Assembly: GCF_001570985.1 (NCBI RefSeq)
Contig: NZ_BCSS01000038.1
Span: forward strand, 1 to 33,977
Length of the DNA: 33,977 nt
Source of the DNA: Janibacter limosus NBRC 16128
Lineage (GTDB): Bacteria > Actinomycetota > Actinomycetes > Actinomycetales > Dermatophilaceae
Direction: 5' to 3'
In this document: piece by piece, positions 1-33,977 of the stretch
Layout: each line of letters begins with the position of its first letter
Position numbering within the stretch: position 1 is the first letter of the stretch
The notes under the pieces: model-generated
The model's input: the letters and a program-made list of their open reading frames with translations, nothing else
The model's database searches: none
What the model was told of the DNA's origin: nothing
Position numbers and translations under genes: made by a program

Positions 1-132
1 CCCGCCGTAGAGGAAGAGCCCGACGAGCAGGAGAGGCAGGCGGACGGCCAGGCGCCCGGCGCGTAGCTGGGCGAGTGGCCCGATGTCGGCGAGCTGGCGC
101 CCGCGGGGAGTGGCGGGCGCGTCCTTGGTCAT
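1..132 (-). CDS. YczE/YitT-like membrane protein, N-terminal part (cut by window edge)
   Basis: The minus strand encodes 44 residues from an ATG at 132 and runs off the window. The peptide has a polar start (MTKDAPATPRGRQ) followed by a hydrophobic stretch (RLPLLLVGLFLYGG) at about residues 31-44. The run 'RL..LLVGLFLYG' resembles the first membrane helix of YczE-type integral membrane proteins, often annotated as transport-like proteins next to regulators. AGGTGA lies four bases before the ATG and is a credible ribosome-binding site. A decayed TetR-type fragment ends only four bases upstream, so the two probably once formed a regulator-plus-membrane-protein operon. Family assignment rests on about 15 residues and is tentative; that it is a coding start of a membrane protein is more secure. 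Confidence 0.5.
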   Translation of the reverse strand, partial: MTKDAPATPRGRQLADIGPLAQLRAGRLAVRLPLLLVGLFLYGG

Positions 133-136
133 GGGG

Positions 137-307
137 TCACCTAACACCCGCGAGGCCGAGGGTGTCGACCTGCCGCTCCAGGAGCACGGCGAGGAGTCGG
201 TCCGCCGGGTCCGCCGAGCCGACCAGGTGCCCACCCAGCTCGAGGGTGACGATGCCGACGAGCGCCGCCAGCTCCGCGAAGGGGGCGACGCGCGCCTCCT
301 TCGCCAC
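137..307 (-). pseudogene. Remnant of a TetR-family regulator (C-terminal end only)
   Basis: A 56-codon minus-strand frame from a GTG at 307 ends with TGA at 137-139. Its sequence, around FAELAALVGIVTLELGGHLV, then PADRLLAVLLERQV and a final LGL, matches the pattern of the last helices of TetR_C-type ligand domains (typically 'W..l.G.vslElfGhl.G...d...lf...v..l...LG'). There is no DNA-binding domain: polyphosphate kinase 2 ends at 387, leaving no room for the roughly 130 N-terminal residues. I infer a truncated relic. It could instead be a small expressed protein, but no ribosome-binding site precedes the GTG. Confidence 0.45.
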
Positions 308-386
308 ATCGAGGAAGGGAGCGGGGTCATGAGAGGGGGAGGCGACCCCCTTCGCCCGGTGGTGAAGACGCCGGAGCCGGGTCGGC

Positions 387-1280
387 TCAGTCCCCGATGA
401 GCTTCTTCCCGCGAGCGACGACCTTCTTGTCCGGGGCGTAGACGACGGCCGTGTCCTTGCCCTCGTAGTCGAACTGGTTGAGGAAGTAGCGGATCGCGTT
501 GACCCGCCCCCGCTTCTTGTCATTGGACTTGATGACTATCCATGGCGCGTGCCGGGTGTCGGTCCGCTCGAACATCGCCTCCTTGGCCGCCGTGTACTCC
601 TCCCACTTGTCGAGGCTCTCGAGGTCCATCGGGGAGAGCTTCCACCGACGCACGGGGTCGATCTGGCGGATCGCGAAGCGGGTGCGCTGCTCCTGCTGGG
701 TCACCGAGAACCACAGCTTCGTCACGTGGACACCGGCGTCGGAGAGCATCCGCTCCACCTTGGGCGCCTGGTCGATGAAGCCCTCGTACTGCTCATCGGA
801 GCAGAAGCCCATGACCCGCTCGACCCCGGCGCGGTTGTACCAGGACCGGTCGAAGAGGACGATCTCGCCGCTCGTGGGCAGGTACCGGAGGTAGCGCTGG
901 AAATACCACTGCCCTTCCTCGCGCTCGCTCGGCTTCGTCAGGGCGACCACGCGCGCACCGCGCGGGTTGAGGTGCTCCGTGAAGCGCTTGATGGTCCCGC
1001 CCTTGCCCGCGGCGTCACGTCCCTCGAAGAGGACGACGAACTTCCGCCCGGTGTCCTGCGCCCAGTACTGGAACTTCAGCAGCTCGATCTGGAGCAGGTA
1101 CTTCTCGACGTCGTAGTCGTTGCGGGTCATCAGCTCGTCGTAGGGGTAGTTCTCCCGCCAGGTCTCGACCGCCTTGCCATCGGGCGCGATGAGCATGGGG
1201 TCATCGCCCTGGTCGTCGCGGACGGTGTAGCCCTCGACCATCAGCTGGTCGATGTACTCGCGGAGGTTCTGCTTCTGCAT
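387..1280 (-). CDS. ppk2: Polyphosphate kinase 2 (PPK2 family)
   Basis: A 297-residue protein of normal PPK2 length. Members transfer phosphate between polyphosphate and nucleoside di- or monophosphates in the cytoplasm. The Walker A motif GRDAAGKGG is at residues 87-95, the Walker B segment VLFDRSWYNR at 141-150, and the lid-region signature RRWKLSPMDLESLDKW at 211-226. The N-terminal 80 residues carry the usual helical extension ending in ELLKFQYWAQ. The ATG at 1280 is the only good in-frame start; no strong Shine-Dalgarno is visible in front of it. The single-domain architecture suggests a one-domain PPK2, but substrate preference (GDP, ADP or AMP) cannot be read from sequence alone. It is divergent from the ybaK-like gene, with 75 bases between them. 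Confidence 0.93.
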   Translation of the reverse strand: MQKQNLREYIDQLMVEGYTVRDDQGDDPMLIAPDGKAVETWRENYPYDELMTRNDYDVEKYLLQIELLKFQYWAQDTGRKFVVLFEGRDAAGKGGTIKRFTEHLNPRGARVVALTKPSEREEGQWYFQRYLRYLPTSGEIVLFDRSWYNRAGVERVMGFCSDEQYEGFIDQAPKVERMLSDAGVHVTKLWFSVTQQEQRTRFAIRQIDPVRRWKLSPMDLESLDKWEEYTAAKEAMFERTDTRHAPWIVIKSNDKKRGRVNAIRYFLNQFDYEGKDTAVVYAPDKKVVARGKKLIGD

Positions 1281-1355
1281 GAGGTGTGCTTACCACCCCG
1301 AGATGACGAGCAGGTGGACAGCGACACCGGGCCGTGCCAAGAGGACACTGGACCC

Positions 1356-1862
1356 ATGAGCAAGAGGACGGAGGGGGGCGGCGCCACCCCTGCGACGCGG
1401 GCGCTGGTGGCGGCCGGGGTGGAGTTCACCGAGCACGCCTACGAGCACGACCCGGCGGCACCGTCGTACGGGCTCGAGGCGGCCGAGGCGATCGGCGCAC
1501 CTCCGGAGCGGGTCTTCAAGACGCTGCTCGCCCAGACCGACCTGCCCCGCGACCACGGCCTCCTCGTCGGCATCGTGCCCGTCACCGGGCAGCTCGACCT
1601 CAAAGCCCTCGCGGCGGCAGTCGGGGCCAAGAAGGCGAGCATGGCCGACCCGGCACTCGCGGAGAAGACGACCGGATATGTCGTCGGCGGCATCAGCCCC
1701 ATCGGTCAGAAGCGTTCGCTGACAACGGTCCTCGACTCCTCGGCGCTGGAGCACGCGACGGTCTTCGTCAGCGGCGGGCGACGCGGACTCGATCTGGAGC
1801 TGCTCCCTTCGGACCTCGTGGCGGCCACCGGTGCGACAGTGGCGTCCATCGCCAGGGACTGA
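1356..1862 (+). CDS. ybaK: Cys-tRNA(Pro)/Cys-tRNA(Cys) deacylase, YbaK type
   Basis: A 168-residue protein that matches the YbaK/EbsC editing-domain family, which hydrolyses mischarged Cys-tRNA(Pro) in trans to prolyl-tRNA synthetase. The conserved VFKTLL segment is at residues 53-58, with Lys55 at the position of the catalytic lysine. The family loop GGISPIGQKR is at 111-120, and the VGIVPVTGQLDLKALA block at 71-86. The ATG at 1356 gives the standard family start; GAGGA at about 1341-1345 is a distant ribosome-binding site. The reading frame stays open far upstream, but that part is antisense to ppk2 and has no family similarity. The gene stands alone between ppk2, which is divergent, and a MarR remnant on the same strand. 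Confidence 0.92.
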   Translation: MSKRTEGGGATPATRALVAAGVEFTEHAYEHDPAAPSYGLEAAEAIGAPPERVFKTLLAQTDLPRDHGLLVGIVPVTGQLDLKALAAAVGAKKASMADPALAEKTTGYVVGGISPIGQKRSLTTVLDSSALEHATVFVSGGRRGLDLELLPSDLVAATGATVASIARD

Positions 1863-1864
1863 CG

Positions 1865-2035
1865 TCCGTCCGCGTGTCGTACTGCCCTCAGGCCGGAGCC
1901 ACGACCAACCGGCTCCAGCGCCTGGAGGACAAGGGCCTGCTCGACGCGGCACTCACCGCCCAGGAGCAGGCCCAGCTGGCCGCGCTCCTCAGCCGCTTCC
2001 CCGAGCGATCGGGTGACGCCGCCGTCGACCAGTGA
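1865..2035 (+). pseudogene. MarR-family regulator remnant with internal deletion
   Basis: Directly after the ybaK stop the + strand encodes, in one frame, SYCPQAGATTNRLQRLEDKG, then LL, and later LTAQEQAQLAALLSRF, before TGA at 2033-2035. The first block looks like the recognition helix of MarR proteins ('...sgat.nRl.rLe.kGLv'). The second looks like their C-terminal helix ('Lsp.E..qLa.LL.rl'). The wing and dimerisation segments that should separate them, about 40 residues, are missing, as is the N-terminus. I read this as a decayed, internally deleted marR gene. The only in-frame start is a GTG at 1874 and no ribosome-binding site precedes it. Confidence 0.5.
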
Positions 2036-2052
2036 TGCCCGCGCTCCAGCCC

Positions 2053-2112
2053 GGCGTCGTTGTGCACGGTTGGCCGACGAAATAGCGTCAGCCAACTGTG
2101 CACAACGACGCC
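2053..2112. repeat. Long inverted repeat, 22-bp arms, between convergent genes
   Basis: Arms at 2053-2074 and 2091-2112 are reverse complements at 21 of 22 positions. The 16-base centre contains GACG and CGTC (2076-2079 and 2086-2089), which extend the stem around an AAATAG loop. A third partial copy, ACAACGACGCC, follows at 2121-2131. It lies between the MarR remnant and the convergent DUF952 gene, so it could terminate transcription from both sides, but there is no T-tract. The GTTGTGCAC core would also suit a dimeric regulator. Its function is unknown. Confidence 0.7.
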
Positions 2113-2134
2113 AACCCTCGACAACGACGCCGGG

Positions 2135-2470
2135 TCAGCGCTCGAGCGGGTCGACCTGACTCACGCAGCCGACGGGCAGGTCGCCGCCGTAGACATGGGG
2201 GAAGAGCTCGTCGCCACCGACGACCGCCGGCTCGTACCGCACGTCGAGGCCGTGGGTGGCGAGCGCCTGCTCGTCGAGGGTCAGGACGAGCAGGGGCTCG
2301 GTCACATCCGCGTAGAAGCGACCCGCGACTGCGTCCCGCTGCTGCTCGGACCCGCTGCAGTGCATGAAGCCCTCCTCCGCAATCAGCCGACCGCGAGTGG
2401 AGATCGGGTAGGTGCCGGCGGCCTGAGCGGCCTGCCAGTCGGACTCGAGGGCGATATGCTGGAGGGTCAT
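2135..2470 (-). CDS. DUF952 domain-containing protein
   Basis: A 111-residue protein that matches DUF952. The visible pattern is an N-terminal HIALESDWQAAQAAGTYPIST, the central EEGFMHCS at about 32-39, then FYADVTEPLLVLTLD, and a C-terminal block ELFPHVYGGDLPVGCV. The family (about 100 residues) has no firmly assigned biochemical role; some members are loosely annotated as glutathione S-transferase-like. It starts 16 bases after the gabD stop on the same strand, so it is probably the last gene of a gabD-led transcript and may contribute to the same pathway, although that is inferred from position alone. Confidence 0.85.
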   Translation of the reverse strand: MTLQHIALESDWQAAQAAGTYPISTRGRLIAEEGFMHCSGSEQQRDAVAGRFYADVTEPLLVLTLDEQALATHGLDVRYEPAVVGGDELFPHVYGGDLPVGCVSQVDPLER

Positions 2471-2486
2471 GGGTCCATGGTGCCCC

Positions 2487-3968
2487 TCACATCTTGACGC
2501 CGATGTACTTCGTCTCGAGGAACTCCTCGATGCCGGTCATGCCCCCTTCGCGGCCGAGGCCGGACTCCTTGATCCCGCCGAAGGGAGCGGCGGGGTTGGA
2601 CACGACGCCCTGGTTGAGGCCGACCATCCCGGCCTCGAGCGCCTCGCTGACCCGCAGTCCGCGGTCGAGACCCTGGGTGAAGACGTACGAGATCAGGCCG
2701 AAGGGAGTGTCGTTGGCCAGCGCGATCGCCTCCTCCTCGGTGTCGAACTCGGTGATCGCCGCGACCGGACCGAAGATCTCGGCCTCACCCATCTGCGCAT
2801 CCGCCGGCACGCCCGTCAGGACCGTCGCGGGATAGAAGAAGCCCTCGCGATCGACCGGCTCCCCGCCGAGGGTTGCCGTGGCTCCCCTGCCCACCGCGTC
2901 GCGGACGAGCTCGTCGACCTTGTCGACCGCCTTCTGGTTGACCAAGGGCCCGACGACGACACCGTCCTCGACGCCACGACCCATGGGCAACGCGCCCATC
3001 CGCTCGGCGAGCCGACGGGAGAACTCGTCGGCCACACCCCGCTGCACGAGGATCCGGTTGGCCGCGGTGCAGGCCTGGCCGATGTTGCGCATCTTGGCGG
3101 CCATCGCGCCCTCGATCGCCACGTCCATGTCCGCGTCGTCGAAGACGAGGAAGGGGGCATTGCCCCCGAGCTCCATCGAGGTGCGCATGACCGTCTTGGC
3201 CGCCAGCTCGAGGAGGTGCTTGCCGACCGGGGTCGAGCCGGTGAAGGAGAGCTTGCGCGAGCGCGGGTCGAGGATCATCGGCGCCATGACGTCGTCACTC
3301 CTGCTCGTCGTCACGACATTGACCACGCCGGCCGGCAGACCCGCCTGCACGAGGATGTCCGCGAGCGCGAGGGTCGAGAGCGGGGTCTCGGCGGCGGGCT
3401 TGATGACCGAGGTGCAGCCGGCGGCGATGGCCGGGCCGATCTTGCGCGTGCCCATGGCCATCGGGAAGTTCCACGGGGTGATGAAGACGCATGGGCCGAC
3501 CGGCTGCTTGGCGACGAGGAAGCGCGAGCCCCCGGCCGGGGCGGTCATGAAGCCACCGTCGATGCGCACGGCCTCCTCGGCGAACCAGCGGAAGAACTCG
3601 GCGGCGTAGGCGATCTCCCCCTTCGCCTCCGCCAGCGGCTTGCCCATCTCGAGGGTCATGATCAGCGCGAGCCGGTCGACGTCGGCGAGCATGAGGTCGC
3701 GGGCCCGGGTGAGGATCTCGCTGCGCTCCCGCGGCGGCGTCCTGGCCCAGTCCGCCTGGGCCGCAGCGGCGGCGTCCAGCGCGGCGGCCGCCTCGTCGGG
3801 GTCGGCGTCGGCGATCTCGCACAGAGGCTGCCCGGTCGAGGGGTCGACGACCGGCATCGTCGCCGCAGTGGTGCGCCACTCCCCCCCGATGAAGAGACCC
3901 GTCGGCACCGAGGCGATGGCCTCGCGCTCCTGCTCGCGGGTGACCTCTGCCGTATCCGTCGTGGTCAT
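2487..3968 (-). CDS. gabD: NAD(P)-dependent succinate-semialdehyde-type aldehyde dehydrogenase
   Basis: A 493-residue aldehyde dehydrogenase that would oxidise a semialdehyde to its acid; closest in pattern to succinate-semialdehyde dehydrogenases. Visible are PWNFP with Asn167, the cofactor loop SFTGSTPVGK at 241-250, the general base Glu266 in MELGGN, and the nucleophile Cys300 in NIGQACTAANR. The C-terminal block NPAAPFGGIKESGLGREGG is typical of GabD. The start is the ATG at 3966-3968, preceded by AAGGAG at 3975-3980; the long open frame upstream of it has no family similarity and is antisense to the aminotransferase. It is divergent from the aminotransferase gene with 84 bases between them, a pairing that fits 4-aminobutyrate degradation. 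A GntR-type palindrome lies in that gap. The substrate could be another omega-semialdehyde. Confidence 0.92.
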   Translation of the reverse strand: MTTTDTAEVTREQEREAIASVPTGLFIGGEWRTTAATMPVVDPSTGQPLCEIADADPDEAAAALDAAAAAQADWARTPPRERSEILTRARDLMLADVDRLALIMTLEMGKPLAEAKGEIAYAAEFFRWFAEEAVRIDGGFMTAPAGGSRFLVAKQPVGPCVFITPWNFPMAMGTRKIGPAIAAGCTSVIKPAAETPLSTLALADILVQAGLPAGVVNVVTTSRSDDVMAPMILDPRSRKLSFTGSTPVGKHLLELAAKTVMRTSMELGGNAPFLVFDDADMDVAIEGAMAAKMRNIGQACTAANRILVQRGVADEFSRRLAERMGALPMGRGVEDGVVVGPLVNQKAVDKVDELVRDAVGRGATATLGGEPVDREGFFYPATVLTGVPADAQMGEAEIFGPVAAITEFDTEEEAIALANDTPFGLISYVFTQGLDRGLRVSEALEAGMVGLNQGVVSNPAAPFGGIKESGLGREGGMTGIEEFLETKYIGVKM

Positions 3969-4015
3969 GGGTGACTCCTTCGTCAGCGTCCTTGCCGTCC
4001 CCCTCACCGTAGACG

Positions 4016-4028
4016 TATTGTCAACAAT
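4016..4028. promoter_or_regulatory. GntR/FCD-type operator in the gabD-gabT divergent promoter region
   Basis: ATTGTCAACAAT at 4017-4028 has perfect ATTGT/ACAAT arms around CA and fits the TNGTNNACNA consensus of FadR-like GntR regulators. It overlaps a plausible -10 (TATTGT, 4016-4021) for the aminotransferase gene, with TTGCCG at 3992-3997 as a weak -35. The identical 12-mer occurs at 8392-8403 in front of the divergent dehydrogenase and isomerase-like genes. The likely ligand is the GntR protein encoded at 9896-10561. Confidence 0.7.
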
Positions 4029-4052
4029 CAGACGAACAACTCGGAGGTTCTG

Positions 4053-5294
4053 ATGACAGCGTTGTCCCCCCTGCTCAAGCAGGCCACCCCCGTCACGATC
4101 GACCATGCCCTCGGCAGTGAGATCTTCGACGTCGATGGCAACCGCCACCTCGACTTCACCGCCGGCATCGGCGTCGTGAGCACCGGCCACTGCCACCCCA
4201 AGGTGGTCGCCGCCGCGCAGGAGCAGATCGGCAAGCTCATCCACGGTCAGTACACGACCGTCATGCACAAGCCCCTCCTCGCGCTGGTCGAGCGACTCAA
4301 CGGCGTCCTGCCCGAGCACCTCGACTCGCTCTTCTTCGCCAACTCCGGCAGCGAGGCGCTCGAAGCCTCCCTGCGCCTCTCCCGCCAGGCGACCGGTCGG
4401 CCCAATGTCATCGTCTTCCACGGCGGCTTCCACGGTCGGACGGTCGCGACGGCGACGATGACGACCTCCGGCACCCGCTTCTCGGCTGGGTTCAGCCCGC
4501 TGATGGGAGGGGTGCACGTCGCTCCCTTCCCCAATGCCTACCGTTACGGCTGGAGCGAGGAGGAGGCCACCGCCTTCGCGCTCAAGGAGCTCGACTTCAT
4601 CCTCGCGACGCTCACCTCGCCGCAGGAGACCGCCGCCTTCATCGTCGAGCCCGTGCTGGGCGAAGGGGGCTATGTCCCGGGCAACACCGCCTTCTTCCAG
4701 GGTCTGCGCGAGCGGGCCGACAAGCACGGCATCCTCCTGGTGATGGACGAGGTCCAGACCGGCTTCGGCCGCACGGGCAAGATGTTTGGTCACCAGCACT
4801 TCGACGTGCAGCCCGACATCATCACCCTGGCCAAGGGGATCGCCTCCGGCTTCCCCATCTCCGGCATCGCGGCCTCGCAGGAGCTGATGAGCAAGGCCTG
4901 GCCGGGCTCGCAGGGCGGCACCTACGGCGCCAACGCGGTGGCCTGCGCCGCTGCCGTCGCCACCCTCGACGTCATCGAGGAGGAGGGCCTGGTCGCCAAC
5001 TCCGCGGAGCGCGGCACCCAGCTGCTCGAGGGCGCGCGTGCCGCCGCCATCGACGGCATCGGTGATGTGCGTGGTCTCGGCCTGCTCGTGGGCAGCGAGT
5101 TCACCGCCGCCGACGGGACCCCGGACACCGCGCGGGCCGCGAAGGCCCAGCAGCTCGCTGCGACCAAGGGTCTGCTGCTGCTCACCTGCGGCGCCCACAT
5201 GAACACCGTGCGGATGATCCCGCCGCTCGTCGTCACCGCCGAGCAGGTGGACGAAGCCCTGGAGATCTGGGGCAAGGTCCTTGCGGAGGTCTGA
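4053..5294 (+). CDS. gabT: Class III PLP aminotransferase, 4-aminobutyrate aminotransferase-like
   Basis: A 413-residue class III aminotransferase, close to the usual 420-430. It would move an omega-amino group from a substrate such as 4-aminobutyrate to 2-oxoglutarate. Motifs: NSGSEA at 97-102 (PLP phosphate loop), HGGFHGRT at 123-130, Asp232 in MDEVQTGFGRTG (pyridine nitrogen contact) and Lys261 in TLAKGIASGFP (Schiff base). GGAGG at 4043-4047 is well spaced before the ATG. The gene runs divergently from the semialdehyde dehydrogenase and is followed, after a hairpin, by the DUF3830 gene, so the three are likely co-regulated. The pairing supports a GABA-like route, but class III enzymes also take ornithine, beta-alanine or 5-aminovalerate, so the precise substrate is open. 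Confidence 0.88.
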   Translation: MTALSPLLKQATPVTIDHALGSEIFDVDGNRHLDFTAGIGVVSTGHCHPKVVAAAQEQIGKLIHGQYTTVMHKPLLALVERLNGVLPEHLDSLFFANSGSEALEASLRLSRQATGRPNVIVFHGGFHGRTVATATMTTSGTRFSAGFSPLMGGVHVAPFPNAYRYGWSEEEATAFALKELDFILATLTSPQETAAFIVEPVLGEGGYVPGNTAFFQGLRERADKHGILLVMDEVQTGFGRTGKMFGHQHFDVQPDIITLAKGIASGFPISGIAASQELMSKAWPGSQGGTYGANAVACAAAVATLDVIEEEGLVANSAERGTQLLEGARAAAIDGIGDVRGLGLLVGSEFTAADGTPDTARAAKAQQLAATKGLLLLTCGAHMNTVRMIPPLVVTAEQVDEALEIWGKVLAEV

Positions 5295-5303
5295 GTCCAG
5301 TCG

Positions 5304-5379
5304 CCGATTGGAGGTGAACCCGCTGATCAATCGCCGGCGCGTTTACCTCCAATCGGAGCGATGAATGTCTGTTGGAGGT
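5304..5379 (+). promoter_or_regulatory. Hairpin with possible alternative pairing to the DUF3830 ribosome-binding site
   Basis: Between the aminotransferase stop (5292-5294) and the DUF3830 start lies an inverted repeat: CCGATTGGAGGTGAAC (5304-5319) and GTTTACCTCCAATCGG (5341-5356), 15 of 16 positions paired. The right arm also contains ACCTCCAA (5345-5352), which is perfectly complementary to TTGGAGGT (5372-5379), the ribosome-binding site of the next gene. The two pairings exclude each other. It could therefore be a translational switch, or merely an extragenic palindrome with an extra half copy. Confidence 0.55.
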
Positions 5380-5383
5380 GCGC

Positions 5384-5887
5384 ATGAGTCGGTACATGTC
5401 GATCACGCTCGAGTCGCGCGGGGTGAGCTGCCGGGCGAGGCTGCTCGACGACGAGGCGCCGCTGACCTGCGACGCCGTCTGGGACGCGCTGCCTGCGGGC
5501 GGTGACGCCTTCCACGCGAAGTACGCGCGCAACGAGGTCTACACCCTGCTCCCACGGATCACCGCCGCACCGCACCGCGAAAATCCGACGATCACGCCCA
5601 TCCCCGGCGACGTGTGCCTCTTCGACTTCGAGCCCTGGGAGATCGGCAACCCCGCCTACGGCTACGACCCGGGGTCGACGGCGCACGCCGAGCAGGGTGC
5701 CACCGACCTGGCGATCTTCTACGGCCGCAACAACCTGCTCATCAACGGCGACCTGGGGTGGGTGCCCGGCTCGGTCTTCGGCGCGATCGAGGAGGGGCTG
5801 CCCGAGATGGCGGCTGCCTGCAATGACCTGTGGCGCAACGGTTTCGCCGGGGAGCGGCTGGTCTTCGCCCGGTCCCAGATGTACTGA
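5384..5887 (+). CDS. DUF3830 family protein
   Basis: A 167-residue protein recognised as DUF3830 by its layout: YMSITLESRGVSCRARLLDD at the N-terminus, CDAVWDALPAGGDAFHAKYA, NEVYTLLP, then PTITPIPGDVCLFDF and a C-terminal NLLINGDLGWVPGSVF. To my knowledge the family is uncharacterised, is thought to adopt a cyclophilin-like fold, and tends to sit beside amidases, dehydrogenases and isomerases of small-molecule catabolism. That agrees with the setting here. There is no signal peptide, so it is likely cytoplasmic. The ATG at 5384 follows GGAGGT at 5374-5379. It is cotranscribed with or attenuated after the aminotransferase gene, 89 bases upstream. The product name is a family label; its biochemical role is unknown. 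Confidence 0.8.
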   Translation: MSRYMSITLESRGVSCRARLLDDEAPLTCDAVWDALPAGGDAFHAKYARNEVYTLLPRITAAPHRENPTITPIPGDVCLFDFEPWEIGNPAYGYDPGSTAHAEQGATDLAIFYGRNNLLINGDLGWVPGSVFGAIEEGLPEMAAACNDLWRNGFAGERLVFARSQMY

Positions 5888-6007
5888 CCAGAGAGGTTGG
5901 TCGGCCAGGCCAGCAGTCTGGAGCCGGCCGGGGCCGCTGCGTCGGTTGGGCCCAGATCGGCACCTCGATCGAAGCCTCACCCTCCGGATGGGTCTGGATG
6001 CAGGAAC

Positions 6008-7378
6008 TCAGCCCGCGAGCACGCCCTCGATCCAACGCGCGGCTGCCAGGACGAGGTCGTCGGAGTGGCGCGGTCCGATGATCTGCAGGCCGACCGGCAG
6101 CCCGGCCGCGGTGGTCCCGCACGGGATGCTGATCGCCGGCTGCTGGGTCATGTTGAAGGGGTAGGTGTATGGCGTCCAGTCGGGCCAGCCGCGCATCCCA
6201 CTGCCCGGTGGCACGTCGTGCCCGGCCTCGAAGGCCACGATCGGCATGGTCGGGGTGAGCAGCAGGTTGTGCTGCTCGTGGAAGGCGCCCATCGTGATGC
6301 CCAGCTGTGCCGCGACGGCGCGCGCCTGGAGGTAGTCGACACCGGAGCTGGTCTCCCCTTCGTCCCAGGCCCTCCCGAGGCCGGGATCGATGGTCTCGCG
6401 AGCGCCGGGCATGCCGCGCAGCAGCGTCGCGGCACCGGTCGCCCACAGCAGCTCGAAGGCCGCGAGCGGGTCCTGGAAGCCGGGGTCGGCCGCATCCACC
6501 GTCATCCCCGCGGCGGCGATGCGCGCGACGGCCGCGTCGACGACCCGGCCCACCTCGTCGTCGAGATCGACGAAACCGAGGTCACGTGAGTAGGCCACGT
6601 GCAGGCCGGTGAGGTCACGGGCCAGCTCTCCGCGGAAGGCGCGCGTCGGTGGGGCGAGCGAGGTCGGGTCGCGCGGGTCGGGCATCGAGAGGATGTCCAT
6701 GAGCAGTGCCGTGTCCTCGACGGTGCGGGTCATCGGCCCCGCGTGGGCCAGCGGGCCGAAGGGGCTCGCGGGGAACATCGAGATCCGACCGTGCGTCGGC
6801 TTGAAGCCGACGATCCCGCAGAAGGACGCGGGGATGCGCACGCTGCCACCGCCGTCGGTGCCCACGGCGACCGGCGCCATGCCGGCAGCGACCGCGGCCG
6901 CTGCGCCCCCCGACGACCCTCCTGCAGTCGTCGAGGGGTCAGCGGGGTTGCGGGTGATGCCGGTCAGGGGTGAGTCGGTGACGCCCTTCCACGCGAGCTC
7001 GGGCGTCGTCGTCTTGCCGACGAAGACCATGCCGTCGGCACGCAGCCGGGCGGCGACGGGAGAGTCGACGTCCCACGCCTGGTCCGGGTCGATGGCCTTG
7101 GAGCCGCGAAGGGTGGGCCACCCCTTGGTGAGGAAGATGTCCTTGATCGAGATGGGCACCCCGTCGAGCAGACCCTGCGGGTGACCGGCGCGCCACCGCT
7201 CCTCGGAGGCGCGCGCCTGGACGAGCGCCGACTCACGGTCGACGAGGCAGAAGGCGTTGAGCTCCCCGTCGGCCGCCTCGATGCGATCGACGACTGCGTC
7301 GGTCGCCTCGACCGGGGAGAGCTCGCCGGCCCCGTAGGCGGCGACGAGCTCGACAGCGGTCATCTCGGTGGGGTTCAT
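6008..7378 (-). CDS. Amidase-signature family amidohydrolase
   Basis: A 456-residue amidase-signature enzyme, which hydrolyses a carboxamide to acid and ammonia with a Ser-cis-Ser-Lys triad. All three residues are visible: Lys79 in PISIKD, Ser155 in TAGGSSGGAAAA and the nucleophile Ser179 in GTDGGGSVRIPA. It lacks the partner subunits of the GatCAB amidotransferase nearby, and its context is catabolic, so it is likely a free-standing amidase. Its ATG (7376-7378) overlaps the TGA of the hydroxyacid dehydrogenase by four bases, so the two are translationally coupled. It converges on DUF3830 with 120 bases between them. The natural substrate is unknown. Confidence 0.9.
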   Translation of the reverse strand: MNPTEMTAVELVAAYGAGELSPVEATDAVVDRIEAADGELNAFCLVDRESALVQARASEERWRAGHPQGLLDGVPISIKDIFLTKGWPTLRGSKAIDPDQAWDVDSPVAARLRADGMVFVGKTTTPELAWKGVTDSPLTGITRNPADPSTTAGGSSGGAAAAVAAGMAPVAVGTDGGGSVRIPASFCGIVGFKPTHGRISMFPASPFGPLAHAGPMTRTVEDTALLMDILSMPDPRDPTSLAPPTRAFRGELARDLTGLHVAYSRDLGFVDLDDEVGRVVDAAVARIAAAGMTVDAADPGFQDPLAAFELLWATGAATLLRGMPGARETIDPGLGRAWDEGETSSGVDYLQARAVAAQLGITMGAFHEQHNLLLTPTMPIVAFEAGHDVPPGSGMRGWPDWTPYTYPFNMTQQPAISIPCGTTAAGLPVGLQIIGPRHSDDLVLAAARWIEGVLAG

Positions 7379-8364
7379 GCAGGGCTCCCGTCGGTCGGTA
7401 CATATCCCAGTGAGGTGTCGACGACGTGCCGCAGCGGCTCCCCGTCGACCCAGCGGGTGAAGTTGTCCGCGAAGAGCTGCACGAGCTCATCGCGCCATCC
7501 GACGAAGTCCCCCGAGCTGTGCGGGGTGATGACGACATCGGGCAGGTCCCACAGGGGGTGGTCCTCCGGCAGTGGTTCCGTGTCGAGCACGTCGAGGGCG
7601 GCGCCGGCGATCGCGCCCTCCTGCAGCGCGGTGACGAGATCGTCGGTGACGACCGACTCGCCCCGGCCGACGTTGATGAAGCGGGCATGGTCGGGCATCG
7701 CGCGGAAGGCCGCGGCGTCGAACATCCCCCGCGTCGCGTCCGTCAGCGGGGCGATGCAGACGACCCAGTCGGCCCCGGCGAGCGCGTGGTGGAGGTCCTC
7801 CTGTGCGGTCACTGTGCCGAAGTCCGGGTCGTCGGTGCGGGCGCGGCGCCCGGAGGCGGAGACCTCCATGCCGACGGCGCGCAGCAGCCGGGCGATCGCG
7901 CGGCCGATCTGGCCGGTCCCGACGACGAGGACCCGCGAGCCCGCGACCCGCTCGGACTCGCGGTGCACCCACCGGTGGGCCTGCTGCAGCTCCCAGGAGC
8001 GCGGCAGGCCCTTGGCGATGCTCACGATCTGCCCCAGGACGTACTCCGCGATCGACCCGTCGAAGACGCCCCGCGAGTTGGTGAGGACGACCTCGCTCTC
8101 GCGCAGCTGCGGGGAGAGGATCGCGTCGACGCCCGTGGAGGCCACGTGGAGCCACTCGAGGGAGTCCGCCGCGTGCCAGGCATCGGGGATCGCGGTGGAG
8201 AAGAAGTCGTAGGCGAAGAGCACGTCGGCGCCGACGATCGCCTCGGGCAGCTCGGCTGCCGTCGCGAAGCGCACCTCGTGCGCCCGCTCGAGGACCGGCG
8301 CCATCGCCTGCTCGCTCGGGACATCACCGTCGTGGAGCACCACGACCACGGACTGCCTGGGCAT
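7375..8364 (-). CDS. D-2-hydroxyacid dehydrogenase (NAD-binding)
   Basis: A 329-residue member of the D-isomer-specific 2-hydroxyacid dehydrogenases, which reduce 2-oxoacids or oxidise D-2-hydroxyacids. The dinucleotide motif GTGQIG is at 149-154. The catalytic triad is visible as Arg234 (NVGRGESVV), Glu263 (DTEPLP) and His282 (TPHSSGD). The first gene of a two-gene operon with the amidase. The ATG at 8362-8364 has no Shine-Dalgarno; a promoter with TTGACA (8394-8399) and TACGTT (8371-8376), 17 bases apart, would start RNA at the A of the ATG, implying a leaderless message. The same promoter is covered by two GntR-type operators. Substrate is unknown. Confidence 0.9.
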   Translation of the reverse strand: MPRQSVVVVLHDGDVPSEQAMAPVLERAHEVRFATAAELPEAIVGADVLFAYDFFSTAIPDAWHAADSLEWLHVASTGVDAILSPQLRESEVVLTNSRGVFDGSIAEYVLGQIVSIAKGLPRSWELQQAHRWVHRESERVAGSRVLVVGTGQIGRAIARLLRAVGMEVSASGRRARTDDPDFGTVTAQEDLHHALAGADWVVCIAPLTDATRGMFDAAAFRAMPDHARFINVGRGESVVTDDLVTALQEGAIAGAALDVLDTEPLPEDHPLWDLPDVVITPHSSGDFVGWRDELVQLFADNFTRWVDGEPLRHVVDTSLGYVPTDGSPA

Positions 8365-8403
8365 GTTGACAACGTAGAAGCGGGTTCCTAGATTGTCAAC
8401 AAT
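8365..8403. promoter_or_regulatory. Interleaved divergent promoters with two GntR-type operators
   Basis: Two mirror-image promoters share this 39-bp stretch. On the minus strand TTGACA (8394-8399), 17 bases, TACGTT (8371-8376). On the plus strand TTGACA (8366-8371), 17 bases, TAGATT (8389-8394). Each -35 overlaps the other promoter's -10 area. The palindrome ATTGTCAACAAT covers 8392-8403, and a related site, GTTGTCAACATG on the minus strand, covers 8362-8373. A protein bound at either site would block both directions. The regulator is probably the GntR protein encoded last in the rightward operon (autoregulation). Confidence 0.72.
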
Positions 8404-8434
8404 CTGGCAATCCGATGCGAAGGGTGGTCCTCGC

Positions 8435-9181
8435 GTGGAGCTCACCGGCATCGAGTTCGACGGCCCGCTGGCCCAACGCGGCATCGGCGTCATCGCCCCC
8501 TTCGACCTGGCGCTGGAGCGAGAGCTGTGGCGATGGGCACCGCTGGAGGTCAGCTTCCACCTGGCGCGCACCCCCTTCGAGCCGGTGCCGGTCAGCCTCG
8601 AGATGGCGCAGCGGGTCTCCGACGTTGGCGCGCTGCAGGCCGCCACCCGTGAGCTGCTCGGGGTGGACCCCGAGGTCGTGGCCTACCTGTGCAGCTCGGG
8701 CAGCTTCATCCACGGGCGCGAGGGAGAGGTCGCGCTGCGCGAGGCGATCACGGATGCCGGCGCCCCGGATGCGGTCACCTCCTCGGGTGCGCTGGCCGAG
8801 GCCGTGACCTCCCTGCGCCTGCGCCGCATCTCGGTCATCACCCCCTACGACCAGCCGCTGACCGATCGCCTCGTCGACTTCCTCGGCGAGCTCGGCGTCG
8901 AGGTCGTCACCGCGCAGCACCTGGGTCTCGGCGGCGGCATCTGGCGGGTCAACTACCGCACCGTGGCCGAGCTCGTCTGTGCCGCAGACGATCCCGCGAG
9001 CGAGGCCGTCTTCGTCTCCTGCACCAACCTGCCGACCTACGACATCATCGACCCGCTCGAGCGCGATCTCGGCAAGCCGGTGCTCACGGCCAACCAGTTG
9101 ACCGTCTGGGCCTGCCTGGCACGCATGGGACTGCCGATGATGGGACCGGGCCGCTGGTTGGGGGAGGCGTTCGGACGATGA
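8435..9181 (+). CDS. Maleate isomerase/Asp-Glu racemase-like protein with both cysteines
   Basis: A 248-residue protein of the aspartate/glutamate racemase-like superfamily, in the branch of maleate cis-trans isomerases, arylmalonate decarboxylases and EutA-like proteins. Both active-site cysteines are in place: Cys86 in AYLCSSGSF and Cys196 in VSCTNLPTYDI. The C-terminal KPVLTANQLTVWACL block is typical of the branch. The start is the GTG at 8435, preceded by GAAGGGTGG (8419-8427); upstream in-frame codons overlap the promoter. Its stop overlaps the next gene by four bases (ATGA). It is the first gene of a three-gene operon with a paralogue and the GntR regulator. Whether it isomerises, racemises or decarboxylates cannot be told. 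Confidence 0.82.
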   Translation: MELTGIEFDGPLAQRGIGVIAPFDLALERELWRWAPLEVSFHLARTPFEPVPVSLEMAQRVSDVGALQAATRELLGVDPEVVAYLCSSGSFIHGREGEVALREAITDAGAPDAVTSSGALAEAVTSLRLRRISVITPYDQPLTDRLVDFLGELGVEVVTAQHLGLGGGIWRVNYRTVAELVCAADDPASEAVFVSCTNLPTYDIIDPLERDLGKPVLTANQLTVWACLARMGLPMMGPGRWLGEAFGR

Positions 9182-9909
9182 CATCGGTGACCGCCGGCAT
9201 CATCTACCCGGATCACGCCGCAGAGGACGAGTACCCTTGGGCCGCAGACCTGCTCGGCGTGCACCTGCCGGTGACGCATGTCTACGGCACGGACCTGCAC
9301 GCGGTGCCGGAGCTGCTCGACCTCGGCCGTCCGGACCGCCTGGCAGCCGGTGCCGCGGCACTCGCCGAGCACGACCCCCAGTCGGTGATCTGGGCCTGCA
9401 CCTCGGGCAGCTTCGTGTACGGGCCCGAGGGCGCGCGGCAGCAGATCGACCAGCTCGCCTCTGCTGCAGGCGTCCCCGCGTCGAGCACGAGCGCGGCCTT
9501 TGTCGACGCCCTGGCCCACCTCGACCTGACCCGGGTGGCGGTGGCCGCGAGCTACCCGCAGGAGGTCGCCACCCTCTTCGTCGACTACCTGGCCGCCGCC
9601 GGGGTCGAGGTGGTCGCCATGTCCAGCGCCGGGATCGACACCGCCTCCGAGGTCGGATCCCTCTCCCCCGCGCAGGTCATCGACCTGGCGGCGGCCCACG
9701 ACCATCCCGAGGCGCAGACGCTCCTCGTCCCCGACACCGCGATGCGTACCCTCGGCGTCATCCCCGACCTCGAGGCACGTCTGCGCAAGCCGGTGCTCAC
9801 CGCCAACCAGGTGACGATCTGGCAGGCCCTGCGGCTCGCCGGGTCCGCGCCGACGTCGACCGTGCTGGGAACCCTCTTCGCACGAAGGCAGGACCATGCC
9901 CCTGAGTGA
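9178..9909 (+). CDS. Maleate isomerase-like paralogue lacking the second catalytic cysteine
   Basis: A 243-residue paralogue of the preceding gene product; the C-terminal block KPVLTANQVTIWQALRLAG aligns directly with its neighbour. The first cysteine is present (Cys74 in WACTSGSFVYG), but where the neighbour has VSCTNLP this one has VPDTAMR, so Asp186 replaces the second cysteine. It is thus not expected to use a two-cysteine racemase mechanism; it may catalyse a different reaction or serve as partner subunit of its neighbour. The ATG at 9178 overlaps the upstream TGA. Its 3' end overlaps the GntR gene by 14 bases. Both paralogues being kept in tandem suggests they act together. Confidence 0.8.
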   Translation: MTSVTAGIIYPDHAAEDEYPWAADLLGVHLPVTHVYGTDLHAVPELLDLGRPDRLAAGAAALAEHDPQSVIWACTSGSFVYGPEGARQQIDQLASAAGVPASSTSAAFVDALAHLDLTRVAVAASYPQEVATLFVDYLAAAGVEVVAMSSAGIDTASEVGSLSPAQVIDLAAAHDHPEAQTLLVPDTAMRTLGVIPDLEARLRKPVLTANQVTIWQALRLAGSAPTSTVLGTLFARRQDHAPE

Positions 9910-10561
9910 CCTGACCCACAACCCTCGCCGCTCCACGGTCGAGCACATCGCCGACGAGCTGCGCAGCGCCGTCATGACCGGACGCCTCGAGCCCGGCGAG
10001 CAGCTCGGCGAGGCCGACCTGGCGGCACACTTCGAGGTGTCGCGGGGGCCCCTGCGCGAGGCCATGCAGCGCCTGGTGTCCGAGGGGATCCTGCACGCGA
10101 TCACCAACCGCGGGGTCTTCGTCAGCGAGCTGACCCTGGAGGACGTGCGCGATGTCTACCGCACCCGCTCGGTCATCGAGCGCGGCGCCCTGGAGGTGGT
10201 CCTCGACGAGGGGCAACGCGAGGCGACGGCGGCCGAGCTCGACGAGGTGGTGCGTCGGATGCGACGCGCGGCGGCCACGGGGGACGGACCCGCGGTCTCG
10301 GACGCGGACCAGCACTTCCACGAGGTCCTCGTCGAGGCCTCCGGCAGCCCACGGCTCATCCGGGCCATGCGCACCCTGCTCGTGGAGACGCGGATGTGCC
10401 TGGGCGAGCTGCGCACGACCTACACCGACCTCGAGGCACAGGTCGACGAGCACGAGGCCCTGCGGCGCACGATCCTCGAGGCGACCCCCACCAAGGCCAA
10501 GTCGGCCCTGCAGGCGCACCTCGACGACGCGGTGGAGCGGCTCGTGGCCAAGCGCACCTGA
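9896..10561 (+). CDS. GntR-family transcriptional regulator, FCD (FadR-like) subfamily
   Basis: A 221-residue regulator. The N-terminal winged helix (about residues 14-75) includes VEHIADELRSAVMTGRLEPG and the recognition region ADLAAHFEVSRGPLREAMQR. The C-terminal FCD ligand domain shows candidate metal-binding histidines in DQHFHEVLVEASG, VDEHEALRRTI and LQAHLDDAVERL. FCD proteins usually bind small carboxylates and act as repressors. The ATG at 9896 lies inside the preceding gene, giving tight coupling. Palindromes of the expected TNGTNNACNA type lie at 4017-4028, 8362-8373 and 8392-8403, so it probably controls its own operon, the dehydrogenase-amidase operon and gabD/gabT. The effector is unknown. 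Confidence 0.9.
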   Translation: MPLSDLTHNPRRSTVEHIADELRSAVMTGRLEPGEQLGEADLAAHFEVSRGPLREAMQRLVSEGILHAITNRGVFVSELTLEDVRDVYRTRSVIERGALEVVLDEGQREATAAELDEVVRRMRRAAATGDGPAVSDADQHFHEVLVEASGSPRLIRAMRTLLVETRMCLGELRTTYTDLEAQVDEHEALRRTILEATPTKAKSALQAHLDDAVERLVAKRT

Positions 10562-10614
10562 GCTGCCCGCCCCCTTCGCACCGGCCGTGAGGATGCCCGT
10601 GGGAAGGCGAGCGC

Positions 10615-11817
10615 TCAGGGGATGACGATCCGCGCGCCCTCCAGCAGGTGCAGGTTGGTCGAGGCGAGGCTGAAGGCGGTCTGCCGCATCGGGATCCGCT
10701 CGGTGGTCCAGTGCTCGGCGAGCACCGCGACCTTGGAGCGCATCTCGGTCGAGAGCCGGCGGAAGGAGTCCTGCGGATCCGTCCCCACCTGACCCTGCAG
10801 CAGCCACCAGGCCCAGGCTGCTGCACCGGTGTTGGCGATGAAGTCGGGGACCACGGGGATCCCCCGTGCCACGAGCGTGTCCTCCGCGGCCCACGTGGAG
10901 GCGGCGTTGGCGGCCTCGACGACGACGCGAGCGGCCACCCTGTCGACATTTTCCTCACGGATGGCGTACGAGACCGCGGCCGGCACGAAGATGTCGGCGG
11001 GGATCCCGAGGATCGCGTCGCGGTCGAGCTGCTCCACTCCCTCGGGGACCTGCGAGCGATCGATCTCGCCGTAGACATCGCGCAGCTCCAGGAGCGCGTG
11101 GACGTCGAGCCCGGCCGGGTCGAAGAGCGTCCCCCGGGCGTCCGCGATCGCCGTGACCTTGGCACCGGCCTCGTGGAGGTACCAGGCCGCGCCGCCACCC
11201 ATCGTCCCGATCCCCTGGATGGCCACCTCGGTCTCGGGGATCGACCAGCCGAAGCCTTCGGCCACACCGAGGCAGGCCTGCGCCACTCCGTAGCCGCCGA
11301 TGATGTCCCCGAGCGGCAGTCCGTCGGTCATGACAGCGAGCCCGGCGTGGACCCGCTCGAGCGTCGCGGTCGGGTCGGTTGAGTGGGTGATGGCCGCGTG
11401 GAAGGACTGCGACAGGCCGATCTCCTCGAAGGCCCCGTCGATGAGCTGCTGGGTCACGCCGAGGTCCTCGGCGGTCACCCAGTGGCCGTCGAGCCACGGA
11501 CGCATCGCCTCGAAGAAGCGCGTGAGCACCCCGAAGGCCCGCGGGTCCTTGGGGTTGAAGTCGATGCCGCCCTTGGCTCCACCGACGGGCAGCCCGAAGG
11601 CCGCGGTCTTGGTCGCCATGCCGCGTGCCAGGTCGGCCACCTCGTCGCGGGTGCACCCGGCGCGCATGCGGGTGCCACCGGTCGCCATGTCGCAGACGAG
11701 GGTGTGCACGACCAGGTAGCCCCGGGCCCCGGTCACCGGATCGACCCAGTGCTCCTCATGCGCCGGGGCGCGGTCGACGAAGTCATGAGCCGGGTTGGTG
11801 GGGTGCGTGAGAGTCAT
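10615..11817 (-). CDS. Glu/Leu/Phe/Val dehydrogenase family protein
   Basis: A 400-residue NAD(P)-dependent amino acid dehydrogenase of the glutamate/leucine dehydrogenase superfamily, interconverting an L-amino acid and its 2-oxoacid with ammonia. Visible: Lys70 in GMATKTAAFGLP, the catalytic Lys82 in PVGGAKGGIDFNPKDP (77-92), Asp118 in VTAEDLG, and the nucleotide fold with QGIGTMGGGAAWYL at 201-214. The family position (glutamate versus branched-chain or aromatic substrate) is not clear; the length and K-rich signature are compatible with glutamate dehydrogenase. AGAGGTGG lies eight bases before the ATG at 11817. It is divergent from a LysR-type regulator, the likely controller, and converges on the GntR gene. 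It may handle nitrogen released by the neighbouring catabolic island. Confidence 0.87.
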   Translation of the reverse strand: MTLTHPTNPAHDFVDRAPAHEEHWVDPVTGARGYLVVHTLVCDMATGGTRMRAGCTRDEVADLARGMATKTAAFGLPVGGAKGGIDFNPKDPRAFGVLTRFFEAMRPWLDGHWVTAEDLGVTQQLIDGAFEEIGLSQSFHAAITHSTDPTATLERVHAGLAVMTDGLPLGDIIGGYGVAQACLGVAEGFGWSIPETEVAIQGIGTMGGGAAWYLHEAGAKVTAIADARGTLFDPAGLDVHALLELRDVYGEIDRSQVPEGVEQLDRDAILGIPADIFVPAAVSYAIREENVDRVAARVVVEAANAASTWAAEDTLVARGIPVVPDFIANTGAAAWAWWLLQGQVGTDPQDSFRRLSTEMRSKVAVLAEHWTTERIPMRQTAFSLASTNLHLLEGARIVIP

Positions 11818-11903
11818 GGATGAACCACCTCTATCCGTGGGGACCGATGACCTCAGCGTCAGCCTGTGACACCGCTCACGTCCAGTTACAGAAGATGGGC
11901 TCG

Positions 11904-11926
11904 ATCGTGCACCTCCACTGCACGAT
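11904..11926. promoter_or_regulatory. Candidate LysR-type operator
   Basis: The 131-bp gap between the dehydrogenase and lysR genes contains a perfect dyad: ATCGTGCA (11904-11911), a 7-base spacer, and TGCACGAT (11919-11926). It has the T-N11-A geometry usual for LysR-type regulators and ends 22 bases before the lysR start, so it could serve both autoregulation and control of the divergent dehydrogenase gene. Confidence 0.55.
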
Positions 11927-11948
11927 GGCGCGGGCCTATGGTGACGCC

Positions 11949-12881
11949 ATGGAGCTGTCCCTGCGACGACTGCAGATGCTGCGCGAGCTGCACCGGCGCG
12001 GCACGGTGACCGCCGCTGCCCAGGCCCTGCACTACAGCCCGTCCGGCGTCTCCCAGCAGCTGGCCCAGCTCGAGCGCGAGGTCGGTGTCCAGCTCATCGA
12101 GAAGACCGGCCGGCGGGTGCAGCTCACCGAGCTGGGGCTGCTGCTGTCCGAGCACGCCGAGGAGATCCTCGCGTCCGTCGAGCGGGCCACCACCGCCATC
12201 GAGCAGGCCCAGTCGGGCATCACCGCGAGACTGAGCGTGGGCGTGTGGGCCTCGGTCGCGTCGGGCCTGATCCCCCGGACCCTGTCCGTGCTCGCCGTCG
12301 ACCATCCCGGCATCGCGGTGAGCACGACCGAGCTGCTCCCGGAGGAGACCGCGAGCGCCGTGCGCGACGGACGGGTCGACGCGTCCTTCGTCATCGACTA
12401 CTCGAGCCGCACCACCGACTGGGAGCCCACGCTGCACCGCTCCGTCGTCGCCGTCGAGCGGTTGCACGCGGCCGTTCCCGAGGGCGCGATCCCGGACGAC
12501 ACCGTGTCGCTGACGGCGCTGGCCGAGTTCCCCTGGATCCTGGCGGGGCCGCGGTCCCACTTCGGTCGGGCGGTGCGCGCCGAGTGCCACACGCGAGGGT
12601 TCGAGCCGCGGATCGCCCACACCGTGGAGGAGCAGTTCACCGCGCTGGCGATGATCGCCGGCGGGCTCGGCGTCAGTCTCGTCACCGACCTGGGCCTGAC
12701 TCTGCTGCCGCCCGGCGTCGACGTCGTCTCCCTCGAGGAGCCGATCCTGCGCACCCTGTCGGTCGCCCACCGCGCGACGTCGACGCCACGCCCGTCGATC
12801 GACCTCTTCGTCGAGGCGGTGCGCGCGGCCGCCGAGGAGCAGGGGCTGGGTGCCGGCGGCACCCCTCCTGCGTCCACCTAG
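11949..12881 (+). CDS. LysR-family transcriptional regulator
   Basis: A 310-residue LysR-type regulator. The N-terminal winged helix-turn-helix is at about residues 2-60 with MELSLRRLQMLRELHRRGTV, TAAAQALHYSPSGVSQQLAQ and LEREVGVQLIEKTGRR. The periplasmic-binding-protein-like effector domain starts near residue 90 (LSVGVWASVASGLIP). The start at 11949 was chosen because MELSLRRLQML is the canonical family beginning; the frame is open further upstream through the operator. It is divergent from the amino acid dehydrogenase gene, whose expression it probably controls. Its TAG stop overlaps the TAG of the convergent DUF998 gene (cTAg shared at 12878-12881), leaving no room for a terminator. Confidence 0.9.
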   Translation: MELSLRRLQMLRELHRRGTVTAAAQALHYSPSGVSQQLAQLEREVGVQLIEKTGRRVQLTELGLLLSEHAEEILASVERATTAIEQAQSGITARLSVGVWASVASGLIPRTLSVLAVDHPGIAVSTTELLPEETASAVRDGRVDASFVIDYSSRTTDWEPTLHRSVVAVERLHAAVPEGAIPDDTVSLTALAEFPWILAGPRSHFGRAVRAECHTRGFEPRIAHTVEEQFTALAMIAGGLGVSLVTDLGLTLLPPGVDVVSLEEPILRTLSVAHRATSTPRPSIDLFVEAVRAAAEEQGLGAGGTPPAST

Positions 12882-13519
12882 GCAGATGCGGGTTCTTGGC
12901 TCCCCTGCGGGGCAGGCGCCAGGAGGAGACCGGCGCCGGCGACGACCTGCCAGACGATGACGGCATCGACCGCGAGACGCTCCCAGAGACCGAAGCCACC
13001 GACTCCGGTCAGCACCAGCACGCAGCCGAGCGCCGAGGCCGCCGCGCACACCCCGGTCCACGCCGTCAGGGGCGAGCCCCGTCCGGCCACCGCCACCGTG
13101 ATCGCCGTCAGCAGCACCGCCCCGCCGACGATCGCCATGACGGCTCCGAGTCCGTGCATGGTGGCCCGCTCCGAGGTCCCACCGGTCGGGTAGAGCCCGA
13201 CGATGATCGTCCCCGCCCCGTGGACTGCGGCGAGCAGCAGCACGGCCCACCGGGCCCTGGGGACGAAGGGGGCGAGGACCAGCGCCGCGAGCAGCACCCG
13301 CACCCCGGACGCGATGAAGGTCGCGTTCATCGCGACGTGCCGGGTGGACTCCGTGGGCGGGGTCCCCCCGGCGTCCATCACCTCGGGGACGCCGAGTGAG
13401 CTGATCGCGTCCTGGGTCCAGCTGTAGGGCCGCCCCTGCCAGCCCCCGACGGCCCACGCCTCACCGACCAGGTAGGCGAGGGCGAGCAGGAGCAGGAGTC
13501 CGCCGAGGCGGCGACGCAT
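12878..13519 (-). CDS. DUF998 family integral membrane protein
   Basis: A 213-residue membrane protein with about six hydrophobic segments: LLLLLALAYLVG (8-19), VRVLLAALVLAPFV, WAVLLLAAVHGAGTIIVGLY, MAIVGGAVLLTAITVAVAG, AASALGCVLVLTGVG and VIVWQVVAGAGLLL near the C-terminus. The loop SWTQDAISSLGVPE and the YPTGGTSERATMHGLGA segment fit DUF998, a family of unknown function. Its ATG at 13519 shares a base with the stop of the upstream small gene (TGATG), so it is the last member of a coupled three-gene operon headed by a lipase. Membrane location is well supported; the function is not known. Confidence 0.8.
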   Translation of the reverse strand: MRRRLGGLLLLLALAYLVGEAWAVGGWQGRPYSWTQDAISSLGVPEVMDAGGTPPTESTRHVAMNATFIASGVRVLLAALVLAPFVPRARWAVLLLAAVHGAGTIIVGLYPTGGTSERATMHGLGAVMAIVGGAVLLTAITVAVAGRGSPLTAWTGVCAAASALGCVLVLTGVGGFGLWERLAVDAVIVWQVVAGAGLLLAPAPQGSQEPASA

Positions 13520-13857
13520 CACACTCCGGACGAAGGGGGGTCCGCCGGCGGGTCCTCGCCGGCACCGCGATCGGGCGCCTGCTCCGCGACGATGTCGACG
13601 CCTGCCGCGAGACCGGAGCGCACCGTGGACACCACGCCCTGGGCCTTGCCCCCGGTGACGCGGTCGATCTCGCCCTGCGCCTTGCCCAGGAAGTCGTGCG
13701 CCTGGTCGCGGTGGTCTGCGGCGAAGCCACCGGCGGCTCCCACCGCCTGCTGGGCAAGCTTCGCCGCGGCCGCGCCGGCTGCTGCGAGGTGCTTGTCCAG
13801 CTCGAGGTCCTCGATGGCCTTGCGGGCGTCTCGCTTGTCGTTGGTCACGGGAGTCAC
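13519..13857 (-). CDS. Small helical hypothetical protein
   Basis: A 112-residue protein rich in Ala and charged residues, with predicted amphipathic helices (RDARKAIEDLELDKHLAAAG, KLAQQAVGAAGGFAADHRDQ) and a proline-rich acidic tail (GEDPPADPPSSGV). The segment DFLGKAQGEIDRVTGGKAQG faintly resembles actinobacterial 'Rv0909-like antitoxin' small proteins, but I would not assign that name. The frame starts at GTG 13857, which overlaps the lipase stop (GTGA); a second GTG lies at 13848. Its own stop overlaps the DUF998 start. Conservation of both couplings supports a real gene. Function is unknown. Confidence 0.7.
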   Translation of the reverse strand: MTPVTNDKRDARKAIEDLELDKHLAAAGAAAAKLAQQAVGAAGGFAADHRDQAHDFLGKAQGEIDRVTGGKAQGVVSTVRSGLAAGVDIVAEQAPDRGAGEDPPADPPSSGV

Positions 13858-14789
13858 TCCCCCTTCGTCGGCAGGTGGTCGTCCAGCCAGCTGATGACGA
13901 GGTCGGTGACCTCGTCGCGGTTGGTCTCGTTGAGCAGCTCGTGGCGAGCGCCCGGGAAGAGCTTGAGGGTGACGTCCTCGACGCCTCCGGCACGGAAGGC
14001 GTCGGCCGCGGCGCGCACCCCGGCGCCGTCCTTGCCGCCGACCGGGTCCTGCTCGCCCGAGATCACGAGCAGCGGCAGGTCGCGGGGGACGCGGGCTGCC
14101 AGGCCCTGCAGCCGGTTGACCCCGCCGAGCAGATCGGCGAAGAAGCCGGAGGTGAAGACCTCACCGCAGCGCGGGTCCTCGATGTACTTGCGCACCTCGG
14201 CCCGGTCACGCGAGAGCCAGGCGAAGTCGCCCTCGTCCTTGAAGGGCTTGTTGTACGAGCCGAAGGTCATGGCATCCATGAGCGTGGACGTGGTGCGGCG
14301 GCCGCGGATGCGCGACTCGACGCTCGCCAGTCCCTGGCCGACCTTGCCCAGCAGGCCGGGGTTGGCTGCTGTGCCGCTCAGGACGGCACCGACGAGGTCC
14401 TGCCCGTAGCGGGTGATGTAGTCGCGGCCGAGCAGGGAACCCATGGAGTGGCCGAAGAAGAAGAGCGGCAGTCCCGGGTGGGCCTCGGCGATCGCCCGGG
14501 TCACGGTGTGCATGTCCTCGACGACCGTGTCCCAGCCGTGGTCGTCGGCGTAGTAGCCGCGGTCCTCCTGCTCGGTCGAGGTCTCGCCGTGGCCCCGGTG
14601 GTCGTGCATCCACACGGCGTAGCCGGCATCGGTGAGCGCCTGCGCGAAGCGCTCGTAGCGGCCCGAGTGCTCGGCCATGCCGTGGGCCATCTGCACCACG
14701 GCCTTGGCGTCACCGTCCGGCACCCAGGTGCGGACGAAGAGCGGCAGTCCGTCCTGCGGGGAGGTGATGGTCGTCGTGTCGGATCGCAT
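13854..14789 (-). CDS. Alpha/beta hydrolase, monoacylglycerol lipase/lysophospholipase-like
   Basis: A 311-residue alpha/beta hydrolase of the Hydrolase_4/PldB type. The nucleophile elbow GHSMG is at 113-117 with Ser115; the acid is Asp248 in ISGEQDPVGG and the histidine His283 in PGARHELLNE. The HGMAEHSGRYERFAQAL and MHDHRGHGET blocks are characteristic of monoacylglycerol lipases. No signal peptide, so cytoplasmic. The ATG at 14787-14789 has no Shine-Dalgarno; TATTCT at 14796-14801 ends seven bases before it, which suggests a leaderless transcript. It heads a coupled operon with the small helical protein and DUF998, which may point to a lipid- or membrane-related job. Confidence 0.9.
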   Translation of the reverse strand: MRSDTTTITSPQDGLPLFVRTWVPDGDAKAVVQMAHGMAEHSGRYERFAQALTDAGYAVWMHDHRGHGETSTEQEDRGYYADDHGWDTVVEDMHTVTRAIAEAHPGLPLFFFGHSMGSLLGRDYITRYGQDLVGAVLSGTAANPGLLGKVGQGLASVESRIRGRRTTSTLMDAMTFGSYNKPFKDEGDFAWLSRDRAEVRKYIEDPRCGEVFTSGFFADLLGGVNRLQGLAARVPRDLPLLVISGEQDPVGGKDGAGVRAAADAFRAGGVEDVTLKLFPGARHELLNETNRDEVTDLVISWLDDHLPTKGE

Positions 14790-14795
14790 GCCGTC

Positions 14796-14801
14796 AGAAT
14801 A
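14796..14801 (-). promoter_or_regulatory. -10 element for a leaderless lipase transcript
   Basis: TATTCT on the minus strand ends six bases before the A of the lipase ATG, the spacing at which RNA would begin at the start codon. No ribosome-binding site is visible, in agreement with leaderless translation, which is common in actinobacteria. No clear -35 is present. Confidence 0.5.
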
Positions 14802-14882
14802 GTCGCGAGCACCCTCAGGAGACCTTCAGTTGACGGTGCAATAATTCGCGCGATTCCGCCCCCCGCCTACCCCGAGGGACCC

Positions 14883-15518
14883 ATGAGCAGCAAGAAGAAG
14901 ATGTCCGCCCGCGATGCCAAGCTCGCCGAGGCCCGCAAGAAGGCCCAGGCCGCCGAGCGCCGCCGCTCCCTCCTCCTGGCCGGCGCCGCAGCCGTGGTGA
15001 TCGCCCTCATCGGTGGTGCCGTGGGGTACGCCATCTTCAGCGAGCGTGATGACCGCAAGGCCTCCGGGGACCTGTCCGGCGTCCAGACCTTCGACTACGA
15101 GGGCGGCAACCACGTCGACGGCAAGGTCGACTACAAGGAGTCGCCGCCGGCCGGTGGCGAGCACAACGCGGTGTGGCTCAACTGCGGCACCTACGACGAG
15201 CCGGTGCCCAACGAGCACGCCGTCCACGCCCTCGAGCACGGCGCCGTGTGGATCACCTACCAGCCCGGCCTGGCCAAGGACGACGTCAAGAAGCTCGACG
15301 ACGCGCTGCCCGACACCTACACGGTGCTCTCCCCCTACGAGGGCGACATGCCCGGCCCGATCGTGCTGACCGCCTGGGGCCACCAGCTGACCGTGGAGTC
15401 CGCCGACGACCCGCGGATCAAGGGCTTCATCAAGGAGTACCGCCAGGGCAAGCAGACCCCCGAGCCGGGCGCTGCCTGCACCGGTGGGGTGACCCCCGAG
15501 ACGAGCCTGGTCAAGTGA
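14883..15518 (+). CDS. DUF3105 family membrane-anchored protein
   Basis: A 211-residue protein with a lysine-rich cytoplasmic N-terminus (KKKMSARDAKLAEARKKAQA), one membrane helix at about 29-51 (LLLAGAAAVVIALIGGAVGY) and an exported domain. The domain carries the DUF3105 core: HNAVWLNCGTYDEPVPNEHA followed by VHALEHGAVWITYQP. The conserved His and Cys residues could bind metal, but no function is established. The ATG at 14883 follows GAGGGA closely; an extended -10 (TG, one base, AATAAT ending at 14845) lies upstream. The stop overlaps the DUF305 gene by four bases (GTGA), so the two exported proteins are made together. Confidence 0.88.
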   Translation: MSSKKKMSARDAKLAEARKKAQAAERRRSLLLAGAAAVVIALIGGAVGYAIFSERDDRKASGDLSGVQTFDYEGGNHVDGKVDYKESPPAGGEHNAVWLNCGTYDEPVPNEHAVHALEHGAVWITYQPGLAKDDVKKLDDALPDTYTVLSPYEGDMPGPIVLTAWGHQLTVESADDPRIKGFIKEYRQGKQTPEPGAACTGGVTPETSLVK

Positions 15519-16156
15519 CCCCCCGGGTCGTCCTCGCCGCGGTCGTCGCGCTCGCGATCGGCCTCGTCGCCGGGCTGGCGCTCAGCCGCGTCGGCGGGGA
15601 CGACCCCCCGGGTGACGACAGCGTCGCCGCAGGCTTCGCTCGCGACATGCAGACGCACCACGACCAGGCCGTCGAGATGTCGTGGATCATCCACGACCGC
15701 ACCGACGACACGCTCGTGCGCTCCCTCGCCTACGACATCGCGCGCACCCAGTCCCACCAGTCCGGCCAGATGGCCGGCTGGTTGCAGACCTGGGGCCTGC
15801 GTCCGACCGGCCCCGGCGAGCAGATGGACTGGATGCGGGGCCTGGGTCACGATCACGGCGACTCCGGCTCGATGCTGACCGACGACGGGCTCATGCCCGG
15901 TATGGCGACCCAGGACGAGATCACCCAGCTCGAGGGGATGCACGGCAAGGAGGCCGAGATCTTCTTCCTCCAGCTGATGATCCGCCACCACAACGCTGGT
16001 GTGCCGATGGCCGAGGCCGCTCGTGACTACTCCAAGGACGACGCCGTCGAGACCCTCGCCCAGTCGATCATCAAGAGCCAGACCACCGAGGTCGAGACGA
16101 TGACCTCGATGCTTGAGGAGCGCGGCGCCAAGCCTCTGCCCGACGACGTTCCCTGA
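15515..16156 (+). CDS. DUF305 family exported protein
   Basis: A 213-residue protein with a single N-terminal membrane anchor or signal (VVLAAVVALAIGLVAGLALS, about residues 5-24) and a helical DUF305 domain. Two similar His-His motifs are visible, FARDMQTHHDQAVEMS (41-56) and LQLMIRHHNAGVPMAE (152-167), with flanking methionines, the layout reported for copper-binding DUF305 members such as CopM. A metal role is therefore possible but not shown here. It starts at GTG 15515, overlapping the DUF3105 stop. Its own TGA stop lies inside a palindromic repeat (16151-16186). Confidence 0.85.
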   Translation: MTPRVVLAAVVALAIGLVAGLALSRVGGDDPPGDDSVAAGFARDMQTHHDQAVEMSWIIHDRTDDTLVRSLAYDIARTQSHQSGQMAGWLQTWGLRPTGPGEQMDWMRGLGHDHGDSGSMLTDDGLMPGMATQDEITQLEGMHGKEAEIFFLQLMIRHHNAGVPMAEAARDYSKDDAVETLAQSIIKSQTTEVETMTSMLEERGAKPLPDDVP

Positions 16157-16186
16157 GGAGGTCGCGCCGCGACCGTCTCGAAGGGC
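16151..16186. repeat. Palindromic repeat element, copy 1, supplying a stop codon
   Basis: A 36-base element that begins CCCTGAGGAGG, has a GC-rich dyad centre (GGTCGCGCCGCGACC) and ends CCGTCTCGAAGGGC. Its fourth to sixth bases are the TGA that ends the DUF305 gene. A near-identical element at 17181-17215 ends the next gene in the same way, and a reverse-orientation copy lies inside recC at 19680-19714. Confidence 0.8.
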
Positions 16187-16208
16187 ACGGACCGGCAGGA
16201 TGTCCCAC

Positions 16209-17186
16209 ATGGACTTCGGCATCGACACGATCAGGGCAGCGGCGCAGCGGCTCGAGGGCAGGATCCGGCGGACCCCCCTCCTCTCCTCGCCCATGCTCGA
16301 CGAGCTCACGGGCGCAAGGGTCCTCGTCAAGGCCGAGGCGCTGCAGCTGACCGGGTCCTTCAAGATCCGTGGCGCCCTCAACACCCTGCTCTCGCTGAGC
16401 GAGCAGGAGCGGGTGGCAGGGGTGCTCGCCTTCTCGACCGGCAACCACGGTCAGGCCGTGGCCGCCTCGGCGCGGATCACCGGCTCGACCGCGACGATCG
16501 TCATGCCGCAGGACGCCCCGCGGATCAAGGTCGACGGGTGCCGTTGGTGGGGCGCCGAGGTCGTCTTCTACGACCCGGCGACCCAGGACCGCGAAGAGGT
16601 CGGTCGCACCCTCGTCGCCGAGCGTGGCCTGACGCTCGTGCACCCCTACGACGATGTCCGCGTGATGTCCGGCCAGGGGACGGTCGGCCTGGAGATCGTC
16701 GACCAGCTGGGCGAAGGGGGGTACTCCCCCGACGCGATCGTCCTCCCGTGCAGCGGTGGTGGGCTCTCCTCGGGAACCATCGAGGCGGTGCGTCACTCGC
16801 TCCCGGAGGTCGCCCCCTTCGTCGTGGAGCGCGCCGGGTACCCCAAGATGGCGCGCTCGCTCGCCTCCGGGCAGGTGGAGAAGGTGCCGGCCGTGCCGGT
16901 CTTCCTCGACGCCATCGGCTCACCGACGGTCGGCCAGCACACGCTCGCCGCGCTGTCGAGGCACCCGGTCGAGGCGCTGGAGGTCACCGACGACCAGGCC
17001 CGGGTCGCGATGCGCGAGGCGGTCCGCACGCTCAAGCTGGTCGTCGAGCCGGGCGGGTCTGCCGCCCTGGCCGCGGTGCTCGCGCACCGGGAGCGCTTCG
17101 CCGGGCAGACGGTCGTCGTCGTCGCCAGTGGCGGCAATGTCGACGCGTCCGTCCTCGCCGAGGTGCTCGCCACCCCCGGTCCCTGA
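16209..17186 (+). CDS. Threonine/serine ammonia-lyase-like PLP enzyme
   Basis: A 325-residue fold-type II PLP enzyme, the length of catabolic threonine dehydratases and serine racemases, without a regulatory ACT domain. The Schiff-base lysine is Lys52 in GSFKIRGALN; the substrate loop STGNHGQ is at 76-82 and the phosphate-binding glycine loop SGGGLSS at 182-188. It would convert threonine to 2-oxobutyrate and ammonia, or act on serine. An ATG at 16200 is also in frame, but AGGA at 16197-16200 is correctly spaced for the ATG at 16209, and homologues begin near there. Both its upstream gap and its stop codon carry copies of the same palindromic repeat. No operon partner is evident. Confidence 0.88.
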   Translation: MDFGIDTIRAAAQRLEGRIRRTPLLSSPMLDELTGARVLVKAEALQLTGSFKIRGALNTLLSLSEQERVAGVLAFSTGNHGQAVAASARITGSTATIVMPQDAPRIKVDGCRWWGAEVVFYDPATQDREEVGRTLVAERGLTLVHPYDDVRVMSGQGTVGLEIVDQLGEGGYSPDAIVLPCSGGGLSSGTIEAVRHSLPEVAPFVVERAGYPKMARSLASGQVEKVPAVPVFLDAIGSPTVGQHTLAALSRHPVEALEVTDDQARVAMREAVRTLKLVVEPGGSAALAAVLAHRERFAGQTVVVVASGGNVDASVLAEVLATPGP

Positions 17187-17215
17187 GGAGGCCGCCCGCG
17201 GCCGTCTCGAAGGGC
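17181..17215. repeat. Palindromic repeat element, copy 2, supplying a stop codon
   Basis: A 35-base element beginning CCCTGAGGAGG and ending CCGTCTCGAAGGGC, with the dyad GGCCGC-CC-GCGGCC in the middle. The TGA in it ends the threonine dehydratase-like gene. The centre differs from copy 1 by paired changes (TCGC/GCGA to CCGC/GCGG) that keep the stem, so the hairpin rather than the sequence appears to be conserved. Confidence 0.8.
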
Positions 17216-17224
17216 CGACCCAAC

Positions 17225-17923
17225 TCAGTCCTGAGGCACCGTGGCGACCTGACCGGCCCGCTCCAGGCTCGCCGCGACGAAGCCGCTGCCCTTGAGCTCC
17301 TCGACGACAGCGGTGAGCTCGCTCGCGAGCGACTCGGACCGGTCGCGAGGGATCGCCACGGCCTGACGGATCGCCTGGAAGGCCGGCTCGAGCACGGTCA
17401 ACCCGTGCTGTCGCGCGTATGCGGTCACCGGCTGACGGACCCCGGCGAGGACATCGGCCCCACCCTCGTAGACGTCCTCCGCCTCGTCCCCGCGCAGGAT
17501 CGTCGCGTGCTCGATCGTGCGGGTGAGATAGAGGTCGTAGGCCGAGCCGCTGCGGACCGCGATCTCGATGCTCTCCCGGTCGACGTCCGCGACGGTGAGG
17601 TCGGCGTCGCCCGTCGCGAACACCCCTTCGATCTCGACATAAGGCGCCGTGAAGCGCACGCCCTCCTCGCGGGCCGGCTCGATCGCGAGGAAGCCGAGGT
17701 CAGCCCGGCCCTCGACGAGCGCTGCGTACGCGTGGCGTGCAGCGGTGACCGTCGTCAGCTCGAGCGCGACCCCAAGACGCTCCGCAAGCTCACGCGCGAT
17801 GTCGACGGTGACTCCGGTGGGCGCCTCAGGGGTGCCCTGTGCCAGCACCGGGTTGCCGAGGTTGATGACGGCGCGGAGGGAGCCGGTCGGGCAGAGCTCG
17901 CGCAGGGAGTCGGAGGAGGTCAT
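17225..17923 (-). CDS. Solute-binding-protein (SBP_bac_3) domain protein without signal peptide
   Basis: A 232-residue protein with the fold pattern of polar amino acid ABC-transporter binding proteins: LRAVINLGNPVLAQG, the PTGVTVDIARELAERLGVAL block, a segment RADLGFLAIEPAREEGVRFT, and a C-terminal SELTAVVEELKGSGF. It has no signal peptide or lipobox (it begins MTSSDSLRELCPTGSLRAVI) and no permease or ATPase gene beside it. It may therefore be a cytoplasmic ligand-binding protein or have a misjudged start, though nothing signal-like lies upstream. Its 3' end lies against the palindromic repeat of the convergent gene. No clear ribosome-binding site. Confidence 0.8.
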   Translation of the reverse strand: MTSSDSLRELCPTGSLRAVINLGNPVLAQGTPEAPTGVTVDIARELAERLGVALELTTVTAARHAYAALVEGRADLGFLAIEPAREEGVRFTAPYVEIEGVFATGDADLTVADVDRESIEIAVRSGSAYDLYLTRTIEHATILRGDEAEDVYEGGADVLAGVRQPVTAYARQHGLTVLEPAFQAIRQAVAIPRDRSESLASELTAVVEELKGSGFVAASLERAGQVATVPQD

Positions 17924-18106
17924 ACGGGCATCCGATCACACCGCCCGGATCGGCGCTCAGGCCGCGATCACTCGGACACCTCTGGCGATCCCCCCACGGA
18001 TCGTGGACAAGAGTCGGCCACCGGTCCGCGTCGCGCCTGACCGCGAAGACGTCCTCGAGCCCGAAGGGGCGCGCCGGAGGGCCATCCCTGGCCTTGGAGT
18101 ACTGCA
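17924..18106. other. Gene-free stretch, nothing recognised
   Basis: No recognisable gene, though open frames exist on both strands. A minus-strand frame from an ATG at 18107 begins MQYSKARDGPPARPFGLEDV, but its continuation resembles no family I know. It is probably decayed sequence left between the binding-protein gene and the truncated acetyltransferase. Confidence 0.4.
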
Positions 18107-18421
18107 TTACGTCCGGGGTCCCACGTGAGTATTCTCGAACTGAGCCGCCGCCCTGCTGGGGCGGTTGGAAGTAGGAGCCGAGACCCCCGCCGTACGGCGG
18201 GACTCGGCTTTTGCGTTACTCGAGGGTGATGTCGACGCGCTGAACGCGGCGCGCCAGCCGGCGAGCATCGTGCGGGTCGTCCCGGGATAGGTGTGCCGCA
18301 ATGTCGGGAAGTGGGTCCAGACTCGCGGATCGCTGTAGATCTCGTGCATCTCCGCAAGGTCGTCCCCGCGCGGGATGTCCAGACGGGGGCGGTCGGTGCG
18401 CAGGTGGCGGCGGTCGATCAT
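18107..18421 (-). pseudogene. Truncated GNAT acetyltransferase, paralogue of the neighbour
   Basis: From the ATG at 18421 the minus strand encodes HLRTDRPRLDIPRGDDLAEM, HEIYSDPRVWTHFP and TTRTMLAGWRAAF. This aligns with residues 6-60 of the intact acetyltransferase at 18462-19016 (HVRTERLRLDIPTIDDLSDL, HAIYSDPRTWAHSP, TTFVMLAGWMDAW). The similarity stops near 18240, where the frame runs into the hairpin element and ends as low-complexity sequence at 18107. The acetyl-CoA-binding half is absent. It is a truncated tandem duplicate. Confidence 0.7.
18126..18212 (+). ncRNA. Candidate small RNA or terminator element with two hairpins
   Basis: TATTCT (18130-18135) is a -10-like hexamer. About 12 bases on, a first hairpin CCGCC...GGCGG is followed by a strong second one: GCCGAG (18177-18182), an inner CCCGCCG-TA-CGGCGGG stem, CTCGGC (18203-18208), and TTTT. 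That is an intrinsic terminator on the + strand. No + strand protein gene precedes it, so either a short RNA of 70-80 bases is made here or the terminator is left from a lost gene. I do not recognise an RNA family. Confidence 0.4.
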
Positions 18422-18461
18422 GCGGCGAGCCTGTCAGGAGGCGCCGACAACACTGCGGTCG

Positions 18462-19016
18462 CTACCCGAGGCGGGCGGCCAGCTCGTCTGCTGTCAGATC
18501 CCGGTCGGCGTAGATCAGGCGCACGGCGTCCGGGTTGGGGTTGCCCTCGTCCGGGGCGCGGTACTGCTCGGTCATGCCCAGCTTGGTGGCGACCCGCTCG
18601 GACGCGATGTTGTGCTCGAGGAGCCAGGCGATGACCGGCGACTCCGGGTGGACCGCACGGGCTGCTGCGAGCGCCGTGCGCGAGGCCTCGGTGGCCAGAC
18701 CAGCGCGGCGGGCATCCGGGGCGATGCCGTAGCCGAGGTTCCACCAGCCGCCGGGTCGCAGCCAGCAGCCCGCGTTGCCGAGGAAGGCGCCGTCGTCGAG
18801 CGAGCGCACGATCCACGGTCCGAGCCCATCGCTCTCCCACGCGTCCATCCAGCCGGCGAGCATGACGAAGGTCGTGCGCTCATCCGTCTGCAGGTCCTCC
18901 GGGGAGTGCGCCCAGGTCCGCGGGTCCGAGTAGATGGCGTGCAGGTCCGACAGGTCGTCGATCGTCGGGATGTCGAGCCGGAGCCGCTCGGTGCGCACGT
19001 GCTGCAGGTCGCTCAT
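18462..19016 (-). CDS. GNAT-family N-acetyltransferase (RimJ/RimL-like)
   Basis: A 184-residue acetyltransferase of the Acetyltransf_3 group: TERLRLDIPTIDDLSDLHAI at the N-terminus, the central LGNAGCWLRPGGWWNLGYGI, the acetyl-CoA region PDARRAGLATEASRTALAAA (about 113-132) and the LLEHNIASERVATKLGM segment (about 144-160). It would transfer acetyl from acetyl-CoA to an amine; the RimJ-like pattern suggests a peptide N-terminus, small molecule or antibiotic, and I cannot choose. It is divergent from recC with only 48 bases between them and no clear ribosome-binding site. A truncated copy lies downstream. Confidence 0.87.
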   Translation of the reverse strand: MSDLQHVRTERLRLDIPTIDDLSDLHAIYSDPRTWAHSPEDLQTDERTTFVMLAGWMDAWESDGLGPWIVRSLDDGAFLGNAGCWLRPGGWWNLGYGIAPDARRAGLATEASRTALAAARAVHPESPVIAWLLEHNIASERVATKLGMTEQYRAPDEGNPNPDAVRLIYADRDLTADELAARLG

Positions 19017-19052
19017 GTGGAGAGTCCACCACGCGTTGTCGGTCTGCGCGGA

Positions 19053-19058
19053 TACGGT
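19053..19058 (+). promoter_or_regulatory. -10 element for recC, probably leaderless
   Basis: TACGGT ends six bases before the G of the recC GTG start, so transcription would begin at the start codon. No Shine-Dalgarno precedes the GTG and no convincing -35 is visible. Confidence 0.4.
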
Positions 19059-19064
19059 CTGACC

Positions 19065-22000
19065 GTGGCACTTCACCTCCACCGCGCGCAGCGCACCGAC
19101 ATCCTCGCCGACGAGCTCGGCGAGCTGCTGGCGAGCCCGCTGCCGGACCCCTTCGCGCAGGAGGTCGTCGTGGTGCCCGAGCAGGGCATCGAGCGCTGGC
19201 TGGCCCAGCGGCTCTCCCACCGCCTCGGTACGGGCGAAGGGGGTCAGGACGGGGTGTGCGCCGGCGTCACCTTCCTGCGGCCGCGCTCCCTCGTCACGAT
19301 GCTCACCGGTCGCGATGACGACGACCCGTGGCTGCCGCAACACCTCGTCTGGCCGCTCCTGGAGGTCATCGACGCCTCGCTGGGGCAGCCGTGGTGCGTT
19401 GCCCTGAGCCGGCACCTCGGTCACGGCACGGAGCCTGGCGATCTCTTCGACGTGCGGGCCGGGCGGCGCTACTCCGTCGCGCTGCGACTGGCGCGGCTCT
19501 TCCACCGCTACGGCCAGAGCCGACCGACGATGCTCACCGACTGGCGTGAGGGCCGCGACACCGACGGGACCGGCTCCGCGCTCGATGCCGACCTCGCGTG
19601 GCAGGCCGAGCTGTGGCGGCGCCTCGTCATGGCTGTCGACGCTCCCCCACCGGACGTGCGGCATGCCGAGACCGTGGCCGCCCTTCGAGACGGCGCTGGC
19701 GCGCCTCCTCAGGGAACGAGGGAGGCAGTGGGTGGCCAAAGGAGTGACGGCCTCGATCTGCCCGAGAGGTTGTCGCTCTTCGGCCACACCCGGCTGGCCG
19801 TCACCGAGGTCGAGCTGCTCGACGCACTCGCCCTCTCCCGCGATGTCCACCTGTGGCTGCCGCAGCCGTCGACGGACCTGTGGGAGCGGTTGGCCCCCGT
19901 CGCCTCCGAGGGAGTCGTCGCTCGGGTCGAGGACTCGACGAGCGAGCTCGTGCGCCACCCGCTGCTCGCCTCGCTCGGTCGGGACTCGCGCGAGCTGGCG
20001 CGGGTGCTGGGGGCGGCTGGGCTTCGAGGCTCCTCCGTCGCACCTCAGCCCCCGCTGGTCGAGGAGGGAGGAGCGCCAGCGACGACCCTCGACACCGCCC
20101 CGGGCTTCGAGGCTCCTCCGTCGCACCTCAGCCAGCGTTCGGTGCTCGGGTGGCTGCAGGCGGACCTGCGCGACGACCACGTGCCCGACGAGGCAGAGCG
20201 CCTGGCCCGGACGGTGCCGCAGGACGACCGGTCGATCCAGGTCCATGCCTGCCACGGTCCCGCCCGGCAGGTCGAGGTGCTGCGCGAGGTGCTCGTCGGG
20301 CTTCTCGAGGACGACCCGACGCTCGAGCCCCGCGATGTCCTGATCATGTGCCCCGATGTCGAGACCTATGCGCCGCTCATCGGAGCGGCCTTCGGCCTCG
20401 GCGATCACGGCACCGACGCCGAGGGCGTCGACACCCACCCCGCGCACCGGCTGCGGGTGCGGCTGGCCGACCGGTCACTCCGGGCGACCAACCCGCTGCT
20501 CGCCGTCGCCGACCGCTTCGTGGGGCTGGCCGGGGGGCGACTCACCGCGAGCGAGGTGCTCGACCTGGCAGCCAGCGAGCCAGTGCGGCGGCGATTCCGC
20601 CTGGATGACGACGACCTCGCGACGATGACCCGGTGGGTCGGCGACTCGGGCATCCGGTGGGGGTACGACCAGGCGGGGCGGGCCCCCTTCGCCCTGGACG
20701 TGGAGCCGCAGGGCACCTGGCGCTTCGGCCTCGACCGGCTGCTGCTCGGCGTCACCGTCTCCGCGGACGGGCCGCTGCAGGTCGGCGGAGTCATGCCGCT
20801 GGACGACGTCGGCAGCGGGTCCGTCGATCTCGTGGGCCGGGTCAGCGAGCTGCTCGCGCGCATCGGCGACGGCCTCGACCGGCTCGGGCGGGCCGGCACG
20901 GCGACCGAGTGGATGGACGGCCTCACCGAGACCGTCCTGGCCCTGACCGACGTCCCGACCCGCGAGCGCTGGCAGGTCGGCGACCTGCAGCGCACCCTCT
21001 CCTCCGCCGCGCGCCACGCGAGCGAGGGGGTGTCGCTGCGCCTGGCCGACGTGCGTGTCCTCCTGGCCGACCAGCTCGCGGGACGACCGAGCCGCGCGAG
21101 CTTCCGCACCGGAGGGCTGACCGTCTGCACGATGACACCGATGCGCTCCGTGCCCCACCGCGTCGTCTGCCTGCTCGGCATGGACGACGACACCTTCCCC
21201 CGGCAGCAGAGCATCGACGGCGATGACGTCCTCGCCCGCCGCCCGCTGACCGGCGAGCGCGATGCCCGCAGCGAGGACCGCCAGCTCCTGCTCGACGCCG
21301 TCCTCGCCGCCCGCGAGCGCCTCGTCATCGCCTACACCGGCGCCGACGAGCACAGTGGTGAGCCCTGCCCACCCGCCGTCCCCCTCGGGGAGCTCGTGGA
21401 TGCCGCCCGGGAGACGACCTCGGCGCCCGTCGAGGTCGTGCAGCACCCGCTGCAGCCCTTCGACGCGCGCAACCTCACCACTGACGGGGTCGGTGGCGAG
21501 CGCGCCTTCAGCTTCGACCGATCGGCCCTGCTCGCCGCCCGCGCCAGCGCGGGTCCACGCACCGAGCCCGGCCAGCTGCTCACATCAGCCCTGCCGGCAC
21601 GGACGATCGAGGACATCTCGCTCGCGGACCTGATCTCCTTCTACGACAACCCGGCTCGAGGGTTCCTCCGTGACCGGTTGCAGGTCGGGGTCTCCCGCGA
21701 GGCCGAAGAGGTCAGCGACCGGCTACCGATCGACCTCGACGGCTTGCAAAAATGGACCGTCGGCGACCGCGCCCTGCGCGCTCGCATGGCCGGCCACGAC
21801 CCGCACTCGATCTATCAGGCCGAGCTGCTCCGCGGCGAGCTGCCACCCGCCGGCCTCGGCGAGGCGACCCTCGAGGAGATCGGCCGCGCCGTCGAGCTGC
21901 TCATGGGCCAGCTCGCCCTCGGACCACCCGAGGACCCCCGCTCCGTCGACGTCGAGGTCACGCTGCCAGGCGACCTGCGACTGACCGGGACCGTCGACGG

Positions 22001-22541
22001 GGTGCGCGGGCTGCACGTCGTCGACGCGACCTACTCCCGCCTGGGCCCCAAGCAGCTCATGGCCTCGTGGATCCGGCTGCTCGCCCTCACCGCTGCCGGC
22101 ACCGACGACGAGGGCTGGCAGGCATCGGCCCTCGGCAAGGGATCGCGCGGCAAGGTCGCCCGCACCAGCTTCGGCCTCCTGCCGCGGGCCGCTGCCCGCT
22201 CCCACCTGGCTGCCCTCATCGACATCTACTCCCTCGGACAGACCGCGCCCCTGCCACTGCCGGTCAAGACCGCCCACGCGTGGATGCAGGTCGTTCACCG
22301 CAACCCCACCCACCGACGAGCCGCGACCCAGAAGGCGGTCGGCGAGTGGGAGCTGACGATGCTCAAGAACGGCGGGAGCATCCCCGGCGAGCGCGACGAT
22401 GCGTGGTGGCAGCTCGTCCACGGGAACGCAGCCCCCTTCGAGGTGCTGCTCGAGAGTCCGGCCGGCCCGGGGAGCGACCTGGCCACCCTGGCACCGAAGA
22501 TCTGGGCCCCGGCCCTCGACAACGTCGGGAGCACCGCATGA
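19065..22541 (+). CDS. recC: Exodeoxyribonuclease V subunit gamma (RecC)
   Basis: A 1158-residue RecC, the subunit of RecBCD that holds the inactive helicase and nuclease folds and scans for Chi. The N-terminus LHLHRAQRTDILADELGELL and VVVPEQGIERWLAQRLSHRL is the standard family start. LPERLSLFGHTRL, DVHLWLPQPS (about 262-271), RSVLGWLQADLR and CTMTPMRSVPHRVVCLLGMD are further RecC blocks. The GTG at 19065 was chosen because the family begins there. Two inserts are unusual: residues about 206-217 and 319-357 are encoded by copies of the window's palindromic repeats. Its stop overlaps recB by four bases (ATGA), and recB overlaps recD in the same way, so the enzyme is made from one coupled operon. 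Confidence 0.94.
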   Translation: MALHLHRAQRTDILADELGELLASPLPDPFAQEVVVVPEQGIERWLAQRLSHRLGTGEGGQDGVCAGVTFLRPRSLVTMLTGRDDDDPWLPQHLVWPLLEVIDASLGQPWCVALSRHLGHGTEPGDLFDVRAGRRYSVALRLARLFHRYGQSRPTMLTDWREGRDTDGTGSALDADLAWQAELWRRLVMAVDAPPPDVRHAETVAALRDGAGAPPQGTREAVGGQRSDGLDLPERLSLFGHTRLAVTEVELLDALALSRDVHLWLPQPSTDLWERLAPVASEGVVARVEDSTSELVRHPLLASLGRDSRELARVLGAAGLRGSSVAPQPPLVEEGGAPATTLDTAPGFEAPPSHLSQRSVLGWLQADLRDDHVPDEAERLARTVPQDDRSIQVHACHGPARQVEVLREVLVGLLEDDPTLEPRDVLIMCPDVETYAPLIGAAFGLGDHGTDAEGVDTHPAHRLRVRLADRSLRATNPLLAVADRFVGLAGGRLTASEVLDLAASEPVRRRFRLDDDDLATMTRWVGDSGIRWGYDQAGRAPFALDVEPQGTWRFGLDRLLLGVTVSADGPLQVGGVMPLDDVGSGSVDLVGRVSELLARIGDGLDRLGRAGTATEWMDGLTETVLALTDVPTRERWQVGDLQRTLSSAARHASEGVSLRLADVRVLLADQLAGRPSRASFRTGGLTVCTMTPMRSVPHRVVCLLGMDDDTFPRQQSIDGDDVLARRPLTGERDARSEDRQLLLDAVLAARERLVIAYTGADEHSGEPCPPAVPLGELVDAARETTSAPVEVVQHPLQPFDARNLTTDGVGGERAFSFDRSALLAARASAGPRTEPGQLLTSALPARTIEDISLADLISFYDNPARGFLRDRLQVGVSREAEEVSDRLPIDLDGLQKWTVGDRALRARMAGHDPHSIYQAELLRGELPPAGLGEATLEEIGRAVELLMGQLALGPPEDPRSVDVEVTLPGDLRLTGTVDGVRGLHVVDATYSRLGPKQLMASWIRLLALTAAGTDDEGWQASALGKGSRGKVARTSFGLLPRAAARSHLAALIDIYSLGQTAPLPLPVKTAHAWMQVVHRNPTHRRAATQKAVGEWELTMLKNGGSIPGERDDAWWQLVHGNAAPFEVLLESPAGPGSDLATLAPKIWAPALDNVGSTA
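19680..19714. repeat. Palindromic repeat copy inside recC (reverse orientation)
   Basis: The 35 bases beginning GCCCTTCGAGACGG and ending CCTCCTCAGGG are almost the reverse complement of the element at 16151-16186, differing mainly in the centre. It is read through as codons for an atypical stretch (LRDGAGAPPQGTREAVGG) between two conserved RecC segments. Confidence 0.75.
20019..20133. repeat. Composite repeat inserted in recC: 32-bp direct repeats around an inverted element
   Basis: Perfect 32-bp direct repeats at 20019-20050 and 20102-20133 (beginning GGGCTTCGAGGCTCC and ending GCACCTCAGCC) are 83 bp apart. As 83 is not a multiple of three, they are read in different frames (GLRGSSVAPQ and GFEAPPSHLS). 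Between them, about 20055-20097, lies a related element in the opposite orientation (GGTCGAGGAG...CCCTCGA). The insertion keeps recC open. Confidence 0.85.
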
Positions 22542-25500
22542 GCGCCGGTTTCAGCACGGCCGAGCTGACCCCCTTCGACATCACGGCGGACCTGCCCACC
22601 GGCACCGTCCTGCTCGAGGCGAGCGCGGGCACGGGCAAGACGTGGACCATCGGCGCCCTCGTCGCCCGGCACATCGCCGAGGGCGTCGTCCGGCTCGAGG
22701 ACATGCTCGTCATCACCTTCGGTCGGGCCGCCTCCCGCGAGATGCGCGAGCGGGTCCGCGAGCACCTGCGCCACGTCCACCGGCACATCGCCGACCCGAG
22801 CCTGCCGACCGCTGACCCCGTCGTCGCCCTCCTGCGCGAGGGCACCGACGAGCAGGTCACCGAGCGCGCCCGGCGACTGCGCGACGCGCTCACCCACTTC
22901 GACGCCGCGACCATCGCGACGACCCACCAGTTCTGCCAGCTCGTGCTGCGCGGGCTCGGAGTCGCCGGTGACTCCGACCCGCACTCCCGGCTCGTCGACG
23001 ACCTGTCCGACCTGCGCGACGAGGTCGTCGACGACCTCTATGTGCGCGGTTTCGCCCAGGGCGGGCCCCCGGCGTTTTCCCGGCAGCGCGCCGGGGAGAT
23101 CGCTCGCGCCGTGACCGAGAACCCACACGCACAGCTCGACCCCAGCGCCCTCGAGGGCGGGACCTCGGACGCGCGCAGCCTGCGCTTCGCCCACCTGGTG
23201 CGCGCCGAGCTCGACCGCCGCAAGCGCCGTCAGGGAGTCCTCGGCTACGACGACCTCCTCTCCCACCTGGCCGCCGCCCTCGAGGACGAGGACTCACCCG
23301 CTCGCGAGCGGATGCGCCAGCGCTGGCAGGTCGTGCTCGTCGACGAGTTCCAGGACACCGACCCCGTGCAGTGGCAGATCCTCGACCGTGCCTTCAGCGG
23401 CCACAGCACCCTCGTGCTCATCGGTGACCCCAAGCAGGCGATCTACGGCTTCCGCGGTGGCGACGTCGACACCTATCTGACCGCCTCGGAGTCCGCGACG
23501 ACCAAGCACACGCTCGGGGTCAACCACCGCTCCGACGGACCCCTCGTGCGCTCTCTCGGGGTCCTGCTCGGCGGGGCGCAGCTCGGGGACCCAGAGATCG
23601 TCGTGCGCCCGGTGAGCGCCGCCCATCAGGACTCACGCCTCGGGGTCGCCGACGGCATCGCGCCCGACGGGCTGCTCGCCCCGGTGCGGCTGCGAGCCCT
23701 GCCCAGCGAGCGCGTCCTGCCTCCCGGCGAGCGCTCCGTGTCGATCGGCACCGTGCGTCCGCTCGTCGCCGCCGACTGCGCTGCTGAGATCACCCGGCTG
23801 CTCACGGGGCGCACGACCTTCGACGGCCGGCTCCTGCGCGCCGGCGACATCGCCGTCCTCGCCCACACCCGCCGGCAGCTCGACGAGGTGCGTTCGGCCC
23901 TGACCGCCGTCGGGCTGCGCTCGGTCATCGTCTCCAGCGACAGCATCTACGACTCCCCCGCCGCGACCGCATGGCTCACCCTGCTCGAGGCGATGGAGCT
24001 GACCCACCGACCCGAGCGGGTGCGGGCGGCGGCGCTCACCCCCTTCGTCGGACTCAGTGCCCGCGAGCTCGACGACCGCGGCGACGACGTCACCGAGGAG
24101 GTCGCCCACCGGCTGCGCACCTGGGCCGCCCTGCTCGGACGGCGAGGCGTCGCAGCGGTCCTCGCCGCCGCGACCGCCGACGGGATGGACGCCCGCGTCC
24201 TCTCCCGCACCGACGGTGAGCGCCTCCTGACCGATCTGCGGCACATCGGCGAGACCCTCCATCAGCGGGTGGTCACCGAGAGCGAAGGCCTGGCCTCGCT
24301 CACCGCGTGGCTGCGCGAACGCATGGGCGCCACCCGCAAGGAAGAGCGCGCCCGACGACTCGACAGCGACGCCGACGCGGTCCATCTCGCGACGATCCAC
24401 GCGAGCAAGGGGCTGCAGTACCCGATCGTCATGCTGCCCTTCGTCTGCGACCGGTGGCTGCCGCGCCCTGACGTGCTGCACTTCCACCGCGCCGACCGCA
24501 CCCGCTGCCTCGACATCGGGATCAGCTCCGACGAGGGCCGGCAGGACCGTCTCGACCGCGCCGCAGCCGAGGAGAGCGGCGAGTCCTTGCGGCTGCTCTA
24601 TGTCGCGATGACCCGCGCGCAGAGCCAGGTCGTCACGTGGTGGTTCCCCTCGGCCAAGAACACCGGCCCCTCCTCGCTGCACCGCGTCCTCCTCGGCCGC
24701 TCGCAGGGACAGGGACCGGTGCCCCGCACCCACCCCGTCCCCGGCGACGCGACCCTCCAGGACCAGCTGACGCAGTGGGAGCAGCGCGGCGCCCTGCGCG
24801 TCGAGTACGTCGACCAGCCCTCGCCCGTGGCGATGGCCCGACCCGAGACGACCACCGACCTGTCGGTGCGGAGCTTCACCCGCACCGTCGACGACGACTG
24901 GCGACGCACCTCCTACACCGCCCTCACCCGCCCCCTGGACGATGTCGCCCGCCCCACCGCTGAGGACCTCGTCTCCAGCGAGCCGGAAGTCACCGACCGT
25001 CAGGACGAAGGGGGAACCTCTCTCGCCGTCGTCGGCGACTCCTTCGCCCCCTCTGGAGGGGGCGAAGGGCCCACTCCCGCGAAGGAGAGCGACGGGCACA
25101 TCCCCTCGCCGATGGCCGACCTGCCGGTGGGTGCCGGGTTCGGCTCCCTCGTCCACGCCGTCCTCGAGGAGGCCGACGCCCAGTCGCCGGACCTGCTCGC
25201 CGAGCTGAGGGCCCACGTCGAGGAGCAGATCATCTCCTGGCCGGTGCCCGACCTCGATCGCGATGGTCTGGCCGAGGCGCTCGTCGAGGTGATCCGCACC
25301 CCGCTGGGACCGCTGGCACCGGACACGACACTGGCCGACATCGGAGCCCGAGATCGACTGTGCGAGATGGAGTTCGAGCTGCCACTGGGCGGCGGCGACG
25401 CTGCACCGGGACCGCCGGTCGACCCAGCCGTCCTCGGCGACCTGGCCGACCTCATGCGCGAGCACCTGCCCGCGGACGACCCGGTGCTGCCCTTCGCCGA

Positions 25501-25972
25501 TGTCCTCGACAACCCGCTCCTCGGTGAGCAGTCGCTGCGCGGCTACCTCACCGGCTCGGTCGACATCGTGCTGCGCGTGGGCCAGCGACACCTCGTCGTC
25601 GACTACAAGACCAACTGGCTCGGGCCGGTCGACGCCCCGCTGACCACGCAGCACTACGACCCCGCGGCACTGCGCGAGGCGATGAACCACTCCTCCTACC
25701 CGCTCCAGGCGATCCTCTACGGGGTCGTGCTCCACCGTTTCCTGCGCTGGCGCCAGCCCGGGTACGACCCGGCGGTGCACTTCGGTGGGGTCCTCTACCT
25801 GTACCTGCGCGGCATGGCCGGACCCGACACCCCGACCGTCGACGGGCACCCGACCGGCGTCTTTTCCTGGCAGCCACCGATCGCGCTCATCGAGGGCGTG
25901 TCCGACCTGCTCGACGGCCACCGGCCCGCCAGGTCCGGACCGTCACCCACCACTTCCGAGGAGCAGCGATGA
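22538..25972 (+). CDS. recB: Exodeoxyribonuclease V subunit beta (RecB helicase-nuclease)
   Basis: A 1144-residue RecB: a UvrD-like superfamily 1 helicase fused to a PD-(D/E)XK nuclease, which unwinds and degrades double-strand ends and loads RecA after Chi. Walker A ASAGTGKTWT is at 28-37; motif II DEFQDTDPVQW and motif III GDPKQAIYGFRGGD follow at about 269-309; motif V/VI appear as TIHASKGLQYPIV and LLYVAMTRAQ. The nuclease centre is GSVDIVLRVGQRHLVVDYKT near residue 1007-1026, with Asp, Asp and Lys in place. The linker between helicase and nuclease (about 815-855) is Gly/Ser/Pro-rich and carries a 13-bp perfect hairpin in its DNA. ATG 22538 overlaps recC; the stop overlaps recD. Confidence 0.95.
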   Translation: MSAGFSTAELTPFDITADLPTGTVLLEASAGTGKTWTIGALVARHIAEGVVRLEDMLVITFGRAASREMRERVREHLRHVHRHIADPSLPTADPVVALLREGTDEQVTERARRLRDALTHFDAATIATTHQFCQLVLRGLGVAGDSDPHSRLVDDLSDLRDEVVDDLYVRGFAQGGPPAFSRQRAGEIARAVTENPHAQLDPSALEGGTSDARSLRFAHLVRAELDRRKRRQGVLGYDDLLSHLAAALEDEDSPARERMRQRWQVVLVDEFQDTDPVQWQILDRAFSGHSTLVLIGDPKQAIYGFRGGDVDTYLTASESATTKHTLGVNHRSDGPLVRSLGVLLGGAQLGDPEIVVRPVSAAHQDSRLGVADGIAPDGLLAPVRLRALPSERVLPPGERSVSIGTVRPLVAADCAAEITRLLTGRTTFDGRLLRAGDIAVLAHTRRQLDEVRSALTAVGLRSVIVSSDSIYDSPAATAWLTLLEAMELTHRPERVRAAALTPFVGLSARELDDRGDDVTEEVAHRLRTWAALLGRRGVAAVLAAATADGMDARVLSRTDGERLLTDLRHIGETLHQRVVTESEGLASLTAWLRERMGATRKEERARRLDSDADAVHLATIHASKGLQYPIVMLPFVCDRWLPRPDVLHFHRADRTRCLDIGISSDEGRQDRLDRAAAEESGESLRLLYVAMTRAQSQVVTWWFPSAKNTGPSSLHRVLLGRSQGQGPVPRTHPVPGDATLQDQLTQWEQRGALRVEYVDQPSPVAMARPETTTDLSVRSFTRTVDDDWRRTSYTALTRPLDDVARPTAEDLVSSEPEVTDRQDEGGTSLAVVGDSFAPSGGGEGPTPAKESDGHIPSPMADLPVGAGFGSLVHAVLEEADAQSPDLLAELRAHVEEQIISWPVPDLDRDGLAEALVEVIRTPLGPLAPDTTLADIGARDRLCEMEFELPLGGGDAAPGPPVDPAVLGDLADLMREHLPADDPVLPFADVLDNPLLGEQSLRGYLTGSVDIVLRVGQRHLVVDYKTNWLGPVDAPLTTQHYDPAALREAMNHSSYPLQAILYGVVLHRFLRWRQPGYDPAVHFGGVLYLYLRGMAGPDTPTVDGHPTGVFSWQPPIALIEGVSDLLDGHRPARSGPSPTTSEEQR
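25041..25068. repeat. Perfect 13-bp hairpin inside the recB linker
   Basis: CCTTCGCCCCCTC (25041-25053) and GAGGGGGCGAAGG (25056-25068) are perfect reverse complements with a two-base centre. The encoded peptide (FAPSGGGEG) lies in a low-complexity linker where inserted sequence would be tolerated. A copy of the 9-mer CGAAGGGGG is at 25006-25014. Confidence 0.75.
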
Positions 25973-27762
25973 CCGACGTCCTCGACCGCTACGACCGGCG
26001 GCGGGCGCGCACCGCGACCGGTGAGCTGGCCGACCTCAACGCCTCGGGCGCGATCGAGGCTGCCGATGTCCACGTCGCCGCTCGTCTCGCGAAGCTCGTC
26101 GACGAGAGCGACCCGCTCGTGAGGGTCACTCTGGCACTCACGGTCCGCGCGGCACGGGAGGGCTCGACGAGCCTGGACCCCGAGCACGCACGCGAGCTGC
26201 TGGCCGAGGCCGGTCGAGACGGGGCCGACGAGGATGGGTCCGGGACGGTCCCTCCCTTCGAGCTGCCACCCACCGACGCGTGGCTCGACCGGGTGCGCGC
26301 GAGCGCCCTCGGCGAGGCAGGCGTGCTGATCGTCGAGCACGAGCTCGTCTACCTCGACCGGTTCCACCGCGAAGAGGTCCAGGTGGCCGAGGACCTGGGT
26401 CGGCGGGCCGCGGGGCCGCAGCCGAGCGTCGACGAGCAGATGCTCGACGCGGGACTCGAGCGCGTGTTCCCCGGGGCGTCCTGGACCGAGCAGCAGGCAG
26501 CCGTGCGCGCAGCCGCCGGACAGCTGACCACCGTCCTCGCGGGTGGCCCGGGCACCGGCAAGACCTCGACCGTCGCCGGTCTGCTCACCCTGCTGCTGGA
26601 GCAGGCCGAGCTGAGCGGTCACCGGCCACGCATCGCCCTCGCTGCACCGACGGGCAAGGCCGCGGCCCGTCTGCGCGAGTCGGTCCTCGGCTCCCTCGCG
26701 GACCTTCCGGCGCAGGACCGCGACCGGCTCGGCAGCGACATCGAGGCCGTCACGATCCACCGCCTGCTGGGCTGGCGTCCTGACAGCGGCAACCGGTTCC
26801 GCCGGGACCGGCGCAACCCTCTCCCGCACGACATCGTCATCATCGACGAGGCGTCGATGCTCTCCCTGACCCTCACGGCGCGCCTCCTCGAGGCCCTGCG
26901 CCCCACGACCCGGCTGCTGCTCGTCGGTGATCCCGACCAGCTGGCCTCGGTCGAGGCCGGCGCAGTCCTCGCCGACCTCGTCGCGGGCTACGGCGAGACC
27001 GGACCGGTGGTCCGCCTGAGCACCTCGCACCGTTTCGGCCAAGAGATCGGCGAGCTGGCCGAGGCCGTCCGGGCCGGCCACGCGGATCGCGTCATCGAGC
27101 TGCTCGACGCCGCCACACCGGACGGACCGGTCGAACACCTGCCGGTGGACGACGTCCTCGGCGCCGACGAGGCCCTGCGTCCCCGACTGCTGGAGCATGC
27201 CCAGCGGTTGCGCGAGCTCGCACTCCGCGGCCGCCACGCCGATGCCTTGCAGGCCCTCGGCGAGCACCGCCTGCTGTGCGCGCACCGCGAGGGCCCGTGG
27301 GGGGTCGGCCCGTGGAACGACCGCGTCGAGCGGTGGCTCGGCGAGGCCACCGACTACGCCGGGCGCCAGGTCCTCGGGCGTCCCCTGCTCGTCACGACCA
27401 ATGACCGCGGCCTCGGGCTCTACAACGGCGACACCGGCGTCATGTCGCTGCGCGAGGACGGCCGGGTCGTCGGGGTCTTCGGCGAGCCGTCAGCACCACA
27501 GGTGCACGCCGCGTCCACCCTCGGTGAGGTCGACACCGCCCATGCGATGACGATCCACAAGAGCCAAGGCAGCCAAGCCCGGGCGATCACCGTGCTGCTG
27601 CCCGACGCCGACTCCCGGCTGCTGACCCGTGAGCTGCTCTACACGGCGATCACGCGCGCCCAGAGGTCCATCACGCTCGTGGGGTCGCACGAGGCGATCC
27701 GGGCGGCCGTCACCCGGCGCACCCAGCGCGCCACGGGATTGCGCCACCGGGTCACCCGATAG
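25969..27762 (+). CDS. recD: Exodeoxyribonuclease V subunit alpha (RecD helicase)
   Basis: A 597-residue RecD, the 5'-3' superfamily 1B helicase of RecBCD. Walker A GGPGTGKT is at 192-199, Walker B IIDEASMLSL at about 291-300, and GDPDQLASVEAGAVLADLV follows. The C-terminal UvrD-like block TIHKSQGSQ and LLYTAITRA shows a complete motor. The N-terminal helical domain (about 1-170) is the RecC-interacting region. The ATG at 25969 overlaps the recB stop (ATGA). All three subunits are present and appear intact, so the strain should have a working RecBCD rather than relying only on AdnAB, the usual alternative in actinobacteria. An 8-bp tandem repeat begins at its stop. Confidence 0.95.
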   Translation: MTDVLDRYDRRRARTATGELADLNASGAIEAADVHVAARLAKLVDESDPLVRVTLALTVRAAREGSTSLDPEHARELLAEAGRDGADEDGSGTVPPFELPPTDAWLDRVRASALGEAGVLIVEHELVYLDRFHREEVQVAEDLGRRAAGPQPSVDEQMLDAGLERVFPGASWTEQQAAVRAAAGQLTTVLAGGPGTGKTSTVAGLLTLLLEQAELSGHRPRIALAAPTGKAAARLRESVLGSLADLPAQDRDRLGSDIEAVTIHRLLGWRPDSGNRFRRDRRNPLPHDIVIIDEASMLSLTLTARLLEALRPTTRLLLVGDPDQLASVEAGAVLADLVAGYGETGPVVRLSTSHRFGQEIGELAEAVRAGHADRVIELLDAATPDGPVEHLPVDDVLGADEALRPRLLEHAQRLRELALRGRHADALQALGEHRLLCAHREGPWGVGPWNDRVERWLGEATDYAGRQVLGRPLLVTTNDRGLGLYNGDTGVMSLREDGRVVGVFGEPSAPQVHAASTLGEVDTAHAMTIHKSQGSQARAITVLLPDADSRLLTRELLYTAITRAQRSITLVGSHEAIRAAVTRRTQRATGLRHRVTR

Positions 27763-27763
27763 T

Positions 27764-27795
27764 CCGGATCGCCGGATCACCGGATCACCGGATCA
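27764..27795. repeat. Tandem repeat of 8 bp, four units
   Basis: CCGGATCG once, then CCGGATCA three times, directly after the recD stop (27760-27762) and before the convergent ASCH gene end at 27804. An eight-base unit of this kind can change copy number by slippage. Confidence 0.8.
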
Positions 27796-27803
27796 CCGTC
27801 GGG

Positions 27804-28307
27804 CTACTGGGGCGCGTCACCCGGCTCGGCGTAGATCAGCCGCAGGTCCTCGAGGACGACGGGCATGTCCGGGGCGAAGCCGCGGTCGTGGCTGGCGTGC
27901 TCGCTGAAGAAGGCCTCGTGCACCTGCCGCCAGTAGGCCAGCGAACGGTCGCCCTCCCCTTCGGCGCTGGCATGCTCCTCATCCACCTGGTCGAAGGGGA
28001 GCGTGCGCACCCGGCTGGTCACGACGAGGGCCCGCGGGGCGCCTCTCCCATCGGTCACGATCCCGAGGGTGCCCTCGCTCGGGAGCTCCTCGGCCTCGGC
28101 CTCGTAGTCCCACAACGCTGATGAGGTCGAGGTCTTGGTCCCGTCGATCACGAGCGCGAGCAGCTCGTCCGCCTGCTCCGGGGTGGCCCCGAAGGCCCAG
28201 GCCGGTGGGCGCAGGAGCGCCAGGGGGTTCTCGCCCATGTACGAATTCACCGTCGCGAGCTCTGCATGCCGCTGCGCGCGCTGCCAGAAGGCCTCGATGT
28301 CATCCAT
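27804..28307 (-). CDS. ASCH domain-containing protein
   Basis: A 167-residue protein matching ASCH (ASC-1 homology) proteins of the cytoplasm: an N-terminal helix FWQRAQRHAELA, then the core WAFGATPEQADELLALVIDG, TKTSTSSALWDYEAEAEELP, a GTLGIVTDGRGAPRALVVTS strand pair and LAYWRQVHEAFFSEH. The fold is related to PUA domains and is thought to bind RNA or nucleosides; some members hydrolyse N4-acetylcytidine, but that is not established for this sequence. The start is the ATG at 28307. Its promoter is unknown; a strong hairpin separates it from the upstream secreted-protein gene on the same strand. Confidence 0.88.
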   Translation of the reverse strand: MDDIEAFWQRAQRHAELATVNSYMGENPLALLRPPAWAFGATPEQADELLALVIDGTKTSTSSALWDYEAEAEELPSEGTLGIVTDGRGAPRALVVTSRVRTLPFDQVDEEHASAEGEGDRSLAYWRQVHEAFFSEHASHDRGFAPDMPVVLEDLRLIYAEPGDAPQ

Positions 28308-28331
28308 CAGCCCATCATGCCCCCGGACACG

Positions 28332-28366
28332 CCTCGAGGACGTGGCCGCGGGCCATGTCCTCGAGG
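28332..28366 (-). terminator. Strong hairpin after the beta-solenoid gene
   Basis: CCTCGAGGACGTGGCC (28332-28347) and GGCCATGTCCTCGAGG (28351-28366) form a 16-bp stem with one G-T pair and a GCG loop, 15 bases past the stop of the secreted-protein gene. Outer bases CCGGAC/GTCCGG can extend it. There is no T-tract, so termination is inferred from position. Confidence 0.6.
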
Positions 28367-28381
28367 TGTGCCGGTCCGGGA

Positions 28382-28888
28382 TCAGAACTTCCGGCACTGG
28401 CCTTCCTTGTTGCCCTTGACCTTGTTGCGCGCGCCCTTGGGGGCAGGGGTGTTGCTCTTGCACTGGAGGTTGCCGTCGACGCGGTTGTCGTAGATGTTCT
28501 TGACCCCGCGCTTGTTGGAGAAGATCTGGATGTCACCGTCAACGGTGTTGCGACGGATATGGGTGCCGGCACCCTTCTCGGCCTGGATGTTGCCGTCGAC
28601 GATGCTGTGGCTGACGGACAGCGAACGGTGACCCTGCGTCTGGATGTTGCCATCGACATTGACGCGAGAGGCCTTGAGGGTGGCCCCGGAGCGGACCTTG
28701 ACATCGCCCTTGACCCGGGTGCCCTTGAGGGTGCACGTCGCCCCCTTCGGGACATTGACGTTGTCGACGGTGATCTTGCCGATCGTGCCGCGGCAGGTGC
28801 GGTCGGCAGCCGACGCGCCGGGAGCGGTGGCGACCGTGCCGGTGAGGAGCAGGCCGGCGGCCGCGAGGGTGGGGAGAAGACGCTTCAT
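28382..28888 (-). CDS. Secreted small protein with repeated VDGN/DIQ units, beta-solenoid-like
   Basis: A 168-residue protein with a clear signal peptide (MKRLLPTLAAAGLLLTGTVA, cleavage likely after ...GASA at about residue 27). The mature part has at least four copies of a roughly 20-residue unit centred on V(D/K)G(D/N)(V/I/L)(K/Q): VKGDVKV, VDGNIQT, VDGNIQA, VDGDIQI and VDGNLQC. Such spacing is typical of short right-handed beta-solenoids (bactofilin- or polymer-like). Four cysteines, two near each end, could form caps by disulfides. The start at 28888 was chosen for the signal peptide; GAAAGG precedes it. I do not know a named family, and no function can be given. Confidence 0.8.
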   Translation of the reverse strand: MKRLLPTLAAAGLLLTGTVATAPGASAADRTCRGTIGKITVDNVNVPKGATCTLKGTRVKGDVKVRSGATLKASRVNVDGNIQTQGHRSLSVSHSIVDGNIQAEKGAGTHIRRNTVDGDIQIFSNKRGVKNIYDNRVDGNLQCKSNTPAPKGARNKVKGNKEGQCRKF

Positions 28889-29036
28889 GGTGGCGTGCCT
28901 TTCACATCCGGGTCCGCCCCAGCGGCTGACCTCGATGTGGAAGAACCTAGGAGCCGTCGATGAGGCCGGCATGAGCCCGCGATGAGGATCCACTCATGAT
29001 GCGTTCACCTCCGATCCACCGTGGCACGCTGACCAC

Positions 29037-30398
29037 ATGACGACGCCAGCCCGCATCTCACGCAGCGCCTCCATGACGAAGGGGGAGCCCCCCACCTGGT
29101 CCGCGCCCGCCGGGGAGATCGTCGGCCGCCGCGACGGTGACGTCCTGCGCGCCGGCGGGATCCGCTACGCGAGGGCCGCGCGTTTCGCCCCACCCGTGGC
29201 CGAGGCACCGGTGGATCGCATCGACGCAACCCGCATGTCACCGGCCTGCCCGCAGCCGCGGGTCGAGTTCCTCGAGGAGGTCCTCGGGCTCACCCCGGGC
29301 GAGCTCCCCTTCGACGAGGACTGTCTGCGGCTGTCCGTGACCGTGCCGGCCGACAGCACTGCTGACGAGTCGCTGCCGGTCATGGTGATGATCCACGGCG
29401 GCTCCTATGTCTCCGGCGCCGGCGACCTCGAGATCTACGACCCTGGTGCGCTCGTGACGGAGCAGCGGGTGGTCGTCGTGCGCGTGACCTACCGCCTCGG
29501 CCTGCTCGGCTACCTCGGCGACGGCTCGACCCGCCCCGCCAACCTCGGGCTCCTCGACCAGATCGCGGCGCTGCGGTGGGTCCGCACCAACATCGGGGCC
29601 TTCGGCGGCGACCCGGACGAGATCACCCTCTTCGGTCAGTCCGCGGGCGGCGACGCCATCGCGCACCTGATGATCGCGGAGGGCACCGAGGGCCTCTTTC
29701 GTCGAGCGATCATCCAGAGCCCGCCGATCGGTGTCATGCCCGGACGGTCCGCGATGACTGACGCGATGATGCACCTCGCGCAGTCCCTCACCGACGAGAC
29801 CGACATCGAGGACGTGCTCGCCGCGCAGCCGTCGGTCGAGCCCTCGGTCGCCCGCCACGGGATGTCCGCGGGGATGCCCTTCGGCGTGCAGTACGGCCAT
29901 CACCCACTGCCGGCCGAGGAGGACCTCGACGCGGCATGGAGCGAGGCCGCCGAGCGGGTCGACGTCCTCATCGGGTCCACCGACCGCGAGGCCTCGCTCT
30001 TCATCGCCAAGGCCCTCGGCGGTCGTGCGCTGGGCCCTTGGGCGGCCCCCTTCGTCCGGCGGGTCGGGCACGCACTGACCGAGCGGATCTACGGTCGCGG
30101 CGTCCTCGCCTTCGCCGAGCGACACCACGCCGCGGGTGGACGGGGGCAGCGATATCTCATCACCTGGGGTGTCCCCGGCAACCCCTACGCGGGTGCGCAC
30201 ACCATCGAGCTGCCGCTGCTGCAGGGCGAGCTCGCGACGTGGCGGGACGCCGCCCTGCTCGCCGGCGTGGACCCCGATGACTTCGAGCGCTCCGGACGGC
30301 GGCTGCGCCAGATCTTCGCCGACTTCGCCCGCACGGGGGACGTCGGGGTCATCAGCGAGCCGGGGCTCATCGAGGTCCGTGAGCTTCCGGTCGACTGA
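29037..30398 (+). CDS. Carboxylesterase, type B family
   Basis: A 453-residue type B carboxylesterase (alpha/beta hydrolase). The oxyanion HGG is at 120-122, the nucleophile Ser202 in GQSAGGD, an acidic residue likely in GSTDREASLF (about 320-329), and the histidine in GAHTIELPLLQG near residue 385. The NLGLLDQIAALRWVRTNIGA block is the usual stretch before the nucleophile. It hydrolyses carboxylic esters of unknown identity. No signal peptide is visible. It is divergent from the secreted beta-solenoid gene and converges on the metalloprotease, with a hairpin between. Confidence 0.9.
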   Translation: MTTPARISRSASMTKGEPPTWSAPAGEIVGRRDGDVLRAGGIRYARAARFAPPVAEAPVDRIDATRMSPACPQPRVEFLEEVLGLTPGELPFDEDCLRLSVTVPADSTADESLPVMVMIHGGSYVSGAGDLEIYDPGALVTEQRVVVVRVTYRLGLLGYLGDGSTRPANLGLLDQIAALRWVRTNIGAFGGDPDEITLFGQSAGGDAIAHLMIAEGTEGLFRRAIIQSPPIGVMPGRSAMTDAMMHLAQSLTDETDIEDVLAAQPSVEPSVARHGMSAGMPFGVQYGHHPLPAEEDLDAAWSEAAERVDVLIGSTDREASLFIAKALGGRALGPWAAPFVRRVGHALTERIYGRGVLAFAERHHAAGGRGQRYLITWGVPGNPYAGAHTIELPLLQGELATWRDAALLAGVDPDDFERSGRRLRQIFADFARTGDVGVISEPGLIEVRELPVD

Positions 30399-30426
30399 CC
30401 GGCGGCCGACCTCCGGACACAGGACA

Positions 30427-30463
30427 CCCCCTTCGTCCGGGGAGGAAGTCCGGGCGAAGGGGG
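30427..30463. terminator. Bidirectional terminator-like hairpin
   Basis: CCCCCTTCGTCCGG (30427-30440) and CCGGGCGAAGGGGG (30450-30463) form a 14-bp stem (one T-G pair) around GGAGGAAGT. It lies between the convergent esterase and metalloprotease stops. A second hairpin at 31461-31507 has almost the same loop. Both arms contain the 9-mer that is over-represented in the window. Confidence 0.7.
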
Positions 30464-30500
30464 CGTCCCCGCAGAGGTGGCTTCGAGAGTCCGGTGGGAC

Positions 30501-31295
30501 TCAGGAGCCGTAGACCGAGCGGATCCCCTCACGGTCTGCGGAAGTCATGCTCAGGTTGTCGCTCGAGCCGTTGCACTGCGGGTAGTGCATGATCGACGCC
30601 GAGTCGTAGGGGGTCAGCGGGCGCCAGTTGTTGTCCTCGAAGCAGGTTCCGGCCTCGGGTCGGGTGTGCTCGTGGCGGAAGCCGAGGGTGTGGCCGAGCT
30701 CGTGGGCCAGGATGTTGCTCGGGGTCCACGAGCCGGCGTTGAAGAGCTGGTTGGTGCTGACGAGGACGTTGCGGCTGCGCTTGGCGGTGCTGGGGAAGAA
30801 GGCCCGCGCGATGTAGCTCGTCGTGTTCGTCGGCTCGACGGAGAAGACGACGTTGTTGTTGCGGGTGGTGCACTTGCCGTCCTGGGCCGCGACGTACGTG
30901 AAGTTCACGCCGGAGCTGGCTGCCTCCCACTGGCCGGCTCCGCTGGCCATGGCGTCACGCACCGCGGCGTGGTTGGTGCCGAACTTGGTGCTCACGCAGT
31001 AGGTGAGGTTCTTGGCCTGGCTCGCGGTCCAGACGTCGTCCTTGCCGTAGACCGTGTTGACGACGAGCTGGCTCTCGTGACCGGGGTTGACCAGTCCTTG
31101 GTAGAACTCCTGCAGCTGCTTCTCGCCCGACACGGGGATGTCGCCGTTGACGATGTACTGGCGGTCGGCGTCCTGGAGGGTCTGCGCCTTGAAGTCCTGG
31201 TACGTCGGCTCCTCCGTCACACCGGCGTGGACGACGCTGGCGGCGCCCAAGGAGACGGTGGCGGCCAGGGCCAGGACGGTTGCTGCACGCTTCAT
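30501..31295 (-). CDS. Secreted zinc metalloprotease (metzincin, matrixin/astacin-like)
   Basis: A 264-residue exported protease. Signal peptide MKRAATVLALAATVSLGAAS with cleavage near residue 24 (VVHA). A pro-region follows, then the zinc site HELGHTLGFRHEH at 198-210 (His198, Glu199, His202 and His208) and the Met-turn SIMHYPQC around Met236, which together mark a metzincin. The HEHTRPEA extension is astacin-like. Cysteines at 100, 142, 218 and 241 would form two disulfides. The start at 31295 was chosen over the ATG at 31304 because AAGGA (31305-31309) is correctly spaced for it. It converges on the esterase. A degenerate copy of its 3' end lies upstream at about 31542-31580. Confidence 0.9.
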   Translation of the reverse strand: MKRAATVLALAATVSLGAASVVHAGVTEEPTYQDFKAQTLQDADRQYIVNGDIPVSGEKQLQEFYQGLVNPGHESQLVVNTVYGKDDVWTASQAKNLTYCVSTKFGTNHAAVRDAMASGAGQWEAASSGVNFTYVAAQDGKCTTRNNNVVFSVEPTNTTSYIARAFFPSTAKRSRNVLVSTNQLFNAGSWTPSNILAHELGHTLGFRHEHTRPEAGTCFEDNNWRPLTPYDSASIMHYPQCNGSSDNLSMTSADREGIRSVYGS

Positions 31296-31304
31296 GCGAT
31301 TCAT

Positions 31305-31460
31305 CCTTCGTCAGATCCCGACGCGCGGTCGCGCTGTCGGGTCTTCGGAATCTATGACCGTCGGAGCGCGCACTCCACCAGACTTCGGTCATTTTTTGGA
31401 TGGGTTTGGTCAAGTCGTCCAGAGCATCCCGGTTGGCGTCGAACCCGGGCCCGGGCAACA
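31305..31460. other. Upstream region of the metalloprotease gene
   Basis: No gene seen. ATGACCG (31354-31360) and CGGTCAT (31386-31392) form an inverted repeat with an inner GGAG/CTCC pair, followed on the + strand by six T (31392-31397). It could be a regulator site for the protease or a + strand terminator; no + strand gene precedes it, so an operator is the better guess. Confidence 0.35.
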
Positions 31461-31507
31461 GGATGCCCCCTCGCGACGGGGAGGAAATCCGTCGCGAGGG
31501 GGCATCC
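31461..31507 (-). terminator. Perfect 19-bp hairpin terminator
   Basis: GGATGCCCCCTCGCGACGG (31461-31479) and CCGTCGCGAGGGGGCATCC (31489-31507) pair perfectly around GGAGGAAAT, which differs at one base from the loop of the hairpin at 30427-30463. It lies 3' of a remnant of a second metalloprotease gene and about 180 bases past the monooxygenase stop, so it may now end the latter transcript. Confidence 0.7.
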
Positions 31508-31541
31508 CCTCAGGGGTGGTTCCGAGCCGGGGGAAGACTCG

Positions 31542-31580
31542 GGAACCAGTGACCGGGTGGACCCCCTCGCGGTCCGCTCG
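31542..31580 (-). pseudogene. Remnant of a second metalloprotease gene (3' end)
   Basis: On the minus strand this stretch reads ADREGVHPVTGS, which lines up with the last residues of the intact protease, ADREGIRSVYGS. At the DNA level about 30 of 40 positions match between 30500-30539 and 31538-31577 by hand count. The hairpin and the short spacer after the gene are duplicated too. The rest of the gene is not visible further upstream. Confidence 0.5.
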
Positions 31581-31691
31581 GTCAGGTCTCGTGCACGATG
31601 ACGACGCTACGCGCGCACCGCGTCACGACTCCATCCCCGGGGCGTCAAGGTTGCGGCAGGAGACGTGCGGACTTCGTCAGGACGAAGGGGG

Positions 31692-32684
31692 TCAGCCCGC
31701 CTCGCACAGCGACGCGAGGATCTCGAGAGTGCGAACGCGCTCGTCGAGGCCCGGCGCCGGGTTGGTGAGGATGAGCTCGTCCGCGTCGGCGAGCGCCGCG
31801 AAGTCGGTCAGTCCCGCGGCGACCTGCCCGGGGTCGCCGACGATCGTGTGGGTGAGCATGTGCCGGGCCTGGGCACCGACGGTGGTGTCCATGAGCGCGG
31901 TGATCATGTCGTCGTCGAGGGTCCCGCTGCCGACCCGTCCGGCGAGCATCCGCACGCGCGCACGCAGCACCTTGTCGGCGGCCGCGGTGGCCGTCGCGGA
32001 GTCGTCGGCGGCGACGACATTGGCCGCGGCGATGACGTAGGGGCTGCTCAGCTGCTCGCTGGGGGTGAAGCGCTCGCGGTAGACCCGCACGGCCTGCTGG
32101 AGCGCGTCGGGTGCGAAGTGGCTCGCGAAGGCATACGGCAACCCGTAGGCCGCGGCCAGCTGGGCACCGAAGAGGGAGGAACCCAGGATGTAGAGCGGGA
32201 CCCGGGTCTCGCGGCCGGGGTAGGCGTGGATCCCGTCGATGAGGGTCTCGCCGGAGAGATAGCCCTGGAGCTCACGCACGTCCTGGGGGAAGGACTCCGC
32301 AGCCCGCGGGTCGGTCCGCAGCGCGCGCATCGTCGCGCCATCGGTGCCGGGTGCACGACCGAGGCCGAGGTCGATGCGGTCGGGGTGCAGCTCGGCGAGG
32401 GTGCCGAACTGCTCGGCGATGACGAGCGGGGAGTGGTTGGGCAGCATGACCCCGCCGGAGCCGACGCGGATGCGCTCGGTGCACGCGGCCACGTGGGCGA
32501 TGAGCACGGAGGTCGCGGCGGACGCGATGCGCGACATGTTGTGGTGCTCGGCGAACCACAGCCGCTCGAAGGTGCCGAGCTCGTCGGCCCGCTGGGCGAG
32601 CGTGACGGTCTCGGCGAGCGCCTCGCTGATCGGCTGGTCGCGGCCCACGGTGGCCAGGTCGAGGAGAGAGAGTTTGGGGAGCAC
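31692..32684 (-). CDS. Luciferase-like FMN-dependent monooxygenase family protein
   Basis: A 330-residue member of the bacterial luciferase-like superfamily, in the group annotated 'LLM class, MsnO8-type'. The pattern is unmistakable: [11 protein letters not shown] at the start, [20 protein letters not shown] at about 43-62, [20 protein letters not shown] and a [16 protein letters not shown] block. Such enzymes use reduced flavin and oxygen on substrates that mostly remain unknown. The start is uncertain: GTG at 32684 gives the family N-terminus, with another GTG at 32693. No strong ribosome-binding site is seen. It is divergent from the SprT-like gene. Confidence 0.88.
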
Positions 32685-32762
32685 GTCCTGCACAACCTCA
32701 AAGGCCGTCGCCGGTATTCCACAACCACACGGAGGCGAAGGGGGGATGTCGGGTCCTGCGCC

Positions 32763-32768
32763 TAATCT
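32763..32768 (+). promoter_or_regulatory. -10 element for the SprT-like gene, probably leaderless
   Basis: TAATCT ends seven bases before the ATG at 32776, with no Shine-Dalgarno between. RNA would begin at or one base before the start codon. No clear -35. Confidence 0.45.
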
Positions 32769-32775
32769 CCTGCTC

Positions 32776-33453
32776 ATGGACATCGCAGAAGCGCGACTCA
32801 TGGCCCGGGCGCTCATGGACGAGCACGGGCTGGAGGACTGGCGGCTCGTCTTCGACCGCGCCAAGAAGCGCGCGGGTGTCTGCCGCACCTCAGAGCGCAC
32901 GATCGGCCTGAGCGGGCCGCTCACGGGGCTCCACTCGCCGGAGCAGGTCCGCGACACCGTCCTGCACGAGATCGCCCACGCCCTCGTCGGTCCCCGCCAC
33001 GGCCACGGGCCGCGGTGGCAGGCGATGGCCCGACGGGTCGGGGCCTCGCCGGAGCGCTGCCTGCCACAGGATGCCCCGAGCGTGCCCGGCGCCTGGGTGG
33101 GCACCTGCCCCGTCGGGCACACCATCGACCGGCACCGTCGACCCTCCCAGGTCACGTCGTGCCGCGAGTGCAGTCGGGCCTTCAGCGCCCAGGCCCTCTT
33201 CACGTGGACGCACCACGGCGTCCCCGCCCAGATGACTCCTGCCTACCAACGCCAGCTCGCCGCGCTGCTCTTCACCGCGGACCGTGAGGGGGCCGGCGAC
33301 CTCGTCTCGGTCGGCGACCGCGTCCGGGTCCTCACCCCGGGTCGCTACGAGGGCTTCGTCGGGGTCGTCATCAAACGTGGCCGCACCCGGTTCCACGTGC
33401 GCGGCCCAGGATCACTGCTCACCGTCCCCTTCGACCACGTGGAGGCAGCCTGA
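32776..33453 (+). CDS. SprT-like zinc metallopeptidase-fold protein
   Basis: A 225-residue SprT-like protein. The zinc motif HEIAH is at 64-68 with later histidines in RHGHGPRW (75 and 77) as candidates for the third ligand. The region from 111 to 132 carries Cys111, Cys129 and Cys132, like the zinc-ribbon of SprT proteins. The C-terminal 50 residues ([34 protein letters not shown]) look like a KOW/SH3-type barrel, an unusual tail that may bind nucleic acid. Eukaryotic relatives (Spartan) cleave DNA-protein crosslinks; bacterial roles are little studied. The ATG at 32776 suits the family. Confidence 0.85.
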
Positions 33454-33507
33454 GGGGCCCCGCGTGCTGGACTTGGGGCCAAGTCGTGGTTGGCTGGAGG
33501 GGTGAAC

Positions 33508-33783
33508 GTGCGCGAGATCCTGCCCCCCGGCCTCGACCTGCCCGCTGACGGCACGGTCACGATGTTTTCCACCACGTGGTGCGGCTACTGCCGTCGGCTG
33601 AAGTCACAGCTCGACCGCGAGGGCATCGGGTACACCGAGATCAACATCGAGACCACGCCCGGCACCGCCGAGCTCGTCGAGACGATCAACGGCGGCAACC
33701 AGACGGTCCCGACACTGCTCTACCCCGACGGCTCCTCCGCGACCAACCCTTCGGTGGCCGACGTCAAGAAGGCGCTGGGCTGA
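33508..33783 (+). CDS. Mycoredoxin (glutaredoxin-like, mycothiol-dependent)
   Basis: A 91-residue thioredoxin-fold protein close to mycoredoxin-1: TVTMFSTTWCGYCRRLKSQL with the WCGYC redox site at about residues 24-28, IGYTEINIE, then ETINGGNQTVPTLLYPDG with the cis-proline, and NPSVADVKKALG at the end. Mycoredoxins reduce mycothiol mixed disulfides in the actinobacterial cytoplasm, which is the best taxonomic marker in the window. The GTG at 33508 is preferred over the GTG at 33502 because GGAGGG (33496-33501) is correctly spaced for it. The next gene starts two bases after its stop. Confidence 0.92.
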   Translation: MREILPPGLDLPADGTVTMFSTTWCGYCRRLKSQLDREGIGYTEINIETTPGTAELVETINGGNQTVPTLLYPDGSSATNPSVADVKKALG

Positions 33784-33784
33784 C

Positions 33785-33977
33785 GTGGCGCGCCTGTCCC
33801 CCTCCACCCGCACCGCCGTGGGCACGACCCTCGCGGGGACCGCGCTCTCGGCGCTGTCGACCGCGCCACACCAGCTGACGCACCTCTTCCGCGGCCGCTT
33901 CCCGGCGGTCGCCGTCACCGGCATGACCGGTGTCGGCAAGACCCGCCTGGCCGACCGGCTCGCCCGCCGCACCTCGG
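33785..33977 (+). CDS. P-loop NTPase, N-terminal part (cut by window edge)
   Basis: From a GTG two bases after the mycoredoxin stop, 64 codons are open to the window end. An N-terminal region (VARLSPSTRTAVGTTLAGTA) leads to FPAVAVTGMTGVGKTRLADR with a Walker A motif GMTGVGKT at about 49-56. The close spacing suggests cotranscription with mycoredoxin. Too little is visible to say whether it is a GTPase, an ATPase or a kinase. Confidence 0.6.
   Translation, partial: MARLSPSTRTAVGTTLAGTALSALSTAPHQLTHLFRGRFPAVAVTGMTGVGKTRLADRLARRTS

Follow-up and report, generated by a model that had tools for sequence, protein, structure and literature searches.

A putative local FCD-type regulon with two palindromic operators in Janibacter limosus

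The FCD-domain protein encoded at 9896-10561 in the 33,977 nt of Janibacter limosus NBRC 16128 analyzed here (the window) is, judging from sequence comparison, very probably the local regulator of a catabolic regulon of eight genes, its own included, with two operators; it most likely acts as a repressor. The eight genes form four units (gabD; gabT-DUF3830; dehydrogenase-amidase; AMD1-AMD2-FCD regulator), and comparison across genera strongly supports their membership of one regulon, most likely controlled by the local FCD protein. The initial annotation had also grouped the four divergent units in this way; the part of its model that found no support is three operators of equal standing, the third site being promoter-like. 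The features are listed below.

2487..3968, minus strand: gabD-like aldehyde dehydrogenase (SSADH-like); PF00171, top NCBIfam model SSADH TIGR01780
4017..4028: putative operator 1, ATTGTCAACAAT, exact match, in the gabD/gabT gap
4053..5294, plus strand: gabT-like class-III aminotransferase; PF00202
5384..5887, plus strand: DUF3830 protein; PF12903, 200.3 bits
6008..7378, minus strand: amidase-signature amidase; PF01425, NCBIfam PRK06169 at 736.8 bits (cut-off 506)
7375..8364, minus strand: D-2-hydroxyacid dehydrogenase family protein; PF02826 and PF00389
8373-8362, minus strand: third site, GTTGTCAACATG, now taken for promoter DNA; in Janibacter at most a weak accessory site
8366..8394, plus strand: putative AMD1-AMD2-FCD promoter, TTGACA-N17-TAGATT; its -10 box overlaps the left edge of operator 2
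8371..8399, minus strand: putative dehydrogenase-amidase promoter, TTGACA-N17-TACGTT; its TTGACA lies inside operator 2
8392..8403: putative operator 2, ATTGTCAACAAT, exact match, in the gap between the dehydrogenase and AMDase-like operons
8435..9181, plus strand: AMD1, AMDase/maleate-isomerase-like, with both cysteine motifs; PF17645
9178..9909, plus strand: AMD2, a paralogue of AMD1 lacking the second cysteine motif; PF17645
9896..10561, plus strand: FCD (FadR-subfamily GntR) regulator; PF00392 and PF07729

Predicted proteins of the four units

Some gene coordinates given earlier were corrected, namely those of gabD (2487-3968), DUF3830 (5384-5887) and the AMDase-like pair (8435-9181 and 9178-9909). 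The names gabD and gabT are labels only. GABA catabolism was considered and rejected on model scores: the gabD-like protein reaches 566.8 bits against the SSADH subfamily model TIGR01780 (cut-off 646.35), and the scores for GABAtrnsam (362.6 of 506.65) and PRK11241 (529.6 of 828) are also too low. The gabT-like protein reaches no NCBIfam cut-off among the matches listed (the best 25 of 69), and its nearest solved chains are PuuE/GabT. DUF3830 has one solved relative, 3kop, itself named uncharacterised, and a search of openly licensed PubMed Central found no paper on this family. The start of the dehydrogenase was set at 8364 by choice, its reading frame being open up to a GTG at 8646.

AMD1 and AMD2 resemble the maleate isomerase/arylmalonate decarboxylase superfamily (PF17645; nearest solved chains 4fq7 and 3ixl), and the nearest solved chain of AMD1 is the maleate isomerase 4fq7. 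Neither reaches the equivalog cut-off for arylmalonate decarboxylase (69.0 and 102.1 of 225), and maleamate degradation found no support as a pathway name at model cut-offs. AMD1 has two cysteine motifs, whereas AMD2, unlike the superfamily, lacks the second: SC[TV]N is present in 34/34 homologues of AMD1 and in 0/36 of AMD2, while the first motif, as defined here, occurs in 29/34 and 36/36, respectively. Homologues in these counts share at least 45% identity with the query (at least 40% for the other proteins, with G280b left out of the FCD set).

The regulator gene is the last of the AMD1 operon and overlaps AMD2 by 14 nt. Its product carries both FadR/FCD domains above the curated cut-offs (PF00392, 70.2 bits, cut-off 27; PF07729, 74.9 bits, cut-off 24.3). 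FCD proteins bind metal through Asp/His ligands (PMC7674646), and residues D138, H142, H186 and H208, each shared by 95% or more of 43 homologues, may be these ligands, as read from the motif rather than from a structure alignment. Together, the eight genes probably serve nutrient breakdown. A Glu/Leu-type dehydrogenase gene (10615-11817) and a LysR gene (11820-12881) are syntenic in the genus, but were left out of the regulon because there is no palindrome at them.

Distribution of the operator words

The 12-mer ATTGTCAACAAT lies at both 4017-4028 and 8392-8403, and the related minus-strand word GTTGTCAACATG at 8362-8373, as the initial annotation had read them. With up to three mismatches to ATTGTCAACAAT, and palindromes scored on both strands, the window holds 7 matches against 1.70 expected, and one of 100 shuffles gave at least 7. 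The loose pattern TNGTNNACNA has 12 window matches (2.33 expected), but this excess was discarded as unspecific: the full sites make up 2/12, and TCGTCGACnA accounts for 7 of the other 10. This pattern had been cited as the known consensus for FadR/FCD-type GntR proteins; PMC2230225 prints the consensus as TNGTNNNACNA. The 2-nt spacing between GT and AC seen here is acceptable, since PMC4494728 gives 3 nt as typical and 2 nt for several orthologous groups.

A scan of the whole genome (3,378,259 bases, or 3.38 Mb, in 101 contigs), proposed earlier as a check, found the matches concentrated at this locus. The 9-mer TTGTCAACA has 3 copies, all in the window (reversed control 0), ATTGTnnACAAT occurs solely at the two full sites, and ATTGTNNACAAT is found in 2 places, both in the window (control 0), so these specific words are found in the genome at this locus only. 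The shorter TTGTNNACAA is not enriched genome-wide (6 places, control 8).

The intergenic regions of relatives were also compared, and sites are kept where the genes are kept; neither of the two outcomes that the initial annotation had named as refuting its model was thus seen. A gap was counted if both genes had at least 40% identity to the query, starts no more than 15 residues from those of the query, and a divergent arrangement of up to 500 bp; 125 loci yielded 81, 85 and 5 gaps, with L092, L093, L094 and L096-L098 left out. ATTGTnnACAAT is present in 80/81 countable gabD/gabT gaps, and the palindrome in 79/85 dehydrogenase/AMDase gaps, the remaining six carrying the one-base variant CTTGTCAACAAT. 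The sole gabD/gabT exception is Citricoccus (L166), where the site is decayed and both the regulator and the dehydrogenase are absent at the locus. The stretch from Candidatus Yaniella (L145) lacks regulator, dehydrogenase, gabD and palindrome. At least one palindrome occurs in 77/80 named DUF3830 loci (the best 80 of 560 relatives), a set in which Nocardia is heavily represented. Some genomes are present twice (for example, G003/L102, G011/L100, G048/L134, G169/L101 and G314/L165), and unique-sequence counts are given alongside. In distant relatives the gene order is scrambled, and palindromes are still found near the same genes. This extends to unlinked genes: in G040, palindromes stand at the dehydrogenase, M24, DUF3830 and gabT genes of a second cluster, 84-90 kb from the first, and in G105 gabT and gabD are on a separate contig with a palindrome between them.

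Within the genus, the regulator is found (E <= 1e-30) in 15/16 genomes, all of which hold sites, three each except for two in the fragmented G015; the remaining genome (G001) lacks regulator, 9-mer and DUF3830. The 9-mer has 56 matches in the 16 genomes. Of these, 44 belong to the genes discussed here, 14 genomes contributing three each (in G010 one of them is the gabD/gabT site at 529 kb) and G015 two, and 12 lie elsewhere, compared with 15 for the reversed control. The third 9-mer of G015, on contig C48, has neither a palindrome nor a queried gene nearby. In a sample of 396 genomes of the order (regulator homologues at E <= 1e-35, top 7 candidates scored per genome), the exact 12-mer is present in 28/28 genomes with a regulator homologue and 38/368 without (Fisher 5e-25, kinship ignored). 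It is also found in 23/24 genomes with DUF3830; G118, with a weaker DUF3830 match, lacks it. In the 28 regulator genomes, 42/56 12-mers, at least one per genome, lie no more than 15 kb from a regulator homologue. The 14 distant copies comprise four adjoining core genes (three in G040, one on G105 C13), two adjoining accessory-type genes (G105 C3, G048 C7), four with a non-adjacent queried gene in the stretch (G410 at ~0.49 Mb, G231 C1, G280 C1, G058) and four without a queried gene (G105 C16, G410 at ~2.09 Mb, G214 C19, G280 C9). G043 has a 38% identical regulator homologue with a palindrome nearby, and the other queried genes are absent from its 20 kb.

Promoter-like geometry and the proposed switch

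The sites, their rarity, conservation and co-occurrence with the regulator, and the promoter-like geometry around them are results of computation, and from these we infer binding, repression, a ligand, induction and a catabolic role. A regulator dimer would bind the palindrome ATTGTnnACAAT at 4017-4028 and 8392-8403. Operator 2 would belong to two overlapping, back-to-back promoters, so that one bound dimer could shut both: the dehydrogenase-amidase promoter, on the minus strand, would take its TTGACA -35 box from the operator center, and the AMD1-AMD2-regulator promoter, on the plus strand, would have a -10 box that overlaps the left edge of the operator. Around operator 1, the promoter-like elements of gabD and gabT-DUF3830 would be weaker. 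The position of the sites makes repression most likely, rather than activation, and the regulator would let go of the DNA on binding a pathway metabolite, probably a carboxylate, at the putative D-H-H-H metal site in its FCD domain.

The plus-strand promoter at 8366..8394 is the sole sigma-70-like match in 2487-10561 (1 found, shuffle mean 0.2), and the stricter scan of that region returns neither the minus-strand promoter at 8371..8399 nor any gabD/gabT element. In raw counts made without a shuffle control, TTGACA-N16/18-TAnnnT is present on the plus strand in 57/58 unique regions and TTGACA-N17/18-TAnnnT on the minus strand in 58/58. The dehydrogenase transcript is predicted to have a leaderless start near 8364. 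The gabD/gabT elements, TTGCCG-N18-TATTGT (plus) and TACGGT (minus), were read by eye and are no more than suggestive. The central dinucleotide CA is fixed in 58/58 unique dehydrogenase/AMD1 cores, as expected if it is needed there for TTGACA, compared with 42/68 at gabD/gabT (some AG-centered gabD/gabT loci, L074, L075, L076, L078 and L079, are not in these counts).

The third site overlaps the putative -35 box of the plus promoter, the putative -10 box of the minus promoter and, with the start taken at 8364, the dehydrogenase ATG (8364-8362). All three sites could be operators, with those at 8362 and 8392, 30 bp apart, acting as a cooperative pair; TTGTCAACATG is kept at the third site in 14 aligned Janibacter regions at a spacing of 30 or 31, and double sites with constant spacing, taken as cooperative, are described in some FadR-subfamily divergons (PMC4494728). 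We consider this unlikely. In the 62 unique regions from outside the genus, conservation at this position shrinks to TTGACA, located 26 or 27 bp upstream of the operator (75/76 unique regions, all genera counted), and the best second half-site there differs at 3 to 6 of 10 positions and is irregularly spaced. The bases that are kept can be accounted for by the two promoter boxes and the start codon. A full operator was therefore rejected as the main reading of the third site, which is better read as mainly promoter DNA since TTGACA alone persists outside the genus, fitting a -35 box. A first-glance count of three motif sites thus becomes, after cross-genus comparison, two operators and one promoter element. 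An explanation of the conserved words by core promoter function alone, with no regulator involved, is extremely improbable. Hexamers of the -35/-10 type do overlap parts of operator 2 and the third site, but the full palindrome goes beyond promoter needs, is kept at gabD/gabT although its center varies, does not recur elsewhere in the genome, and has decayed in Citricoccus, whose locus lacks the regulator.

Very improbable, too, is that a different FCD paralogue binds the operators, wholly or partly, and that the local FCD gene acts on some other target. The genome has seven FCD-domain genes, and in other genera other GntR/FCD regulators adjoin the same motif (G063, G332, and Citricoccus at C3:237534, beside an FCD paralogue), so the motif alone cannot name its regulator. 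The 12-mer also occurs in 38 genomes of the order sample that lack a close homologue of the regulator. The coincidence of motif and regulator homologue in every genome of that sample that has the latter, and their proximity in most cases, argue for the local protein instead, as does Citricoccus, where the gabD/gabT operator has decayed without the local regulator even though FCD paralogues are kept.

Relation to known systems

The proposed switch belongs to a known type, the local regulon of a FadR/FCD protein, here with an uncharacterised set of genes. As in the local regulons of the FadR subfamily (PMC4494728), a GntR HTH and FCD protein is combined with A/T-rich palindromes of the TKGT..ACMA type, GT and AC 2 nt apart, near the regulated genes; the sites lie in divergent gaps and the regulator gene is part of one divergent operon. 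The words amidase and semialdehyde are absent from the main text of that paper. Searches of openly licensed PubMed Central with the site words gave no such regulator by title among the matches listed, and related terms gave nothing or unrelated titles.

The regulon may, tentatively, mark an undescribed pathway that is widespread in actinobacteria, with operator and promoter under joint selection. If so, the pathway would combine relatives of ectoine enzymes with DUF3830 and an amidase, its nutrient being an amide or resembling a cyclic amino acid, and DUF3830 would be its dedicated enzyme or accessory protein. The control region would be economical, a single palindrome providing one promoter with its -35 box and abutting the -10 box of the divergent one. 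Regulator, operator and promoter would offer a precise and cheap handle for nutrient screens on a conserved gene set, and an inducer screen on the promoter would reveal the substrate and what DUF3830 does.

Ectoine catabolism itself (Eut/Doe) was rejected because model cut-offs are missed, despite the resemblance. AMD1 and AMD2 score 106.0 and 110.7 of the 318 bits required for EutA, and EutB, EutC, EutD (the ectoine hydrolase EutD/DoeA) and EutE do not appear among the matches listed for ten window proteins. Ectoine/5-hydroxyectoine catabolic clusters are described as eutABCDE, atf, ssd and EnuR (PMC5924519); compared with that description, the regulator here is FCD rather than MocR-type like EnuR, and DUF3830 and the amidase are extra. 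Shared with those clusters are EutA-like proteins, an aminotransferase and a succinate-semialdehyde-type dehydrogenase and, with some of them, a hydroxyacid dehydrogenase. Distant relatives of the locus add an M24 protein resembling EutD/DoeA (391.6 bits, below the EutD cut-off of 613) and an ArgE/DapE deacylase, as in ectoine clusters.

The gene cluster and its predicted operator sequences

The region 2487-10561 carries eight genes in four divergent units, with gabD and gabT used as labels only:

Unit 1, minus strand: gabD-like gene
Unit 2, plus strand: gabT-like gene and DUF3830 gene
Unit 3, minus strand: amidase and D-2-hydroxyacid dehydrogenase genes, the dehydrogenase start taken as 8364
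Unit 4, plus strand: two AMDase/maleate-isomerase-like genes (AMD1, 8435-9181; AMD2, 9178-9909), then the FCD/GntR regulator gene (9896-10561)
Operator 1, 4017-4028: palindrome in the gabD/gabT gap
Operator 2, 8392-8403: palindrome in the dehydrogenase/AMD1 gap
Third site, 8362-8373, minus strand: related 12-mer overlapping the dehydrogenase ATG

A 14-nt overlap links the regulator gene to the preceding one, which makes co-transcription of the two, and self-control of the regulator, very probable. The initial annotation proposed that the FCD regulator binds all three sites and controls the four units as one catabolic module. Its main inference, that the units form one regulon with predicted regulator binding, was right, given the conservation of the sites with the genes and their co-occurrence with the regulator, and by sequence comparison the cluster appears to be a real, well-conserved regulon of a known kind. 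No published account of it was found among openly licensed PubMed Central papers.

The genome-wide scan suggested in that annotation showed the words concentrated here, with all three copies of the 9-mer TTGTCAACA in the 3.38 Mb genome, and both copies of the palindrome ATTGTnnACAAT, at this locus. The looser TTGTnnACAA was not enriched in the same genome (6 places versus 8 for the control). Across 16 genus genomes the 9-mer had 56 matches, of which 44 fell at these genes and 12 at other places, against 15 for the reversed control. By these counts and the own-genome word counts, the concentration at these genes is real, and the scattered matches look like background. In G063 (L097, 6600-7395) and G332 (L098, 8010-8801), two exact copies of ATTGTCAACAAT flank one gene, by eye another GntR-type regulator (26% match to the window regulator in G063). 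The genes that follow look by eye like an ABC transporter, so this may be a distinct regulon that uses the same operator word.

Two side features were seen. A Glu/Leu-type dehydrogenase gene and a divergent LysR gene (10615-12881) adjoin the cluster here, in genus members whose stretch extends far enough, and in Georgenia, Citricoccus and Candidatus Yaniella; the pair has no palindrome in the own genome. A strong stem (CCGATTGGAGGT...ACCTCCAATCGG; -40.5 kcal/mol, z -3.29) lies between gabT and DUF3830 (5295-5390), with similar sequences in G011 (L029/L100) and L099, and in G008 this gap is only a few bases.

Conservation of the palindromes and probable partnership with the regulator

All three words are present at these genes in 14 of the 15 regulator-bearing genus genomes, and two of the three in G015 (79% complete); G001 lacks the regulator (at E <= 1e-30), the 9-mer and DUF3830. 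Among the named loci retrieved via DUF3830 (the best 80 of 560 relatives), 77 have at least one palindrome. The other three are L108, L145 and L166; the L108 contig begins inside gabT and its other site is a one-base variant. When related genomes were compared (125 loci), as also suggested at the outset, the palindrome was found in 80 of 81 countable divergent gabD/gabT gaps and 79 of 85 dehydrogenase/AMD1 gaps, the six misses being Nocardia loci with near-identical gaps that read CTTGTCAACAAT. Where the dehydrogenase gene faces gabT instead, 5/5 gaps have it. These loci include Georgenia, Occultella, Rhodococcus, Nocardia, Hoyosella, Amycolatopsis, Saccharomonospora and Mycobacteroides. In the genus member L030 (10645-15570; G004, 92% complete) the regulator gene directly follows the operator; DUF3830 had no match in this genome, nor AMD1/AMD2 within the fetched stretch.

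More distant families show scrambled gene order and extra genes, including those for an EutD/DoeA-like M24 protein, an aminotransferase like that of MocR proteins, an ArgE/DapE deacylase and a tartrate-dehydrogenase family protein, as well as transporters and FAD-linked oxidases (named by eye only). Many of these rearranged loci have palindromes near the same core genes. A second cluster in G040, 84-90 kb from the regulator, has them at the dehydrogenase gene, the M24 gene and the DUF3830/gabT gap, and in G105 one lies between gabT and gabD, on a different contig from the regulator. Since palindromes accompany scrambled and unlinked core genes, inheritance of local sequence does not by itself explain their retention. 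Of 14 regulator-distant palindromes, four adjoin core genes, two adjoin accessory-type genes, four share their stretch with a queried gene that is not adjacent, and four have none, so that only part of this set is explained.

In the order sample of 396 genomes (regulator homologues at E <= 1e-35, top 7 candidates scored per genome), the exact 12-mer occurs in 28/28 genomes with a regulator homologue versus 38/368 without, counts not corrected for kinship, and 42 of the 56 copies in those 28 genomes lie within 15 kb of the homologue. One of the 38, G409, carries five exact sites together with a 35% relative of the regulator and the remaining queried core genes. DUF3830 is found in 24/396 genomes. 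The 12-mer is present in 23 of these and absent only from G118, where the DUF3830 match is weaker. In G362 (C32:239063-239701) the regulator homologue has one in-frame TGA.

The locus of Citricoccus zhacaiensis retains gabD, gabT, DUF3830, the amidase and both AMDase-like genes and lacks the regulator and dehydrogenase. Its gabD/gabT site is ACTGTCAACACC, which we read as a decayed operator; decay where the local regulator is missing supports that regulator as the likely partner of the palindromes. FCD-type relatives remain in this genome (best 41% identity), with two palindromes elsewhere, one beside an FCD-type gene, a warning that the motif class may be common to other FCD regulators. The window's own genome has seven FCD genes.

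The third site and promoter-like sequences

On the third site, read there as an operator, the initial annotation was wrong in detail. With operator 2 as the anchor, 75/76 unique regions have a TTGACA 26 or 27 bp upstream, and the remainder of the site is not kept outside the genus. With the spacer allowed to vary and without a shuffle control, TTGACA, 16-18 bp and a TAnnnT reaching the left edge of operator 2 were found in 57/58 unique cores, and on the opposite strand a TTGACA within operator 2, 17-18 bp and TAnnnT in 58/58. The conserved elements, and the lack of conservation in the rest, indicate that the third site is mainly promoter DNA; it could have an accessory role in Janibacter. In a stricter scan of 2487-10561, the element running into the left edge was the only sigma-70-like promoter reported, and the opposite-strand element failed. 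Transcription from this second putative promoter would begin at the dehydrogenase ATG or beside it, giving a leaderless message. The palindrome centre is CA in 58/58 cases at operator 2 versus 42/68 at gabD/gabT, which is consistent with the centre having a promoter function at operator 2 only.

Proposed regulation and comparison with known systems

The position of the sites suggests repression, and the enzyme classes point to a catabolic role. A dimer of the FCD protein would bind both palindromes and cover promoter elements of the four units until a metabolite of the pathway releases it; this ligand would probably be a carboxylate bound at a D138/H142/H186/H208 site. At least 95% of 43 regulator homologues share these residues, and metal sites are described for FCD proteins in the available text of PMC7674646.

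The regulatory layout is the same as in the FadR-subfamily divergons of PMC4494728, as far as its accessible sections describe them. Ectoine clusters, in the portions available of PMC5924519, share EutA-like, aminotransferase, semialdehyde dehydrogenase and hydroxyacid dehydrogenase components with the enzyme set here. The cut-offs of the EutA, EutD, GabT and GabD models were not reached by the proteins scanned from the cluster and its distant relatives, so filing as an ectoine or GabT/GabD system was rejected and the cluster is placed under none of these. Because EutD-type ectoine consumers are confined to Proteobacteria in the data set of PMC5924519, as presented in those portions, an actinobacterial relative of the pathway is worth testing.

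The second cysteine motif is present in 34/34 AMD1 homologues and the first, as our pattern defines it, in 29/34; AMD2 homologues have the first in 36/36 and the second in 0/36, a contrast that probably reflects different chemistry of the two paralogues. The tartrate-dehydrogenase family gene recurs in 8 of the 34 loci that were clustered, and the copy in L170 (5918-7033), above the TIGR02089 cut-off and directly after gabD, hints by its position at a pathway with a malate- or tartrate-like intermediate.
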